DNA from: Gemmatimonas groenlandica
Lineage (GTDB): Bacteria; Gemmatimonadota; Gemmatimonadetes; Gemmatimonadales; Gemmatimonadaceae
Direction: 5' to 3'
Assembly (NCBI RefSeq): GCF_013004105.1
Contig: NZ_CP053085.1
Coordinates: forward strand, 4,154,001-4,218,000
Length of the DNA: 64,000 nt
Positions 1-64,000 of the stretch are shown in pieces. Each line of letters starts with the position of its first letter. Position 1 is the stretch's first letter. Both the position numbers and the translations under genes were made by a program. The notes beneath the pieces were generated by a model, which saw only the letters and a list, made by a program, of their open reading frames with translations, was not told the origin of the DNA and searched no databases.

Positions 1-1
1 C

Positions 2-1678
2 AGCCCCTTGGGCAAGGACTCGGTGCGTTTGCGTGCGGCGCTGGTGAATGTGGCGGACAGCGCGGTACGGCAGGAGGTCGACGTGAGTGGGTCAACGCTG
101 CGCATCGATGCGCTGGCCGACTCGCTCGCTCTGCGGCTGTTGCGCGCCATGGGGGGCAGCGGGTCGCTGGCCAAGGGCGCGCGCATTTCGTCGATGGGCA
201 CGTCGTCGCTGGCGGCACTCAAACTGTATCTGCAGGGACAGCAGTTCTATCGACGCGGCGTCGTGGACTCGTCGCAGCTGTCATACGAAGCGGCCGTGGC
301 GACCGACTCGACGTTCGCGCTGGGCTGGCGCGGTGTGGCGTCGGTCTACATTCGGACAGGGCGCGAAGCCGCGCCGGAAGCGCAGGCGGCGCTCGACCGC
401 GCCATTCGCCTGTTCCGCGGCGGCAGTCCGCGCGACAGCCTGCTGCTGCACGGTGACGCGCTTCGACTGGCCGTTGTCCGGCGCACACCAGCGGTGAATG
501 AAGCGATCGCTGACATTCCCGCCGTCACGGCGTTGCTCACGGCCCTTCGCGAGTCCACCGGTCGGTATCCTGGTGACGCCGAGCTGTGGCTCGAGCTAGG
601 CGATGCCGGTTATCACTTCGGGGAGCTGGCCGGCGTTTCGGATACCGCGATACTCCGTGACTTTGCGCGGGCGATCGAACTCGACTCGATGCTGCTGGTC
701 CCGTACGTGCACGCCTACGGCATGGCGCTGCGGATGGCCCGCTTTCGCGAGGCAGCCACGTATGCCCGCGGGCTGCAACGTTTGTCGCCACCCACCACGG
801 CGCCCTACTATTCGCTGCAGGCTAGTCTGCTCGACTCGGCGCCGTCGTTAAGCGCCTTGGCCAAGGCGAAGATCGATTCGCTGCCGTTGGCGTATGTCGC
901 GAAGAGTCTGCAGGATCTGGGGACGTCGCCGGAGGCGAGCGCCTTGTCGCTGGCCATCACCGCGCACCAATCGGCACGACTGGCGGCGAACCCGACCCTT
1001 CCTGACTCGGCGGCGTTCGCCCAGCGCCTGCTGTTCGCGCAGGCGCAGCGCGGCAAGTCGATCGCGACTCCACAGCTGCTCACCTTCAGCGACCGGGCGC
1101 TGCTGGCGCAGATGGGACAGCTGCCGTCGGCGGATCTCCTGAGTGAGGCGCGGCCACTCCTCGCACGTCAGCCCGCGACGCTGGGATCGATGTTTGCGCT
1201 ATATGCCGGCGCGCGTGACACCGCGTCGATACAGTTGCTGGTGAGTGCCTTCGATAGCGTGGATGCGGCAGCACGGGCACGTGGACAGGACCGCATCGCG
1301 CACTACGGCGATGTTGCGCGATCGTATCTGGCACTCGCCCGTGGTGACACGGCGGCCGCGCTGCGCGGCTTCCTCGCCTTGCCGATGGCGATGTGTAGCA
1401 GTGCGCCATGTGCCGCCACGACCACGAGCCGGCTGCTCGTGCAGGCCAAACGTGATGCCGATGCGGCGCGGCTGCTGGATCGCGCGATCCCCACGGCGAT
1501 GTCAGCGCTCAACGCCGCGCCGCTGATGCTGCTACGCGCGGAGATCGCCGAACGGCTGGGGGATCGCGCCAGCGCACAGAAGTGGTACGCGCGCGTGGTG
1601 GCGCAGTGGGGCGGCGGCGATGGGGCCGTGCAGGGCGCGGTCAGTGCCGCGCGTGCTGGTTTGACGCGCGTGCGCTAG
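2..1678 (+). CDS. Ser/Thr kinase-associated TPR protein, C-terminal part (5' end outside window)
   Basis: The frame is open to the left edge, so only about 558 C-terminal residues are visible. The first 50 residues (ALVNVADSAVRQEVDVSGS and the following ADSLALRLL) match the short beta-rich segment that follows the transmembrane helix in many gemmatimonad Ser/Thr protein kinases and BTAD/TolB-like proteins, where an N-terminal kinase precedes a TPR region. The rest is alanine-rich helical repeat sequence (LYLQGQQFYRRG, then ALGWRGVASVYIRTGR) typical of tetratricopeptide repeats. It probably serves in signalling or protein-protein binding outside the membrane. The kinase domain itself is not in the window, so the kinase assignment is an inference. 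An ATG gene follows after 30 bases. Confidence 0.7.
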   Translation, partial: SPLGKDSVRLRAALVNVADSAVRQEVDVSGSTLRIDALADSLALRLLRAMGGSGSLAKGARISSMGTSSLAALKLYLQGQQFYRRGVVDSSQLSYEAAVATDSTFALGWRGVASVYIRTGREAAPEAQAALDRAIRLFRGGSPRDSLLLHGDALRLAVVRRTPAVNEAIADIPAVTALLTALRESTGRYPGDAELWLELGDAGYHFGELAGVSDTAILRDFARAIELDSMLLVPYVHAYGMALRMARFREAATYARGLQRLSPPTTAPYYSLQASLLDSAPSLSALAKAKIDSLPLAYVAKSLQDLGTSPEASALSLAITAHQSARLAANPTLPDSAAFAQRLLFAQAQRGKSIATPQLLTFSDRALLAQMGQLPSADLLSEARPLLARQPATLGSMFALYAGARDTASIQLLVSAFDSVDAAARARGQDRIAHYGDVARSYLALARGDTAAALRGFLALPMAMCSSAPCAATTTSRLLVQAKRDADAARLLDRAIPTAMSALNAAPLMLLRAEIAERLGDRASAQKWYARVVAQWGGGDGAVQGAVSAARAGLTRVR

Positions 1679-1708
1679 CTTGGACGAATCACTCTTGGGG
1701 GAATACCA

Positions 1709-2098
1709 ATGATTCAGACCGTTGCATTTATGCTGGCCGTCGCGGGCATCCCGGTAAACGGTGCGGAGCGGCCGTGTCGCGGTTGGACCATGATCTACGC
1801 GGACACGACGGTCGACGCGAAGAGCAGCATTCTGACGCATACGAGCAAGTCCGGACCCGCCTTTCCGCAGGAGCTTCACAAGTTCAGCCCCGGCAAGGTG
1901 ACGGCGACATTCGTCGTGGATACCACGGGCCGCGTGATGCCAGCCAGCGCCGAGATCCTGTCGGAGTCCCATGTGGAGTTCGGTAAGTCCGTGTGCGAAT
2001 TCCTGACGCGGGCTACGTTCCAACCGGCGCTTGTGAATGGGCGAAAGATGAGCGTGCGTATCTCGTCGGCACCTTTCCAGTTTTATCTCCAACGGTAG
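1709..2098 (+). CDS. small secreted protein with TonB C-terminal-like domain
   Basis: 129 residues. It starts at ATG after a GGGGGA ribosome-binding site six bases upstream. A short hydrophobic N-terminus (TVAFMLAVAGIPV) looks like a signal peptide. The C-terminal half, with KVTATFVVDTTGRVMPASA and FLTRATFQPALVNGRKM, has the pattern of the TonB C-terminal beta-alpha-beta domain (energy-transducer family): a FVVD-x-G-V strand, a helix, then A-F-x-P-A. There is no proline-rich linker or long membrane anchor, so it is not a full TonB. Such stand-alone domains are common in this phylum and their role is unknown. A related protein lies at 33384-33872. It is followed after seven bases by a lipoprotein gene, probably co-transcribed. 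Confidence 0.6.
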   Translation: MIQTVAFMLAVAGIPVNGAERPCRGWTMIYADTTVDAKSSILTHTSKSGPAFPQELHKFSPGKVTATFVVDTTGRVMPASAEILSESHVEFGKSVCEFLTRATFQPALVNGRKMSVRISSAPFQFYLQR

Positions 2099-2105
2099 CG
2101 TAGCG

Positions 2106-2615
2106 ATGCTCTTCGAACGGCGTGTGACAGCTCGCGGTCTGATCGTTCTCTCTACCCTCGCGTGCATCGCTTGCGCCAAGCCGACAACGCCGGAATCGAC
2201 GCTCAAGGTGTCGTACTACGCGCAGGACTCGGCGTTTGCCAGCGCGGAGCCGCTCCGTGTCGATGTGGGCTCCGGCGAGCAGTTACGGAGCCTGCGTGGT
2301 ATCGAGCTGGCGCCCTATCACCCGTTTCTCGTGTCGGGTGTGATGCCGCTCGACACCGGTGCGACGTTGCCGATCACCGTGGTCATGCTCGGCGCCAATG
2401 CCGACACCGCCGCGAAGGCACAGCTCACCTTCGGTCCGATCGAGTCGGCGACGTCGTACACCCTCGGCGTCAGTGCCGGCGGGCGCAATCCATCGAGCGC
2501 GCCGTCACGGTGTGGTGTGCAGGTGGCGGTGCCGATGACACGGGCCGGTGGCGTGCAGCGGGGTGACTCGCTCTTCGTGAGCATCGCCGGTGTGCGCGAC
2601 GGGAAGGAATGCTGA
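2106..2615 (+). CDS. putative lipoprotein of unknown function
   Basis: 169 residues with ATG start. The N-terminus has arginines, then GLIVLSTLAC, a plausible lipobox with Cys20 as the lipidated residue (Cys23 in CIAC is the alternative). The mature part is Ser/Thr/Ala-rich with predicted beta strands and no catalytic motif I recognise. It includes the segment GVMPLDTGATLPITVVMLGA and two further cysteines (in RCGVQV and at the very end, KEC) that could form a disulfide. It lies seven bases after the TonB-C-like secreted protein and converges with the CIA30 gene, whose stop is 18 bases further on. Function not recognised. Confidence 0.6.
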   Translation: MLFERRVTARGLIVLSTLACIACAKPTTPESTLKVSYYAQDSAFASAEPLRVDVGSGEQLRSLRGIELAPYHPFLVSGVMPLDTGATLPITVVMLGANADTAAKAQLTFGPIESATSYTLGVSAGGRNPSSAPSRCGVQVAVPMTRAGGVQRGDSLFVSIAGVRDGKEC

Positions 2616-2633
2616 GCGCATCACGCGCTGAGC

Positions 2634-3170
2634 TCAGTCACCAGCCGATAGCCCTAGCGCCGACAGCGCCACATCCGCATGAAACGCTGTCTTCGCCGCC
2701 ACGATGCCGATGCGCACGATGCAGCTGACATCCAGCGGTGTGGCGAGCGACACCGGCGTGAACGCATCCCAGCTCAGCATGACCTGCATCCAGTCGTGTG
2801 ACACCAGCAGCGGCGCGCCGTAGTACTGCCACGGAGCGCGCGTATCGGCGGTGCGCAGATGCACGAAGTACGAACCCGGCGCTCCACACACACTGAGCAC
2901 AACGCCGCGGAAGCCGCGCGCATCCACACCGCTTCCCGGCGGGTTGCCCAGCGAGCAGGCGGCCTGCAGAAACCCGCCGTTCTGCTCGAGCGACACGTCG
3001 CCGGTGAGGTGCAACGCATACCGGCCATACGCGGTGGTCATCACGCCGCGCACGTGACTCACGCCTCCCATGACCCGATCGGAAAATACCGACCACCGTC
3101 GTGTCATCGACTCCGGCCCCGCGTCGAATTCGTCGAGACGCAGCACGGTCGGCGTGAGGTCTTCGCTCAC
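2634..3170 (-). CDS. CIA30 (NDUFAF1-like) family protein
   Basis: 178 residues from GTG at 3170. The start is chosen because GTGA overlaps the stop of the upstream SDR gene by four bases, a translational-coupling arrangement. RWSVFSDRVMGGVSH is the diagnostic beginning of the CIA30 domain (complex I intermediate-associated protein 30), a jelly-roll/CBM-like fold. It is followed by TGDVSLEQNGGFLQA, then FRGVVLSVCG and the closing IVRIGIVAAKT strand, so the domain is complete. Bacterial CIA30 proteins are thought to bind partners rather than catalyse. Plant HCF173 joins an atypical SDR and a CIA30 domain in one chain. Here the same two modules are separate, coupled genes. No signal peptide is seen. 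Confidence 0.8.
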   Translation of the reverse strand: MSEDLTPTVLRLDEFDAGPESMTRRWSVFSDRVMGGVSHVRGVMTTAYGRYALHLTGDVSLEQNGGFLQAACSLGNPPGSGVDARGFRGVVLSVCGAPGSYFVHLRTADTRAPWQYYGAPLLVSHDWMQVMLSWDAFTPVSLATPLDVSCIVRIGIVAAKTAFHADVALSALGLSAGD

Positions 3171-4285
3171 TTCGGCGTGCGAGCCTTCCAGAGTGCCAGC
3201 AATGCCGCTTCGCGTTCCGGCGTAAAGCCGGTCTTGATCGCGGCCTGACGCTCGGCCGGCAATGTCTTCCACCACGCGAGCGTGTCGCGCGCCGTGTCTT
3301 CCATCGGGCGTACCGTCAGACCCGCTTTGATCTCCGGCGTGATGTCGATGCGCGCGAAACCCGCGGTACGACCGCGCATCACCTGAAACACCGGCAGCTC
3401 TTTGCCATAAGGATTCGCACCGCTCGCACGCAGGAAGTCGGCATCCACCCACGTGTACGTGGGATTGCTGCCGACGCCCTTCTGAATGCGCGACACGAAC
3501 TCCTTGAACGGCATCCCCATCTGCGGGCCCACGCCGTTGAACACGCCATAGGTGCGGTTCTCGACCAGCGTGATGCAGAACTTCACGAGGTCACGCGCAT
3601 CGATGATCTGGACGTGATCGGTGCCATCACCCGGCACGAGCACCTCACCGCCGCGCGCGATGCGCACCGGCCAGTTCGTGAAGCGGTCGGTGTCGTCTTC
3701 AGGACCGACGATCAACCCCGGACGTACGACCGTGACGCGACCAGGCATAGCGGCATGCGCCGCCTTCTCGGCGTACGCCTTGGCATGGCCGTAGGGGAGC
3801 GGCTTGCCCGCTTCGATCGGCGAGTTCTCGAGCGTGAGCACCGGTGCCTCGATCGACATCGGCACGCGGCTCAGGTCTTGATAGACGGAGCGCGTCGAGA
3901 TGAACAGATACTGATCGACATTGTCGCGCAGCAACTCGGCCGAGAGTTTCACCCACTCGGGCGCGCTCGCGAGCGAGGCCGATTCGTCGATGACGGCATC
4001 CCACTTCCGACCCTTCAGCGCACTGAGGTCGTTGGCGCGATCACCGGCGAGCTCTTCGACATCCTTCCCGAACATGCCCGGAGCGCTCTTGCCACGATTG
4101 AAGATCGTGACGTGATGTCCGCGTTTGAGTGCTTCGCGCACATCATGCGGACCGACGAATCCCGTGCCACCCAGAATGAGAATCTTCTTCGCGGCGCGCG
4201 CGGGCACGAGCACACGCGGATCGAAGGCAGACACGGCGCCCAACGCAGCAAGTCCGGTGCCGATGAATTCACGACGGCTGTACAT
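3167..4285 (-). CDS. Tat-exported NAD-dependent epimerase/SDR-like protein
   Basis: 372 residues from ATG at 4285, chosen because it begins with a twin-arginine-like leader (MYSRREFIGTGLAALGAVSA). Codons further upstream lack this logic. After the leader comes KKILILGGTGFVG, the GxxGxxG nucleotide-binding motif of extended/atypical SDRs, then the segment FNRGKSAPGMFG. A typical YxxxK pair is not obvious: PLPYGHAKAYAEKAA offers Tyr with Lys four residues on (YGHAK), which fits a catalytic YxxxK. RPGLIVGPEDDTDRF is the usual substrate-side segment. Proteins of this type are annotated as NAD-dependent epimerases, often in twin-arginine form, with unknown substrate. It is translationally coupled to the CIA30 gene, which suggests one complex. 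Confidence 0.8.
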   Translation of the reverse strand: MYSRREFIGTGLAALGAVSAFDPRVLVPARAAKKILILGGTGFVGPHDVREALKRGHHVTIFNRGKSAPGMFGKDVEELAGDRANDLSALKGRKWDAVIDESASLASAPEWVKLSAELLRDNVDQYLFISTRSVYQDLSRVPMSIEAPVLTLENSPIEAGKPLPYGHAKAYAEKAAHAAMPGRVTVVRPGLIVGPEDDTDRFTNWPVRIARGGEVLVPGDGTDHVQIIDARDLVKFCITLVENRTYGVFNGVGPQMGMPFKEFVSRIQKGVGSNPTYTWVDADFLRASGANPYGKELPVFQVMRGRTAGFARIDITPEIKAGLTVRPMEDTARDTLAWWKTLPAERQAAIKTGFTPEREAALLALWKARTPK

Positions 4286-4383
4286 GGTGCGTTGGGATCG
4301 AGGGCGGGGAAAGGGAAAGGCGGAGCGCATTGGATCAATGCGCTCCGCCAACGTTACCCTTCCCGTCACGCCTGCACTAGACG

Positions 4384-4911
4384 TTACGGAACCAGCACCA
4401 CTTGGCCACGAACTTCGCCGCCCGCGTTCGCATCGGTGTGCAAGTTCACATAGATGTTTCCGGCGCGCATCTGATCGATGAGGGCCGTCAGCGGCTGGCC
4501 GAGAAGCGTACCGCTCAGGTTGGCCGCGGTGATGAACTGCTTCCCAACGCGACCGTTCGACGCCCCGACGACGGTGGGTCCATCCACCAAGAAGGCGACC
4601 ACGGCGCCGTTGGTACCGCGGGCGCCAGTGTGAAAATGACCAAAACGCATGTTGTTGAGACCAGTGACCGACACGTTCACGAACAACGTGTCGTTCGTGC
4701 GACTGAGCGTAAACTCACTGGTTCCGGTGGCCGTGGTGGTCACGGGCGGGTTTTCCTCGCCGCCGACCAGCGTAGCCCGGAACTTCACAAGGGCGGGAGC
4801 TGCAGGCGTGTCGTCGTCGCTGCAATTGGCGAGCGCGGCGCCGACGAGCAACGCGCCGGCGAGAGAAACGAGGGACCGGACGATACGGCGAGACGTGGGA
4901 CGAGTCGACAT
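4384..4911 (-). CDS. CHRD-domain lipoprotein
   Basis: 175 residues. The N-terminus is basic (RRIVRSLV), followed by a hydrophobic segment and GAALANCSDDD. Cys30 is a likely lipidation site, although Asn at -1 is atypical. The mature part is one CHRD (chordin) domain: KFRATLVGGEENPPV at the start, FGHFHTGARGTNG with its two histidines in the middle, and GNIYVNLHTDANAGGEVRGQ at the end are the family hallmarks. CHRD domains are immunoglobulin-like extracellular modules found in many bacterial surface proteins, with no known enzymatic activity. The gene lies downstream of katG on the same strand, but a hairpin in between makes co-transcription doubtful. Confidence 0.88.
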   Translation of the reverse strand: MSTRPTSRRIVRSLVSLAGALLVGAALANCSDDDTPAAPALVKFRATLVGGEENPPVTTTATGTSEFTLSRTNDTLFVNVSVTGLNNMRFGHFHTGARGTNGAVVAFLVDGPTVVGASNGRVGKQFITAANLSGTLLGQPLTALIDQMRAGNIYVNLHTDANAGGEVRGQVVLVP

Positions 4912-4920
4912 TTTTGTGCG

Positions 4921-4960
4921 CTTGAGGGTTCACTGCTGACGTACGCGGTGAACCCCCAAG
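4921..4960 (-). terminator. hairpin downstream of katG (possible terminator)
   Basis: Thirteen-base arms (4921-4933 and 4948-4960) pair with one mismatch around a 14-base loop. It lies 53 bases past the katG stop and 9 bases before the CHRD start, reading on the minus strand. There is no clear U-run after it, so it is a hairpin with possible terminator or mRNA 3'-end function rather than a classical intrinsic terminator. Confidence 0.45.
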
Positions 4961-5013
4961 CACTGACATCGTCGCTTTGTTCCTGCGCGACGTCACATCA
5001 CCGGTCTGTACTC

Positions 5014-7248
<2,235 letters not shown>

Positions 7249-7339
7249 CTACACTGCGTTGAATGAGCCGCTCGGTTCGTGACTCGGCTCGATATGAGGT
7301 GCTCTCATGCTGCCTCATCTGAGAATACGAGCTGATCCT

Positions 7340-7387
7340 ATAGCCCGCAATGCTGTGAATGCTATACAAAGTATAGGCGTTGCCTAT
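7340..7387. promoter_or_regulatory. OxyR-type binding site between katG and oxyR
   Basis: Tetranucleotides recur at exactly 11-base steps: ATAG at 7340, TGCT at 7351, CTAT at 7362, ATAG at 7373 and CTAT at 7384. The classical OxyR recognition pattern is ATAG-N7-CTAT-N7-ATAG-N7-CTAT. The block 7351-7387 fits three of four elements exactly (only the first, TGCT, deviates), and an extra ATAG sits one step further upstream. The last element overlaps the -10 region of oxyR, which predicts autorepression. The array lies about 120 bases upstream of katG. Confidence 0.8.
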
Positions 7388-7398
7388 ATTTCAGCATG
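7385..7398 (+). promoter_or_regulatory. oxyR -10 box and leaderless start
   Basis: TATATT at 7385-7390 is followed by five bases and the oxyR ATG at 7396. No Shine-Dalgarno sequence precedes the ATG. A -10 at this distance would place the transcription start at or within one base of the A of ATG, so a leaderless mRNA is predicted. The -35 position (around 7362-7367) holds CTATAC rather than a consensus hexamer and coincides with an OxyR half-site. Confidence 0.55.
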
Positions 7399-8283
7399 GA
7401 TGCCATACTCCTCCGCTCGTTCCTCGAAACGGCTGATGCCGGCACGCTCAGTCGTGCCGCGCGGCAGCTGGGCATATCGCAGCCGTCACTGACGGGGCAG
7501 CTGCAGCGTCTGGAGACGCATCTGGGGGTGTCGCTCTTCGACCGACACGGGCGTGGCGTCACCCTCACGGACGCGGGCAAGGCGCTCTACCCGCGGGCGC
7601 GCCGCATACTCGACGAGGTGCGTGACACGGAAGACGCGATCCGGCGCGAGGGGGCGGACGGGGCGGGCACGCTGAGCGTGGGCGCGATCCCCACGGTGGC
7701 GCCCTATGTCCTGCCGGCGGCTGTGCAGCGGCTGCGCGCGCGTCATACCGCCATGCGCGTCGAGCTGCGCGAGGACTACAGTGCGGTGCTCGCCCGGCTA
7801 CTGCTCGACGGCGCGCTTGACGTGGTGATCGCGGCGCTGCCGTACTCGTTCGACCATCTCGATACCGAGCTGCTTGGTAGCGACGCACTGGTGGTCGCCG
7901 TGCCCGCCGCGCATGCCGCCGCGCGAGCCGGGCGCATCACCCTGTCGCAGCTCCGTGATGCGCCGGCCGTGACGTTGGATCCCGCGCATTGTCTCGGCGA
8001 GCAGGTGGCCGGGTTCTGCTCGAGCCGGCAGGTGTCGCCGAGTGTCGTGTGTCGTAGTGCGCAGCTGGCGACCGTGCTGGAGTTGGTGGGCGCAGGCGTC
8101 GGCATTTCGATCGTGCCGGCGATGGCCGCGGTGCGACACAACACGCCGCAGTGTGCGTACGTGCCGCTGGTCGACCACACGTTGCAGCGTGAGATCGTAG
8201 CAGTGTGGCGACGCGGGGCGGCGCAGTCGGCGCAAGCGCGCGCGTTCGTGGAATGCGTGCGGGAGGTTGTGCGGCTAGGGTAG
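7396..8283 (+). CDS. oxyR: hydrogen peroxide-sensing LysR-family regulator OxyR
   Basis: 295 residues. The N-terminal winged helix-turn-helix (LSRAARQLGISQPSLTGQLQ, residues 18-37) is of LysR type, followed by the linker helix and a periplasmic-binding-like effector domain. The sequence AHCLGEQVAGFC places Cys199 and Cys208 at the same numbers as the redox-switch cysteines of E. coli OxyR (GHCLRDQAMGFC), so direct peroxide sensing by disulfide formation is expected. A third cysteine, Cys219, is extra. The gene diverges from katG, with an OxyR-type site in the 162-base gap. The N-terminus is of standard length for the family, which supports the ATG although it has no ribosome-binding site. Confidence 0.94.
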   Translation: MDAILLRSFLETADAGTLSRAARQLGISQPSLTGQLQRLETHLGVSLFDRHGRGVTLTDAGKALYPRARRILDEVRDTEDAIRREGADGAGTLSVGAIPTVAPYVLPAAVQRLRARHTAMRVELREDYSAVLARLLLDGALDVVIAALPYSFDHLDTELLGSDALVVAVPAAHAAARAGRITLSQLRDAPAVTLDPAHCLGEQVAGFCSSRQVSPSVVCRSAQLATVLELVGAGVGISIVPAMAAVRHNTPQCAYVPLVDHTLQREIVAVWRRGAAQSAQARAFVECVREVVRLG

Positions 8284-8312
8284 CGGTTCAGGTTTTATTC
8301 ACTATTCAGTAA

Positions 8313-8553
8313 ACAGGCGTCTGGCGTCTGTCTGCTTATAGTGCTCAGAATTCAGCAAATACAGTGCACAGTACAGAGAATTTGGTGGTGCCGAACGATG
8401 GTGAGGAGCTGCACCATGCGAGCCGAAGCGCCCGTGGGATCGCCGGTTCGCGCGATGTCCACTCGGATCGCCAGTGCCACGAAACTGCTCGGCACTGCGG
8501 ACTGTGGATGCTGAATTCTGAACACTATACCCAGTCCGACGCCTGACGCCTGT
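8313..8553. repeat. long imperfect inverted repeat (palindromic element, MITE-like)
   Basis: The 310 bases between oxyR and the DUF4342 gene contain no gene but hold a large inverted repeat. Arm 8313-8356 pairs with arm 8510-8553 at 38 of 44 positions. Weaker complementarity continues inward for about 40 more bases (8357-8398 against 8468-8509), so most of the 240-base element could fold into one long hairpin. The arms are less GC-rich than the neighbours. It resembles a miniature inverted-repeat element and may also separate the two convergent genes. No open frame or transposase is present and no target-site duplication is obvious. Confidence 0.7.
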
Positions 8554-8593
8554 CCACTGGCCTCTGCCTCTGACCCGCGCGTTTCCGCCGCCG

Positions 8594-8848
8594 CTACTCG
8601 ACTTTCGTGACCCGATTCTCTGGGTCCCGCTCGACCACAATCGTGAACTCCTTCGTCAGCGCGACAATACCGGCCACGGCCGCCCAGAACGGCGCCAGAA
8701 ACGCGCCAGCCAGCCCTGCCGTGAGCGGCATGTCTATCAGCGTGCGGCCGGTCGCGTTACGCACGATGATGCGACGCACGTTGCCCTCGCGAATCAGCTG
8801 CTTGAGGGTCGATTTGAGTTTGTCGCCCGCGACCTTGATCTGCTCCAT
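8594..8848 (-). CDS. DUF4342 domain protein
   Basis: 84 residues from ATG at 8848, where the domain begins (MEQIKVAGDKLKSTLKQLIR). REGNVRRIIVRNATGRTLID and MPLTAGLAGAFLAPFWAAVA are the conserved DUF4342 features: a basic helix, a short beta hairpin and a hydrophobic glycine-rich segment that may sit in or on the membrane. The acidic end (FTIVVERDPENRVTKVE) is also typical. Function unknown for the family. The gene converges with oxyR and diverges from the RibD-like reductase. Confidence 0.85.
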   Translation of the reverse strand: MEQIKVAGDKLKSTLKQLIREGNVRRIIVRNATGRTLIDMPLTAGLAGAFLAPFWAAVAGIVALTKEFTIVVERDPENRVTKVE

Positions 8849-8993
8849 CGCCGCCTCGCTGCCGGAGTGATGGGTGGTCGAACGCGGCGTCGGATACGCC
8901 TGTCGGCCATGCCATCGTTGCATAATCTATGGTCTCCCGGCAACGGGCCGGTATACCTCTCATACGACGGCAACCCACCACGATGAGCTCGTG

Positions 8994-9575
8994 ATGAAAA
9001 CCCAGTACTACACCGCGTCGAGTCTCGACGGATTTCTGGCGACAGAAGACGATTCGATCGAATGGCTCGATGCGCTCGCCGACATTACCCTGACGAGCTA
9101 CCCGATGTTCATCGCCGACGTCGGTGCGCTCGCAATGGGATCGGCGACCTACGAATGGATGCTGCGTCACGTGCTGAAGCCGGCGACCGGAGACGGTGCG
9201 CCGTGGCCCTACACGCAGCCCACCTGGGTGTTCACGAGCCGAGCGATCGAACCGATCGACGGGGCCGAGATCCATGTGGTGCGTGGCGACGTGCGCCCGG
9301 TGCACGCCGCGATGACGCAGGCCGCCGCCGGAAAGAACCTCTGGATCGTTGGCGGTGGCGATCTGGCGGGGCAGTTCTACGACGCCGGACTGCTCGACGA
9401 GATCATCGTGCAGGTCGGCTCGGTCACGCTGGGTCGCGGCAAGCCGCTGTTGCCGCGTCGTGTCGACGGCGCGAAGGCGCTCCGACTGACGTCGGTGGAG
9501 CGCCTCGGGGACGGCATGGCGGAGCTGCGCTACGACGTGCCGCGTACGACCAGCACCGACGCGGCACCGCGCTAG
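8994..9575 (+). CDS. dihydrofolate reductase/RibD C-terminal family protein
   Basis: 193 residues from ATG at 8994 (MKTQYYTASSLDGFLATEDD), the exact N-terminus of the RibD_C/DHFR-like family. The family markers are present: SLDGF near the start, ALAMGSATYEWML, then LWIVGGGDLAGQFYDAGLLD, the glycine-rich NADPH-binding segment, and IIVQVGSVTLGRGKPLLP. These stand-alone reductases use NAD(P)H. Their substrates are generally unknown and they do not replace FolA. A VOC protein follows after about 100 bases, probably in a loose operon. The family assignment is sure; the reaction is not. Confidence 0.88.
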   Translation: MKTQYYTASSLDGFLATEDDSIEWLDALADITLTSYPMFIADVGALAMGSATYEWMLRHVLKPATGDGAPWPYTQPTWVFTSRAIEPIDGAEIHVVRGDVRPVHAAMTQAAAGKNLWIVGGGDLAGQFYDAGLLDEIIVQVGSVTLGRGKPLLPRRVDGAKALRLTSVERLGDGMAELRYDVPRTTSTDAAPR

Positions 9576-9671
9576 TTTCGCGTGCCGAACACGATATCAT
9601 CCGGTCGGCGACAGCGTCGGCCACGCGACGACGCTATCCGGCACGGACGCTCCCCTCATGACGCACGAACC

Positions 9672-10061
9672 ATGACGCATACGCTCGACAACGTGTTCGG
9701 GTATCGCGGCGACGCGATGCATCTGCCAGTGCCGAATCTGACCGCGGCCCTTCCGTTCTACGAAACGGTGCTGGGGTTCCGCGTGGTGTCTCGTGGCGAT
9801 GCGCCGCTTCCGCATGCGATCCTGGCTCGCGATAGGGTGCAGATCGGGCTCGAGGAAAACGGCGGCGATCCCACGCAAGACGGTTGTGCATTTCATGTGC
9901 GTGGGTTGACGGCGTTGTTCGACGAATTCGCGACGCGCGGGCTGGCCAAGGCACCGTCGGATTTCGGTGTCGAGCAACGCGACGGTGTGGCCTGGACGGT
10001 CTGCTATGTCATTGCGCCGGATGGATTGTGCTACTGGTTCGGAGAGCGCGGCATCACCTGA
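9672..10061 (+). CDS. VOC-family (glyoxalase/bleomycin resistance-fold) protein
   Basis: 129 residues from ATG at 9672. AMHLPVPNLTAALPFYETVL is the classical first beta-alpha-beta unit of vicinal-oxygen-chelate proteins. RVQIGLEENG and the final APDGLCYWFGE give the second strand and the C-terminal Glu metal-ligand position. A His near the N-terminus (in AMHLPV) is the other expected ligand. The single two-repeat chain would act as a homodimer. Substrate not predictable from sequence; isomerase, dioxygenase or resistance roles all occur in the superfamily. Confidence 0.82.
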   Translation: MTHTLDNVFGYRGDAMHLPVPNLTAALPFYETVLGFRVVSRGDAPLPHAILARDRVQIGLEENGGDPTQDGCAFHVRGLTALFDEFATRGLAKAPSDFGVEQRDGVAWTVCYVIAPDGLCYWFGERGIT

Positions 10062-10138
10062 CGAGGATGGCGCACGAGTGGTGTCCGCCACAGCTTTGTC
10101 TGGTCCGTTCGATTGTGCTTCACTCTTGGGGAACCTGC

Positions 10139-11815
10139 ATGTCACCACGTCGTTCTCTCTCGCGCGTCGGCGCACTCGCGGCGCTCACCGTCGTTGCGTC
10201 GCCTCTGTTGGCCCAGCGGCCAACCACGCTGGCCGGTCGCTCGGCGGTGTACGCGCCCAACGGGATGGTGGCCACCAGCCAGCCGCTCGCGTCGTCGGCC
10301 GGTCTGGAGATCCTGCGTCGCGGCGGCAATGCGATCGACGCTGCCGTAGCCGCGGCGGCCGTGCTGAGCGTGACGGAGCCACACATGACGGGCATCGGTG
10401 GCGACATGTTCGCCATCGTCTGGTTGGCGAAGGAGCAGAAGCTCGTCGCGCTCAACGCGAGCGGACGCGCCGGCTCGCTCATGACACGCGAAACACTGCA
10501 GGCACGCGGCTTCCGCGCGGGCTCGCAGCAGGGCGTGATGTCGGTGACGGTACCGGGCGCGCTCGCAGGGTGGGACAGGCTGCTGCGCACGCACGGTACG
10601 CGTACGCTGGCGCAGGTGCTGCAACCGGCCATCGGCTACGCGCGCGATGGCTTTCCCGTGTCGCCGATCATCGCCGCGCAGTGGGGCGATGAAGTGGCGT
10701 TCCTGCAGCGCGACTCGGCGGCCGCCGCCACGTATCTACCCGGCGGACGCGCGCCGAAGGCTGGCGAGTGGTTTCGCAATCCCGACTACGCGCGCACGCT
10801 GAAGACGATCGCCGACAGTGGCATCGGCACCTTCTACGGCGGGAGCATCGGCAAGCGGCTGGTCGCGCGTATCAAGGCGCTGGACGGCTTCGTGACACTC
10901 GACGATCTGCGCAAGAACGCGCCGAATTGGGTGACGCCGATGTCGGTGCCGTTCAAGGGCTACCGCGTGTGGGAGTTGCCCCCCAGCAATCAGGGAATCG
11001 CCGCGCTGGAAATGCTGCGCATTCTGGAGCCGTACGATCTGAAGGCGATGGGCCACAATTCGCCCGCGTACTTGCATCATCTCATCGAAGCGAAGAAGCT
11101 GGCGTACGCCGACCTCGATCGCTTCGTGGGCGACGAAGATCATCTCGCGATGCCGGCATCGCAGTTGCTCACCGACGAGTTCATCGCCGAGCGACGCAGT
11201 CATCTCAATCCGTTGCGCGCGCAGGAGCGGGTGGACCCGGGTCCGCTGCGTACGAAGAGCGAGACGGTGTATCTCACCGTGGCCGATGCCGAGGGCAACA
11301 TGGTGTCGTTCATCAATTCGATCTACGACTATTTCGGGTCGGGGATTGTGGTGCCGGGCTTGGGCTTCGCGCTGCACAATCGCGGGGCGGGCTTCACGCT
11401 GACCGAGGGACTTCCCAACACCGTCGCGCCGGGCAAGCGGCCGTTTCACACGCTCATTCCCGGCTTCGTGACGCAGACGGTGAACGGGCGCGAACAGGCG
11501 TACATGAGCTTCGGGTTGATGGGCGGCGGTGTGCAGGCGCAGGGACACGTGCAGTTCCTGCTCAACTACTTCGTGTTCGGCATGGACGTGCAGGCGGCAA
11601 TCGACGCGCCGCGCTTCCGGCACTACGACAAACAGCGCGTGGCGCTGGAGCCGCCGATCGGCGATGGCGTACGCAACGCGCTGGTTGCCATGGGGCACGT
11701 GCTCATCGAGCAACCCACCATCGCGTTCGGCGGCGCGCAGGCGATCGTGCGACTGCCGAAGGGGTTTGCAGCGGGGAGTGATCCGCGCAAGGACGGGATG
11801 GCGGTGGGGTACTGA
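10139..11815 (+). CDS. ggt: gamma-glutamyltransferase family protein
   Basis: 558 residues from ATG at 10139, preceded by GGGGAA. A signal peptide (SRVGALAALTVVASPLLAQ) sends it to the periplasm. GGNAIDAAVAAAAVLSVTEP and MTGIGGDMFAIVW are the GGT N-terminal signature. The autocatalytic processing site is Thr376 in KSETVYLTVADAEGNM, where the proenzyme splits into large and small subunits with Thr as nucleophile. FGSGIVVPGLGFALHNRG and APGKRPFHTLIP form the substrate and oxyanion segments of the small subunit. It would hydrolyse or transfer gamma-glutamyl groups from glutathione or related peptides. The sequence is closer to the YwrD-like group than to E. coli Ggt. Complete and intact. Confidence 0.92.
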   Translation: MSPRRSLSRVGALAALTVVASPLLAQRPTTLAGRSAVYAPNGMVATSQPLASSAGLEILRRGGNAIDAAVAAAAVLSVTEPHMTGIGGDMFAIVWLAKEQKLVALNASGRAGSLMTRETLQARGFRAGSQQGVMSVTVPGALAGWDRLLRTHGTRTLAQVLQPAIGYARDGFPVSPIIAAQWGDEVAFLQRDSAAAATYLPGGRAPKAGEWFRNPDYARTLKTIADSGIGTFYGGSIGKRLVARIKALDGFVTLDDLRKNAPNWVTPMSVPFKGYRVWELPPSNQGIAALEMLRILEPYDLKAMGHNSPAYLHHLIEAKKLAYADLDRFVGDEDHLAMPASQLLTDEFIAERRSHLNPLRAQERVDPGPLRTKSETVYLTVADAEGNMVSFINSIYDYFGSGIVVPGLGFALHNRGAGFTLTEGLPNTVAPGKRPFHTLIPGFVTQTVNGREQAYMSFGLMGGGVQAQGHVQFLLNYFVFGMDVQAAIDAPRFRHYDKQRVALEPPIGDGVRNALVAMGHVLIEQPTIAFGGAQAIVRLPKGFAAGSDPRKDGMAVGY

Positions 11816-11854
11816 GGGGCGCGGCGCCGTTCGCGCGGACCAGACGCGCAGCAG

Positions 11855-12316
11855 CTACGGCTTCCCAGCCAGGCGCTGCAGTTCCTCGAGCACCTGAATG
11901 TCCGCGAGGTCCTGCAGGCGCCCGGTCCGCTTTGACTCGATCAAACTCCGTAAAGAGACGGTCGGCACGGCCACGCCGTCTATGGTGAACACCGCGATAT
12001 CGCGCTCCGCGTCGCACCACTGGAGATTCCAGGCGCGAGTGAGGATGTCGACGTTCGGCGTGTCGCCGATCATCGTGACGCCGCGCGAGACAATGTCGGC
12101 CGCCGTGAATTCTGCAGCGACACCGACTGGCAGGTGACCCAACGCGCGCAGCACGCGGTCAGCATTCTCGAGTGTCGGATCGATCAGGATGTCGATGTCG
12201 CGAGTCGCGCGTGTCGTGCCCCAGAGTTGCATCGCGATGGCGCCGACCACCAGGTAGCGCGCCTCCTCGGCGTTCAACAACTGACAGACCTGCGCGACGC
12301 GACTGCTCGGCCTCAT
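11855..12316 (-). CDS. nucleotidyltransferase-fold protein of a two-gene module
   Basis: 153 residues. ARYLVVGAIAMQLWGTTRAT followed by RDIDILID is the pol-beta-type nucleotidyltransferase core: a G-[GS]-like turn and the paired DxD metal ligands. The C-terminal part (FTIDGVAVPTVSLRSLIESK) matches the DUF6036/AbiEii-like group. The GG turn is VGAIA rather than GGxA, a mild deviation. ATG at 12316 shares one base with the stop of the upstream ribbon-helix-helix gene (TGATG), so the two are translationally coupled. Together they look like a toxin-antitoxin or plasmid-stabilisation-like pair, this being the candidate toxin. Which protein is toxic is inference only. Confidence 0.75.
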   Translation of the reverse strand: MRPSSRVAQVCQLLNAEEARYLVVGAIAMQLWGTTRATRDIDILIDPTLENADRVLRALGHLPVGVAAEFTAADIVSRGVTMIGDTPNVDILTRAWNLQWCDAERDIAVFTIDGVAVPTVSLRSLIESKRTGRLQDLADIQVLEELQRLAGKP

Positions 12317-12657
12317 CACGCCAAACCGCCGCCAGCACGTTGCCACACCAGGAACTCGTCGAAGGAAGCGAAGGTGCGTGGCGCGATGACCAGTTCCGAA
12401 ACACGCGACGTTTCCTGGGCTTCGTGCACCCGCTCCTCGGCGGTCATCGCCAGATCTCGACGCAGCTGCGCACGCCGTGAGCTGCCAAGGTCGTTCGCCG
12501 GCTCGCCTTGCTCGACCGCAGCCACATATCGCCGCACCGCCTCGGCTACGATCCAGCTGCGAGACCGGTCCTGTTGTTTGGCCAACCGATCGGCTGCCGC
12601 GAGGTCGGCCTCGGGTAGCGTGATGGCAATTCGGGCGTACGGGATACGATCGGACAT
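12316..12657 (-). CDS. ribbon-helix-helix (CopG/Arc-type) regulator, putative antitoxin
   Basis: 113 residues from ATG at 12657. The N-terminus (YARIAITLPEADLAAADRLA) is the beta strand and first helix of the ribbon-helix-helix fold, followed by the second helix QDRSRSWIVAEAVRRYVA. The C-terminal 60 residues are acidic/arginine-rich and may bind the partner. A TTG two codons earlier (12663) is possible, but it would lie inside the predicted -10. The 7-base inverted repeat overlapping the start suggests autoregulation, as in most such antitoxins. Coupled to the nucleotidyltransferase gene by a one-base overlap. Confidence 0.75.
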   Translation of the reverse strand: MSDRIPYARIAITLPEADLAAADRLAKQQDRSRSWIVAEAVRRYVAAVEQGEPANDLGSSRRAQLRRDLAMTAEERVHEAQETSRVSELVIAPRTFASFDEFLVWQRAGGGLA

Positions 12658-12676
12658 ACTCAATCATACTGAGTAT
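12656..12676 (-). promoter_or_regulatory. palindromic operator and -10 box at the ribbon-helix-helix gene
   Basis: ATACTCA (12656-12662) and TGAGTAT (12670-12676) are a perfect 7-base inverted repeat around a 7-base spacer. On the minus strand the spacer carries TATGAT (12668-12663), a near-consensus -10 box, followed by exactly five bases and the ATG at 12657. An RHH dimer bound here would block the promoter. The arrangement predicts a leaderless mRNA. Confidence 0.6.
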
Positions 12677-12736
12677 TACTGAAACGTGCCACCGTTGGCT
12701 CCGGCGCAACGCGGTACCGACGCCGGACGCGTCGTC

Positions 12737-12967
12737 CTACTCGTCGACGCTGCGCCGCAGCTGCTCGACCGCTCGCAGCACCAGCGCATCGAGCGGCGTC
12801 GACGCTGGCGTCAGTCCGCTGGCGATGGCCAGCAGCTCCTTTCGCATAGCCGGATCCCAGAAGTGCACAAGGTGATCGCGCACGCCCTCGACTGCGTCGG
12901 CCTCGGGGTACGGCGCGAAGAAGTGCGCGATCTCATTCGCCATGCGTACGAGGTTCTCAGCCTCCAT
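12737..12967 (-). CDS. fdsD: NAD-dependent formate dehydrogenase delta subunit FdsD
   Basis: 76 residues from ATG at 12967, overlapping the fdhD stop by 11 bases. MEAENLVRMANEIAHFFAPY and the following HLVHFWDPAMRKELLAIA are the hallmark of FdsD: the NQI-like helix, then the HFWDPRM motif. FdsD is a small subunit of soluble molybdenum/tungsten NAD-dependent formate dehydrogenases, needed for assembly or stability. Its place as the last gene of the fds operon fits the family. Note VRDHLVHFWDP matches exactly. Length is within the usual 65-80 residues. Confidence 0.9.
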   Translation of the reverse strand: MEAENLVRMANEIAHFFAPYPEADAVEGVRDHLVHFWDPAMRKELLAIASGLTPASTPLDALVLRAVEQLRRSVDE

Positions 12968-13805
12968 GGGGGTCCTCCGCAGGAAAGCGCACCACCCGAC
13001 CGTCCGAGTGTCCGCCCACGCGGCAGGCCAGTGGCGGTTGCAGTGCGGCCGACCACTCGAGCGCCATGGTGGTCGGCGCCGACACCGTGGCGAGCAGAAG
13101 CGTGTGCGCGATCGAGGCCTTGTACACCAGTTCATAGCTGCAGCGACTGCTCATGACCACGAAGCCCGATTGCACAAGCGCTCCGCGACGCGCGAGTGCG
13201 CCCATCAGCTTGTCGAGTGCGTTGTGGCGTCCGACGTCCTCGCGCACCACTTCAATCTCTCCGTTCACGCTGCACCACGCGGCCGCATGTACCGATCGTG
13301 TGGCGGCGTTGATCGGCTGGTGAGCCGGTAGCTCGGCGAACGCACGCAGGATCGCGGCGTCGGACACGTCGGCACGACTCCGCTCGGCATCAACGCCTAC
13401 TCCGCGCTGGTGCAGCTGGGCCAGCGATTCGAGGCCGCACAGGCCACACGCCGTGCTGCCCAGCAGCGATCGCGCGCGCACCGCCGACATATCGAGCGCA
13501 GACTCCGGGACAACGATGTTGACGGAGATATCGTGCAGGAACTCCGACACGACTACGTCCGTCACGGCGTGCGCATCGCGTAGCACACGCTCGGTGAGCG
13601 CGAGCCCAACGGCCAGGTCCGCGAGATCGGCCGGGGTAGCCAGCATGACCGTCCACGGCGTGCCGTTCAGCGCGATCTCGACGGGCGCTTCCACGGCAAT
13701 CCCCCACGTGACCCGTTGCGCGGTGCCCTGCGTATCGCCGTGCGCGTGCGACACGGCGACGGCGCGCTGTTCATACGCGGCGCGCGCGACGTTCGTCGAT
13801 GCCAT
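12957..13805 (-). CDS. fdhD: formate dehydrogenase accessory sulfurtransferase FdhD
   Basis: 282 residues from ATG at 13805, one base after the fdsA stop. A GTG three codons upstream (13814) would overlap fdsA and is less likely. FdhD passes sulfur from IscS to the molybdenum cofactor, which is required for active formate dehydrogenase. The catalytic pair is in ACGLCGLESL, which corresponds to Cys121 and Cys124 of E. coli FdhD. REDVGRHNALDKLMGAL and SGFVVMSSRCSYELV are the other conserved cofactor-binding segments. Full length. Its position inside the structural operon ensures co-expression with FdsA. Confidence 0.95.
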   Translation of the reverse strand: MASTNVARAAYEQRAVAVSHAHGDTQGTAQRVTWGIAVEAPVEIALNGTPWTVMLATPADLADLAVGLALTERVLRDAHAVTDVVVSEFLHDISVNIVVPESALDMSAVRARSLLGSTACGLCGLESLAQLHQRGVGVDAERSRADVSDAAILRAFAELPAHQPINAATRSVHAAAWCSVNGEIEVVREDVGRHNALDKLMGALARRGALVQSGFVVMSSRCSYELVYKASIAHTLLLATVSAPTTMALEWSAALQPPLACRVGGHSDGRVVRFPAEDPHGG

Positions 13806-13806
13806 G

Positions 13807-16539
13807 TCAGTCACCGGGCCGAACCTCGACGGCGGTCACCTTGTACTCCGGGCAGTTGGTGGCCCAGTCCGAATACTCCGTCGTGATCACGTTGGCGGCG
13901 GAATCGGGATGATGGAAGGTGGTATACACGATCCCTGGCGGCACGCGATCCGTCACCGTGGCGTGCAACGTGATGGCCCCCTTGCGGCTCGCGATGTACA
14001 CGCTGTCCCCCTCGCCGATCCCGCGCACTTCGGCATCGTGCGGATGCATCTCGAGCACGTCTTCGGGATGCCACACGGTATTCGCCGTGCGTCGGGTCGC
14101 GGTGCCGACGTTGTACTGCGACAGAATACGTCCAGTCGTGAGTAGCAGCGGAAAACGACGCGTCGACTTCTCGTCGGTCGGCACGTACTCGGTAATCAGG
14201 AAGCGCCCCTTGCCCCGCACGAATCCGTCTTGGTGCATGATGCGCGTGCCGAGTGGGGTGCGCTCCGTGCAGGGCCACTGCACGCTGCCCACACGATCGA
14301 GATGCGCGAACGACACGCCGGCGAACGTCGGTGTGAGCGACGCGATCTCATCCATGATCTCGGCCGCATTGCGATACTCCATGGGATATCCCATGGCCGT
14401 GGCGAGTCGGCACACGATCTCCCATTCCGACAGCCCCGTGCGCGGCGGCATGACCGGTCGCACCCGATTGATGCGGCGCTCAGCGTTCGTGAACGTGCCG
14501 TCCTTTTCGAGGAAGGCCGTGCCCGGGAAGAACACGTGCGCGTACTTCGCGGTCTCGTTCAGAAACAGATCCTGCACGACCACCAGCTCCATCGCGCGGA
14601 GGGCGTCAGTCACGTGCTTCGTATCGGGATCGGACTGCGCAATGTCCTCGCCGTGAATGAAGAGGCCGTGAAACTGACCGGCTGTGGCCGAGGCGAGCAT
14701 GTTCGGAATACGCAGCCCTGGCTCGGCGTCGAGGGCCACATGCCACGCCTGCTCGAACTGCGCGCGAATGGCGTCGTCGCCAATGTGCCGGTAGCCCGGT
14801 AACTCGTGCGGGAACGACCCCATGTCGCAGGCGCCCTGCACGTTGTTCTGGCCACGTAGCGGGTTCACACCCGTCCCCTCGCGTCCGATGTGCCCCGCCG
14901 CCATGGCCAGGTTGGCAATGCCCATGACCATCGTACTGCCTTGACTGTGTTCGGTGACGCCCAGCCCGTAGTAGATCGCCGAATTGTCAGCGGTAGCGTA
15001 CAGGCGCGCGGCGCGTCGCACGTCGTCGGCGGGTACGCCGCTGAATGCCTCGGTGGCTTCGGGCGAATGCTCGGGGAGCGCAATGAAGTCGCGCCACTGC
15101 GCGAACGACTTCGTGTCGCATCGCTCCGCGACAAAGGCCTCGTTCACCAACCCTTCGGTGACGATCACATGCGCCATCGCGTTGACCACGGCGACGTTGG
15201 TGCCCGGCCTGAGCGGCAGGTGAAACGCCGCCTGAATGTGCGGGCTGCGCACCAGATCGATGCGGCGCGGATCGATCACGATGAGCTTCGCGCCCTGCCG
15301 CAGCCGGCGTTTCATACGCGAGGCAAACACCGGATGCGCGTCGGTGGGATTGGCGCCGATCACCACGATCACATCGGCGTGTGCCACCGACTTGAAATCC
15401 TGCGTGCCCGCCGACGTGCCGAACGTCTGCTTGAGACCGTATCCGGTAGGCGAATGACATACACGCGCGCAGGTATCGATGTTGTTGTTGCCGAAGGCGG
15501 CGCGCACCATCTTCTGCACCACGTACACTTCTTCGTTGGTGCATCGTGACGACGAGATGCCGCCGATAGCGCCGCGTCCGTGCTGGTCCTGAATCGCGCG
15601 GAACCGTTCGGCCGCATGCACGATGGCCTCGTCCCAGCTCACCTCACGCCATTCGTCGGTAATGTGCTCACGCACCATCGGCGCGAGTACGCGGTCGCGA
15701 TGGCTGGCGTAGCCCCACGCAAAGCGTCCCTTCACGCAGGAGTGCCCTTCGTTGGCGCCGCCACTCATGTCGGGTACCATGCGCACCACATCGTTGCCCT
15801 TCATCTCGGCATTGAACGAGCAGCCCACGCCGCAGTACGCGCAGGTGGTTTTTACCGTGCGATCGGGCTGGCCGGCGGCGATGACGCTCTTCTCCGTGAG
15901 CGTGGCCGTGGGGCAGGCCTGCACGCAGGCGCCGCACGACACGCACTCCGACGCCAGGAACGACTCGTTCATACCGGCGCTGACCTTCGAGCCGAATCCG
16001 CGATCGGTGATGCTCAGCGCGAACGTGCCCTGAATCTCGTCGCAGGCTCGCACGCAACGTGAACAGACGATGCACTTGGCGGGATCGAAGGTGAAGTACG
16101 GGTTCGACTCGTCCTTCTCGGCCTGCAGGTGATTCGCCCCGTCCATGCCATAGCGCACCTCACGCAGCCCGACGGCGCCGGCCATATCCTGCAGCTCGCA
16201 GTCGCCGTTCGCCGCGCAGGTCAGGCAATCGAGCGGATGGTCGGAGATGTAGAGCTCCATCACGTTGCGGCGCACGCGCGCGACTTTCTCGGTCTGTGTG
16301 CGGACGACCATTCCCTCCTCGACCGGCGTCGTACATGAGGCCGGAAGTCCCCTGCGGCCGAAGATGTCGACCACGCACAGCCGGCATGAGCCGAACGCTT
16401 GCAGCGAGTCGGTGGCACAGAGCTTGGCAATCGCTATGCCGGCGTCGCGCGCGGCGCGCATGACGGACGTACCGGCGGGTGCTGTGACCGGGATGCCATC
16501 GATGGTGAGGTACACCATGGTCGTCGTGGTCGTCGACAT
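13807..16539 (-). CDS. fdsA: NAD-dependent formate dehydrogenase alpha (catalytic) subunit FdsA
   Basis: 910 residues from ATG at 16539, two bases after the upstream gene. The N-terminal plant-type ferredoxin domain carries Cys41, Cys52, Cys55 and Cys69 for a [2Fe-2S] cluster. The NuoG-type His/Cys ligated cluster follows (HPLDCLTCAANGDC), then two [4Fe-4S] ferredoxin motifs (CIVCSRCVRACDE and CVSCGACVQACP). The molybdopterin domain starts with CAYCGVGC. Cys in ARVCHSPTGYGLKQTF is the Mo/W ligand, so this is the cysteine rather than selenocysteine form. The C-terminal molybdopterin-dinucleotide-binding domain is complete (TTGRILSQYNVGTATRRT). It oxidises formate to CO2 and passes electrons through its clusters to the FdsGB unit. 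Confidence 0.95.
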   Translation of the reverse strand: MSTTTTTMVYLTIDGIPVTAPAGTSVMRAARDAGIAIAKLCATDSLQAFGSCRLCVVDIFGRRGLPASCTTPVEEGMVVRTQTEKVARVRRNVMELYISDHPLDCLTCAANGDCELQDMAGAVGLREVRYGMDGANHLQAEKDESNPYFTFDPAKCIVCSRCVRACDEIQGTFALSITDRGFGSKVSAGMNESFLASECVSCGACVQACPTATLTEKSVIAAGQPDRTVKTTCAYCGVGCSFNAEMKGNDVVRMVPDMSGGANEGHSCVKGRFAWGYASHRDRVLAPMVREHITDEWREVSWDEAIVHAAERFRAIQDQHGRGAIGGISSSRCTNEEVYVVQKMVRAAFGNNNIDTCARVCHSPTGYGLKQTFGTSAGTQDFKSVAHADVIVVIGANPTDAHPVFASRMKRRLRQGAKLIVIDPRRIDLVRSPHIQAAFHLPLRPGTNVAVVNAMAHVIVTEGLVNEAFVAERCDTKSFAQWRDFIALPEHSPEATEAFSGVPADDVRRAARLYATADNSAIYYGLGVTEHSQGSTMVMGIANLAMAAGHIGREGTGVNPLRGQNNVQGACDMGSFPHELPGYRHIGDDAIRAQFEQAWHVALDAEPGLRIPNMLASATAGQFHGLFIHGEDIAQSDPDTKHVTDALRAMELVVVQDLFLNETAKYAHVFFPGTAFLEKDGTFTNAERRINRVRPVMPPRTGLSEWEIVCRLATAMGYPMEYRNAAEIMDEIASLTPTFAGVSFAHLDRVGSVQWPCTERTPLGTRIMHQDGFVRGKGRFLITEYVPTDEKSTRRFPLLLTTGRILSQYNVGTATRRTANTVWHPEDVLEMHPHDAEVRGIGEGDSVYIASRKGAITLHATVTDRVPPGIVYTTFHHPDSAANVITTEYSDWATNCPEYKVTAVEVRPGD

Positions 16540-16541
16540 GG

Positions 16542-18593
16542 TCAGAGATCTCCGGAAAAATGCTTCATCACGCTGCGCACTGGCATTGGCGCGAGGCCGC
16601 CCAGTGCACAGAGTGAGCCCAGCTCCATCGTTTCGCACAACTCGTCGAGCAACTCCCAGTTCTTGCGCGTCGACTCGCTGCGGCGAATGCGTTTGATCAC
16701 CTCGACCGCACGCGTAGAGCCGATGCGGCACGGCGTGCACTTACCACACGACTCGTGCGCGCAGAAGGCCATCGCAAACTCGGCCTGCTCGCCCATGTCG
16801 ACCGTGTCGTCGAAGACGACGACGCCACCGTGGCCCAGCATCGCCCCGATGGCCGCGAAGTGCTCGTACCCCAGGGGTGTACCCCACTGTGACTCGGGCA
16901 GATACGCGCCCAGCGGCCCGCCCACCTGGATCGCCTTGATCGGACGCGTGCTGTAGCTGCCGCCGCCGAAGCGGGTGACGAGGTCGGCCAGGGTGATGCC
17001 GAAGGGCACTTCGACCACGCCGCCGCGCAACACGTTGCCTCCCAGCTGGAAGGGCATCGTGCCGGTGGAGCGATCGATACCGAAGCCGGCGTAGTGCGCA
17101 CCGCCATGAGACGCGATGCCGGACACGGCCGCCAGCGTCAGCACGTTGTTGATGACGGTGGGCTGGCCAAACAGCCCCGAGAGGGCAGGCAACGGTGGCT
17201 TGGCCCGTACGACGCCACGCTTGCCCTCCAGGCTCTCGAGCAGTGCGGTCTCTTCGCCGCAGATGTAGGCCCCGCCGCCCACTCGCAACACGAGGTCGAA
17301 CGCGTGGGGGGATCCCATGACGGCCGACCCGAGCATGCCGGCGCTGCGAGCCAGCTCCAGCGCGCGCGTCATCACGTGAATCGTGTGCGGATACTCGGAT
17401 CGCAGGTAGATGAAGCCGCGCGTGGCCCCAACCGCGAGCCCGGCGATGATCATGCCTTCGACGAGCTGAAAGGGATCGGCCTCCATCAGCAACCGATCAG
17501 CGAAGGTGCCCGAATCGCCTTCGTCGGCATTGCACACGATGTACTTGGTTGCCGAGCGCGCGTTGAGCACGGTCTGCCACTTGATGCCGGCGGGAAACGC
17601 GGCGCCACCGCGCCCACGCAGTCCCGACGCGTTCACTTCATCGATGATGGCCTGCGGTGTGAGCGTGAGTGCGTGCTCGAGACCCGCCCAGCCGCCATGC
17701 GTGCGGTAGTCGCTCAGCGAGAGCGGATCGATGAGGCCGGCGCGACGGAAAGTGATGCGGTGTTGGTCACGCAGCCACGGTATGTCTTCGACGAGGCCGA
17801 CGGAGAGCGGGTGGTCTTCGTTCGGTAGCGTCCCGTCGGCGAACAACGCCGAGACCTGTGTGGCGGTGATGTTGGCAAATCCGATACGGCCGCGCGGTGT
17901 GTCGATCTCGACGAGGGGCTCCAACCAGTAGGCGCCGCGAGAGCCGTTGCGGACGATCTCGACGTCGAGCTCCAGCGCCTCGATCGCCGCTGCCACGGCA
18001 TCTGCACCGACCGACCGTGCGGCGGTGTCGTTCGGCACGAAGACGCGCGCGTGCGGCGCTTCGAGTTTCGTATGCTTCGTTTCCGATACGTCCGCCTTCA
18101 CGGCGGTATCGTCGCGTGCCGCAGCTACTGCCTCGTGCACCAACGCGTCGAGCCGTTCGCCGGTGACGCCCCCATAGACCGCATCTCCTACCCGTACCGA
18201 CGGACCCAACGCGCAATTGCCGAGGCAGTACACCGCCTCTAGATGCAAACGTCCGTCCGGTGTGGATTCGCCCAGCGTCACCTGCAACAACGACTCGGCG
18301 TGGCGTGCCAGCTCCCGACAACCCACGGCCTGACACGCTTCCGCCATGCAGAGCTGCACCACGACGTCGCCAACTGGCGCTTCGCGAAGGTCGCCATAGA
18401 ACGACACCACGCCATAAACCTCGGCGCGCGACCGGTTGAACGCCTGTGCGACGAAGCGGATGGCGGCCGGTGAGACGTACCCGAAGCGCTGCTGAACCCG
18501 CTGCAGTACGGGCAGCAGGAACTCGGCGTCGGTTGGCGAGCCGTCGAGCAGTACCTGTAGCGTGGCCAGTTCGTGGTCTGTATCGACTGGCAT
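16542..18593 (-). CDS. fdsB: fused FdsG-FdsB (NuoE-NuoF-like) diaphorase subunit of formate dehydrogenase
   Basis: 683 residues. Residues 1-160 are a NuoE/FdsG domain with the [2Fe-2S] ligands Cys82, Cys87, Cys123 and Cys127. A linker of about 25 residues leads into a NuoF/FdsB domain. It contains LRGRGGAAFPAG for FMN, the NADH segment VCNADEGDSGTFADR, and the [4Fe-4S] motif ESCGKCTPCRIGS near the C-terminus. In Rhodobacter and Cupriavidus these are two genes, fdsG and fdsB; here they are one chain. It would reduce NAD+ with electrons from FdsA. First gene of the operon fds(GB)-A-fdhD-D, with tiny or negative gaps throughout. Confidence is high for the function and for the fusion. Confidence 0.93.
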   Translation of the reverse strand: MPVDTDHELATLQVLLDGSPTDAEFLLPVLQRVQQRFGYVSPAAIRFVAQAFNRSRAEVYGVVSFYGDLREAPVGDVVVQLCMAEACQAVGCRELARHAESLLQVTLGESTPDGRLHLEAVYCLGNCALGPSVRVGDAVYGGVTGERLDALVHEAVAAARDDTAVKADVSETKHTKLEAPHARVFVPNDTAARSVGADAVAAAIEALELDVEIVRNGSRGAYWLEPLVEIDTPRGRIGFANITATQVSALFADGTLPNEDHPLSVGLVEDIPWLRDQHRITFRRAGLIDPLSLSDYRTHGGWAGLEHALTLTPQAIIDEVNASGLRGRGGAAFPAGIKWQTVLNARSATKYIVCNADEGDSGTFADRLLMEADPFQLVEGMIIAGLAVGATRGFIYLRSEYPHTIHVMTRALELARSAGMLGSAVMGSPHAFDLVLRVGGGAYICGEETALLESLEGKRGVVRAKPPLPALSGLFGQPTVINNVLTLAAVSGIASHGGAHYAGFGIDRSTGTMPFQLGGNVLRGGVVEVPFGITLADLVTRFGGGSYSTRPIKAIQVGGPLGAYLPESQWGTPLGYEHFAAIGAMLGHGGVVVFDDTVDMGEQAEFAMAFCAHESCGKCTPCRIGSTRAVEVIKRIRRSESTRKNWELLDELCETMELGSLCALGGLAPMPVRSVMKHFSGDL

Positions 18594-18713
18594 GGGTCGG
18601 CCCTCATGCGAGGATCTTCTTCTTTCGCTGTCTGAGCTGCTGAAGTGACTACGCGAGGGGCACGCTCGCTACCCCGTACGGCTCCCGATCTTCACCGCGC
18701 CGTACTTCACCGC

Positions 18714-19208
18714 TTACCGCTTCGCTGGCGGCCCCGCGGGATGCTTCTCGCACAGGGGCGGCTGTTCCGCGCTCCACGCCATCGACGCGATACGCCACTG
18801 CCCCGCGCTCTTTACGAGCGTAAACACATCAGCGCCGCAGTGTGACCAGGCATTGTTGACGTAGAGATCGTACGGGTACCACACCATCGCCACGCCGCCG
18901 CTGACCATGGCCTGCGGCGCGAAGCCGCGCTCTGTGATACCCGTCATGGGGGCAGCTCGTTGGGCCTCGCGTGTTCGCACCCGGTACACGGTAACGCCAT
19001 CGCGCGTAGAGGTGGGGAACATTACGGCTTCGGGTACCATGAGGTCGGTGAAGGCGACAACATCTCCCCGCGTGATCGCAGCCAGCGCGGAATCGGCGAC
19101 GGCAATGACGGCGGTGCGCGCGTCGGGCGATTGTGCCGGTGATTGCGCGTGCGCGTGACGCGGAAGAAGGCCGATGCAGGCGATGACGACCAGCGTGCGT
19201 AGCGTCAT
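18714..19208 (-). CDS. exported NTF2-like (SnoaL/DUF4440-type) protein
   Basis: 164 residues from ATG at 19208, the start that gives a proper signal peptide (MTLRTLVVIACIGLLPRHAH, with cleavage near AHAQ). AVIAVADSALAAITRGDVVA followed by FTDLMVPEAVMFP is the start of an NTF2-like alpha-plus-beta barrel. Later, GGVAMVWYPYDLYVNNAWSH and FTLVKSAGQWRIASMAW close the fold. These proteins bind small hydrophobic ligands or act as non-enzymatic modules. Two cysteines (in SHCGAD and PLCEKH) could form a disulfide. The gene lies downstream of no obvious partner and diverges from the OB-fold lipoprotein. Confidence 0.7.
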   Translation of the reverse strand: MTLRTLVVIACIGLLPRHAHAQSPAQSPDARTAVIAVADSALAAITRGDVVAFTDLMVPEAVMFPTSTRDGVTVYRVRTREAQRAAPMTGITERGFAPQAMVSGGVAMVWYPYDLYVNNAWSHCGADVFTLVKSAGQWRIASMAWSAEQPPLCEKHPAGPPAKR

Positions 19209-19414
19209 AGGTCTCGATGTGATGGTGTGGATATGGGCGAGCAGATGGCGACGCGAGCAGAAAGTACCACCGCCACGTCGCACGGTCCACGTGCGGTAGC
19301 TGGTCGCCGCATGGTCGGTTCGGGTACTATTCATCATCACGTGCGTTGTGAATGGTATCGCGAGATCCGTCCGCTCGTCGCGACGCCCTTCCCGTCTTTC
19401 TCTTGCGAGTCCTC

Positions 19415-20194
19415 ATGCGCTGGTCTGGTCTGCTCCTGCCCGTCGTGGTGTTCACCGCTGCCTGTTCTGCCGGCAACGAGGCTGACGCCGTCCAGCGCGA
19501 TCCGGCGTTGCGCGCACCGGCACCGGCAGGGGCACCGTCACCGGCCACGGCCAAACCGCTTGGCCACGCGCTCACTGGCACACTGGTCGAGCGAATCGCG
19601 GTCTCGCCCTATGTCTACCTCCGGCTGAATACGGCAACAGGCGAGCTGTGGGTGGCGGTTCTCGAGGCGCCGCTGACCGTCGGTGCACAGGTAACCGTGT
19701 ACAACGCCCTGCTCATGGAGCAGTTCGAGTCGAAGACGCTGAAGCGCACCTTTGACCGGATCTACTTCGGGTCGCTCGAGGCACCGGGCACTCAGCCCAC
19801 CGAGATGGCGGGTACTGATGGCGAGCCCACCACGATGGGCGCACCGCCGGCTCTCGACGCGCAGGTCGCACCGGTGGCCAAGGCTACCGGCGCGGACGCG
19901 CGGACGATCGCGGAGCTGTGGACGCAGAAGGATCGGCTGGCCAACACGGTGGTCTCGGTGCGCGGCACCGTGGTGAAGTACAATGCCGCCGTGATGGGCA
20001 AGAATTGGATTCACCTGCAAGACGGCAGCGGTGACGCCGCCAAGGGCACGCACGACATCACCCTGACCACGCTGGATGACGTCACGGTGGGCGCCACGGT
20101 GACGATGACCGGCACGGTGCGCCTGAATCGCGATGTGGGCGCGGGTTACACGTTCCCGGTGCTGATCGAAGACGCCAAGGTGGTTGTGAAGTAG
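19415..20194 (+). CDS. lipoprotein with OB-fold (NrfJ-like) domains
   Basis: 259 residues from ATG at 19415. Lipobox FTAAC puts lipidation at Cys17. The sequence LTGTLVERIAVSPYVYLRLN with GELWVAVLEAPLTVGAQVTV, and later VVSVRGTVVKYNAAVMGKNW with IHLQDGSG and VGATVTMTGTVRLNRDVGAG, are two beta-barrel OB-like repeats. The second resembles the NrfJ-type cytochrome-associated OB domain family (GTVVK, then W-I-H-L-Q-D-G-S-G). An alanine/proline-rich linker joins lipid anchor and domains. Likely a periplasmic membrane-anchored binding protein; ligand unknown. Confidence 0.7.
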   Translation: MRWSGLLLPVVVFTAACSAGNEADAVQRDPALRAPAPAGAPSPATAKPLGHALTGTLVERIAVSPYVYLRLNTATGELWVAVLEAPLTVGAQVTVYNALLMEQFESKTLKRTFDRIYFGSLEAPGTQPTEMAGTDGEPTTMGAPPALDAQVAPVAKATGADARTIAELWTQKDRLANTVVSVRGTVVKYNAAVMGKNWIHLQDGSGDAAKGTHDITLTTLDDVTVGATVTMTGTVRLNRDVGAGYTFPVLIEDAKVVVK

Positions 20195-20291
20195 GCGGTC
20201 TAGTGCCCGACCGGGCGCCTCATGTTGATCGATCCTCCTTCGAACCGTATGCTTTGTCGATGAAGAATCCAACCGTGGCCGCCGTCCCTTC

Positions 20292-22595
20292 GTGAGCGAC
20301 GTCCTCCTCGCCCTGGTGGTGATGGCGCTGCCGCTCGCGCCCGCATTCGCGCAGTCGCCCGTTGTCATCGCCGGCCCGCCGGCACCCGTGGCCCCGGCGG
20401 TGATCACCCGCGACTCCGCGCAGCACGCCACCGTACGCGCCATCAAGCTCACCGCGCCAATCACGCTCGATGGGGTACTCGACGAGGCGGTCTACACCCG
20501 CGAGGCGCCGTTCGGTGGGCTGATACAAGTCGCGCCTGACGCCGGAGCACCGGCCACCGAGCGCAGCGACATCTGGATCACGTACGACGATCGCAACATC
20601 TACCTCTCCTGTCGCTGCTACGACGCGTCACCGCCCGCGGAGTGGATCGTGAACGAGCTGCGGCGCGACACCGGTGGCCTGCGCAACAACGAACACATCG
20701 GCGTCCTGTTCGACACGTTCTACGATCGCCGCAGCGGGTTTGCGTTCTACACCAATCCCCTCGGCGCGCGCGCCGACTACTCCATCGTGGACGAAGGCGC
20801 CTCGAACACCGACTGGAATCCAGTGTGGACGTCGAAGACGGGCCGCTTCGATGGCGGATGGACTGTGGAGATGGCGATTCCGTTCAAGTCGCTGCGCTAT
20901 CGCGCCGGCGCGGATCAGGTGTGGGGCATGCAGATCCGGCGTTCGATTCGGCACAAGAACGAATGGGATTACCTCACGCCGGTCCCGCGTATCCTGGCCG
21001 GGCCGCAGGCACTGAATCGCGTGTCGGCCGGCGGTACGTTGGTGGGTCTCGATCTCCCCGAGACCGGCAAGAACATCGAGCTCAAGCCGTACGTGGTCGC
21101 GCGCACCTCCACCGACCGGGTACGCACACCAGCCATCAACAACAGCTTTGCTAGCGAAGTCGGCGGCGACATCAAGTACGCCGTCACGCCCAATCTTACG
21201 GCGGATCTGACCGTCAACACCGATTTCGCGCAAGTCGAGGCCGATGAGCAACAGCTCAACCTGACGCGATTCAGTCTGTTCTTTCCTGAGAAGCGCGAGT
21301 TCTTCCTCGAAGGTCGCGGCATCTTCGACTTTGCCCGCGGCGGTAACGGAGCATTCGGTGGCAACGGTGGCGCCGACACGCCGCAGCTGTTCTACACGCG
21401 ACGCATCGGACTCGATAACGGTGGCGTGGTGCCGATCAACGTGGGCGGCCGTCTCACCGGGAAGCTGGGTAAGTACGCGATCGGCCTGATGAACATCGGC
21501 ACGTCGGGTGACGCGGCGTTCAAAGCCGAGCCGACCAATTTCACCGTCGTGCGCGTGAAGCGCGATGTGCTGCAGCGTAGTTCGATCGGCGCGATGATCA
21601 CCAATCGGTCGGTGGCCGCGTCGGGCGCTGGATCGAATACCGTGTTCGGCCTGGATGGCGCGTTCCTGCTGTCGCAAGCGCTCACGGCCGGCGCCTACTG
21701 GGCGCAGAGTCAGACCACGGGCATCGCCGGCGACGATCAGAGCTATCAGGGACGGTTGGACTACAGTGTCGATCGGTTCGGAGCGAAAGCCGAGTTTCTT
21801 GGCGTGGGCCGCAACTTTGATCCGCAGGTCGGCTTTCGTCGGCGCTCCGACATCAACCGGTCGTTCGGCGAAGTGCGATTCAGTCCCCGGCCCGCGAACC
21901 AGACGGTGGTGCGCAAGTTCACCGGCACCGCGTCGGGCGAGTATGTGGAGAACGGGCTGGGCATCGTGGAGACGCGCGTGTGGCGCGGCCACGTCGACAC
22001 TGAGTTCGCGAACAGCGACGTGGTAGGGCTCGACGTCACGCGCAATTATGAGTTCCTGCGTCAGCCCTTTACGCCATCCGGGGCGCCATCGGCCATCGCG
22101 CCCGGTGGATACGGATTCTCCGACGTGTCGCTGTCGTACGCCTTTGGCGCGCAGCGCCGGGCCTCGGGTACGATTCGCCTGCAGGCCGGACAGTTCTACG
22201 ATGGCACGATCAGCAGCATCACGATCGGACCGGGGAGCACGGGATCGACGGCCCGCATTGCCATCCTGCAGCGGCTCGCATTGGAACCGACGTTTTCGAT
22301 TACGCGCATCGATCGACCCACGTCGTCTTTCACCACACGTCTCGCCCGGGCGCGCGTAGACTACGGGTTCACACCGCTCATGTTTGCGAGCGGGCTCGTG
22401 CAGTACAACTCGGCCGACCGTGCGTTCAGCACGAACCTGCGCTTTCGCTGGGAGTACGCGCCGGGCAGCGAGCTGTTTCTCGTGTACACCGACGAACGCG
22501 ATGTGCGCGACGACCGCTACGCCACGCCGACGACGGTGCGCGGACTCAAGAACCGCGCGCTCGTGGTGAAGTTCAATCGACTGTTTCGGTACTAG
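20292..22595 (+). CDS. DUF5916 outer-membrane-type protein with N-terminal CBM9-like domain
   Basis: 767 residues. LTAPITLDGVLDEAVYTREA and ITYDDRNIYLSCRCYDASPP form a carbohydrate-binding family 9-like domain. The remaining 500 residues (VWGMQIRRSIRHKNEWDYLT, SLFFPEKREFFLEGRGIFDF, then alternating beta strands ending in LVVKFNRLFRY) are the DUF5916 domain, thought to form an outer-membrane beta-barrel. The final aromatic residue is typical of outer-membrane proteins. The GTG start gives a hydrophobic leader (LLALVVMALPLAPAFAQ) without the usual basic n-region. The upstream in-frame codons encode RGRRPFV but hold no start codon, so the N-terminus is uncertain. Function unknown. Confidence 0.85.
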   Translation: MSDVLLALVVMALPLAPAFAQSPVVIAGPPAPVAPAVITRDSAQHATVRAIKLTAPITLDGVLDEAVYTREAPFGGLIQVAPDAGAPATERSDIWITYDDRNIYLSCRCYDASPPAEWIVNELRRDTGGLRNNEHIGVLFDTFYDRRSGFAFYTNPLGARADYSIVDEGASNTDWNPVWTSKTGRFDGGWTVEMAIPFKSLRYRAGADQVWGMQIRRSIRHKNEWDYLTPVPRILAGPQALNRVSAGGTLVGLDLPETGKNIELKPYVVARTSTDRVRTPAINNSFASEVGGDIKYAVTPNLTADLTVNTDFAQVEADEQQLNLTRFSLFFPEKREFFLEGRGIFDFARGGNGAFGGNGGADTPQLFYTRRIGLDNGGVVPINVGGRLTGKLGKYAIGLMNIGTSGDAAFKAEPTNFTVVRVKRDVLQRSSIGAMITNRSVAASGAGSNTVFGLDGAFLLSQALTAGAYWAQSQTTGIAGDDQSYQGRLDYSVDRFGAKAEFLGVGRNFDPQVGFRRRSDINRSFGEVRFSPRPANQTVVRKFTGTASGEYVENGLGIVETRVWRGHVDTEFANSDVVGLDVTRNYEFLRQPFTPSGAPSAIAPGGYGFSDVSLSYAFGAQRRASGTIRLQAGQFYDGTISSITIGPGSTGSTARIAILQRLALEPTFSITRIDRPTSSFTTRLARARVDYGFTPLMFASGLVQYNSADRAFSTNLRFRWEYAPGSELFLVYTDERDVRDDRYATPTTVRGLKNRALVVKFNRLFRY

Positions 22596-22602
22596 GGCAG
22601 TC

Positions 22603-23733
22603 GTGGCGACGGCATTGCACACCGACATCATCGACTTCGGCAAGGGACAGCCGTCGCTGTCGCTCCTGCCGTTGGCAGCCTGGCGTGCGGCCACGGACCA
22701 CTGTCTCGCGCAGGGCGATGCCGGGCTTCTGCAGTACGGGGCCGACGAGGGCGATGCGGGATTTCGCGAATCGCTCGCGCAGTTCCTGAGCCGGCGATAT
22801 GCGATGCCGGTGACGGCGGCAGAGTTGGTGGTATCGGCCGGCGCGTCGCAGGCGCTCGATCTGGTCTGCACTCGATTTACGCGCCCGGGTGACACGATCT
22901 TCGTAGAAGCGCCGACGTACTTTCTCGCGCTCGACATCTTCCGCGATCACGGCCTTCAGGTAGTCGGCATTCCCATCGACGAGGACGGGATTCGCGTCGA
23001 TGCGCTGCAGGACGCGCTGGTGCACCATCGTGCCGCGTTCCTCTACACGGTCCCATCGTTTCAGAATCCGTCAGGGACCACGATGTCGGCGGCTCGGCGC
23101 GAGCAGCTCATGGCGGTCAGTCGATCGCACGATCTCCTGATCATCGCCGACGAGGTCTATCAGCTGCTCGACTTCGGTAGCGCGCCACCTCCGCCGCTCG
23201 CGGCCTACGTGCACACGGCGCGCGTGCTCTCGATTGGCTCGTTCTCCAAGATTTGTGCGCCGGGACTGCGACTGGGGTGGCTACACGGCGCACCTGCGTT
23301 GCTGAACACCATCACGCAATCGGGCCTCGTGCAAAGTGGTGGCGGGCTCAATCCGTTCGTGTCGGGCGCCATGCGCAGCTTGATCGATCTCGGGCTCGCC
23401 GATACGGTCCTCGACGGCTTACGGCGCGTGTACGCCGAGCGGTCGGCGGTGTTGTGCCGCGCGATGCGCGAGCTACTGCCGGCCGTGACGTTCGTCGAAC
23501 CCACGGGGGGATACTTCGTGTGGGCGCAGTTACCGGCGGCGCAATCAGCGGCGGAGTTGCTGCCCTTTGCGAGGACTGGTGGCGTGGCCTTTCATCCGGG
23601 CACGCGATTCAGCAGCGGCGGGTTCGGGCGGCACGTGCGACTGAGCTTCGCGTACTACGACGCGCCGGAGTTGGTGGAGGGGGTGCTGCGGCTAGCGCAG
23701 GTGCCGTTCCCCTCTACACGCCAAACTGCGTGA
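22603..23733 (+). CDS. PLP-dependent aminotransferase, class I/II (MocR/2-aminoadipate type)
   Basis: 376 residues from GTG at 22603, eight bases after the DUF5916 stop. It is a fold-type I aminotransferase. VSAGASQALDLVCTRFTRPG gives the cofactor phosphate loop, FLYTVPSFQNPSGTTMSAAR the substrate-side NPxG segment, and IIADEVYQ the Asp that pairs with the pyridine nitrogen. Lys in IGSFSKICAPGLRLGW forms the Schiff base. The closest family pattern is that of 2-aminoadipate/aromatic aminotransferases and MocR C-terminal domains without a DNA-binding part. Amino-acid substrate not determined. The last 20 bases overlap the convergent DUF1569 gene. Confidence 0.9.
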   Translation: MATALHTDIIDFGKGQPSLSLLPLAAWRAATDHCLAQGDAGLLQYGADEGDAGFRESLAQFLSRRYAMPVTAAELVVSAGASQALDLVCTRFTRPGDTIFVEAPTYFLALDIFRDHGLQVVGIPIDEDGIRVDALQDALVHHRAAFLYTVPSFQNPSGTTMSAARREQLMAVSRSHDLLIIADEVYQLLDFGSAPPPPLAAYVHTARVLSIGSFSKICAPGLRLGWLHGAPALLNTITQSGLVQSGGGLNPFVSGAMRSLIDLGLADTVLDGLRRVYAERSAVLCRAMRELLPAVTFVEPTGGYFVWAQLPAAQSAAELLPFARTGGVAFHPGTRFSSGGFGRHVRLSFAYYDAPELVEGVLRLAQVPFPSTRQTA

Positions 23734-24178
23734 GATGATGATCGAGGTGCTTCGAGAAGAGCACGTTCCACTCGGCGGCCGTGAGCGGTCCGAACGACGG
23801 CGATTCCCGACCTTCGAACGCTGAGGTCCCGTCGCCTGCGACGCGTCGGACATATGCGATCAGGCGGGCGCGCTCCGATGAGAAATCGCGCGCATCCTTG
23901 ATACGGAAAGCCGGCGCGGTGGGGGAGCTGCGTGGATACGGCGCCGGTCCCACGACCTTGTCCTTCACCATGGTACGCAATACCCAGCGCAGCAGCGGAT
24001 TGGGTCGTGGGTACTGTCCGCTGTAGACCATGTCGTAGGCCACGCTGCAGTGCGCCAGCATTTGGGCGACCGACATCTTCCCCCAGAGCGGCGTGCTGTC
24101 AGGCGTCAGCGCCTCGATGCGGCGGATGGCGGCGTCCGCTTCTGCGTGATCGAACAGATTGGCATACGTGGGCGTCAT
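23714..24178 (-). CDS. DUF1569 (DinB-like fold) protein
   Basis: 154 residues. MSVAQMLAHCSVAYDMVYSG is the DUF1569 signature: a four-helix bundle related to DinB/YfiT with a potential metal-binding His in MLAHC. The C-terminal end LFSKHLDHHLTQFGV supplies the other histidines (KHLDHHLTQF). Such proteins bind a divalent metal through three histidines; their substrate, possibly a thiol or a damaged base, is unknown. It is convergent with the aminotransferase and overlaps it by 20 bases. Confidence 0.85.
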   Translation of the reverse strand: MTPTYANLFDHAEADAAIRRIEALTPDSTPLWGKMSVAQMLAHCSVAYDMVYSGQYPRPNPLLRWVLRTMVKDKVVGPAPYPRSSPTAPAFRIKDARDFSSERARLIAYVRRVAGDGTSAFEGRESPSFGPLTAAEWNVLFSKHLDHHLTQFGV

Positions 24179-24223
24179 GATGAGATGATCACGCGGCGCT
24201 CCGCGAAGGGCAAGGCATCACCG

Positions 24224-24489
24224 ATGACGGCGGCGCTCGCTGCGCTTCGCCTTAGCAACCGCCTCGACCGCGAACTCGGCGCCGGCGGCGAACGGCTACT
24301 GCCTTTCGCCGCTGTGATGCGCAGCGCCAAGGCGTGATCCACCACGACATCGAGCCGGAGAGCATTCCCCTGCACGATCACTCGGCGCTCGTCGCCGCCA
24401 TCGCCATCGCCGTGGAAAGCGCTGCCGGCCAACGCATGACGCAAGCCGGCCTCTCGCTCGGCACGACGCAGTACACGAGTCTCGAGTAG
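24224..24489 (+). pseudogene. remnant of a Ser/Thr protein kinase gene
   Basis: No intact gene lies between 24179 and 24595, but two kinase fragments are readable on the plus strand. From ATG at 24224, MTAALAALRLSNRLDRELGA followed by GG matches the glycine-rich N-terminus of gemmatimonad Ser/Thr kinases. From about 24319, QRQGVIHHDIEPESIPLHDH corresponds to HRDIKPENILL, followed by degenerate DFG (VAAIAIA), then RMTQAGLSLGTTQYTSLE, which corresponds to GTPQYMSPE, and a stop at 24487. The sequence between the two blocks is missing, a frameshift joins them, and key residues (HRD Arg, Lys, DFG Asp) are lost. Confidence 0.8.
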
Positions 24490-24558
24490 GCGATGGGCGA
24501 ACGCACCATCGATGCGAAGCCGTGACGGCCTTGGACCGCCCGTAGCCCGCTGCCGAAG

Positions 24559-24587
24559 TTGACCTATTTGAGTGGTCAGAATATATT
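24559..24587 (+). promoter_or_regulatory. sigma-70-type promoter of the Phd/VapC module
   Basis: TTGACC at 24559-24564 and TATATT at 24582-24587 are separated by 17 bases, the ideal spacing for the housekeeping sigma factor. The -10 is followed by eight bases and the antitoxin ATG at 24596. The transcription start would lie at about 24594-24596, so the mRNA is predicted to be leaderless or nearly so. Confidence 0.75.
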
Positions 24588-24596
24588 GACCACTCA
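24569..24596. promoter_or_regulatory. operator of the Phd/VapC module
   Basis: TGAGTGGTCA (24569-24578) and TGACCACTCA (24587-24596) are a perfect 10-base inverted repeat around an 8-base AT-rich spacer. It covers the -10 box and the transcription start and ends at the A of the antitoxin ATG. This is where a Phd/YefM antitoxin or its toxin complex would repress its own promoter. Confidence 0.8.
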
Positions 24597-24823
24597 TGCC
24601 GACCATCCCGATCTCCGAAGCGAAAGCCAGGCTGGCCGCCCTCGTGCGGGAAGTCGCGGCATCCGGCGAGGGCTACGTGATCAGCGTGAACGGCCACCCC
24701 ATGGCCGAGCTGCGCCCCTTCGTGCCCGTTCCCACACCTGGGCGCTTCAAAGACGCGATTCGCTTCAGCGATGACGCCTTTGCGCCGCTTTCCAACGAGG
24801 ATGCCGAAGCCTCGGGGCTATGA
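24596..24823 (+). CDS. Phd/YefM-family antitoxin
   Basis: 75 residues from ATG at 24596. MPTIPISEAKARLAALVREV is the N-terminal DNA-binding module of Phd/YefM antitoxins (beta strand, then the SEAKARL helix), followed by YVISVNGHPMAELRPFVPVP. The acidic C-terminal tail (RFSDDAFAPLSNEDAEASGL) is the type of segment that wraps the toxin. Four-base ATGA overlap with the PIN toxin gene gives coupled translation. Regulated by the operator at its start; no ribosome-binding site is seen, which agrees with a leaderless transcript. Confidence 0.92.
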   Translation: MPTIPISEAKARLAALVREVAASGEGYVISVNGHPMAELRPFVPVPTPGRFKDAIRFSDDAFAPLSNEDAEASGL

Positions 24824-25224
24824 CCGATCTTGTTCAGCCGCTGCTGCTCGACACGGTCGCGTTCATCTTCTGGCACGCCGATAGTCCGCGCCTGTCGCCA
24901 GCAGCGCGTCGCGCCATGCTGGAGGCGCCACAGCGCACGGTGTACGTGAGCGCCGCCAGCGCCTTCGAGATCGCGACCAAGGTGCGACTCGGGAAACTCA
25001 CGGTCCCTCCGGCCATGCTCAACGACTTTGCGTACGTCGTTGCAGCGGATGGTTTTCGATTGCTCGACGTCGATGCGGCGTCGGCGATTCGCGCGGGTCA
25101 ACTCGAGAGCGACCATCGCGACCCCTTCGATCGACTAATCAGTGCGCAGGCACTCGCCCTCAAGGGAGCCGTCGTGACCAACGACGCCGCCTTCGCCGAC
25201 CTTGGCGTCGACGTGTTCTGGTAG
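24820..25224 (+). CDS. vapC: PIN-domain (VapC-type) toxin ribonuclease
   Basis: 134 residues. LLLDTVAFIFWHADSPRLSP is the first strand with the conserved Asp. SAASAFEIATKVRLGKLTVP carries the conserved acidic residue of helix 3, and RDPFDRLISAQALALKGAVV followed by TNDAAFADLGVDVFW supplies the DxxD and the final Asp of a PIN active site. Family members cut tRNA or rRNA in a Mg-dependent manner and are neutralised by the cognate antitoxin. In the type that pairs with Phd/YefM antitoxins the motif DRDPFDRLL is usual; here HRDPFDRLI matches. Length is normal, and no frameshift is seen, so the module looks functional. Confidence 0.92.
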   Translation: MTDLVQPLLLDTVAFIFWHADSPRLSPAARRAMLEAPQRTVYVSAASAFEIATKVRLGKLTVPPAMLNDFAYVVAADGFRLLDVDAASAIRAGQLESDHRDPFDRLISAQALALKGAVVTNDAAFADLGVDVFW

Positions 25225-25284
25225 CGACGCGTAGACGCCGTGCGCACGCCGCCCGTTCAACGCGTCAGCGTCGTTTACAACACG

Positions 25285-25707
25285 CTACAGCAGCACATCA
25301 CCACGCCGAATGCCTGCCGCCACGGCTTCGGCGCGGCGATGCACGCCAAGTTTTTCGAAGACGGCGGCCAAGTGAAACTTGACCGTACTGCGGCTGATGC
25401 CGAGCCGGACGCCGATGGCGGCATTGCTCAAGCCTTCGGACAAGGCCTGCAGCACGTCGCGCTCGCGATCAGACAGAGCTGAGGCTGCGCCATTGCCGCT
25501 CGTGCCGGCGTCGATCTCGCTCGTTTCCGGCAGGCGCAGATTCCCACCCGTTCCCTCAGGGGCGCTGACAACACGCACGTCAGCGGCGGCAGCGGTCGAG
25601 ACAAAGCGGACATCGGCATGGGAGCCTAGTGCGTCGCGCAACACGCGTCGCGTCCAAGGGTCGGCGACATCGACAAAGATGCGAACCGGATGGGGCCGTT
25701 CGGTCAT
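25285..25707 (-). CDS. LuxR-type regulator with abbreviated N-terminal domain
   Basis: 140 residues from ATG at 25707, overlapping the protease stop by four bases (ATGA). The C-terminal half is a full LuxR/GerE helix-turn-helix: SALSDRERDVLQALSEGLSN, then IGVRLGISRSTVKFHLAAVF. The N-terminal 70 residues (PVRIFVDVADPWTRRVLRDA, LGSHADVRFVSTAAAADVRV) resemble the first strands and helices of a response-regulator receiver but are too short. No phosphoacceptor Asp with conserved Lys is identifiable, so it is probably not phosphorylated. Last gene of the sigma/HtrA cluster and probably its transcription output or feedback regulator. Confidence 0.8.
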   Translation of the reverse strand: MTERPHPVRIFVDVADPWTRRVLRDALGSHADVRFVSTAAAADVRVVSAPEGTGGNLRLPETSEIDAGTSGNGAASALSDRERDVLQALSEGLSNAAIGVRLGISRSTVKFHLAAVFEKLGVHRRAEAVAAGIRRGDVLL

Positions 25708-26396
25708 CGGGCTCGCCACCCGCGTGACCACCCATGGGCCAAGCGAGCGGTGGCGCCAACACGCGCCACAAAGGCGTCCACGTCGGCGATGGGTACCGCG
25801 AGCCCCAACCCACGAGCGATCATCGTGCTCACGCCAACCATCGCGCCATGCGCATCCACGACTGGTCCACCCGAGTTGCCGGGTGCCAAGCGCACATCCA
25901 ACTGCGCCCACGGCAATGCCCGTTGCGGCAAGGGCAACTCGGCATCGCTGCGCAGCGGTCCAATGGCATGGACGACTCCGGTCGTGATGGCATGTCGAAC
26001 GCCCAGGGGATGTCCGACCGCCATGACCACCTGTCCGACACGCAACGGTGCTTTGTCGGCAGGCGGCACGGGTCTCCAACTGGCAGGCGCGTCATCACAG
26101 GAGACTAACGCCAGGTCCCGGACGGTGTCACGGGCGACCAACGTTGCCCGGCGCGTGACGCCGTCAGCACCCGTGAGCGTGATCGGCTCGTGTGTCACCA
26201 CATGCGCGTTGGAGACGATAAGACATCGCCCGTTCGCGTCGCGCGCCCACACGACGCCAGCGCCGCTGTGCGTGCTTCGGCCTTCGCCCGCCTCAACATG
26301 GACCACGCCGGCGGTGGCGTGCGCAATCATGTGCCCACCATCGACCTGCGCGCTCTGCAGGTCGATGGTGGACGTCGCCGAACTCTCCGTCGGCAT
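25704..26396 (-). CDS. trypsin-like (HtrA/S1C-type) serine protease, catalytically complete
   Basis: 230 residues from ATG at 26396. SNAHVVTHE has His65, VRDLALVSC has Asp94 and APGNSGGPVVD has Ser175, so the triad is intact. GVVWARDANGRCLIVSNAHV is a normal S1C segment. There is no PDZ domain and no obvious signal peptide or membrane anchor at this start, in contrast to DegP-like proteins. The start is nine bases after the stop of the PDZ gene. A perfect 15-base-pair hairpin lies just inside the coding region (26335-26371) and may affect its translation. It could cleave a regulator such as an anti-sigma factor, but no anti-sigma gene is visible. Confidence 0.85.
   Translation of the reverse strand: MPTESSATSTIDLQSAQVDGGHMIAHATAGVVHVEAGEGRSTHSGAGVVWARDANGRCLIVSNAHVVTHEPITLTGADGVTRRATLVARDTVRDLALVSCDDAPASWRPVPPADKAPLRVGQVVMAVGHPLGVRHAITTGVVHAIGPLRSDAELPLPQRALPWAQLDVRLAPGNSGGPVVDAHGAMVGVSTMIARGLGLAVPIADVDAFVARVGATARLAHGWSRGWRAR
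26335..26371 (-). promoter_or_regulatory. perfect 15-bp hairpin at the 5' end of the protease coding region
   Basis: Positions 26335-26349 are the exact reverse complement of 26357-26371, separated by a 7-base loop (26350-26356). On the minus-strand mRNA the stem begins about 25 bases after the protease start codon and covers codons 9-21. A perfect 15-pair stem inside coding sequence is unlikely by chance. It could be an attenuator, an RNase site or a translational switch between the PDZ and protease genes. Confidence 0.6.
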
Positions 26397-26405
26397 ACGG
26401 AACCG

Positions 26406-27395
26406 TTACCGCGCGCCGCGACGCGCTTCGCGACGCGTGCGCTGGCCGTCGTTGCCGCCGGGGCGCTCCCCGATGGTGACGATCACGCGCACAAACACCC
26501 CACCGCGGAGCAGGTCGAAGGAGACCGCGCGCCCCGGGGGCATGTGTTGCAGCACATCCAACACATCATGGGGTTCGTGTACGGCCGTACCATCCAGTGC
26601 CAGCACGATGTCGCCGACCAACAAGCCGCTCGTCGCAGCGGGCCCGCCGTCAGCCGTACCGATGATCAGCAAGCCGCCTTCGCGTCCCTGCGCAGCAACT
26701 TTGGCCGATTCGCCCACGCGCACGGCCTGCAGCGCCGCGCCAAGCCATCCGCGCGGGACGTAGCCCGTGGCGACCAGCTGCGAGACGACGCGTTCGACCG
26801 TGTCTGCCGGAATGGTGGTTGCGAGTTGCTGACTCAGGCCACCGCTGTTGATGCCATGCACCCGACCGGCGGCGTCGACGAGCGGACTGCCACCGAAGCC
26901 TGGGTAGAGCGCGAAGCCCGACTGAATGCGACGCGTGTATTCACCACCCTTCCAGGTGCGCCACGCACCACCAATCGCACTCACCGCGCCGAACGACACG
27001 CGAGGTCCGCTGTCGTCGAGTCGCGCGACCGCCATCACGAGATGTCCCGGTCGCAGCGTCGCGGGATCACCAACCGCGGCCGACCCGAACGACACGCCAG
27101 CCTCGACGCGAAGCACGGCGAGGTCACTGGACGCATCGCGCCCGACGAGCGTAGCGGCAACGCGTCGGCCATCGGGGATGGTGACGGTAATGTTTTGTTC
27201 GCGACGTACCGTGGCGTCGGTGGTGACGATCAGCCCGTCGCGCCAATGCACGCCGGTTGATGCGAGTTTTTCGCGGGCATGCACGGCCACGACGGCCTGT
27301 GCGGCGTGTGCCACGGCGCTGGCTAGTTGATCGGAGACCGCAATGAGCGACAGCGGCTCGGTGTGTGGAACTTCGTGCGTATCGGCGTGCGACAT
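26406..27395 (-). CDS. catalytically dead HtrA-like protein with PDZ domain
   Basis: 329 residues from ATG at 27395. The chymotrypsin-like core is recognisable (DGLIVTTDATV, SSDLAVLRVEAG, GFGGSPLVDAAG), but the catalytic His is replaced in the TTDATV segment and Ser in the GNSGGP position is Gly (Gly168 in GFGGSP); only Asp91 remains. A PDZ domain follows (residues about 215-310: GWLGAALQAVRVGESAKVAA, GLLVGDIVLALDGTAVHEPH) and a basic tail rich in Arg. It would bind peptides or the neighbouring protease, not cut. No signal peptide at this start. Its place upstream of an intact protease suggests a regulatory or adaptor subunit. An upstream ORF extension lacks homology and was not used. Confidence 0.82.
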   Translation of the reverse strand: MSHADTHEVPHTEPLSLIAVSDQLASAVAHAAQAVVAVHAREKLASTGVHWRDGLIVTTDATVRREQNITVTIPDGRRVAATLVGRDASSDLAVLRVEAGVSFGSAAVGDPATLRPGHLVMAVARLDDSGPRVSFGAVSAIGGAWRTWKGGEYTRRIQSGFALYPGFGGSPLVDAAGRVHGINSGGLSQQLATTIPADTVERVVSQLVATGYVPRGWLGAALQAVRVGESAKVAAQGREGGLLIIGTADGGPAATSGLLVGDIVLALDGTAVHEPHDVLDVLQHMPPGRAVSFDLLRGGVFVRVIVTIGERPGGNDGQRTRREARRGAR

Positions 27396-27606
27396 GAAGG
27401 ACTCGGCGGTTGAAGCGACTGGCGTGCTTCCTGGCGGGAAACTCGAACAGCCGAAGAGTCGCCGCGGCCGATTGGTCGCATAACTGGCCAAGTGGACGGG
27501 CGGCAGGTTGCGGCAGCGCGATCTGAGGGCGACATCCGCCAGACGCGATCGTGGCGGCGTGGCGACTGTCTCCCGCAAAGCCCTCGGCGGCGGCGACGGC
27601 GCGCCG

Positions 27607-28203
27607 CTACCGGGTGGTGGCGCCGATCAAGACGGTCCGCATCTTCCGAAGGGCCGATCGGGCCCGCGTTTTCACGGTGCCGAGCGGCAAACCGAGTTGT
27701 TCGGCCACGCGCGCATGCGAGGCGCCGCTGAGAAACGACAGTTCGATGACCTCACGCTGTTCAGGTGGTAGCAGTTGGAGCGCACCGTTGAGTTGCGCTT
27801 GCAGCTCTTCGTGCAGCATGGTGTCGAGCACCGAGGCGTCACGGCTGTGTGTGGCCTCGCCGTCGGCCACCGAGAACGAGGACTCTGTGCCGGCGCGCTC
27901 GTTCGCCATGCGGCGACGGGTACGGCGCCGGATGCAATCCAGCGCGCGACTCCGGGTGATCGTCGACAGCCAGGTCTGGACAGACCCACGACTACCGTCG
28001 AATGTGCACGCGTTTCGCCACGCCTGTGCGAAGGCATCGAGGACAACCTCCTCGGCGTCGGCGCGCTCCCCAACCAGCGCCAGCGCCAGCCCGAAGAGTC
28101 GCGGGCTGTGTACGTCGTAGAGTCGCGAAATGGCCCGATCGTCTCCATGTGCCATCTGCTGGACTAGCGCGGCTTCCTCGCGCACTGCCGATTCGTACTC
28201 CAC
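27607..28203 (-). CDS. ECF-type RNA polymerase sigma factor
   Basis: 198 residues from GTG at 28203, preceded by AGAGGA six bases upstream. Region 2 is ISRLYDVHSPRLFGLALALV, with ADAEEVVLDAFAQAWRNAC. Region 4 (LLPPEQREVIELSFLSGASH, VAEQLGLPLGTVKTRARSAL) carries the DNA-binding helix-turn-helix. Between them is an acidic linker of about 40 residues. The region-2/4 spacing and the absence of regions 1 and 3 define an ECF (extracytoplasmic function) factor, close to the SigK/RpoE-like groups. No anti-sigma factor gene is adjacent, which is unusual. It heads the cluster dead-HtrA, protease, LuxR with a 211-base gap before the next gene. Confidence 0.9.
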   Translation of the reverse strand: MEYESAVREEAALVQQMAHGDDRAISRLYDVHSPRLFGLALALVGERADAEEVVLDAFAQAWRNACTFDGSRGSVQTWLSTITRSRALDCIRRRTRRRMANERAGTESSFSVADGEATHSRDASVLDTMLHEELQAQLNGALQLLPPEQREVIELSFLSGASHARVAEQLGLPLGTVKTRARSALRKMRTVLIGATTR

Positions 28204-28211
28204 GCTATCCT

Positions 28212-28292
28212 CTTTCCGGAAAGGTCAGGGCTGAGGCGGGTGAATCACCGTGTGAGCGGTGCGCCGGACGTGCTCGTTCCTCACGCCTGACC
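28212..28292. promoter_or_regulatory. palindromic elements between the sigma gene and the divergent LuxR gene
   Basis: A perfect 12-base palindrome lies at 28212-28223 (CTTTCCGGAAAG), ten bases upstream of the sigma-factor GTG. A second inverted repeat has 14-base arms (28223-28236 and 28279-28292) pairing at 12 of 14 positions. Both fall in the 150-base divergent intergenic region. They may be operators for the LuxR proteins encoded on either side; no promoter hexamers are clear. Confidence 0.4.
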
Positions 28293-28353
28293 GGAGTGTG
28301 GACTATGTTTGCCCATCGGTACATAGTGACTCTCGCTACCTCATTTCCCCGGC

Positions 28354-29181
28354 ATGTTGGCACGCACCGCACTGCAGCCCGAGCTCGAGAGTCTCCGGAA
28401 GGCCGACGAGATCTATGCCGGAGTCCGGCTCCTGTCCGAACGTCGCTTCCAAAGCGATACCATCCCGGACATGGATGGCTTTGCCCGGGAGGCGGAGCTT
28501 TTGATGCGCGGGGTGAACAGTGCCGACGTCGTCCTCGGCATCTTCGACCACAGCCGTTACAACCCAGTGCTCGAGGTCGGCGACCGTCACTTTTGGGGGC
28601 CGCTCCCGGATGTGTCCCAGTCCGAGCGGATGCGATTGCTGTTTTCGCTGTTGGATGCCGATTTCAGCGCGTTCCCAGCCGATTCAGTGAAATGGTTCTC
28701 GCGGACGCTGGGTTCGCTCACGTTCGACGAACGGCAGAACATCGAGATTTTCCACTGTGGCATCGCCTACACGCGCACCGACGGACGACCGATCCGGCTC
28801 TTTTCGAAGAGCGTGCCGATCCACTACACCGTCGACCGGCAGTTCACGTTCTCGTTCAACTACGCGCAGAACGTGCACCACCTGCTGAAGCCGGGTTTTC
28901 GCGACTACTGGATTCGGTTGGCCTACGGCGCGGGCGGCGATATGGTGCAATCCATGCACTCTGCCGAGGCGAAGGATGCCGGGCCGCGCGATCTCCTGTC
29001 GTCGCGGGAGAAGCAGATTCTCGTGGAGATCGCAGCGGGCATGGAAACTAAGGACATCGCCGACAAGCTCAGGATCAGCGTCAATACCGTCGGGAATCAT
29101 CGCAGCAACATGGTGCAGCGACTGGGCGCACGAGACACGACGGCCTTGGTGCAGCTGGCGAAGATGGCCGGCTTGATTTAG
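28354..29181 (+). CDS. LuxR-type regulator with PAS-like N-terminal domain
   Basis: 275 residues. The C-terminal helix-turn-helix is REKQILVEIAAGMETKDIAD and LRISVNTVGNHRSNMVQRLG, the LuxR/GerE fold. The N-terminal 200 residues (DDIPDM-like IPDMDGFAREAELLMRGV, VLGIFDHSRYNPVLEVGDRH, FWGPLP, GIAYTRTDGRPIRLF) resemble a PAS-like sensory domain found in front of LuxR modules in Bacteroidetes and relatives. No receiver domain is present. It diverges from the sigma/HtrA cluster and could regulate it, though this is inferred from position only. A start further upstream is unlikely because the intergenic region contains inverted repeats. Confidence 0.75.
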   Translation: MLARTALQPELESLRKADEIYAGVRLLSERRFQSDTIPDMDGFAREAELLMRGVNSADVVLGIFDHSRYNPVLEVGDRHFWGPLPDVSQSERMRLLFSLLDADFSAFPADSVKWFSRTLGSLTFDERQNIEIFHCGIAYTRTDGRPIRLFSKSVPIHYTVDRQFTFSFNYAQNVHHLLKPGFRDYWIRLAYGAGGDMVQSMHSAEAKDAGPRDLLSSREKQILVEIAAGMETKDIADKLRISVNTVGNHRSNMVQRLGARDTTALVQLAKMAGLI

Positions 29182-29189
29182 CGCTACCA

Positions 29190-29723
29190 ATGAACGCGAC
29201 TCTCCGCCTCGGTCCCTACGACTCCGAGTGGCCCGTGCGTTTCGCCGCTGAGGCGGCTCGCCTGCGACCGGCACTGGGGGCAGCGGCACAGGCCATCGAG
29301 CATGTGGGCAGCACCGCCGTGCCGGGACTCGACGGAAAGCCGGTGCTCGATATCGCGATCGCGGTAGCCAACGATGCGGATGCCGACGCCTGCATCACAC
29401 CGATGCAGACGTTGGGCTACGACTACCGCGGCCCGTACGGGGACGATCCGCGTCGTCGCTACTATGTGCGCGACGATGATGCCGGCGTACGCCTCGTGCA
29501 CGTGCATCTGTACGTGCTACCGGCGACGGCGTGGCAGCGGAAGCTGGCGTTTCGCGACGCGCTGCGGGCCGATCCGGCCCTGGCGGCGGCGTACGCGGCG
29601 GAGAAGTACCGGGTGGCTGAAGCGGTGCAATGGGACAAGGAGGCGTATTCGATCGCCAAGGGGCCGTTCGTGCAGCGCGTGCTGGCGACGCTATTTCCGC
29701 CGGAGTCTCGGTCCTCCGCGTGA
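29190..29723 (+). CDS. GrpB-family protein (nucleotidyltransferase fold)
   Basis: 177 residues. RLGPYDSEWPVRFAAEAARL is the standard GrpB start (WP..F..E...L), AIEHVGSTAVPGLDGKPVLD the central HVGSTAVPGL-x-xKP-x-D motif that is diagnostic for the family, and IAIAVANDADADACITPMQT the beta strand after it. HVHLYVLPATAWQRKLAFRD and YAAEKYRVAEAVQWDKEAYS follow in normal order. These proteins have a nucleotidyltransferase-like fold and unknown function (UPF0157). It starts nine bases after the LuxR stop, so co-transcription is likely. Confidence 0.9.
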   Translation: MNATLRLGPYDSEWPVRFAAEAARLRPALGAAAQAIEHVGSTAVPGLDGKPVLDIAIAVANDADADACITPMQTLGYDYRGPYGDDPRRRYYVRDDDAGVRLVHVHLYVLPATAWQRKLAFRDALRADPALAAAYAAEKYRVAEAVQWDKEAYSIAKGPFVQRVLATLFPPESRSSA

Positions 29724-30704
29724 TCAGGTTGCGTTCGCCCGCAGCAGCGCATCTTCCCACGCGTAGTCGCGCGCGACGCGCGGCTGCTGCGCGTACCACG
29801 CGTACGTCTCACGCATGCCGTGCTCGAGCGGGGTGAGGGTGAGTCCAAGGTGTTCGGTCACTTGTGCAGCGTTGGCCGTGATGGCCGGGATGTCGAGATA
29901 CACGCCGAAGTAGTTCGGTGGCTGCATCAGGCTGCCGCCGAGCTGTTGAATCCGCGCGCGAGGCACGTGTACCACCTGCGCCTCAGTTCCGGCCGCGCGC
30001 GCGAGGAGGTGCACGAAATCGAGCTGCGTGATCGGCGGATCATTGCCCAGATTGTACGCCTGCCCGATGGCCGCCTCGTGCGTGGCGGCGAGAATGGCCG
30101 CGCGCGCGACATCGTGGGCGGAGACCCACTGCATCGTGGCCTGTCCGTCGTCGGGGATGATGATGGGACGGCCATCGCGCAGTCGATCCCAGAAGAACGC
30201 TTCCCGGTCGAAGGCATTATGCGGACCGTAGATGAACGCCGGGCGCAGCGTCGACACCGGCAGCCCGTCGCTCGGTCCCAGCGCGAACAACGCGCGCTCA
30301 CTGTTCGCCTTCTGCGCGCCGTACACGTCGGGGTGATCTTCCGGCACCAGCGGCGAGTCTTCGGTGAACGGACCACCAGTGGAATACACCGCCACGCTGG
30401 AGGTGAACACGTAGCGGGAGAGGCCCGAAGCCGTGGCGCGCGCGGCGGCGACGACCTGTTCCGGCGTGGTGCCGCGCTGCCAGTCGTAGACGTTGTCGTA
30501 CACGACATCGAACCGCTCACCGGCCAGCGCCGACTGCACGGCCGCGGTGTCGTTGCGGTCGCACCGGATCGCCGTCACACGATCGCCGAACGGCGTGGTG
30601 GTGCCGCGGTGCATGAGCACCACCGTGTCACCGCGCGCCAGCAGTTGTTCAACGAGTGCGCGTCCGATGAGCTGGGTTCCGCCGATAACGAGTGCGCGTG
30701 CCAT
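29724..30704 (-). CDS. NAD-dependent epimerase/dehydratase (extended SDR)
   Basis: 326 residues. ARALVIGGTQLIGRALVEQL has the GxxGxxG Rossmann motif (GGTQLIG). FTSSVAVYSTGGPFTED contains the catalytic Ser/Thr and, seventeen residues on, VYGAQKANSE gives YxxxK. RPAFIYGPHNAFDREAFFWD is the substrate segment, RDGRPIIIPDDGQATMQWVS the dimer/substrate region. Enzymes of this type act on sugar nucleotides or related alcohols; substrate unknown. The stop abuts the convergent GrpB stop with no gap. Confidence 0.85.
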   Translation of the reverse strand: MARALVIGGTQLIGRALVEQLLARGDTVVLMHRGTTTPFGDRVTAIRCDRNDTAAVQSALAGERFDVVYDNVYDWQRGTTPEQVVAAARATASGLSRYVFTSSVAVYSTGGPFTEDSPLVPEDHPDVYGAQKANSERALFALGPSDGLPVSTLRPAFIYGPHNAFDREAFFWDRLRDGRPIIIPDDGQATMQWVSAHDVARAAILAATHEAAIGQAYNLGNDPPITQLDFVHLLARAAGTEAQVVHVPRARIQQLGGSLMQPPNYFGVYLDIPAITANAAQVTEHLGLTLTPLEHGMRETYAWYAQQPRVARDYAWEDALLRANAT

Positions 30705-30762
30705 GGTCGCTCCAATGTCTCTAAAAGTGATTGCTCATCTGCAGCTGCATCGCCCGGGGGCG

Positions 30763-31215
30763 CTACTTCGGCACCGCTGGACGCTCGCCCGTGACGCGCC
30801 GCGTGTCTTCCTGATGGGTCTCGCTCCGTTCGTCGGCTGGCAGGATCCCGGCATCGTTGAGCATCAATCCAACGGCATCGGGGATCATTGCCGGCCAGAG
30901 GAAGGTACCGATGGGACGCACGAACGGGCGCGGCGAGCGGCCCGTCCCGGCGTAGCGACGTCGAGCCCACGACTCGTAGACAATCGTAAGCAATCCACCC
31001 GCCACCGCGAACAGCATCCACGTTGCGAGCGCTTCGCGCCATGGCACGTCGATCAGCATCCACACCAGGACGCCGTAGCTCAGGACCATGCCCATGATCT
31101 CCATACCGCGGCGCAGCGCCGCGTTGAGGACCACGCAGGCCGTCGTCCAAAGCAGAACACCGAAGAGGACGATCGCCCACATCAGATTCACGTAATAGAA
31201 CGTCACCACTGACAC
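30763..31215 (-). CDS. small polytopic membrane protein of unknown function
   Basis: About 150 residues with three hydrophobic segments: LMWAIVLFGVLLWTTACVVL, IMGMVLSYGVLVWMLIDVPW and ALATWMLFAVAGGLLTIVYE. A basic, soluble C-terminal tail follows (RRRYAGTGRSPRPFVRPIGT and beyond). The start is uncertain: ATG at 31275 overlaps the divergent methyltransferase start by two bases, so GTG at 31215, which begins just before the first membrane segment, is preferred here. No family is recognised. Lies in the promoter-proximal position, divergent from the methyltransferase. Confidence 0.5.
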   Translation of the reverse strand: MSVVTFYYVNLMWAIVLFGVLLWTTACVVLNAALRRGMEIMGMVLSYGVLVWMLIDVPWREALATWMLFAVAGGLLTIVYESWARRRYAGTGRSPRPFVRPIGTFLWPAMIPDAVGLMLNDAGILPADERSETHQEDTRRVTGERPAVPK

Positions 31216-31273
31216 TGCAGCATATTCGAGCGATGCGCAAATACGCTCACCACCCTTTCGGGGAGTCGCTCTC

Positions 31274-32077
31274 ATGACCGATCAGATTCACTTCGACGAT
31301 GGTGCGTCGTACGAGCGCTACATGGGGGTGTGGAGTCAACTGGTCGGTGAAGAGTTTCTCCGCTGGCTGGCGCCGGTCCCCGGTCGGCGCTGGCTCGACG
31401 TCGGCTGTGGCAACGGCGCCTTCACCGAGCTGATTGCGACGCGGTGCGCTCCCGCCGCCGTGCACGGCATCGATCCGTCGGAGGCGCAACTCGACTTCGC
31501 GCGCACACGGCCGGCGTTAGGTGACGCCGACCTGCGTGAGGGAGATGCCATGGCGCTTCCATACCCGAACGACAGCGTCGACGTCGCGCTGATGCCGCTG
31601 GTCATCTTCTTTGTACCGGACCCGGCTGCGGGTGTGGCCGAGATGGCGCGCGTGGTGGCGCCGGGTGGGCTGGTGGCCGCGTATGCGTGGGACATGTACG
31701 GCGGTGGGCTTCCCTACCATGTGCTGCAGCGGGAACTGCGTGAGCTTGGCGTCGTCGTACCGTCACCGCCCAGTCCCGAGGCCTCGCGACCCGAGATCAT
31801 GCACGATCTGTGGCGCGGGGCAGGGTTGGTCGAGGTCGAGACCCGAGAGCTCACGGTGGAGCGCCGCTTCGCTTCGTTCGACGAGTACTGGGACATCGTT
31901 GCGGGATGGGCGACCTTCCGTCGGATGTTGGACGCGATGGCGCCCGAGACCACGGCGCGACTGCAGGATCGTCTGCGCGAATGCCTCCCCGCCGACGCCG
32001 ACGGGAGCATCACCTACGCGGCGAGGGCCAACGCGGTGAAAGGCCGGGTGTCGCCGCGCGACTCATCGACGGGTTGA
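31274..32077 (+). CDS. class I SAM-dependent methyltransferase
   Basis: 267 residues with GGGGAG ribosome-binding site about 9 bases upstream of ATG. GRRWLDVGCGNGAFTELIAT is motif I for S-adenosylmethionine binding, followed by the acidic VHGIDPSEAQLDFA, DLREGDAMALPYPNDSVDVA (motif II) and RVVAPGGLVAAYAWDM (motif III). This is a UbiE/small-molecule type. Substrate unknown. The DNA-glycosylase gene follows at once, so they may form an operon. Confidence 0.88.
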   Translation: MTDQIHFDDGASYERYMGVWSQLVGEEFLRWLAPVPGRRWLDVGCGNGAFTELIATRCAPAAVHGIDPSEAQLDFARTRPALGDADLREGDAMALPYPNDSVDVALMPLVIFFVPDPAAGVAEMARVVAPGGLVAAYAWDMYGGGLPYHVLQRELRELGVVVPSPPSPEASRPEIMHDLWRGAGLVEVETRELTVERRFASFDEYWDIVAGWATFRRMLDAMAPETTARLQDRLRECLPADADGSITYAARANAVKGRVSPRDSSTG

Positions 32078-32079
32078 GC

Positions 32080-32712
32080 GTGCGACTGACGCCGGCGACA
32101 CTGCGAGATGCGGTGTGCGACCTCTGTGCCCGTGACGACGCGCTGGCGCGTCTCGTGCTGCAGTACGGGGAGCCGCCACTGTGGGAGCGCGCCGAGGGAT
32201 TCGTCACGCTGGTGCGGGTGATTCTCGAGCAGCAGGTGTCACTCGAGTCGGCGGCCACGCTCTTCGCGCGGCTCGATGCGTCGGTGCCCGGCGGCATGCA
32301 GCCCGAGCCAATCCTGACGCTGGGCGTTGACGGACTCCGTGCGCTCGGCCAGACGCGACAGAAGGCCGCGTATCTCGTGGCGTTGGCGCAGCACGTGACC
32401 GACGGCCGACTCGATCTCCAGGCGCTCCCGACGCTGCCCGATGACGAAGTGCTCGTCGCGCTCGAGCGCGTGCCGGGAATCGGACCGTGGACGGCCCAGG
32501 TGTACTTGTTGTTCTCGCTCGGGCGTCCTGATGCGTGGCCACCTGGTGACTTGGCGCTTCACAAGGCGCTGAAAGCTGCGTACGAGCTTGAGCGGGTGCC
32601 GTCGAGTCGTGAGGCGTCGGCGTTGGCCGCGATCTGGTCACCATGGCGCGCGGTGGCCGCGCGCATTTTGTGGCACGCCTATCTCACGCAACGCGGCCGT
32701 TCGGTGCCCTGA
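32080..32712 (+). CDS. DNA-3-methyladenine glycosylase, HhH-GPD superfamily (AlkA-like)
   Basis: 210 residues from GTG at 32080; TTG at 32074, overlapping the methyltransferase stop, is the alternative. VILEQQVSLESAATLFARLD is the typical first helix. The helix-hairpin-helix is ALERVPGIGPWTAQVYLLFS and the catalytic Asp follows in DAWPPGDLALHKALKAAYEL, about 20 residues on. SPWRAVAARILWHAYL matches the AlkA C-terminal RPWRAVA element. It removes alkylated bases (3-methyladenine and related) by flipping the base into the pocket. No Fe-S cluster cysteines, so it is not of the MutY/Nth type. The chain is short, like the Gram-negative single-domain form. Confidence 0.88.
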   Translation: MRLTPATLRDAVCDLCARDDALARLVLQYGEPPLWERAEGFVTLVRVILEQQVSLESAATLFARLDASVPGGMQPEPILTLGVDGLRALGQTRQKAAYLVALAQHVTDGRLDLQALPTLPDDEVLVALERVPGIGPWTAQVYLLFSLGRPDAWPPGDLALHKALKAAYELERVPSSREASALAAIWSPWRAVAARILWHAYLTQRGRSVP

Positions 32713-32720
32713 CACGGGCA

Positions 32721-33260
32721 CTACGCGCTGCGCAGCTCGGCCATCTGCGCGGCGTGACGAGCATCATGGTGCGCCGTGAGTTCCACCCACGAACGCAGCG
32801 TGAGCGGGCCGAGGAACGGATGCGGAAAGGCCACGCCGTCGAGTACCGCATCGTCGGTCGTGGAAAAGGCGACCAGCAACGCCTCGCGGGACGCCTGCAG
32901 TTGCGCCACGGCGGCGTCGGCGTCGAGCGTGCCGGTCGGGCGCACGCGCTCGGGGGCTTCCACCTTGGCAGTGCGCTCGCGGACCCACCCGATCGTGCGC
33001 TCGGTCAGCAACGCGGACTGGAGTTCCTCGGGCGTCGCGGTGCGCGGCATCTCGCCGCTCTTGGCGATCATGCGCGCTACACTCCCTTCCACGCGGGCGC
33101 AGTGTTCGATGATCTGTGCGGCCGACCAGCCGCCTTCACCTTCGCCGGCGGACGTGGCGCGGAGCTCCGCCGGGATCGATTCGAACTGGGCGAGCAAATT
33201 GGCGCGCTCGTGGTGCAGGAGCGCACGCAGGGCGGCGGCGGAGTCGGTGGGCTGAGTCAT
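32721..33260 (-). CDS. DinB/YfiT-family putative metalloenzyme
   Basis: 179 residues. It has the DinB four-helix bundle pattern: histidine in the helix GGWSAAQIIEHCARVEGSVA and the C-terminal pair in WVELTAHHDARHAAQMAELR, three residues that typically bind a divalent metal (Zn or Ni). Related proteins act as thiol-S-transferases (bacillithiol/mycothiol) or are uncharacterised. Convergent with the glycosylase gene. No signal peptide. Stand-alone function unknown. Confidence 0.85.
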   Translation of the reverse strand: MTQPTDSAAALRALLHHERANLLAQFESIPAELRATSAGEGEGGWSAAQIIEHCARVEGSVARMIAKSGEMPRTATPEELQSALLTERTIGWVRERTAKVEAPERVRPTGTLDADAAVAQLQASREALLVAFSTTDDAVLDGVAFPHPFLGPLTLRSWVELTAHHDARHAAQMAELRSA

Positions 33261-33383
33261 ACCGCTAACGTATCGCGGGGCGCGGGGGTCCGCACGGGGC
33301 GCCCGCGTTCATCTTGCCGACGCCCGTACCGCGCGACAATGTCAAGGCGTTCCCAGTGAGTATCCTCTTGAATCGGTCTCCCT

Positions 33384-33872
33384 ATGCGATTGTTACTGGT
33401 CCCTGTCCTGCTGATCTGCGTCTCGGCATCAACGCAGGCGCAGGGTAAAAAGAAGTGCGCCGAGACCCCCATCGACTCGACGAATCCGGCATCGCCGGTG
33501 TATCAGGAATGCCACGTAAAGCGCAAAGCGTCCTTGCGCGGTAATCCGCCGCGCCCGGACTTCTCACCCAATCCAGCCGGATCGACGGCCTGCTATCGCG
33601 CCGACTTCGCGTTTGTGGTCGACACGACCGGCGTGCCAGACCTGTCAACGGTACGCCGGGTGTCGAGCACGGATCCGTCCTTCGCCGAGGCCGTGGAGGC
33701 GACGATCGCACGATTGCGTTACGCACCGGCGCGCCTTGACTCCACATTGGTGCGGCAGGTCGTAAACTTTACCAGTGGCCTGTCGATTCGTACTGTCGTG
33801 GTCTCGTCGTCGCCCAGTGGTGCGTTCTCGCCACCGTCCGGCTCGCGCATCCCACGGGGGCCGAGGTGCTGA
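33384..33872 (+). CDS. small secreted protein with TonB C-terminal-like domain
   Basis: 162 residues with signal peptide MRLLLVPVLLICVSASTQAQ. Mature part: a cysteine near the start (KKCAET, YQECHV), then FAFVVDTTGVPDLSTVRRVS and EAVEATIARLRYAPARLDST, the same beta-strand/helix/beta pattern as TonB C-terminal domains (VVD-x-G-V then A-x-P-A). The C-terminus is Ser/Pro-rich. A paralogue-like protein is at 1709-2098. Stand-alone TonB-C-like modules have unknown function. Cys pairs suggest an extracytoplasmic disulfide. Confidence 0.6.
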   Translation: MRLLLVPVLLICVSASTQAQGKKKCAETPIDSTNPASPVYQECHVKRKASLRGNPPRPDFSPNPAGSTACYRADFAFVVDTTGVPDLSTVRRVSSTDPSFAEAVEATIARLRYAPARLDSTLVRQVVNFTSGLSIRTVVVSSSPSGAFSPPSGSRIPRGPRC

Positions 33873-33940
33873 AGACGTACTGAGCTGTCTCCCTCTTTTC
33901 ACGAGCGTTCCGTTTGCTCCGTACGCCCAAGCGCTCGACG

Positions 33941-34345
33941 ATGCACGGCCTGTTGCTCCTGATCGGTACCGTGGCGCTGGGATTGGCCTCCCGACGCTAT
34001 CCCGCCGTGCTGCCGGAATTTGTGTCGACGTACGCGGGCGACGTGCTGTGGGCGTCGATGGTGTTCTGGCTGCTCACGCTGGTGCGGCCGAATGGCGAGG
34101 GACGGCATCTGGCGGCGATCGCCTTCGCCATCGCGGTCGCGGTGGAAGTGAGCCAGCGCTATCACGCGCCATGGATCGATGCCGTGCGCGCGTTGCCGCT
34201 TGGAGCGCTGGCACTCGGGCAGGGCTTTCTCTGGAGCGATGTCGCCTGCTACCTCGTCGGGGTAATTCTGGCGGCGTGGATCGATTGGTCGCTCCGAACG
34301 CGACGGCAGAAGCGCGTCGCGATCTCGAGAGAGACGGGGCGGTGA
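33941..34345 (+). CDS. DUF2809 membrane protein
   Basis: 134 residues from ATG at 33941; TTG at 33914 would add nine basic residues and is a valid alternative. Four hydrophobic segments: LLLLIGTVALGLASRRYP, GDVLWASMVFWLLTLVRP, LAAIAFAIAVAVEVSQRYH and FLWSDVACYLVGVILAAWID. The LPEFVSTYAGDVLWASMVFW pattern and the terminal SDxxCYLVG segment define DUF2809. Function unknown. GTGA overlap with the thioesterase gene couples translation, and the whole set continues into the GH63 gene. Confidence 0.8.
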   Translation: MHGLLLLIGTVALGLASRRYPAVLPEFVSTYAGDVLWASMVFWLLTLVRPNGEGRHLAAIAFAIAVAVEVSQRYHAPWIDAVRALPLGALALGQGFLWSDVACYLVGVILAAWIDWSLRTRRQKRVAISRETGR

Positions 34346-34890
34346 TTCACTACTGGTTCACGATCGTCAAGATTCTGGCGCTCCGCCACGTGCAACCGTC
34401 GGTGGCGCCCGATGCGACCATCCGGCGCACCTTCCGCGTGCGCCTGTTCGACTGCGACGGCTTTCGCGTGATGACGGCGTCACGATACGCGGCGTACATG
34501 GACTTCATCCGGTGGGAGATGATCGCCCGCTCACCGATGTATCACGCCATCGTGACACGCGGACTGGCCCCTACGCTCGGCTCGCAGAAGCTGATCTATC
34601 GGAAGCCGCTCAAGCGGTGGACGCAATTCGAGGTCGAGTTGGAGCTGGCCGGATGGGATGACAAGTGGATCTACCATATCCATCGGTTCGTGCAGCACGG
34701 GGAGATCAAGGCCGTGGGCATCACTCGGGCGCTGATCTGGAAGCGCGACGTGCCGAGCGTACTCGCCGATGTCCTGCGCGATTCCGGCGTGACGCGACCG
34801 GTCATGAATCCCCCCGGCTGGGTGTTCGAGCTCTTCGCACAGGACAAGGAGATCATCGACCGGCAACGTGCGGCGGCGAGCGCATCATGA
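34342..34890 (+). CDS. thioesterase-like (hotdog) protein
   Basis: 182 residues from GTG at 34342. RTFRVRLFDCDGFRVMTASR and YAAYMDFIRWEMIARSPMYH are the central helix and acidic (D-C-D) segment of THEM6/acyl-CoA-thioesterase-like hotdog proteins. LGSQKLIYRKPLKRWTQFEV is the strand pair, and the segment HGEIKAVGITRALIWKRDVP closes it. Catalysis is usually by an Asp in the D-x-D motif (FDCDGF here). Substrate probably a fatty acyl-CoA or related thioester. Overlaps both neighbours by four bases each (GTGA and ATGA). Confidence 0.78.
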   Translation: MIHYWFTIVKILALRHVQPSVAPDATIRRTFRVRLFDCDGFRVMTASRYAAYMDFIRWEMIARSPMYHAIVTRGLAPTLGSQKLIYRKPLKRWTQFEVELELAGWDDKWIYHIHRFVQHGEIKAVGITRALIWKRDVPSVLADVLRDSGVTRPVMNPPGWVFELFAQDKEIIDRQRAAASAS

Positions 34891-37625
34891 TGCACGACGA
34901 GGAGTCGAAGCGCCTCGCGGCCGCGCGCGATGGCACGCGCCCGTGGAAGCGCTGGGGCCCGTATCTCAGCGAACGGCAATGGGGCACGGTGCGCGAAGAC
35001 GTCAGCCCGGGCGGCGACGCGTGGAATCACTTCACGCACGATCAGTCGCGTTCGCGGGCGTATCGCTGGGGAGAGGACGGACTCGGCGGCATCAGCGACG
35101 ACAAGCAGCAGCTGTGTTTCGCGCTGGCGCTCTGGAATGGCGCCGATCCCATTCTCAAGGAGCGCGCCTTCGGGCTGGACAACAGCGAAGGCAATCACGG
35201 CGAGGATGTGAAGGAGTACTACTTCTACCTCGATTCCACGCCGACGCACTCGTACATGAAGTATCTGTACAAGTATCCGCAGGCGGCGTACCCGTATCTC
35301 GATCTCATCGCCACCAATGCGCGGCGCAACCGACAGGAGCCGGAGTATGAATTGCTGGACACCGGTGTTTTCGATGCACAGCGCTACTTCGATGTATTTG
35401 TGGAGTACGCCAAGGGTGATGCCGACGATATCCTGATCGCGATCACGGCCTGTAATCGAGGACCCGACGCGGCACGCTTACGGCTCTTGCCTACGCTCTG
35501 GTTCCGCAATACGTGGGCGGGCAACCCCAGCGCACCGAAACCGCTGATGCACGCGATGCCGGCGACGGCCTCCCACGGTGGCGCGACCGTACAGGCGACA
35601 CATCCGGGCTTCGCCGCGCGCGCCATGCCCGAAGCGTATTACCTGTACTGCGACGCCGACGTGCCGTTGCTGTTCACCGAGAACGAGACCAATACGGCCC
35701 GACTGTCCGGTGTGCCGAACGCGAGCGCGTGGGTGAAAGACGGTATCAACGACTACGTCGTGCTCGGCAACCGGGATGCCGTGAATCCGGCGCAGCGCGG
35801 CACGAAAATGTGCGCGCTCTACGAGCTCGACCTCGCAGCCGGCACCCAGACCACGGTGCGATTGCGCCTCACGGCGCAGGCACCGCAGGAATCGCACGCA
35901 CCATTCGCCGATTTCGACGCGGTGTTCTCGGCGCGCATGCGCGAAGCGGACACGTTCTACAACGCGATCACGCCGATCGGCGTGCGTATGGACGTTGAGC
36001 GTAGCCACGTGATGCGACAGGCCTTGGCGGGTATGCTGTGGTCGAAGCAGTACTACCACTGCGACTTGGAACATCATCGCGTCGGCCATCACGCGAAGAA
36101 GAACGGCGCGTGGTCGCACATGTACTGCGACGACATCATCTCGATGCCGGACAAGTGGGAGTATCCGTGGTACGCTGCCTGGGATCTGGCCTTTCATGCC
36201 ATCCCGCTGGCGATCGTCGACATGGATTTCGCGAAGGAACAGCTCGATCTGCTGCTGCGCAACGACTATCTGCATCCGAACGGCCAGCTGCCGGCGTGCG
36301 AGTGGAACTTCAGCGACGTGAATCCGCCGGTGCACGCGTGGGCCACCATGCAGCTGTATCTGCTGGAAAAGGAACGCCGTGCTGGCCAGGGCGATCTGGA
36401 GTTCCTGAAGCAGTCGTTCGAGAAGCTGCTGGTGAACTTTACGTGGTGGATCAATCGGAAGGACCGCGCCGGCGCGAACATCTTCGAGGGCGGATTTCTC
36501 GGCCTCGACAACATCGGAGTGTTCGACCGCTCGTCGCCGCTGCCCACCGGCGGGTACATCGACCAGGCCGACGGCACGGCGTGGATGGTGTTCTTCAGTC
36601 AGCAGATGCTCCGCATCGCCGTGGAGTTGGCGCTACACGAACCGCGGTATCAGGACTTCGTGGAGAAGTTCTATCAGCACACGCTGCGCATCGCCGGCGC
36701 GATGGATCGCGTGGGCGAGCATCAGGACGAAATGTGGGACGAGGACGACGGCTTCTTCTACGACGTGCTGCGCTTGCCGAACGGATCGGCCATGCGCCTG
36801 AAGGTGCGCTCCATCGTGGGGCTGCTGCCGCTGGCGGCGGTGGCGGTGTTCGAGGCGGATCTCTTCGAACGGCTGCCCCGTTTCCGCGAGCAGAGTGCAG
36901 AGTTCGCGCGGCGTCACCCGCGGCTGATTGCGAATCTGCATCTGCCTGACCGGCCCGGGGTGGCCGATCGACGGATGCTGTCGATCGTCGACGAAACGAA
37001 ACTGCGCCGCATTCTGTCGCGCATGCTCGACGAGAACGAGTTCTTCTCGCCGCACGGCATCCGGGCCCTGTCGCGCTACCACCACGAGCATCCGTACACG
37101 TTCGCGCACGACGGCAAGGAGCATCGAGTCGCCTACGTACCGGGTGACTCCGACAGCGGCATGTTCGGCGGCAACTCCAATTGGCGCGGGCCGGTGTGGA
37201 TGCCGATCAATTACCTGCTGTACGGCGCGTTGCTGCGGCTCTACGCGTACTACGGTGACGACTTCACGGTGGAGTGCCCCACCGGATCAGGCCCTCAGAT
37301 GACGCTGCTCGAGGTCGCGATGGAACTGGGTGATCGCCTGTGCAGCATCTTCCAGCCCGACGCGGCAGGCACTCGCCCTGTCAATGGCGCCGAGGCGGTG
37401 TTTCGCGACGACCCGTATTGGCGCGACCTCGTACAATTCTCCGAGTACTTCCACGGCGACACGGGCGCCGGCGTGGGAGCGAGCCACCAGACCGGATGGA
37501 CCGGCTGCATCGCGCAAATCATTCAGACCAATGGCATGCTCGCGAAGGAGCTGTTGCATACGTCGGGGGGCATGACGGCCGCCATCCGCATTCTGCAGAC
37601 GAGCGCCCGCATGCCCCAGCCCTAG
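34887..37625 (+). CDS. GH63-like (MGH1-type) glycoside hydrolase
   Basis: 912 residues from ATG at 34887. It is an (alpha/alpha)6-barrel glucosidase related to family GH63 and bacterial YgjK-type enzymes. GDAWNHFTHDQSRSRAYRWG and CFALALWNGADPILKERAFG form the N-terminal beta-sandwich part. WSHMYCDDIISMPDKWEYPW followed by YAAWDLAFHAIPL is the barrel core with acidic residues (DKWEYPWYAAWD), and WEDDDGFF-like DEMWDEDDGFFYDVLRLPNG comes later. GMFGGNSNWRGPVWMPINYL contains the second acidic/aromatic active-site loop. It should cleave alpha-glucosides, with no signal peptide visible, so a cytoplasmic enzyme. Couples to the thioesterase by ATGA overlap. Confidence 0.88.
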   Translation: MMHDEESKRLAAARDGTRPWKRWGPYLSERQWGTVREDVSPGGDAWNHFTHDQSRSRAYRWGEDGLGGISDDKQQLCFALALWNGADPILKERAFGLDNSEGNHGEDVKEYYFYLDSTPTHSYMKYLYKYPQAAYPYLDLIATNARRNRQEPEYELLDTGVFDAQRYFDVFVEYAKGDADDILIAITACNRGPDAARLRLLPTLWFRNTWAGNPSAPKPLMHAMPATASHGGATVQATHPGFAARAMPEAYYLYCDADVPLLFTENETNTARLSGVPNASAWVKDGINDYVVLGNRDAVNPAQRGTKMCALYELDLAAGTQTTVRLRLTAQAPQESHAPFADFDAVFSARMREADTFYNAITPIGVRMDVERSHVMRQALAGMLWSKQYYHCDLEHHRVGHHAKKNGAWSHMYCDDIISMPDKWEYPWYAAWDLAFHAIPLAIVDMDFAKEQLDLLLRNDYLHPNGQLPACEWNFSDVNPPVHAWATMQLYLLEKERRAGQGDLEFLKQSFEKLLVNFTWWINRKDRAGANIFEGGFLGLDNIGVFDRSSPLPTGGYIDQADGTAWMVFFSQQMLRIAVELALHEPRYQDFVEKFYQHTLRIAGAMDRVGEHQDEMWDEDDGFFYDVLRLPNGSAMRLKVRSIVGLLPLAAVAVFEADLFERLPRFREQSAEFARRHPRLIANLHLPDRPGVADRRMLSIVDETKLRRILSRMLDENEFFSPHGIRALSRYHHEHPYTFAHDGKEHRVAYVPGDSDSGMFGGNSNWRGPVWMPINYLLYGALLRLYAYYGDDFTVECPTGSGPQMTLLEVAMELGDRLCSIFQPDAAGTRPVNGAEAVFRDDPYWRDLVQFSEYFHGDTGAGVGASHQTGWTGCIAQIIQTNGMLAKELLHTSGGMTAAIRILQTSARMPQP

Positions 37626-37636
37626 GGGTACCGTCG

Positions 37637-38509
37637 TTACGGGCGCTTCGCGATCGGCCGTCCGGTGCGGATGATGGCCGTGGCCTGGTCGGCCGTGCCG
37701 GACAGGAGCAGCCCGCGGTAGCCATTCTCGATCCGGTCTTTGTTCGTGCCAGCCGTGGCCGTCATCATGCTCGGCATTCCCGCCTTCGCTCCCAGGTCAC
37801 GCGTACGCTGGCATGCCGCCTCGGCGCCCGGCGCGTCACCGCCCATATCGCGGGTGAGACTGCCGATGCCGCACGACAGCAAGCTGTAGCCCTTCACGGC
37901 CGCGATGTCGGCGACCTCGGCGATGGCGCCTTTGTCTTCCACCATCAGCATCGCGATCACGGTGCCCTTCGGATTGGCAGGTGACCAGACGTTGGCGCCG
38001 GCCTCGGTGAAGAACGCTGCCGCGGTGCGTGCCTCAGCCGTGCTGCGCACATGCGGAATGACCACGCCGTCGGCGCCGAGACTGAGCACTTCCTTCACGC
38101 GGGCGCGCGTGACGTCGACGCCGGCGTCTTCAATGGTCGGAATACGCACGAGCAAGGTGGGACGCGTGGCTACGTTGCTCAGCTTGATGCCACTCGCCAT
38201 CGCCCGTACGGCATTCGCGTCGTACGCCCCCTCGAGATTGAGGAAGAGGTAGTCGAGGAGCGGATTCTCGGCGAGCGCCTTGGCACCGGCTTCGGTATAC
38301 AGCGGCGGGAGACGTGTAGCGCCGGTCGCTGGTGGCGCCGGTGGCCGCTCACTGGGAACGAACATGCCGAACGCGGCTGCGCCGGACCTCCACAAAGGCA
38401 GTGCTGCGCCCGCCGACGCGGATGAGGGCGAGGCCTTCGATGCGCTCGCGCAGCCGCCGAGGATTGTGGCCGCGAATGGTAGTGCAACGAGCCAGCCCGT
38501 ACGACGCAT
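37637..38509 (-). CDS. exported HpcH/HpaI-type aldolase-like lipoprotein
   Basis: 290 residues. The N-terminal leader ends in ATILGGCAS, a lipobox with Cys20. The following domain has the HpcH/HpaI aldolase TIM-barrel pattern: YLFLNLEGAYDANAVRAMAS, TLLVRIPTIEDAGVDVTRAR, VKEVLSLGADGVVIPHVRST and VEDKGAIAEVADIAAVKGYS. Aldolases of this family normally sit in the cytoplasm and cleave 4-hydroxy-2-oxo acids with a divalent metal. Here it is a secreted, membrane-anchored version, which is unusual. The Arg of the catalytic region (RIPTIED) is present. It converges with the GH63 gene (11 bases). Confidence 0.8.
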   Translation of the reverse strand: MRRTGWLVALPFAATILGGCASASKASPSSASAGAALPLWRSGAAAFGMFVPSERPPAPPATGATRLPPLYTEAGAKALAENPLLDYLFLNLEGAYDANAVRAMASGIKLSNVATRPTLLVRIPTIEDAGVDVTRARVKEVLSLGADGVVIPHVRSTAEARTAAAFFTEAGANVWSPANPKGTVIAMLMVEDKGAIAEVADIAAVKGYSLLSCGIGSLTRDMGGDAPGAEAACQRTRDLGAKAGMPSMMTATAGTNKDRIENGYRGLLLSGTADQATAIIRTGRPIAKRP

Positions 38510-38622
38510 GTGCCGTTCTCCTGAGTGTGAGCGCCGATGGTGCGGCGCGAAAGCCGTGCGAAGCAGATATCATATCGCGCGGACGGTGGACGCGCTCGCC
38601 GTCGAGCCACAGTTTCTCTCCC

Positions 38623-39111
38623 ATGGCACACGATCCTCTTCGACATCTCACGTCACTTCGCGCGCACGGTGAGTGGGCGGATACCAAACTCGTTGTCGCT
38701 GTGCAGCAGGTGGCCGGCGACGCGACGGCGGTGCTGCGTGAACTCGCCCATGTGCGCGGAGCGCAGGAAGTCTGGCTCTCGCGCATCGAGGGGCGAGCGG
38801 CGACGATACCGGTGTGGCCCGCGTATTCGGCGGTGGAGCTCGAGCGTGTGGGTGCGGTGATCGACGAGCGCATGCGCCACCTGTTCGACACGCTCACGCC
38901 CGACGCGTTGGCGCGGGAGATTGCGTACAACAACCTGCAGGGGCTGCCATTCCGCACCGAGCTTGGCGAAATCCTGCTGCACCTGCTCATGCACGGGCAG
39001 TATCATCGCGGCAAAGCGAATGTGGCGTTGCGCGACGTTGGAGCGAGCGCGGTCGGAGTGGACTACATCGCGTGGCATCGCGAGTTCGGATCGTCCTCGC
39101 CTGCGCTGTAG
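38623..39111 (+). CDS. DinB-family protein
   Basis: 162 residues from ATG at 38623. SLRAHGEWADTKLVVAVQQV is the first helix and AVLRELAHVRGAQEVWLSRI carries the conserved His. EILLHLLMHGQYHRGKANVA provides the HxxxHR-type pair that completes the metal site. These features define a DinB four-helix protein, likely metal-dependent. The last 60 bases of the gene are followed by a strong intrinsic terminator. Diverges from the lipoprotein with a 113-base gap. Substrate unknown. Confidence 0.85.
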   Translation: MAHDPLRHLTSLRAHGEWADTKLVVAVQQVAGDATAVLRELAHVRGAQEVWLSRIEGRAATIPVWPAYSAVELERVGAVIDERMRHLFDTLTPDALAREIAYNNLQGLPFRTELGEILLHLLMHGQYHRGKANVALRDVGASAVGVDYIAWHREFGSSSPAL

Positions 39112-39124
39112 CGATCCGCATGCA

Positions 39125-39155
39125 AAACGCGCCGGGCATGACGCCCGGCGCGTTT
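39125..39155 (+). terminator. intrinsic terminator after the DinB gene
   Basis: A perfect 13-base-pair stem (39125-39137 with 39143-39155) encloses a 5-base loop and is GC-rich. It lies 14 bases after the DinB stop. The stem ends in TTT but the following U-run is short (TTTCC). The remaining 340 bases up to the RluA-like gene contain no gene; I see only a 6-base hairpin near 39269-39287 in them. Confidence 0.7.
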
Positions 39156-39498
39156 CCGTGTCGTCCACGGAGGTTCGTAACGACCTGTGGTCGTGATGGC
39201 ACCTGCAGCCATCTGATTCCGTGTCGGCACCCGATTGACCGCGTATTATGATCCGGCCAACGGTCCGTCCCACTCTGAGGTGGGATACATGCAGCGGGTC
39301 GATGCACGCGGTGCCTTCTCGCTTCGCCTCTTACACCTCGAGGAATCGGGATCGATCCCCGACCCGCCGAACCATCGTGGAGGCATCGCCCTCACTCTGC
39401 GAGAGTACAGTGCAACCCTTTTGCGCGGCGCACTATCGGGCAAAGCCTTACACCCGTGTTGTGTGGGACTTGGTTCGCGATTCCGTTATCCTGCAGTC
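39156..39498 (+). other. gene-free leader upstream of the RluA-like gene
   Basis: About 340 bases without a supported gene. The frame of the pseudouridine synthase is open upstream to 39235, but the encoded sequence has no homology to the family and atypical composition, so it is treated as untranslated. A small hairpin lies near 39269-39287. No other feature recognised. Confidence 0.4.
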
Positions 39499-40848
39499 GT
39501 GATCCGGTTCACCTCGCCACCCGACGTCAGCGATCTTCCCGCGCGATTCCCGAGTCCCTTCGACCGGGCGGCGGTCCATCCGCTCGCACGCCGCGCGGCA
39601 ACGGAGACCATGGACCTGCTCCAGTTGCCCGCAATGGCCCCTTGGCGGCTCGATCAGCCCGGCAACGGCAAAATGTTCGGGGTCCTGGTGGTCGCGGCTC
39701 CTGATGGCACGGTGGGCTATTTGCGCGGCTTCTCCGGTATGGTCGCCGGCACGTGGACTATCGACGGGTGGGCTCCGCCGGCGTACGATGTCGCCGCGCG
39801 TGATGCGGTCTGGATTCCCGGCGAGGCCGAACTGTACGACCTCGGTGCCGACGACGACGCACGCACCGCGCGCTCACGCGAACTGCTACCGGCCATTCAG
39901 AAGACGTACCGCTTCACGAATGCCTTGGGAGAGGTGCGTGCGCTGCGCGATCTGTTCGCGCCCAAGGAGCCACCGGGAGGGGCGGGGGATTGTGCGGCAC
40001 CCAAGCTGCTGGCTCATGCCTATGCGCAGGGACTACGGCCGCTCGCGCTGGCCGAGTTCTGGTGGGGCGCACCGCCGCGCACCGGCGATCGTCGCGGCGG
40101 CTCGTTTTATCCGGCGTGTCAGGGGAAGTGTCCGCCGATCCTCGCGCATATGCTGCGCGGCCTGCCGGCCGATCCGCCGCCGCTGTTCGGTGCCGCCGCC
40201 ATCGCCGAGAGCGAGCCCGCCGTGGTGTACGAGGACGAGCATCTCGTGATCGTGAACAAGCCGTGCGGACTGCTGTCGGTGCCGGGACGCAGCGGATTGC
40301 TGCGGGACTCGGTGTCCACGCGACTGCGCGCGCGCTATCCCGATGCCACGGGACAGTTGGTGGTGCATCGACTCGATCTCGATACGTCGGGTCTCCTGCT
40401 GGCTGCCAAGGACACCACCACCTTCTCGGCGTTGCAGCGACTGTTCTCGCTGCGCGAGATCGCGAAACGGTATGTCGCATGGCTCGACGGCCATGTGCAG
40501 GACGACGAGGGCGTGATCGATTTCCCGATGCGCATGGATGTCGACGACCGTCCGCGACAAATCCACGACCCAGTGCATGGCAAAGCGGCCGTGACCACGT
40601 GGCAGGTGCTTGCCCGCGCCGACGGGCGAACCAAGGTGGCGTTCACGCCGCACACCGGTCGAACGCATCAACTGCGCGTGCATGCGTCGAATCCGATCGG
40701 GCTCGACGCGCCGATCGTCGGGGATCGTCTCTACGGACGCGCGGCGCCGGAGTATGGCGAGCGGCTCATGTTGCACGCCGAATCACTCGCCTTCACCCAT
40801 CCGGTATCGGGTGTTGAACTCCGTGTGACAAGCCCGGTACCGTTCTGA
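39499..40848 (+). CDS. RluA-family RNA pseudouridine synthase with N-terminal accessory domain
   Basis: 449 residues from GTG at 39499. Residues 1-220 form a family-specific N-terminal domain (VIRFTSPPDVSDLPARFPSP, GNGKMFGVLVVAAPDGTVGY) found in the larger RluA-like proteins. The catalytic domain is normal. HLVIVNKPCGLLSVPGRSGL is the entry segment, and GQLVVHRLDLDTSGLLLAAK contains the conserved catalytic Asp in HRLDLDTSG. Later KRYVAWLDGHVQDDEGVIDF, TPHTGRTHQLRVHASNPIGL and PIVGDRLYGR complete the fold. It isomerises uridine to pseudouridine in rRNA or tRNA. The extra N-terminal half probably selects the RNA target. Confidence 0.9.
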   Translation: MIRFTSPPDVSDLPARFPSPFDRAAVHPLARRAATETMDLLQLPAMAPWRLDQPGNGKMFGVLVVAAPDGTVGYLRGFSGMVAGTWTIDGWAPPAYDVAARDAVWIPGEAELYDLGADDDARTARSRELLPAIQKTYRFTNALGEVRALRDLFAPKEPPGGAGDCAAPKLLAHAYAQGLRPLALAEFWWGAPPRTGDRRGGSFYPACQGKCPPILAHMLRGLPADPPPLFGAAAIAESEPAVVYEDEHLVIVNKPCGLLSVPGRSGLLRDSVSTRLRARYPDATGQLVVHRLDLDTSGLLLAAKDTTTFSALQRLFSLREIAKRYVAWLDGHVQDDEGVIDFPMRMDVDDRPRQIHDPVHGKAAVTTWQVLARADGRTKVAFTPHTGRTHQLRVHASNPIGLDAPIVGDRLYGRAAPEYGERLMLHAESLAFTHPVSGVELRVTSPVPF

Positions 40849-40932
40849 TCGGCACTGAGATATTGCCCGACGTTTCGACAAGACGTAAAATCTCCCGAAG
40901 TCGCATCTCACCACTAAGGGAGTATGTATCGC

Positions 40933-41883
40933 ATGAGTGACAAGAAGATCATCGCGGTGTTCGGCGCCACCGGCGCGCAGGGCGGCGGACTCGCCCGCGC
41001 GATTGCCGCCGACGCGAGCGGCGAGTTCGTGGCCCGCGCCATCACGCGCAATCCACATTCGGACAAGGCCAGGGCGCTCGCCGCCGAAGGCATCGAAGTC
41101 GTGGCTGGCGACATCGACGACGCGTCGACGCTTGGCGCCGCGCTCGCGGGCGCGTACGGCGCGTTTTGCGTCACGAACTTCTGGGAGCACTTCTCCGCCG
41201 AGCGCGAAGGCGTGCAGGCCACGAACATGGCGCGCGCTACCAAAGCCGCCGGGGTGCAGCATGTGATCTGGTCGACGCTCGAAGACACGCGCAAGTGGAT
41301 CCCGCTGGACGACACGCGCATGCCGACGTTGCACGGCCACTTCAAGTGCCCGCACTTCGACTCGAAGGGCGCGGTCGATGCCGTGTTCGCGAGTGAAGGC
41401 GCGCCCACCACGTACATGATGGTCGCGTTTTACTGGGACAATCTCATCCACTTCGGCATGGGACCGCGCGCCAACGAAGCGGGCGAGCTGGTGATGGCGC
41501 TGCCGTTGGGCGGCGCGGAGCTGCCCGGCATCGGCGCCGAAGATATCGGTCGCTGCGCCTACGGCATCTTCAAGGAAGGACCAAGCACCATCGGTCAGCG
41601 CATCGGCATTGCCGGCGAGTCGTTGAGCGGCGAAGACATGGCGGCAAAGCTCGGCAAGGCCATCGGTCGCCCGGTGCGCTTCTTCGACGTGCCGTTCGAC
41701 ACGTATCGCGGACTCGGTTTCCCGGGCGCTGAAGACCTCGGCAACATGTTCCAGTTCCAGCAGATTCTGGGCGAAGAGTTCCAGCGCTACCGCGACGCGG
41801 CGCGTTCGCGGCAGCTGTATGCCGGACTGCTCGATTTCGATGCGTGGCTGGTGAAGTACGCGGCGACCATTCCGATTGGTTGA
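40933..41883 (+). CDS. NmrA-like NAD(P)-binding protein
   Basis: 316 residues from ATG at 40933; AAGGGAG lies about 10 bases upstream, which fits this start better than ATG 40924. IIAVFGATGAQGGGLARAIA is the GxxGxxG motif of an NmrA/HSCARG-type atypical SDR. ARAITRNPHSDKARALAAEG gives the NADP-recognising RN-x-x-S/D segment. Later, YGAFCVTNFWEHFSAEREGV and the pair HVIWSTLEDTRKWIPLDD follow the human HSCARG pattern closely. Such proteins sense NADPH/NADP ratio or act as regulators rather than enzymes. Followed by a strong bidirectional terminator. Confidence 0.88.
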   Translation: MSDKKIIAVFGATGAQGGGLARAIAADASGEFVARAITRNPHSDKARALAAEGIEVVAGDIDDASTLGAALAGAYGAFCVTNFWEHFSAEREGVQATNMARATKAAGVQHVIWSTLEDTRKWIPLDDTRMPTLHGHFKCPHFDSKGAVDAVFASEGAPTTYMMVAFYWDNLIHFGMGPRANEAGELVMALPLGGAELPGIGAEDIGRCAYGIFKEGPSTIGQRIGIAGESLSGEDMAAKLGKAIGRPVRFFDVPFDTYRGLGFPGAEDLGNMFQFQQILGEEFQRYRDAARSRQLYAGLLDFDAWLVKYAATIPIG

Positions 41884-41910
41884 ACGGACACCGCTCAACC
41901 GACACCGCTG

Positions 41911-41953
41911 AACGAAAACCGGCGCTCGCATCGTGCGAGCGCCGGTTTTCGTT
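41911..41953. terminator. bidirectional intrinsic terminator
   Basis: A perfect 20-base-pair stem (41911-41930 with 41934-41953) around a 3-base loop, with A-rich left and T-rich right flanks (AACGAAAA and TTTTCGTT). It sits between the convergent NmrA-like and kinase-like genes (28 bases and 2 bases from their stops) and can terminate both transcripts. Confidence 0.9.
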
Positions 41954-41954
41954 T

Positions 41955-42941
41955 CTACTTGATCCAGCCGAGCGCGCGCATGCGGCTCTGCAGTCCATTG
42001 GGCGCCTTTGCACGCCCGGCTGACACGTTCACGCGCAACTTGCTCAGCATTTTGATTTCGTCACGGCCCTTCTTCATGCCCTTCTCGACGAGGTCGAAGT
42101 GCTTACCGCGCGCCTGCCACGTCTTGGCGGCCTTGGCATCGAACTTCGCCTTGGTGATCACTTCGTTCATGCACGCGCGTAGGCACCGTTTGCCCAGATC
42201 GCGCATGCGTCGATCGCTGAGCAGAATGAGCCCGGGCCACTGCTTCGATTCTTCGGAGAAGGTGCCGGCACGATTCTGTGCCGCCGTGGTGCAGGTCAGA
42301 ATGTCCTGATCGAGTTTGGCCCATCCGGAGTTGGGATCCATCGGGTCGATTCCTACCACGCGCAGCGATTTGTCGGCCTTCTTCTGGAAGAACACGTTGC
42401 CATAGTTCTTGATCGGATCGTCGGCCGAGCTGTCATCCACTACGAAGCGGTCGGAGTTTCCAAGGAAGCAGTCCATCGCCAGGATCTTGCCGAAGGCAAC
42501 GAGATTTTCCTTGTCGTGCAGTGCCCACACCATCTTCAGCGCTTCGAACTCTTTGCCTTTGCCGATCAGATCGTCGAGGTTGGACAATCCCGGCACCGCT
42601 TCCATGAGCAACCACGACGTCTGCGCGTTGTAGCGCGGGTCGAGCGCGATGTCCCAGTCGTACGACGGGTCGGAGAACATCGACTTCAATTTGTCGAGGC
42701 GCTTGACCTCCATCTGGTCCATCACGCGCGTCTCGCCGGAACTGCCAAGCTTGGCCGACAGCTTGAAGCCGAAGTCCATCTTCTTCCGCTCTTCCTGCCG
42801 ATCGGTAATCGTGAAGTTCTGCGACTCGGCTTTGATCACCACCTGCGTGTCATCACTGAGCGTCAGTAAGTACACCTTACCGGCTTTCAGGACCTTGCAC
42901 TCGGTCACTGCACTGGGATAGAAGTCGCGTGGGAGAGGCAT
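41955..42941 (-). CDS. actin-fragmin-kinase/PI3K-like protein
   Basis: 328 residues. It has the order of motifs of a protein-kinase-like fold: Lys37 in TQVVIKAES (ATP-anchoring), the hinge LLMEAVPGLSNLDDLIG, the catalytic segment MDCFLGNSDRFV with Asp164 and Asn162, NYGNVFFQK with Asn182, and VGIDPMDPNS with Asp199. This D-x-x-x-G-N-x-D-R ... G-N ... I-D order is that of actin-fragmin kinase and the HipA/PI3-kinase relatives rather than eukaryotic Ser/Thr kinases. Actin-fragmin kinase phosphorylates actin in Physarum; bacterial members are uncharacterised. Substrate unknown. No signal peptide or extra domain. Preceded (upstream) by the M28 peptidase gene on the same strand. Confidence 0.6.
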   Translation of the reverse strand: MPLPRDFYPSAVTECKVLKAGKVYLLTLSDDTQVVIKAESQNFTITDRQEERKKMDFGFKLSAKLGSSGETRVMDQMEVKRLDKLKSMFSDPSYDWDIALDPRYNAQTSWLLMEAVPGLSNLDDLIGKGKEFEALKMVWALHDKENLVAFGKILAMDCFLGNSDRFVVDDSSADDPIKNYGNVFFQKKADKSLRVVGIDPMDPNSGWAKLDQDILTCTTAAQNRAGTFSEESKQWPGLILLSDRRMRDLGKRCLRACMNEVITKAKFDAKAAKTWQARGKHFDLVEKGMKKGRDEIKMLSKLRVNVSAGRAKAPNGLQSRMRALGWIK

Positions 42942-43051
42942 AGACTACAACGCAGGGAAAAGAGTGACTGACGGATAGGAGAGAGATGGGTATCGCCCAA
43001 CTTACGACCGAATTCGGGCGTCGGCTATTCGGATGGATGGCGCTTCACGTT

Positions 43052-44437
<1,386 letters not shown>

Positions 44438-44540
44438 GTCCACGTTCGGGGGGGAGGGGGGGAATCCCTTCAATCTTGGGCCTGCGCCCCGTCCCGTCCA
44501 ATCCCCGTGGCATATTGAGCGAACCTCTCTCTCATCCAAC

Positions 44541-44987
44541 ATGCTGACTGATACGATCATCGCGAAGCGCACGAGTGGCCGTGTCACGTGTGCCCTGGTG
44601 CCGCAGCCCCAGTGGGCGAAATCACGGATCCTCGCCGATCAGGCCGTGGAGAGCCTCGGACTGCGCGCGCTCGGCGACGGCTGGCTCGAGGTGAGCGAGA
44701 GCGACGCACTGCGCATCGCCGCCGGCGTACTGGGGCGGGATCTCGCCACCAACGCGGTGATCGTTCCCGCAGCGGAAGCCGATGCGTTGGTGAGCGACTT
44801 GCTGGCGATGGTACCGGAGCCGTTCACCTGCTTCACGAACGGCGACTGGGCCGATGTGTTCGGCGAGGAGTCACAGCACACGAATGGCTTCAGCTTCGAT
44901 CCGCTTACGGAGTCGGCGCTCGATGCGGGCATCGTCTGCGTGGGCGACGGCGTGACGGCCGTGCTCTGGGTAGAGGACGAGGACTGA
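44541..44987 (+). CDS. hypothetical protein
   Basis: 148 residues from ATG at 44541. RTSGRVTCALVPQPQWAKSR, LGLRALGDGWLEVSESDALR, and FTCFTNGDWADVFGEESQHT are the readable segments. Acidic, with several Trp and Cys, and no signal peptide. No family recognised. It is followed two bases later by a second hypothetical gene, so the two are an operon pair. Codon use is in line with neighbours, and the spacing supports it as real. It diverges from the M28 peptidase gene. Confidence 0.6.
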   Translation: MLTDTIIAKRTSGRVTCALVPQPQWAKSRILADQAVESLGLRALGDGWLEVSESDALRIAAGVLGRDLATNAVIVPAAEADALVSDLLAMVPEPFTCFTNGDWADVFGEESQHTNGFSFDPLTESALDAGIVCVGDGVTAVLWVEDED

Positions 44988-44989
44988 CG

Positions 44990-45370
44990 ATGACCACACA
45001 TCGCGGCAACTGGGTGGAGCGGAACGATCCGATCGAACCCGAACTCGCTCGCGTACTCGCCCATCCGCTTGGGCTTCCGCACGACGACGCGCGACTTCTC
45101 GAGCACGCCCTCACCGTGCGCGGACTCGTGGAAGCAGGTGGTAATGAGGTGGATGTCACGAAGTACGCTCGCCGACTGTTCGAGTCGTTCGGACTGCCGA
45201 AACCCGATGCGGTGGTCGCCCGTCTCTTGGGTCTCGCGCTGTGGCACGTGACCAAGGCGGGGCTGGTGCGCAACAATGCCCAGCGTCGCGTGGAGGAACT
45301 CGTACGGCAGCTGCCCCCGGAGGCCCCGCTGTCGGAACGCCTCGCGGCGGCGATCGAGCGGGCGCCGTAA
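44990..45370 (+). CDS. hypothetical protein
   Basis: 126 residues from ATG at 44990. All-helical prediction, alternating acidic and basic segments (NWVERNDPIEPELARVLAHP, LARLLEHALTVRGLVEAGGN-like). No family recognised. The spacing of two bases to the previous gene argues for joint transcription. Followed by a palindromic repeat in the next intergenic region. Confidence 0.55.
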   Translation: MTTHRGNWVERNDPIEPELARVLAHPLGLPHDDARLLEHALTVRGLVEAGGNEVDVTKYARRLFESFGLPKPDAVVARLLGLALWHVTKAGLVRNNAQRRVEELVRQLPPEAPLSERLAAAIERAP

Positions 45371-45418
45371 CCTAGATGGTGGCTCGACGGACAGCGTCGT
45401 GCCGGGCTTGGATCGCTG

Positions 45419-45517
45419 GTTCACGCGAAGCTCGCGAAGTACGCGAAGGTTCGCGAAGAACAGCAAAATAGATTTTCTTCGCGTACCTCCGCGGCCCTTC
45501 GCGGACTTCGCGTGAAC
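45419..45517. repeat. imperfect palindromic repeat rich in GCGAAG
   Basis: Left arm 45419-45460 and right arm 45475-45517 pair along most of their length, starting with a perfect 12-base outer stem (GTTCACGCGAAG with CTTCGCGTGAAC). The loop is the AT-rich 45461-45474. Repeated GCGAAG units inside both arms explain the partial internal complementarity. It lies between the hypothetical gene pair and the cyclophilin gene. It resembles the dispersed GCGAAG-rich palindromes of many GC-rich genomes; it could also act as a terminator. Confidence 0.65.
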
Positions 45518-45557
45518 CTACGGGCTTACCGTGGGCGCATCGTCGACTTGGGCATTC

Positions 45558-46226
45558 ATGGCGAGCTGTTGGTCAACCACCCGGGTACTGCTGGCGATCG
45601 GCCTGGCCACATCGGCTGGCTGCTCGGCCGAGCCACGCGCATCGGCGCAGAAGTCCGCGCCGCGGGTGGTTCCGGGGCCGGCGGCCACGCCGATGCGCAG
45701 CCCCGACTCGTATCGCGTGCGCTTCGAGACCAGCAAGGGGCCATTCGCCATCGAGGTCACGCGCGCCCTCGCGCCGCACGGTGCCGATCGGTTCTATGAG
45801 CTGGTCACGATCGGCTACTATGCAGGCAACCGATTTTTTCGCATGGTGCCGGGGTTCGTGGTGCAGTTCGGCATTCACGGGGATCCGGCGGTGAACGCGA
45901 AGTGGGCGCAAGCGGCGATGGCCGATGAACCTATGCGCCAGAGCAACACGCGCGGCACGGTGGCCTTCACCACCGTCGACGCGAACAGCCGGACCGTGCA
46001 GCTGTTCGTCAACATGGCCGACAATTCGACCAAGCTCGATCGGCAGCGCGTCTTTGCGCCGATCGGTGTGGTGGTAGAAGGCATGGACGTGCTCGAACGG
46101 CTCAACGTCGAGTATGGTGAGGATCCCGTGCAGTCACGTATCATGTCGCGCGGCAACAAGTATCTCGACCGGTGGTTTCCCGCGCTCGACTCGATCGTGT
46201 CGGCCACGGTTGTTCCGTCTCCTTAA
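45558..46226 (+). CDS. cyclophilin-type peptidyl-prolyl isomerase lipoprotein
   Basis: 222 residues from ATG at 45558; GTG at 45531 would add nine residues. The leader ends in ATSAGC, a lipobox with Cys22. The cyclophilin domain starts at VRFETSKGPFAIEVTRALAP. YYAGNRFFRMVPGFVVQFGI contains the FFRxxPxFxxQ active-site pattern (Arg in FFRMV and Gln in VVQFG). RGTVAFTTVDANSRTVQLFV and FAPIGVVVEGMDVLERLNVE follow as usual. It would catalyse cis-trans isomerisation of prolyl bonds in the periplasm and help folding of outer-membrane or secreted proteins. Confidence 0.9.
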   Translation: MASCWSTTRVLLAIGLATSAGCSAEPRASAQKSAPRVVPGPAATPMRSPDSYRVRFETSKGPFAIEVTRALAPHGADRFYELVTIGYYAGNRFFRMVPGFVVQFGIHGDPAVNAKWAQAAMADEPMRQSNTRGTVAFTTVDANSRTVQLFVNMADNSTKLDRQRVFAPIGVVVEGMDVLERLNVEYGEDPVQSRIMSRGNKYLDRWFPALDSIVSATVVPSP

Positions 46227-46233
46227 GAATCGT

Positions 46234-46938
46234 ATGAAGCCTTTCGAACGCCTTGGTAACGCCCGCACTCCGGATGGCTCGCTGCTCGAGCTGTTCCGGC
46301 ACGACGGGTCGTATCTCATTCGCGCCAACGGCATCGAGCTGATGTCGCAGCGTCGGCATTTGTCCGAAGACCGACTCGCGGAAGTGGCGTGTTTAGGGCT
46401 CAAGGACAAGCCTGGTGCGCGCGTGCTCATCGGCGGCTTGGGGCTCGGGTTCACGCTGCGGGCGGCGCTCAAGGAGCTGGCCGATGACGCCGAAGTAGTG
46501 GTGGCCGAGTTTCTGGCCGAGGTGATCGAGTGGAACACCAATCCGGACTACGGGATTTCGGTGGAGACGCTGAAGGATCCGCGGGTGCGCGTGGTGCACG
46601 ACGACATCGTGAATGTGCTCCGCGATCACGCCGGGCAGTTCGATGCGATCATGCTCGACACCGACAACGGTCCAGATGGCATGATCATGTCGGAGAACGC
46701 GCGGCTGTACGCGCAGCGCGGCATCGCGACCACGGTGGCGGCGCTGCGTCCGCCCGGTATCATCGCATACTGGTCGGTGGGCGACGATCCGGCCTTCGCG
46801 CATGCGTTGCGCGGCAGCGGACTCCTGGTGGAAACGCTGCGTGTGCGGGCGCACGATACCAAAGGGCCGATGCACACGCTGTATGTCGCGAAGCCGCGGC
46901 CGCCTCGCCGCGAAACGTCAACGCCGCGCGCGCTCTGA
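46234..46938 (+). CDS. spermidine synthase-like (polyamine/SAM) methyltransferase-fold protein
   Basis: 234 residues from ATG at 46234, seven bases after the cyclophilin stop. ARVLIGGLGLGFTLRAALKE is the GGGxG-like SAM/decarboxylated-SAM site. DAEVVVAEFLAEVIEWNTNP gives the acidic Glu, and HDDIVNVLRDHAGQFDAIML followed by DTDNGPDGMI is the catalytic Asp segment of the SpeE family (usually DxSD). Here it is DTDNGP, so the enzyme may be a spermidine-synthase-like protein with other substrate. Overlaps the convergent glycosyltransferase gene by 21 bases. Confidence 0.8.
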   Translation: MKPFERLGNARTPDGSLLELFRHDGSYLIRANGIELMSQRRHLSEDRLAEVACLGLKDKPGARVLIGGLGLGFTLRAALKELADDAEVVVAEFLAEVIEWNTNPDYGISVETLKDPRVRVVHDDIVNVLRDHAGQFDAIMLDTDNGPDGMIMSENARLYAQRGIATTVAALRPPGIIAYWSVGDDPAFAHALRGSGLLVETLRVRAHDTKGPMHTLYVAKPRPPRRETSTPRAL

Positions 46939-48669
46939 CCACACCGTGATCGCCCCGCCGCCGATGGTGGCGGCGAGCGTCGTATCGCGCTGCCAGCCGG
47001 CGTACAGTTTCGCCATGAGTTCGGGGCGCGACTGCTCGATCACATGTTCGAGCGTCGTGATCAGGCGAACACGGCGTATGCCGCGCGCGGCCATGACAGA
47101 ATCCAGCGTGGTGACCTCGCCGATCTCCACGTAATTGCGATCCAGCGGCAGCTGTTGCTTCTCGCCGTAGTAGTGCACGCCCAGCCACGTGGGCCGGATG
47201 GCAAGCACCAGATCGTCGGCGGCGCGTACACGCTCCACGTATTGCAGCGTGGCGCTGAACGGCTGCTTGGGCACGCGGTAGTAGCGTACGAGCGAAAGCG
47301 CGGAGAGCGTAGCGACCGCGGCGACGACCACGGACGAAGCGAGCTGACGCCGCGCCGGCTGCGCGCGCCAGAGTCGCGCGGCGATGGCATCGATGGTGAC
47401 GACGGCGGTGAGTACGGCCAGCGGCAACCAGAGCAGAAAGAAGCGCGGCGAGAAGGTCATGCCTCGCCAGGCGAGCAATAGTGCGGTGAGCACGCCCGGG
47501 AGCAGCAGCAGTGCGGTCATCGCCCACTGTCGACGCCACAGCACCACGAAGCCAGCCGTCGCCAGCGCCAGGAACGGGATGGCGGCCGCCGCGACGCCCG
47601 GCCCGAAGCCTTCCAGCACGCCTCGCACGAACATCTGCAACAGATCGTTCGACGTCGCCGAGGCTCCGGTCTGACCAAGGGTATAGGCCGAGGTGATGTA
47701 CAGGTACGCATCGGGCAACGCCACCGCATACACGCCGATGCAACAGAGCCCGGTGATGGTGTAGACACCGACCAGTCGCCACACGAGCGGCGCAATATGA
47801 CCGGTCTGACGCCACCGTTGCCAGGCGACCACGATCACCACCAGCAGCTGCGCGGCGATCACGAACGCCGCATTCAGCAGTGCCATCATGCCAAGCACGG
47901 TTGCCGCGCCGTACTGGACCCAATCAGAAAGGTGGTCGTCACGTAGCGCGTCGATGAGTGCGCGTGTGGCGAGCAGTGCGAAGAACACGTAGGCCACGTA
48001 GCCGCGCGCATTCTGGGAGAAGAACACGTGGTGGTACGACACCGCCAGCAACAGTGACGCGCCGAGGCTCGCGCGTCGGCTCATGGCCAGACGCGCGACC
48101 CGATACAGTGCGGTGATGGACGCGATACCAAACGCCGCCGTGCTCATTCGTATGGACCATTCGTGCACGCCAAACACCATGACCGACGCCTTGATAAGCA
48201 GAGACATCAGCAGATGATTGTTTGACGACTGGTAGCTGCCGATGATCTCGCCGAATGACATCGGCACCGTCTGATCGATGGTCATCAACTCGTCAGTCCA
48301 GAGATCGGCGCCGATCCCGGCCACGCGCAGTACCAACCCGACGAGGGTAATGAGCAGCAGCCAGCGACGGGCGGTGCTCTCGCTCACGTCGTACGCGTCC
48401 GTTCGCGGCGCGAATCCGGTCGCGCGCAGCGTATCCGGCAGCGGTGTCCATCGCCAGCCACGCAGCGCCAATATCCCAGTCATGACTGCCTGCAGCGCCA
48501 GGATGGCGCGAAGCAGCGTGGTCCCGCGCATCGGTCGTGCGGGCAGGTCGGGCGTGCGCGGAAGTGTGTCGTACCATGCCGTGGGCATGAACAGCGCGCT
48601 GAGCACCAGCGCCAGCGGCAGCGCGAGGCTCACACCGAGGCGGAGGCCCCGGTTCACGCGTGACGTCAT
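46918..48669 (-). CDS. glycosyltransferase family 39-like integral membrane protein
   Basis: 583 residues from ATG at 48669, which shares one base with the stop of the upstream gene (TGATG). At least ten hydrophobic segments. DLWTDELMTIDQTVP is the D-x-x-x-D/E-like motif of the first periplasmic loop of GT-C enzymes (ArnT/PMT family), where an Asp/Glu binds the lipid-linked sugar. HEWSIRMSTAAFGIASITAL and FFSQNARGYVAYVFFALLAT are typical GT39 segments. A soluble periplasmic domain closes the chain (LVLAIRPTWLGVHYYGEKQQ). It would move a sugar from a polyprenyl-phosphate donor to a lipid or glycan. Coupled to the phosphodiesterase-like gene. Confidence 0.85.
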   Translation of the reverse strand: MTSRVNRGLRLGVSLALPLALVLSALFMPTAWYDTLPRTPDLPARPMRGTTLLRAILALQAVMTGILALRGWRWTPLPDTLRATGFAPRTDAYDVSESTARRWLLLITLVGLVLRVAGIGADLWTDELMTIDQTVPMSFGEIIGSYQSSNNHLLMSLLIKASVMVFGVHEWSIRMSTAAFGIASITALYRVARLAMSRRASLGASLLLAVSYHHVFFSQNARGYVAYVFFALLATRALIDALRDDHLSDWVQYGAATVLGMMALLNAAFVIAAQLLVVIVVAWQRWRQTGHIAPLVWRLVGVYTITGLCCIGVYAVALPDAYLYITSAYTLGQTGASATSNDLLQMFVRGVLEGFGPGVAAAAIPFLALATAGFVVLWRRQWAMTALLLLPGVLTALLLAWRGMTFSPRFFLLWLPLAVLTAVVTIDAIAARLWRAQPARRQLASSVVVAAVATLSALSLVRYYRVPKQPFSATLQYVERVRAADDLVLAIRPTWLGVHYYGEKQQLPLDRNYVEIGEVTTLDSVMAARGIRRVRLITTLEHVIEQSRPELMAKLYAGWQRDTTLAATIGGGAITVWSERARR

Positions 48670-50246
48670 CAAGCGGGCGCGGTGGCGCATGCTGGTCGCC
48701 GCAGCGGCATCCGCACATACGGCAAAGGATGTCCTGTCATCGTGTCCGGGATCGGCACATCGAGAATTGCCAGGAATGTCGGCGCCAGATCGCGCAGATC
48801 GATCGTGTGCGTGGTCGTGTCGTGCGGAATCCAGGGGCCGGCGGCGGCCACGAATCCGGTGGGGCGGTGGAAGCTGGAGCGATGGTAGTGCTCCGGCTCC
48901 TGTACGAGCTTGGCCCTCGGGTGCAGCACCTCGTCCATGAAATGCGGTGCCCATTCCCACTCGACGAAGAGGTCGGGCAACACGTGATCGATACCCACGT
49001 GGAACGCGTCGGCGCTGCGAAACACCCGGGCGACCGCCGGACGTCCCGTTTTCGGATCGACCAGCTGCGTCAGGTCGGCTTCAATGCGATCCAGCAGCGC
49101 GGTGTACTCGGCCCCCGGCTCGACGATTCCCTGTGGCTCGCGTCCCCGCACATTGAGGCGGATCTGCCCGTTGTACAGATTCGGGATCCCGAACGCAACC
49201 GAGCGGCTCCAGTCGGTATTGGCCGCGAAGTCGCTCGCGATGAGCCGCTCCTGCACGTTGGCCGGCAGGAACCGACTTACCCACTTCCGAACCGGCTGCG
49301 GAAGGGCGCGACGAAGGAGCGTGAGCGGATCGAAGCGCTGTCCGGCGATCAGCTGCTCGGTGCGCAGCGGCACCTGGTAGTCGAGCTGGTGCAGGAACGC
49401 ATCCATCAGCCCTGTGGTGGGATACATGCCAGCCATCCCGTAGGCCGACACGATGAACACGTTCGCCTCAGCGGACAGATCGGCCAGCGTGCGCGCGAGT
49501 TCGCCGTCGATCGCCTCGTACAGATCGCGCAGTCCATTCGACAAGCGGTTGGGTGGCGCGAACTCCGGCTGATACGACCAGAGGCGATGCCCGATGGTGT
49601 GGGCCTCGAAGAATGTGGCGACGATCACATCGAAGTCGTCGCGGCCGATCACGTCACGACAGACGAGTCCTTTAGTGGCGATGCGGGCGAGGGCGCGCTG
49701 GTAGTCGGCGAAATCTTCTTCCTCGGTGCCGCGGTGCGCGAAGGTCGCGAGCTTCTCCCCAGCGCCGAACTTGGCGCGGATTTCGGGCAGTACATGCTCA
49801 GGGAGTGAGCGGGCCATCTCCCACAGCCGCTCGGATTCGTGCGCGGCCCAATTGGTGAGCTGCACGCCCGGCACATCGGGAATGACATCGAGCTCCGGCG
49901 GATCGACGATGGCGGCCTTCTTCGTTCCGCCACGCAGGAAGCGCCAGAATGGGGGGGCATTCTTGGCGACGGCGGCGTTGGTCTGCATGAGCGTGTAGGT
50001 GCCCGGCACCAACTGTCGCACGCTGTAGAAACCATGCGTCGTTTTCGCGACCCCGCTGTGCAGCGAGATCCAGCTGCCCATCTCGTTCACAAGGTCGGCG
50101 CCGTCGATCTTCAGAAAGCAGCCCGCCCGCATGATGCCGGCGAGCGTCGGCATGTGCCCGGACTCGGTCCACCGCGTCACCAACTCGATGTCAGCCGAAT
50201 CGATCGCGAGAATGACGAGGGGCGGTGCGGCATGCTGTTGAGACAT
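48669..50246 (-). CDS. type I phosphodiesterase/nucleotide pyrophosphatase-family protein
   Basis: 525 residues. PLVILAIDSADIELVTRWTE starts the alkaline phosphatase fold with the first metal Asp (Asp in AIDSAD). ISLHSGVAKTTHGFYSVRQL has the nucleophile region (Thr/Ser in SGVAKTTHG). The rest has FDVIVATFFEAHTIGHRLWS and VFIVSAYGMAGMYPTTGLM, and FHRPTGFVAAAGPWIP gives the C-terminal His. The canonical HG-D and GTHGY motifs are altered, so activity is uncertain. Family members hydrolyse phosphodiesters or glycerophosphoglycerols. Its overlap with the GT39-like gene suggests a role in envelope glycan or lipid modification. Confidence 0.8.
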   Translation of the reverse strand: MSQQHAAPPLVILAIDSADIELVTRWTESGHMPTLAGIMRAGCFLKIDGADLVNEMGSWISLHSGVAKTTHGFYSVRQLVPGTYTLMQTNAAVAKNAPPFWRFLRGGTKKAAIVDPPELDVIPDVPGVQLTNWAAHESERLWEMARSLPEHVLPEIRAKFGAGEKLATFAHRGTEEEDFADYQRALARIATKGLVCRDVIGRDDFDVIVATFFEAHTIGHRLWSYQPEFAPPNRLSNGLRDLYEAIDGELARTLADLSAEANVFIVSAYGMAGMYPTTGLMDAFLHQLDYQVPLRTEQLIAGQRFDPLTLLRRALPQPVRKWVSRFLPANVQERLIASDFAANTDWSRSVAFGIPNLYNGQIRLNVRGREPQGIVEPGAEYTALLDRIEADLTQLVDPKTGRPAVARVFRSADAFHVGIDHVLPDLFVEWEWAPHFMDEVLHPRAKLVQEPEHYHRSSFHRPTGFVAAAGPWIPHDTTTHTIDLRDLAPTFLAILDVPIPDTMTGHPLPYVRMPLRRPACATAPA

Positions 50247-50479
50247 GGACGACTGAAGCGTTTGGGGGCCGATAACGGCGTCCGCTGATGAGCGTAGTTG
50301 AAACTAGGGTGCACGGCTCCGGAGTGTGAGGGAAACGGACGTTCCTCACAGCCGCCGTCGCTACTTGCCTACCGGCGAGCGGTCTCGTTCCTTCCCGCTG
50401 GAACGGTTCGCTCTGCTGCGGACGACTCTTTCTTCAAAGAGTGCCAGCGACTCGTGCAGCTCCCGCTCCCTCGCCGTGC

Positions 50480-50815
50480 ATGACCGACGCGGGAATCGCG
50501 CGACGACGTCAGCTCACCTTGTTCGTGCCGCACGCCGGCGCGGGCGCCATCGAGGAGGTCCGCGCGCAGCTCGACCCAGTGCAGCATGGACTGATTCCGG
50601 CCCATGTCACGCTCTGTCGCGAAGACGAGCTCGCAGAGCACGCCGGGGATGTCTGGCGCGACCGCCTCGCCGCCGCAACGGTCGCGCCGGTCACGCTTAC
50701 CTTCGGGGCGCCGGTGTCGTTCTCAGGACATGGCGTCATGCTGCCATGCATTGCCGGCCAGCCTGCGTTCCATGTGCTCCGTGCCCAGGTGCTCGACACG
50801 CACGCGTTCTGCTGA
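50480..50815 (+). pseudogene. truncated 2'-5' RNA ligase-like (2H phosphoesterase) gene
   Basis: 111 residues from ATG at 50480. RRQLTLFVPHAGAGAIEEVR, LDPVQHGLIPAHVTLCREDE and TFGAPVSFSGHGVMLPCIAG are the first half of the 2H family. The first HxT motif (HVT in PAHVTLC) is present. The chain ends at FC* just where the second histidine motif (H-I/V-T-L-x-HPRN) should begin, and none of the three forward frames after 50815 continue it. Usual length is about 170 residues, so a third is missing and the protein cannot have the second catalytic His. Called a pseudogene for that reason. A 3' terminator hairpin follows (50877-50918). Confidence 0.7.
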
Positions 50816-50876
50816 TCGGGTGGCTGAATCGCGAGCGGCCGCCGGGGCCGTGTACAGATAAACGCCCGGTAATGCG

Positions 50877-50918
50877 CGAATCCCCGCGGGAGTGCCTCAG
50901 CACGCCCGCGGGGATTCG
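50877..50918. terminator. terminator-like hairpin between convergent genes
   Basis: A perfect 14-base-pair stem (50877-50890 with 50905-50918), with an inner GTGC/GCAC stem in the loop (50892-50903), GC-rich. It lies between the truncated ligase-like gene (62 bases downstream of its stop) and the small minus-strand gene (23 bases downstream of its stop). Sequence after it is not strongly T-rich in either direction. Confidence 0.65.
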
Positions 50919-50940
50919 TCTATTCCTGATACTGGAACGT

Positions 50941-51099
50941 TCAGTCGCCGAAGACCGCGGCGTCCTTGTGGGCCTTCTCGCTGCCGTAGCTGACCGAGCT
51001 CGGCGGCGCGTCGGCGCCGAGGCGCGTGGCCATGGCGATTCCACCGAAGGTGAGGAAGCACACGGCGATCGTCAGAATGGCGCGGTTGATAACCTTCAT
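50941..51099 (-). CDS. small single-pass membrane protein
   Basis: 52 residues from ATG at 51099. A basic start (KVINR) and one hydrophobic segment (AILTIAVCFLTFGGIAMA) are followed by a short hydrophilic tail (TRLGADAPPSSVSYGSEKAH). Looks like a membrane-anchored microprotein or a short signal-anchored peptide. No family recognised. The gene ends close to the terminator hairpin, which supports it being real. Alternative upstream start at 51141 adds 14 acidic residues. Confidence 0.5.
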   Translation of the reverse strand: MKVINRAILTIAVCFLTFGGIAMATRLGADAPPSSVSYGSEKAHKDAAVFGD

Positions 51100-51328
51100 C
51101 GCGTGCGCCTCGTGGGCGTCATCGCAGAGTTCGTTCCACATAGGTCGGCTGCCGGGTAAAGCGTAAGGAATAGGGATAACTCCTGTCTATTATCGGCAGG
51201 TGCATCGGGAAACGGGAGTGTCGCGCCTGGCACTCGCTGTGACAAACGGCTCGGCCCGTCCGGCGAGCGGAATGTCCGCCCACGCGTCCCGTAGTGCGAG
51301 GCTGCGGTGGAGGAGTAGACTTCCCCCG

Positions 51329-51733
51329 ATGTCCCATCGATTGCTGACCCCGCTCGCCCTGTTGGTGCTGATCGGAATTTCCACCGGCGCGTGTCGTCGT
51401 GAACGGCCGGAACCCGTTGTGCTGACCGTCGCGCGCGGCACCGAGCCGTTCTGGGCGCTCGAGGTGCGGAGCGACCGCGTGCAGTTCAGCCGGATGGGCA
51501 TCGACAGCACCGTCTATCCCTACGCGCCGCCCGACTTCGACGTCGATGGCCGGGCCGTGTATCGCACGAAGCGCTTCGGTGCGGATCCCCTGCTTACGCT
51601 GGTGATCGCGCGCGGCGACTGCAGCGACGGCATGTCGGATCAACGCTATCCGGGCAGCGCCGTGGTCACGCGTGGCGACTCGACATGGCGTGGGTGCGCC
51701 ACTGTTGTTCCCGATACGCTGGGCCGGAAATAA
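51329..51733 (+). CDS. COG3650-like putative lipoprotein
   Basis: 134 residues from ATG at 51329; GGAGGAG lies about 15 bases upstream, rather far. The leader LLTPLALLVLIGISTGACRR has lipobox STGAC with Cys22. The mature part LTVARGTEPFWALEVRSDRV and DGMSDQRYPGSAVVTRGDST match the COG3650 pattern (GTEPFW at the start, the D-x-MS-x-x-x-YP segment and a terminal W-x-GC). Function unknown. It carries Cys residues (GDCSDG, RGCATV) that probably pair. Sits in front of the TPR-LuxR regulator. Confidence 0.75.
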   Translation: MSHRLLTPLALLVLIGISTGACRRERPEPVVLTVARGTEPFWALEVRSDRVQFSRMGIDSTVYPYAPPDFDVDGRAVYRTKRFGADPLLTLVIARGDCSDGMSDQRYPGSAVVTRGDSTWRGCATVVPDTLGRK

Positions 51734-51809
51734 CATTGCGTCGACCGCGACGCGATCCGGAGACGAGGCCACTCTTGCCGTCACTCAGCGCGAACCCTAG
51801 CGTGCTGCC

Positions 51810-53495
51810 ATGACCTTGAATGATCCTTGGGACGTCGGACAGGCCGCGCTGCTGCGCGGCGCATGGTCCGACGCGTATCAGGCATTCGAGGCGGCGCTGG
51901 TCGAACAGTCGGATCGGGCTGAAGCGCTTGAAGGGCAAGGGATGGCCGCGTGGTGGCTCGATCTGGCCGACGTCGTGTTTGCCGCCCGTGAACGGGCCTA
52001 TCGCGCGTATCGTGCTCGCGGCGACGAGGTGTCGGCGGCGCGTGTGGCCGTCTGGCTGGCCTGGGATCACGATGCGTTCCGCGGCGAATACGCGATCACG
52101 AGCGGCTGGCTGCACCGCGCGCGCGAGCTGCTTGAGGGGCACCACCACACCGCCGCTTACGCCTGGCTCTCGGTGCGGGAGTCGGCATTCGCCCTGCTCG
52201 ATCACGGCAATCCGGAAGACGCGCTCAAGCACGCCGAGCAAGCCATTGAGGCCGGACGCGCATCGGGGTCTGTGGACTACGAAATGGTGGGACGCGCCCT
52301 GCGCGGCTTTTCGCTCGCCACGTCGGGGCGTATACCCGAAGGCATGCACGAGCTCGATGGGGTAAACGCCGCGGTGCTCGCCGGCGAGATGCAGGATCGC
52401 GTGGCGATCGGACTCGCCTGTTGTTACCTCATCTCAGCATGCGATCGCGTACGCGACTACGATCGTGCTGTGCAATGGTGCGCGCGTCTGCGCGCGTTCT
52501 GCGAACGGTGGGAGTTCCGCGTGTTATTCGCGGTGTGCCGCACCCAGTATGCGGCCGTCTGCATGTGGCGTGGTGCGTGGGGTGAAGCGGAACGCGAACT
52601 CGAAGCGGCGAGCAGCGAACTCGCGGCCGTTCGACCGGGCATGGTTTCCGAAGCGTTGGTGCGTCTCGGTGAACTCCGCCGTCGCCAGGGCCGACTCGAC
52701 GAGGCCACGAGTCTCTTCGAGCGCTCCGGCGCGCATCCCCTCGCCGCCGTCGGACATGCGGCGGTGGCACTCGATCGTGGCGACTGGGAATCGGCCGGTG
52801 ACCTGGCCGAACGTCACCTGCGCAGTCTGCCGGCGCACAATCGCACCGAGCGCGTTGCCGCCCTCGAGCTGCTGGTGCGCGCGCGTGTGGCGCGCGGCGA
52901 TCAGTCGCGCGCGTTGGCGGCATTGATCGAACTGCAGGGGATCGCCGAACAGGCGTTCACGACGCCACTGCGTGGCTCGGCCAGTCTGGCCAACGGCGTG
53001 CTGGCGTGCGGAGCCGACGACTACGAGGCGGCACGCCGCCATTTCGAAGACGCGGTGGATCTGTTTCACAAGAGTGGCGCCTCGTTCGAGCGCGGACGGG
53101 CGGGCCTCGAACTCGCTGCAGCGCTGCTGGCCTTGGGTCGAAACGACGCGGCGGCTCGCGAAGTGGAGCGCGCCGTTCAGGTGCTGGCGCCGTTGGAGGC
53201 GACCGTCGAACTCGACCGCGCGAGCGCATTGCGGGCACGAACCACGACGTCTACGCCGACGGCCGCTGAAGCGCATGTCGTCGCCCCCGCGAGCCCGTCA
53301 TCAACCGCGCTGACGCGTCGCGAGGTGCAAGTGCTCGAGCTCATCGCCGAGGGGCTGGGGAATCAGGCGATTGCTGAGCGTCTGACCATCAGTGAGCACA
53401 CCGTGCATCGGCATGTCGCGAACATGCTCACCAAGCTTGGCGTCCCGTCGCGTTCGGCCGCGGTTGCCCAGGCGGCGCGGCTCGGTCTGCTATAG
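51810..53495 (+). CDS. TPR-LuxR transcriptional regulator
   Basis: 561 residues from ATG at 51810. Residues 1-480 are helical repeats (DAYQAFEAALVEQSDRAEAL, YRAYRARGDEVSAARVAVWL, ALKHAEQAIEAGRASGS) of TPR type, with no ATPase P-loop, so it is not a MalT/LAL-type STAND protein. The C-terminal 65 residues are a LuxR helix-turn-helix: TRREVQVLELIAEGLGNQAI, AERLTISEHTVHRHVANMLT, KLGVPSRSAAVAQAARLG. It likely binds a partner or ligand through the TPR array and regulates nearby genes. A methyltransferase gene follows 140 bases downstream, the natural target or output. Confidence 0.88.
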   Translation: MTLNDPWDVGQAALLRGAWSDAYQAFEAALVEQSDRAEALEGQGMAAWWLDLADVVFAARERAYRAYRARGDEVSAARVAVWLAWDHDAFRGEYAITSGWLHRARELLEGHHHTAAYAWLSVRESAFALLDHGNPEDALKHAEQAIEAGRASGSVDYEMVGRALRGFSLATSGRIPEGMHELDGVNAAVLAGEMQDRVAIGLACCYLISACDRVRDYDRAVQWCARLRAFCERWEFRVLFAVCRTQYAAVCMWRGAWGEAERELEAASSELAAVRPGMVSEALVRLGELRRRQGRLDEATSLFERSGAHPLAAVGHAAVALDRGDWESAGDLAERHLRSLPAHNRTERVAALELLVRARVARGDQSRALAALIELQGIAEQAFTTPLRGSASLANGVLACGADDYEAARRHFEDAVDLFHKSGASFERGRAGLELAAALLALGRNDAAAREVERAVQVLAPLEATVELDRASALRARTTTSTPTAAEAHVVAPASPSSTALTRREVQVLELIAEGLGNQAIAERLTISEHTVHRHVANMLTKLGVPSRSAAVAQAARLGLL

Positions 53496-53635
53496 CCCGC
53501 CGTATGGCCCGTTCGGGCCAGCGGGGCCACGTTGAAAAGATGGCCTGATCAGGGGAAGCGGGTCGTGCCATGCCATCGGTATCCTCTCGATGTCGCGACA
53601 ATCGCGCCCCGCTTCCCTCGCACCGGTCCATCGCC

Positions 53636-54481
53636 ATGTCTCAGGATACGCTCTCGTCACCACCCTCGGCATTGCCCGCTACCGATCTCGTCGCGCTCAA
53701 GACACGCCAGCAGATCGCCTGGTCCACCGGCAACTACGCCGTCGTTGGCACCACGCTCCAGATCGTCGGTGAGCAGTTGTGCGAATCGATGGATATCCGC
53801 TCGGGGTCGACGGTGCTCGACGTGGCCGCCGGTAACGGCAATGCGTCGCTCGCCGCCGCCCGTCGGTGGTGTGAGGTCACGTCGACCGACTACGTGCCGT
53901 CGTTGCTCGAGTCCGGGCGTGCGCGTGCTCAGGCCGATGGCATGTCGCTCACGTTTCAGGAAGCCGACGCGGAGAACCTGCCCTTCGCTGATGGTTCGTT
54001 CGACTACGTGGTGTCGACGTTCGGTGTGATGTTCACGCCGAACCAGCCGCAGGCGGCGGCCGAGATGGCGCGTGTCTGCAAGTCGGGCGGCCGCATCGGG
54101 CTCGCCAGCTGGACGCCCGAGAGCTTCATCGGCCAGTTGTTCAAGACGATTGGCAAGTACCTCCCGCCGGCAGCGGGTGTGACGTCGCCGAGCGCGTGGG
54201 GCACTCGCGAGCGCATCGAAACGCTGTTTGCGGACACGGCCAGTGACATCATCTTCACCACCCGCGAGTTCGTCTTCCGCTATCACTCGCCGGTGCACTG
54301 GATCGAAGTGTTCCGCATGTACTACGGCCCAATGAACAAGACTTTCGCGGCGCTCGACGCCGATCGACAGGCTGCGTTCACCGAGGATCTGCTGCTGCTG
54401 ATGGAGAAGGGGAATCGCTCCGGGGACGGGACGCTGGTGCTGCCGAGCGCGTATCTCGAGGTCGTGATCGACCGACGGTAA
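53636..54481 (+). CDS. class I SAM-dependent methyltransferase
   Basis: 281 residues from ATG at 53636. GSTVLDVAAGNGNASLAAAR is motif I, DYVPSLLESGRARAQADGMS follows with the acidic Asp, FQEADAENLPFADGSFDYVV is motif II and MARVCKSGGRIGLASWTPES motif III. UbiE-like/small-molecule type. It follows the TPR-LuxR regulator and precedes the zinc-ribbon SDR gene by 44 bases, so this may be one transcription unit. Substrate unknown. Confidence 0.88.
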   Translation: MSQDTLSSPPSALPATDLVALKTRQQIAWSTGNYAVVGTTLQIVGEQLCESMDIRSGSTVLDVAAGNGNASLAAARRWCEVTSTDYVPSLLESGRARAQADGMSLTFQEADAENLPFADGSFDYVVSTFGVMFTPNQPQAAAEMARVCKSGGRIGLASWTPESFIGQLFKTIGKYLPPAAGVTSPSAWGTRERIETLFADTASDIIFTTREFVFRYHSPVHWIEVFRMYYGPMNKTFAALDADRQAAFTEDLLLLMEKGNRSGDGTLVLPSAYLEVVIDRR

Positions 54482-54525
54482 TGCGCGGTTAGCGCCGTCT
54501 TGATATTCTTCGGGATGGTGAATCC

Positions 54526-56109
54526 GTGACCCATCCCGAAGCGACACCCAGCGAACTTGGTACCGATCCGTTCCGCGACGATCTCCTCGCCGCCACCGTG
54601 CTGCTCGAGCAGGTGATCGCCGATCGTTCGCTGCTGGTGCACGTTCCGGCCGAAGAACGGCAGCGTTTTCTCGACGCCGTCGGACACGTGTTTCACCCCG
54701 ATGCGCGCGCCCGGCGCTCGATGGTGAAGGCGACCAGCAAGCAGCGCAAGCTCGACGCGGCCAAGCGCGACGATAGCGTGCTGCAGGAAACCGGTATCCG
54801 CGAGCTGCGGCGCAAGCCTGTGTTCACGACGCCCAACGTGTACCTGCTCGGTGACGGCGCCGCCGGCACGTCGACCGATGCGTCGCGCGACGATGACGCG
54901 CCCGAAGCGATCGTGCCGCAGCATTGCTACATCTGCAAGCAGAAGTTCACGACGATTCATCACTTCTACGATCAAATGTGCCTGCCGTGCGGTGATTTCA
55001 ACTTCGCCAAGCGTACGGAACTGGTGGACCTGAGCGGGCGCACGGCGTTGCTGTCGGGTGGCCGCGTAAAGATCGGGTATCAGGCGGGACTCAAGCTGCT
55101 GCGCTGCGGCGCGCGATTGCTGGTCACCACGCGTTTCCCCCGCGACTCGGCCATGCGCTACGCCGCCGAGCCCGACTTCGACGCGTGGAGCGATCGTCTT
55201 CAAATCTTCGGGCTCGATTTGCGCCACACGCCCAGCGTGGAGGCGTTCTGTCGCGAACTGACGCACACCGAATCGCGACTCGATTTCATCATCAACAACG
55301 CCTGCCAGACGGTGCGCCGCCCACCGGCGTTCTACGCGCACATGATGGACGGCGAGACGGCGGCGGCCAGCAGCCTGTCCCCAGGCGCGCGCAAGATACT
55401 TGGCGCCTACGAGGGACTGCTGGGAGCGCAGCTGCTGCCGGATCCCGATGCGGACAGCCGTGCGGCCGTCGTGCAGAGCGGTGCGGCGCTGGATCGCGTC
55501 GGACTCACGCACGCCGCTGCGCTGTCGCAGGTGCCGCTGGTGCCCGACGACATGTTGGTCGCGCATCAACTCTTTCCGGCCGGGAAGCTCGATCAGGATC
55601 TGCAGCAGATCGATCTGCGCGAACGGAACTCGTGGCGGCTGCTGATGGATGAAGTGCCGAGTGTCGAGCTGCTGGAAGTGCAGCTTGTGAACGCGATCGC
55701 GCCGTTCCTCATCAATGCGCGCCTCAAGCCGCTCATGCTGCGCACGGCGAATCTCGACAAGCACATCGTGAATGTGTCGGCGATGGAGGGGCAGTTCTAT
55801 CGCAACAACAAGACGACGCGGCATCCGCATACGAACATGGCGAAAGCAGCGCTCAATATGATGACGCGCACCTCGGCGGCGGACTATCAGCAGAACGGTA
55901 TCCACATGAACAGCGTGGATACCGGCTGGGTGACGGACGAAGATGTGGCCGAGATCGCCGCGCGGAAGGTGGAGAACCACCGGTTCCATCCGCCGCTCGA
56001 TATCGTGGACGGCGCGGCGCGGATCGTCGATCCGATCATCGCCGGTGTGTCCAGCGGCACGCATGTATGGGGGCAGTTTCTGAAGGATTACGCGCCGACC
56101 GACTGGTAG
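54526..56109 (+). CDS. SDR-like protein with N-terminal zinc-ribbon domain
   Basis: 527 residues from GTG at 54526. Residues 125-165 form a zinc ribbon with Cys134, Cys137, Cys152 and Cys155 (HCYICKQKF, MCLPCGDFNF). A Rossmann domain follows (GRTALLSGGRVKIGYQAGLK with the glycine pattern, RLDFIINNACQTVRRPPAFY, the NNAC motif). In the catalytic region, VNVSAMEGQFYRNNKTTRHP followed by HTNMAKAALNMMTRT has Lys of the YxxxK pair but Thr in place of Tyr. So it may be inactive as a dehydrogenase or use another residue. A Gly-Asp-rich linker precedes the ribbon. Fusions of this kind are known from fungi and scattered bacteria, function unknown. Confidence 0.75.
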   Translation: MTHPEATPSELGTDPFRDDLLAATVLLEQVIADRSLLVHVPAEERQRFLDAVGHVFHPDARARRSMVKATSKQRKLDAAKRDDSVLQETGIRELRRKPVFTTPNVYLLGDGAAGTSTDASRDDDAPEAIVPQHCYICKQKFTTIHHFYDQMCLPCGDFNFAKRTELVDLSGRTALLSGGRVKIGYQAGLKLLRCGARLLVTTRFPRDSAMRYAAEPDFDAWSDRLQIFGLDLRHTPSVEAFCRELTHTESRLDFIINNACQTVRRPPAFYAHMMDGETAAASSLSPGARKILGAYEGLLGAQLLPDPDADSRAAVVQSGAALDRVGLTHAAALSQVPLVPDDMLVAHQLFPAGKLDQDLQQIDLRERNSWRLLMDEVPSVELLEVQLVNAIAPFLINARLKPLMLRTANLDKHIVNVSAMEGQFYRNNKTTRHPHTNMAKAALNMMTRTSAADYQQNGIHMNSVDTGWVTDEDVAEIAARKVENHRFHPPLDIVDGAARIVDPIIAGVSSGTHVWGQFLKDYAPTDW

Positions 56110-56158
56110 GCGCGTGACTCTGCGCGAAGGCCTGTCCTGTCTCTCTCTGGAACTTCAG

Positions 56159-56692
56159 ATGCGAATCCTGTCCGCCGTGTTGTTGGCGGCACCGATGTTG
56201 CTCTCGGCGCAGACGACGCCCGTGCGCCCGTCCACCCTCTCACCCGCGCTGCTCGAAGCCGCCGCGCGGCAGATTGTGGCGAGCGTGCCCTATCCCACGT
56301 TCATCACGACCGACGCCAACGGCCATCCGCAAGCGCGTACGGTGCAGCCGATGGCACCCGACAGCGGCTGGGCGGTATGGTTCGCGACCAATCCCCGAAC
56401 GCGCAAGGTGACGGAGATCGCGCGGCACCCACACGTCGTGCTGCACTACTTCGATCCGGTCACGCAGAGCTATGTCGCCCTGGCCGGACGCGCGCGTGTC
56501 GTGCGCGACCGCCCCACCAAAGACGCCCATTGGAATCCGCAATGGAGCACGTACTACCCCGATCGCGATACCAGCGTTGTCCTGATCGTCGTGCAGGCGG
56601 AGCGCCTGGAGATCGTGAGTGCCAAGCTGGGCGTGGAGGGCGACAAGGCTACGTGGCGCCCGCCGACCCTGCGCCTTCGGCCCCGAAAGTAA
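56159..56692 (+). CDS. exported pyridoxamine 5'-phosphate oxidase-family protein
   Basis: 177 residues from ATG at 56159 with signal peptide (RILSAVLLAAPMLLSAQ). ASVPYPTFITTDANGHPQAR is the FMN-binding split-barrel start, followed by AVWFATNPRTRKVTEIARHP and VVLHYFDPVTQSYVALAGRA. This is the general-stress/PNPOx-like fold; exported versions exist in several phyla. FMN or haem binding plausible, reaction unknown. Its end overlaps the convergent ankyrin gene by 44 bases. Confidence 0.8.
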   Translation: MRILSAVLLAAPMLLSAQTTPVRPSTLSPALLEAAARQIVASVPYPTFITTDANGHPQARTVQPMAPDSGWAVWFATNPRTRKVTEIARHPHVVLHYFDPVTQSYVALAGRARVVRDRPTKDAHWNPQWSTYYPDRDTSVVLIVVQAERLEIVSAKLGVEGDKATWRPPTLRLRPRK

Positions 56693-58091
56693 AGCCGCGG
56701 CGCTGCAGCAGGTCGGCGACGCCCGGACTCGCCATGCTTTCCGGCGACTCGCCCCAACGATTGAACGACTCCGAGCGCGTGGCACCGGCATCGAGCAGCA
56801 TGCCGGCGATGGCGACGTAGTCGGCGTCCGCGCCTTCCTGCGAATGCATCGAACCGTGCGACGCCCAGGCGATCGGGGAGCTGCCGTATTCATGGTCGCG
56901 CACGTCGACCGGTGCCCCGTGGTCCAACAGCATGCGCACCAACGCCGGGCGACCACGCCAGGCAGCCCAATGCAGCGCGGTGCCGCCCCATTCGCCTTCG
57001 TCGATCACCGGCCAGCCGAGTCGCAGCATAAGGTGCACACTGGCTTCGCGGTTGCGGTCGACGGCCTCGTGCAACGCGCGTCGGTCGGCGAGCACGAGGC
57101 GCGCGATCAGATCGGGGTGCGTGGCGAGAATCGACTGGGCCTCGCGTTCGTCGGCCGCCGCGCAGGCACCGAGGAAGCGATCAACGTCGTCGAGACGTGT
57201 GACGTCGGCGCCGCTGTGGGCCAGCAGATCGGCAACGTCGGCATTCCCCGTGCGCACGGCCAGCGCATATGGCGTTCGCCCGTCTGCACGCGGCGTATCG
57301 ATAACGGCACCCTGTTCGATGAACAGTCGCACGGCACTCCCTGAGCGACCCACCACGAGTCGATGCAATGGCACTTCACCGATACCCGGTGTGCCGTCGC
57401 GCGTCGTCATGTGGCTCGGCACATTTGGATCGGCACCGTGTTCGAGCAGCCACTGCATGCCGCGCGTCACTGTCGCGATACGCGCGTTCGGTTCGCGATA
57501 GCCGGCCAGAAAGTACAACGGGGTGTTGCCCCACTCGGCGTGCGCGTCACTGAGCTTCGCTCCGTGCATCTGGAGCAGCTCGAGGCAGTCCCGGTGATCG
57601 TGCTCGGCCGCGTGAAACACACTCTCGCCGTCGTTGGGGTCGGCGCCACGTTCCAGGAGCACACGGGCTGCCGACACATTGTTCGAGACGCACGCAAAGT
57701 AGAGCACCGCGATGCGCGCCTTCGGATCGTGCGGCAGCTGCACAAAGGCATTTGGGCTGGCGCCAGCATCGAGCAACATGCGGACCACGTCGGCACGGTC
57801 GCTGGCGGACACGCCAAGCAGCGTCTTCAGCTGTCCGGTTGCGGCGAAGATGATCGGTTCGATTCCGTCGGGCTGCGACGGGCGCGTGGCCGCGCCGGGA
57901 TCGGCGGCGAGGAAGGCGAGCAACGCGTCTGCATTGCCCACGGCCGCTGCAGTGTGCGCGCTGAAGGCCGCGATCGCCGGGTGCGCGTCGAGGAGCACTT
58001 TGGCACGCTCGTGCTGATCATCGCGCAACGCGGCAAAGAAGGCCGATGCAAACGCCTCCGGTGATGCCGATGGTGATGCTTCGATGGGCAT
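56649..58091 (-). CDS. ankyrin-repeat protein
   Basis: 480 residues. Repeats such as ADVVRMLLDAGASPNAFVQL, SAARVLLERGADPNDGESVF, LELLQMHGAKLSDAHAEW, WLLEHGADPNVPSHMTTRDG and ALVRMLLDHGAPVDVRDHEY are ankyrin repeats of about 33 residues; I count eight or more. No signal peptide or other domain. Ankyrin arrays bind proteins; here no partner is evident. The gene diverges from DUF2911, with its 3' end overlapping the oxidase-fold gene. A soluble scaffold is the only safe statement. Confidence 0.9.
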   Translation of the reverse strand: MPIEASPSASPEAFASAFFAALRDDQHERAKVLLDAHPAIAAFSAHTAAAVGNADALLAFLAADPGAATRPSQPDGIEPIIFAATGQLKTLLGVSASDRADVVRMLLDAGASPNAFVQLPHDPKARIAVLYFACVSNNVSAARVLLERGADPNDGESVFHAAEHDHRDCLELLQMHGAKLSDAHAEWGNTPLYFLAGYREPNARIATVTRGMQWLLEHGADPNVPSHMTTRDGTPGIGEVPLHRLVVGRSGSAVRLFIEQGAVIDTPRADGRTPYALAVRTGNADVADLLAHSGADVTRLDDVDRFLGACAAADEREAQSILATHPDLIARLVLADRRALHEAVDRNREASVHLMLRLGWPVIDEGEWGGTALHWAAWRGRPALVRMLLDHGAPVDVRDHEYGSSPIAWASHGSMHSQEGADADYVAIAGMLLDAGATRSESFNRWGESPESMASPGVADLLQRRGFTFGAEGAGSAGAT

Positions 58092-58175
58092 GAATTACCT
58101 AGAGCGGATGCGCGGTAGACCGAAAATGTATAGAGTTGAGCAACACGCTACGTATTCCTTCCTCCCGCCCCGCCC

Positions 58176-58766
58176 ATGAAACACCTACTCCCGGCGCTTG
58201 CGCTGTCCTCACTCCTCACTGCACCGCTCGCGGCACAGGCCGGCGCCCGTCGAGCCGCGCCCAGCACGCGCGCCATTGCCGAAGTGTCGCTCACGCTCGT
58301 CGATACGGCGGCGCAACGCGCGGCCGGCAAGGCGGCGGTGATGCGCATCGACTACGGTCAGCCGCACCTGCGCGGTCGCCATATCAACACCGATAGTCTC
58401 GTGCCATTCGGCACGGTGTGGCGTCTCGGCGCGAACGGCGCCACGCTGTTCACGACCGATGTCGATCTCACCATCGGTGGCAAGGATGTGCCCAAGGGAC
58501 GCTATATCGCGCAGTTGCTCCCGGCGCGCACGGGCTGGACCCTGATCCTGCAGGCCGAGACGACCGGTGCCGCATCGGTGAATCCGACCGCGTATGATGC
58601 AAAGAAGGATGTTGCGCGCATCGATCTTCGTCAGGGCGCGATCGCGACGCCGCTAGAGAGTCTCTCCATTTGGCTCGTGCCGTCGACCGCACCCGGTGCG
58701 CAGCGCGGTGACCTGCGCATCGGATGGGACACAGTGATGCTGACGGCCGAGTGGGTGGTGCGCTAG
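58176..58766 (+). CDS. DUF2911 secreted protein
   Basis: 196 residues with signal peptide (MKHLLPALALSSLLTAPLAA). AAVMRIDYGQPHLRGRHINT, with VPFGTVWRLGANGATLFTTD and DVDLTIGGKDVPKGRYIAQL, is the DUF2911 signature (YGQP-x-x-RGR, VWR-x-GAN-x-A-T). These are periplasmic beta-rich proteins of unknown function, common in Bacteroidetes and Gemmatimonadota. The stop is four bases from the convergent cytochrome gene. Confidence 0.9.
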   Translation: MKHLLPALALSSLLTAPLAAQAGARRAAPSTRAIAEVSLTLVDTAAQRAAGKAAVMRIDYGQPHLRGRHINTDSLVPFGTVWRLGANGATLFTTDVDLTIGGKDVPKGRYIAQLLPARTGWTLILQAETTGAASVNPTAYDAKKDVARIDLRQGAIATPLESLSIWLVPSTAPGAQRGDLRIGWDTVMLTAEWVVR

Positions 58767-58769
58767 CCG

Positions 58770-60146
58770 CTACTTCGCCGCCGGCTTCAGACGACGGCTG
58801 GGGACGGTAAACAGGTAACCGGTGTACTGCATCTCTTCCCACGTTTGATCGCCCCACTTCACGTCTTTGCTGGCGTCAGGATTGTGCTTGTTCGTCGCGG
58901 AGTTGTCGTACCACGCGGTCGACACGAGCTTTGCGCCAGCGGGGACGTCGAGTGGTTCCTTGAAGAAGTAGTACGTTTGCCAATTGAAGTCGTAGCGCGG
59001 CACGTCGAGAATGACCTGCGAGGTCCCATCCGGCTTGTCGAGCGTGTACTTCCAGCGCGTGCCGCGCAGGTGTGTATGCGGCAGCAAGCCCCAGATTTTG
59101 ATTGGCTCGGTGGGCTCGAGATCCGCCGTGACCGCAATGTCCTTCTGTCCCGCCGGCAGCGTGAAGGCGCCGTTGATGTACGCGCCCATGCGCATCTCTT
59201 CGTCGGGCATTTCAGTCGCAAAACGGAACCCGACGCTCGTGCGGTCCTTCATCTCGTGCCCGTGCGCCGTGTAGTGCATCTGGAACGTAAGTACGGTGCC
59301 GGCGCGAATGCGCGTGGCCGTGCCTTTCGGGAAGGTCATGACGTTCGTGCCGGGCGCGGTGCCGCCGATTAGCACGCCGAGCCGACTCGGTGGGCCGTTC
59401 CGCACATCCTGGCGCGGCGGATCCTCGGGCGAATCGTACTGCGGCTTCCGCACGAACAGCGGGCGTGGTGCCGGCGAACCGGCGGGACGCGGCGCCGCGG
59501 GAGCCGCGTTCGCCGGTGCAGGCACTTTGGCATAGACCAGCACGTGGTGCACGACTTCGCGCGCGCCCGGCATGAACTCGATCGCCGAGACCCACTTGTC
59601 CTCGGTAAAGTTCGTGGGGATCTCGAAGTACTGATATTCAATGGTTCCCGCTGCCGGCACGGTGAAATCCTCCGGCATCGTGACGATCGCGTCGGGGGTG
59701 CCGATCTCCCATCCGGTGGCATAGACCGGCTTCGCCGGCGCCTTCTTCTCGTCGCCCTTCTTCGCGCCGGCGTCGATCCAACGCATCACCGTCGACTTCT
59801 CGAGGTCGGACAACCGGCGATCGTTGCTGAACGTGCCGTGCGGTCCTTCAGCGTGCCACGGCGGCATGAAGCCCGACCGCACGGCGTCGCGAATGTCGTC
59901 GATATTCGCTTTCGCACTGTCGTAATCGACCAGCGAGAACGGACCGAGCCCGCCGGGCCGATGGCAGGTCGTGCAATTCTTGTAGAGGATCGGGGCCACG
60001 TCCTTCGTGAACGTGGGGGCCGTGTCCTGCGCGATCAGGGGCTCGCGATAGCGTGCCGTGGCGATGCCGACGAGGGCGACGGCCGCGAGTGCGCCGAGTC
60101 GGACGAGACGACCGCCGGAGCGGCCAACGTGATCCCGTAGTGCCAC
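58770..60146 (-). CDS. c-type cytochrome/copper monooxygenase (PHM)-like protein
   Basis: 458 residues. After an N-terminal signal anchor, residues 43-130 hold a mono-haem cytochrome c-like domain with Cys58-x-x-Cys61-His62 (KNCTTCH) and a Met in RSGFMPPWHAEG as probable axial ligand. The remainder resembles the copper type II ascorbate-dependent monooxygenase domains (peptidylglycine-alpha-hydroxylating fold): EVVHHVLVYAKV, FQMHYTAHGHEM, LLPHTHLRGTRWKY and EEMQYTGYLF provide the histidine and methionine ligands. It could hydroxylate or oxidise a periplasmic substrate using the haem for electron input. Substrate unknown. A transcription partner of the sialidase-like, TlpA and TonB genes is likely from strand and spacing. 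Confidence 0.85.
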   Translation of the reverse strand: MALRDHVGRSGGRLVRLGALAAVALVGIATARYREPLIAQDTAPTFTKDVAPILYKNCTTCHRPGGLGPFSLVDYDSAKANIDDIRDAVRSGFMPPWHAEGPHGTFSNDRRLSDLEKSTVMRWIDAGAKKGDEKKAPAKPVYATGWEIGTPDAIVTMPEDFTVPAAGTIEYQYFEIPTNFTEDKWVSAIEFMPGAREVVHHVLVYAKVPAPANAAPAAPRPAGSPAPRPLFVRKPQYDSPEDPPRQDVRNGPPSRLGVLIGGTAPGTNVMTFPKGTATRIRAGTVLTFQMHYTAHGHEMKDRTSVGFRFATEMPDEEMRMGAYINGAFTLPAGQKDIAVTADLEPTEPIKIWGLLPHTHLRGTRWKYTLDKPDGTSQVILDVPRYDFNWQTYYFFKEPLDVPAGAKLVSTAWYDNSATNKHNPDASKDVKWGDQTWEEMQYTGYLFTVPSRRLKPAAK

Positions 60147-60277
60147 GAGCGGTGCTCTCCAGACTTCAAGCCGATGTTCAAGTGGCGTGGACCGTCACCT
60201 GTGAACAACGGAAGTTACGGGGTTTCGCGCTCGGCGATAGCGAGCTCAACAATTGATTTCGGCTCTGGAGCCGATCG

Positions 60278-61618
60278 TCAACGCACCACCGCCACCGCTA
60301 CCGTGCTTCCCTTCTCGAGCTGACGCACCCAGGTAATTACCGCACCGCTCGAGGACGCGGCCAGCGACGGATACCACTGCCCCGGTCCGGCATCGGGGGC
60401 GGCCACGGGCGTGAAGCTGACGGCGCCCGTCGTATTCACGGTGGCTCGGACGAGCCCCAGTCGGCGGGTGCCGTCGACCACCTCATCCCACGCCACCAAT
60501 GCCGTGCCGTTCGGCAGCATGACGATTTGCGGATGTGACGCCGGTCCGCGCGAGGGTACGCGAGTGCGCGCGCTGAACGCCTTGCCGTCGCGCGAGACCG
60601 CATAGTAGATCGACAACGCCATCGCGTCTTGCGCGGTGGCGTTCTTGCCCTCCGCCGCGGTCGGCCACACCACGTGCGCGCGTCGCGTGGCGTCGATGGC
60701 CAACGCCGGTCCGTTGTCGGGACAGCCGTCGAGCTTCCAGTGATCGTCGCTCACCCGCAGCGGTGCCGCGAACGTACGGCCACGATTGGTCGACATGGTG
60801 AACGCGATGTCGCGCTCACCACTTGGATACACGTGACGCCACGCCGCGTAGACGGCATCGCCTGACACGGCCATCGCGGTCTTGCAGCAGTAGCAGGGGC
60901 TGCGGGCAATGGAGAGCGCGCTGGTGCTTCCCAGCGAGGAAAACATGAGCTGCGAAAGCGCCGCGCGCTCCGTGGGATCGCCCTTGGGCATCACCATCGG
61001 CGCCGGGGTCACACCACTTGCCGGCGCACTGTGCTGATGGGCGCGATCGGCCGCCATGAGATCGCGATGATCGAGCCACAGTACCGAGATCCGACCGCTG
61101 GCGTTCACCGCCACCGACTGCCAGCCGCGCGACCCCTCGCTGTCGCTGCCGGGCACCGGCGTACTCGGAGAAAATGTGCGGCCGCCGTCGAGCGATCGCG
61201 CACTCAGCAGTTTCCACGTCGTGCCGGCTTTCGCGGTCCAGACGATCACAATCTCGGGTGTGCTCCCGCGACGCGGCACGAGCGCCACCCGCGGCGGCTC
61301 TTCGCCGCTCACCCGTGCTTCGCCGGCCACCCGGTTCACCTGCACCGGAGCACCGAAGGTCGTTCCACCATTGCTGCTGGTGGCCACGTAGATGTCCATC
61401 GATGAAATCGTCGCGGCCGAGAACGCGACGGCGACGAACGCACCGTTCGCGGCAACCGTAGGATTGGCGCCGGTGCGCTCGGCAACCGCGAGCGTCGCAA
61501 TCGATGATTGCGCCGACAGCCCTGTGCCGTTGAGTAGCAGCGCAACAACCAGCGTGACGTGAACGGCTCGAAGAGCGCGCATGGATCGTTGAGAGAGAGG
61601 TCTGGTGAGGAAGGTCAT
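60278..61618 (-). CDS. sialidase-like (BNR-repeat) beta-propeller protein, exported
   Basis: 446 residues. ATG at 61618 abuts the stop of the TlpA gene; ATG at 61582 (MRALRAVHVTLVVALLLNG) is an equally good signal-peptide start. BNR/Asp-box motifs (SSNGGTTFGAP, SLDGGRTFSPS, STNRGRTFAAP, SRDGKAFSA) define a six-bladed sialidase-like propeller. No complete catalytic arginine triad or Tyr/Glu pair of true sialidases was recognised. An unusual cysteine group, Cys242, Cys244 and Cys245 (SPCYCCKTAM), might bind metal or haem. It lies between the TlpA gene and the cytochrome-monooxygenase gene and may share their function. Confidence 0.75.
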   Translation of the reverse strand: MTFLTRPLSQRSMRALRAVHVTLVVALLLNGTGLSAQSSIATLAVAERTGANPTVAANGAFVAVAFSAATISSMDIYVATSSNGGTTFGAPVQVNRVAGEARVSGEEPPRVALVPRRGSTPEIVIVWTAKAGTTWKLLSARSLDGGRTFSPSTPVPGSDSEGSRGWQSVAVNASGRISVLWLDHRDLMAADRAHQHSAPASGVTPAPMVMPKGDPTERAALSQLMFSSLGSTSALSIARSPCYCCKTAMAVSGDAVYAAWRHVYPSGERDIAFTMSTNRGRTFAAPLRVSDDHWKLDGCPDNGPALAIDATRRAHVVWPTAAEGKNATAQDAMALSIYYAVSRDGKAFSARTRVPSRGPASHPQIVMLPNGTALVAWDEVVDGTRRLGLVRATVNTTGAVSFTPVAAPDAGPGQWYPSLAASSSGAVITWVRQLEKGSTVAVAVVR

Positions 61619-62140
61619 CTACGATGCCATCGCGCGCCGTACGGCAGCGGCCAGCGTCGTGTCGCCGCGCCGGAAGGCGCCGATCATGCGAAAGCGAATC
61701 ACACCGGCGCGATCGATCACGAAGGTCTCCGGTACGCCGACGGTCAGAAACTTCAGTGAGAACTGATGATCCGGATCGAGCCAGATCGGATAGGTCATCC
61801 CTTGCTCGGTGGCGAAGTCGCGCACGTCGGCACCCATTCCGGCGGCGTCGATGCTCACCCCGATCGTCTTGAGTCCCTGCGCGCCGTATTCACGATGCAG
61901 CGCCTCGAGTTGCGGAATTTCTTCCCGGCAGGGAATGCACCAGGTGGCCCAGACATTCAGCACCACGACGCTACCGGAAAGGGAGGCCAGCGCGACCGGC
62001 TCGCCCTCCAGCGTCATGGCGGTGAAGGCCGGCGCCGGAGCGCCCAACGACGGCGCTTTCGGGGTGGCACTGCGTTCGCACGCCGAGAGCGCGACACCGG
62101 CCAGAAACGCGAACAGTCCTGCGCGTGCGAAGCGTGGCAT
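61619..62140 (-). CDS. TlpA-like thioredoxin-fold lipoprotein
   Basis: 173 residues. Leader LFAFLAGVALSAC, with lipobox Cys21. The thioredoxin domain has WATWCIPCREEIPQLEALHR with Cys68 and Cys71 (CxxC), preceded by PAPAFTAMTLEGEPVALASL and followed by GVPETFVIDRAGVIRFRMIG with the cis-Pro in GVPET. TlpA/ResA-type proteins reduce disulfides outside the cytoplasm, for example during haem or copper-protein maturation. Located one base before the propeller gene and ten bases after the TonB receptor gene, so a single operon is likely. Confidence 0.93.
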   Translation of the reverse strand: MPRFARAGLFAFLAGVALSACERSATPKAPSLGAPAPAFTAMTLEGEPVALASLSGSVVVLNVWATWCIPCREEIPQLEALHREYGAQGLKTIGVSIDAAGMGADVRDFATEQGMTYPIWLDPDHQFSLKFLTVGVPETFVIDRAGVIRFRMIGAFRRGDTTLAAAVRRAMAS

Positions 62141-62150
62141 CAGATCGGGA

Positions 62151-64000
62151 TCAGAAGGTGTACTTCAGGCTACTGGAATACGTACGCTGCGGAAACGGAT
62201 GAAACAGAAAGTACTTCCGGTTCAGCAGGTTGTCCGCGCCGAGCGACGCCGAAACGTGCGTGCCGAAGCGGTAGTTCGCGTGCGCGTCGGCCACGAACCA
62301 AGCGCTGAATCCCTGATACACGTTGGGGTTCAGATCGGCATTGTCGAGCGTGGTCCATACGGCGTCACTGTAGCGCCCGCCCAGTGAGATTGCGAGCTTC
62401 GACACGGGCCGGTACGTCGCCACGAAGTTGGCGCGCCACTCGGGAATGTTCGGGAGCTGCTTGCCGATGGCCGCGTTGGCCGGCGCCGTGGCGCTGGCGC
62501 GCCCCGACGTCGCCAGCGTACGGGCATCGAGATATGTCGCGCTGCCCGACAGCTCCAGACCGGGGATCAGGACGTCGTGCTCGGATACTACCAGTTCGAC
62601 ACCACGCGCCCGCACATGATCGACATTGGAGATGAACGAATAGAACGTCTGCGATCCGGGAACCAGCGGCTGGAACTGCGAGATGATCGCGTCGTGTACA
62701 TCGTCGTGGAACAGCGCGAGTTGCACGCGACTGCGTGCGAACGCGTGTTCGATGCGCACTTCACTCGCCAGTACGTTGTCCGGCTTGAGGTTCGGATCGG
62801 GCGACGTGAACGTCACCCCAGTCGTCACCAGCTGATACAGCTCGGCAGCCGTGGCAAACCGATAAGCCTTGGCGACCGAGGCGCTGAGTGTCCAATCGCG
62901 TGACATGGTCCACGCCAACGATGCCTTCGGGGAGAAGCGCGACGCGTCGACATCGGGCTGCGTGACACGCGTGCTCCCGTTCACATTCAACCCGTCAAAG
63001 CCGCGCCACTGCTCGTAGCGGCCACCGAGCGTGAGGCGCAGCATGGGCGTGATGCGCCAGTGGTCCTGTACCCACAGCGCGGTCGTGCGCGTCTTGCCGT
63101 CGCCCTGCGACGCCACGGTGGTGGTTACCGGGTCCGACACCCGCCAGTTCGCGGTGTTGTAGGTCGGGTTGGAGAGCGTGTACTGGTCCACATGCGCGCC
63201 GAACGTCACCGTGTGAGCTGCCAACGCGCCACCCTTGTGCCACGCCGCCTTCACATCGGCCGTTCGCCAGCCGGTACCGGAGAGCACCGCAACGCGCCCC
63301 GCGTCGCCGAACGTCGGCGTGGTGGCGGCGGCGGTGGTGGGGAAACGCTGCCGATCGGTGTCCATCGTGTAGCTCGTACCCACGACTTCGACGTCCCAAT
63401 CGCGTTTCGTGTCGGTGCGTAGCGAGAAACTCTGCGCGTTGTGTTGCTGCAGCAGTCCGTAGTTACCGCTCGCGAAGCCGGCGAGTCCCGCGTAGCTGGG
63501 CGCGCCGGTACGCGCGAGATACGTTTCCACGCCGGCGTCCGCGTCGTTCTGCCAGAAACCATACGTGTAGGCAGCACGCATCGTCGGCGTGATGTCGTAC
63601 GCGAGCTTGATCTTCGCATTCGTCATCTGCGTGTGCAGCAGTCCCGTCGCACCCAATACGTTGGCCGCAGCATTCAGCTTGTTGGTGGCGGCATAGCCGC
63701 CGGTGGTATTCGCCGGAAAGGTGGCGCCGGTGACATACGTGAGGGGCTGGCCTTTGCTGTCCTGATAATTGCCGCTGAGCGACACGGTCAGCTTGCCGAA
63801 GCGGTTCGCCACACGGGCCGACGTCTGCGACGTGCCGTACGTGGTGTTGGTACCGTACAGATCGAACGGCATCAGCGACTGCGACTGCGCGATCGAGCCT
63901 TCGAACTTGTCCGGCAGTCGCGTGGTGATCTCCATGACCGCTCCCATCGAGTTGCCGGGATACGCCGCCGAGAACGGGCCGTACATCATGTCCACCCGAT
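62151..64000 (-). CDS. TonB-dependent outer-membrane receptor (5' end outside window)
   Basis: 615 residues visible; the start is beyond the right edge. VDMMYGPFSAAYPGNSMGAV and MEITTRLP form the end of the plug domain (YGP-x-S-A-x-Y-P-G-N-S-M-G pattern). The rest is a 22-strand-like barrel: TRTTALWVQDHWRITPMLRL followed by TLGGRYEQW, KAYRFATAAELYQLVTTGVT, LKPDNVLASEVRIEHAFARS, ending LNRKYFLFHPFPQRTYSSSL followed by KYTF with terminal Phe. It imports a ligand using TonB and the proton motive force. Ligand unknown; association with TlpA and the copper/haem protein suggests a metal, haem or a metal-binding compound. Transcribed towards TlpA. Confidence 0.92.
   Translation of the reverse strand, partial: RVDMMYGPFSAAYPGNSMGAVMEITTRLPDKFEGSIAQSQSLMPFDLYGTNTTYGTSQTSARVANRFGKLTVSLSGNYQDSKGQPLTYVTGATFPANTTGGYAATNKLNAAANVLGATGLLHTQMTNAKIKLAYDITPTMRAAYTYGFWQNDADAGVETYLARTGAPSYAGLAGFASGNYGLLQQHNAQSFSLRTDTKRDWDVEVVGTSYTMDTDRQRFPTTAAATTPTFGDAGRVAVLSGTGWRTADVKAAWHKGGALAAHTVTFGAHVDQYTLSNPTYNTANWRVSDPVTTTVASQGDGKTRTTALWVQDHWRITPMLRLTLGGRYEQWRGFDGLNVNGSTRVTQPDVDASRFSPKASLAWTMSRDWTLSASVAKAYRFATAAELYQLVTTGVTFTSPDPNLKPDNVLASEVRIEHAFARSRVQLALFHDDVHDAIISQFQPLVPGSQTFYSFISNVDHVRARGVELVVSEHDVLIPGLELSGSATYLDARTLATSGRASATAPANAAIGKQLPNIPEWRANFVATYRPVSKLAISLGGRYSDAVWTTLDNADLNPNVYQGFSAWFVADAHANYRFGTHVSASLGADNLLNRKYFLFHPFPQRTYSSSLKYTF

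Follow-up and report, generated by a model that had tools for sequence, protein, structure and literature searches.

Four neighboring genes on the minus strand of the Gemmatimonas groenlandica genome encode an ECF sigma factor, an HtrA-PDZ protein with a degenerate active site, a small HtrA-like protease, and a LuxR-type regulator. They lie in a 64,000-nucleotide stretch of DNA (the window) inside the complete 5.18-Mb genome. An earlier note on this DNA proposed that they form an undescribed system. The locus raises two questions: which of these genes belong together, and what does an HtrA protein do when it has lost the residues needed for proteolysis?

Locus organization

The coordinates and Pfam domains establish that all four genes are present in the order read previously. 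The HtrA-PDZ and small protease genes are separated by 9 bp, and the protease stop and the LuxR start overlap by 4 bp (ATGA). The LuxR gene is 423 bp long, which corrects a 264-residue frame beginning at TTG. The HtrA-PDZ start codon was assigned by homology as the likeliest one and has no clear ribosome site before it. A gap of 211 bp separates the end of the sigma gene from the HtrA-PDZ gene downstream of it and contains a conserved promoter element. On the plus strand, a Phd/YefM-type antitoxin gene and, after it, an overlapping PIN-domain toxin gene form a pair (24596-25224) convergent with the operon, and a second GerE-type regulator gene (28354-29181), whose product has an unrecognized N-terminal domain, diverges from the sigma gene. 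An Rfam scan of the 24-30 kb portion of the window gave no match.

Table 1. Features of the HtrA-PDZ locus, numbered from the first position of the window
Feature	Position	Strand	Basis of assignment
LuxR/NarL-type regulator, truncated remnant receiver, C-terminal end GDVLL	25285..25707	-	GerE HTH, E = 9e-19
Small HtrA-type serine protease without PDZ	25704..26396	-	Pfam Trypsin_2
HtrA-PDZ protein, S1C type, dead	26406..27395	-	Pfam Trypsin_2 and PDZ above cut-off; alignment to live HtrAs
Predicted -10-like element GACTCT, 21 bp past the operator	27455..27460	-	Fixed spacing across loci
Predicted operator CCGTCCACTTGGCCAGTT, dyad CYGNCC-N4-GGCCAG	27482..27499	-	Motif in 46/46 upstream regions
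Orphan ECF sigma factor, neighbor outside the conserved unit	27607..28203	-	Sigma70_r2 and r4

The conserved unit excludes the sigma factor

A profile search delimited the HtrA-PDZ family cleanly; members score below E = 1e-115, and general HtrAs stop near 1e-68. Of 395 genomes, 45 carry the family, at 46 loci in total. All of these loci are confined to two related families of one order; sampling beyond the phylum is thin, and the carriers probably belong to the single phylum Gemmatimonadota. Only 4 of the 30 sampled genomes of the same genus, our own included, have the operon. A GTDB contig search with a single protein returned one true relative, from a pond MAG of the same genus, and otherwise remote HtrAs. 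One genome (G054) contains two operon copies (L068 and L072), each belonging to a different and distant family clade.

The earlier note had suggested a genome-neighborhood search as the check on its grouping, and the result divides the proposed system. The HtrA-PDZ, protease, and LuxR genes recur together. A GerE gene lies directly downstream of the HtrA-PDZ gene on the same strand at 41 of 41 loci with a long enough contig (one, in G373, is a fragment), and the small protease gene lies between the two at 34 of 43 decidable loci. The protease gene is absent from four loci with a dead HtrA-PDZ gene (G032, G335, G407, and G368) and from five with an intact one. No further recurrent neighbor was found around the operon outside near relatives. 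A literature search, mostly of journals open without subscription, found no paper on such an operon. The three genes form a conserved bacterial operon that is apparently undescribed. To this extent the proposal of an undescribed system stands, but it does not extend to the sigma factor.

The sigma factor has regions 2 (PF04542) and 4 (PF08281) and lacks region 3. It might be the output of the locus, with the pseudoprotease or the protease controlling it in place of an anti-sigma factor. Its gene is adjacent, on the same strand, and, as noted earlier, has no anti-sigma gene beside it. However, a sigma orthologue adjoins the operon at 1 of 46 loci, that of its own genome, and at none of the other 45; the promoter of the operon lies in the gap that separates them. 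Outside these loci, the closest sigma relatives share about 51% identity with it, several of them adjoining RskA-like anti-sigma genes. We consider the output role very improbable. The neighborhood data reject the sigma factor as part of the operon; its gene is a chance neighbor. One of the close relatives beside an RskA-type anti-sigma gene is a paralogue in the same genome (G000, C1:5046664-5048216), which is 51% identical. RskA_C matches in the window genome are at C1:5047761 and C1:3134757, neither adjacent to the sigma gene of the window.

The HtrA-PDZ protein has lost two catalytic residues

The HtrA-PDZ protein consists of a trypsin-like domain (PF13365, 2.9e-22) and one C-terminal PDZ domain (PF13180, 4e-10). 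Its profile matches DegP structures across both domains, and its best solved relatives are DegP, DegQ, AlgW, and DegS. Alignment to the HtrAs of the same genome bears out the earlier reading that the catalytic His is gone, the Ser position is Gly, and only Asp91 is retained (H61A, S168G). The His-Asp-Ser triad is present at 35 loci of the family, and A/G-D-G replaces it at 11 loci from 11 species, a sharing that goes beyond chance. The live class is a residue-level call, with GFSGG in place of GNSGG. The change to GFSGGP was seen in L068, L089, L090, L091, and their relatives, and the partner protease carries it too throughout one subclade and at a single locus besides. In a tree built with the catalytic columns omitted, the 11 dead sequences form one clade (support 100/99). 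By this sequence evidence, the triad was lost once, anciently, in one lineage. The dead clade combines members from two bacterial families, as at loci L066, L174, L183, L067, and L177, and within the genus the operon has a patchy distribution; both suggest horizontal transfer or repeated loss.

The dead gene evolves under constraint. Its dN/dS is 0.11-0.25 (0.15-0.25 within the genus and 0.11-0.18 among species that lack the protease gene), resembling the adjoining LuxR and protease genes, although the values are rough and synonymous sites are near saturation. These ratios indicate purifying selection on the dead gene, including where the locus has no protease. The single origin of the dead state and these dN/dS values argue that the protein is functional. 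Fourteen positions are fixed in the dead clade to residues unlike the live majority, and A124, Q158, S159, P165, G168, S184, G185, and S188 lie around the former active site; these changes look like a remodeled binding surface. Loss of two catalytic residues could also mark a decaying pseudogene. The same dead state in 11 species, the open frame, a dN/dS of about 0.2, and the clade-fixed residues, several at the former active site, make decay extremely improbable, and it was rejected. Invariant positions in the dead clade number 66 of 195 in the protease domain versus 18 of 102 in PDZ. That PDZ is less conserved than the degenerate protease domain speaks against it as the principal functional surface.

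Neither a signal peptide nor a transmembrane segment was found in HtrA-PDZ by hydropathy. The maximum over 19 residues at the N terminus is 0.49-1.41 across the family versus 1.68-2.0 for the genome's own HtrAs. The absence of export signals, judged from hydropathy only, places the protein in the cytosol. An AlphaFold monomer model built from a two-row alignment has a pLDDT of 35 and was set aside.

The small protease is dispensable at the locus

The small protease has the triad His65, Asp94, and Ser175, exactly as numbered previously, and His-Asp-Ser is found in 34 of 34 homologous genes. It is predicted to be a live HtrA-type protease with an intact triad. The earlier note had proposed, as a working hypothesis, that the pseudoprotease senses peptides with its PDZ domain and controls this enzyme or the sigma factor. 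In a rival reading modeled on the magnetosome proteins, the dead HtrA would serve mainly to activate or scaffold the adjacent live protease without catalysis of its own, and LuxR would simply control their joint expression. The dead and live genes adjoin at 7 of 11 dead loci, and there is precedent in that dead MamO is needed for MamE proteolysis and active/inactive pairs arose three times (PMC4794232). Against an essential role of this kind, four species keep the dead HtrA-PDZ and LuxR genes without the protease gene, which shows that the locus can do without an active protease. Within the dead clade there were two or more losses of the protease, and selection still acts on the dead gene where several protease-less species were compared. 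The five loci with an intact HtrA-PDZ and no protease gene point the same way. In the genomes without the gene at the locus, a protease may be encoded elsewhere. We judge the activator or scaffold role unlikely.

The LuxR regulator has a degenerate receiver

LuxR carries a GerE HTH (PF00196, 9e-19), and in its longer homologues the receiver region can be aligned with that of NarL. The receiver is degenerate. Its acidic pair and Lys are absent from every aligned LuxR, only a few have the phosphorylatable Asp, the Response_reg match is below cut-off, and in the window lineage the domain has been shortened to about 70 residues. Phosphorylation is an unlikely input because these residues are absent, or mostly absent in the case of Asp. 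The C terminus ends in phi-phi-x-L at 41 of 41 operon loci (40 Leu and 1 Val). A few of the 15 other GerE proteins of the window genome end in this way too.

A conserved predicted operator and promoter precede the operon

Upstream alignments of the operon loci first made a shared element visible. Gibbs sampling recovered it in 37 of 37 representative upstream regions, and a matrix derived from these sites locates it in all 46 regions upstream of the HtrA gene. The motif scores 479, whereas Markov shuffles reach 268 ± 6 and random segments from the same loci 309 ± 7. The dyad is TCNCCCG-WW-CGNCCGATG in most clades and CYGNCC-N4-GGCCAG in the window genus; a perfect example is CTGTCC-GTTC-GGACAG (G368). 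One genome (G049, L066 6646-6707) has an operator made of a 15-bp unit repeated in tandem about four times upstream of its dead HtrA gene. A -10-like xANNNT lies 21 bp downstream of the operator (measured from the end of the operator, 76% of loci have A at +23 and 87% have T at +27). Transcription is expected to start near 27448. The fixed 21-bp spacing to the -10-like element would center the operator near -43, where class II activators, NarL/FixJ-type proteins among them, usually bind. In the LuxR recognition helix, VK is followed by a bulky residue (F/H/Y) with a C-initial site and by a small one (T/A/S) with a T-initial site at 39 of 40 loci. This agreement is suggestive; it reflects two or three changes on the tree, too few for a statistical test. 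Another regulator may bind the dyad instead.

The exact genus-type site occurs once in the window genome, at the operon. The combined promoter pattern had 21 matches in 29 genomes, of which 17 are the operon, making the full promoter practically unique to the operon in each genome. A regulon search with the operator patterns found no convincing target beyond the operon. LuxR might instead govern stress responses generally through numerous target sites that have diverged, the operon being only its feedback arm; autoregulation is common among regulators, and some genomes have single-mismatch operator sites elsewhere. However, genus-type sites are no more frequent than in genomes without the operon, the full pattern occurs elsewhere only four times in the 29 genomes, and the few extra operator sites inspected have no clear promoter sign. 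A broad regulon is rather doubtful.

Proposed mechanism

The best explanation, which we hold to be fairly probable, is that HtrA-PDZ, the small protease, and LuxR form one self-contained operon, autoregulated by LuxR, in which the dead HtrA acts by binding. LuxR, without need of phosphorylation, would bind the dyad about 43 bp upstream of the start and activate its own operon; positive autoregulation is likely given the operator position, with activation preferred over repression. HtrA-PDZ would be made in the cytosol and, in the window lineage, would act by binding alone, where it may hold peptides or damaged proteins. That the dead protein works by binding is very likely. The small protease would be an optional catalytic partner. 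The dead HtrA most likely feeds back on LuxR. HtrA PDZ domains generally prefer hydrophobic C termini, and because all 41 operon LuxR proteins end in phi-phi-x-L, the PDZ may grip the free hydrophobic C terminus of LuxR (G-phi-phi-x-Leu). We offer this capture tentatively and think it somewhat unlikely; such an end is in part normal for NarL-type proteins, which counts against the best explanation. An extension of the idea is a cytosolic DegS-like logic without proteolysis, in which the PDZ holds the C terminus of the LuxR activator until the ends of damaged proteins compete it off. One operon would then supply sensor, effector, and feedback loop. This scheme is speculative and rather unlikely.

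Discussion

A dedicated regulator of a protease operon is familiar from control of the CtsR or ClgR type. The window operon shares with these a dedicated regulator of a protein quality-control operon and differs in the DNA-binding family and the proteases. Like DegS and DegP, HtrA-PDZ has a trypsin-like domain followed by PDZ, but it has no export signal, has lost His and Ser, and scores far below the curated cut-offs; the operon has no RseA-type anti-sigma target and carries a LuxR gene. In the MamO/MamE magnetosome islands, a degenerate trypsin-like HtrA is encoded with an active HtrA and has kept its fold after loss of catalysis (PMC4794232). The window operon likewise has a dead HtrA beside an active one, with catalysis lost and the fold retained. 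In contrast to MamO, HtrA-PDZ reaches 22 bits with the NCBIfam MamO model, whose cut-off is 800, has no TauE domain (only the trypsin-like and PDZ domains were found), and is predicted to be cytosolic, and the operon adds a LuxR gene and a conserved operator while its live partner is dispensable. NarL/FixJ response regulators with aspartate-less receivers are known, and the window LuxR resembles them in its GerE HTH and a receiver remnant unable to be phosphorylated (PMC4395418). It differs from them in its link to HtrA genes rather than a kinase, and in the short receiver of the window lineage.

The family provides a natural series, live HtrA-PDZ with protease, live alone, dead with protease, and dead alone, in which a non-proteolytic role of HtrA could be told apart from cutting. 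The series comes with its own dedicated regulator and with a promoter predicted to be single-site. HtrA repurposing is thereby seen outside magnetosomes, and a LuxR protein with a degenerate receiver is linked to a possible protein-binding input rather than a kinase.
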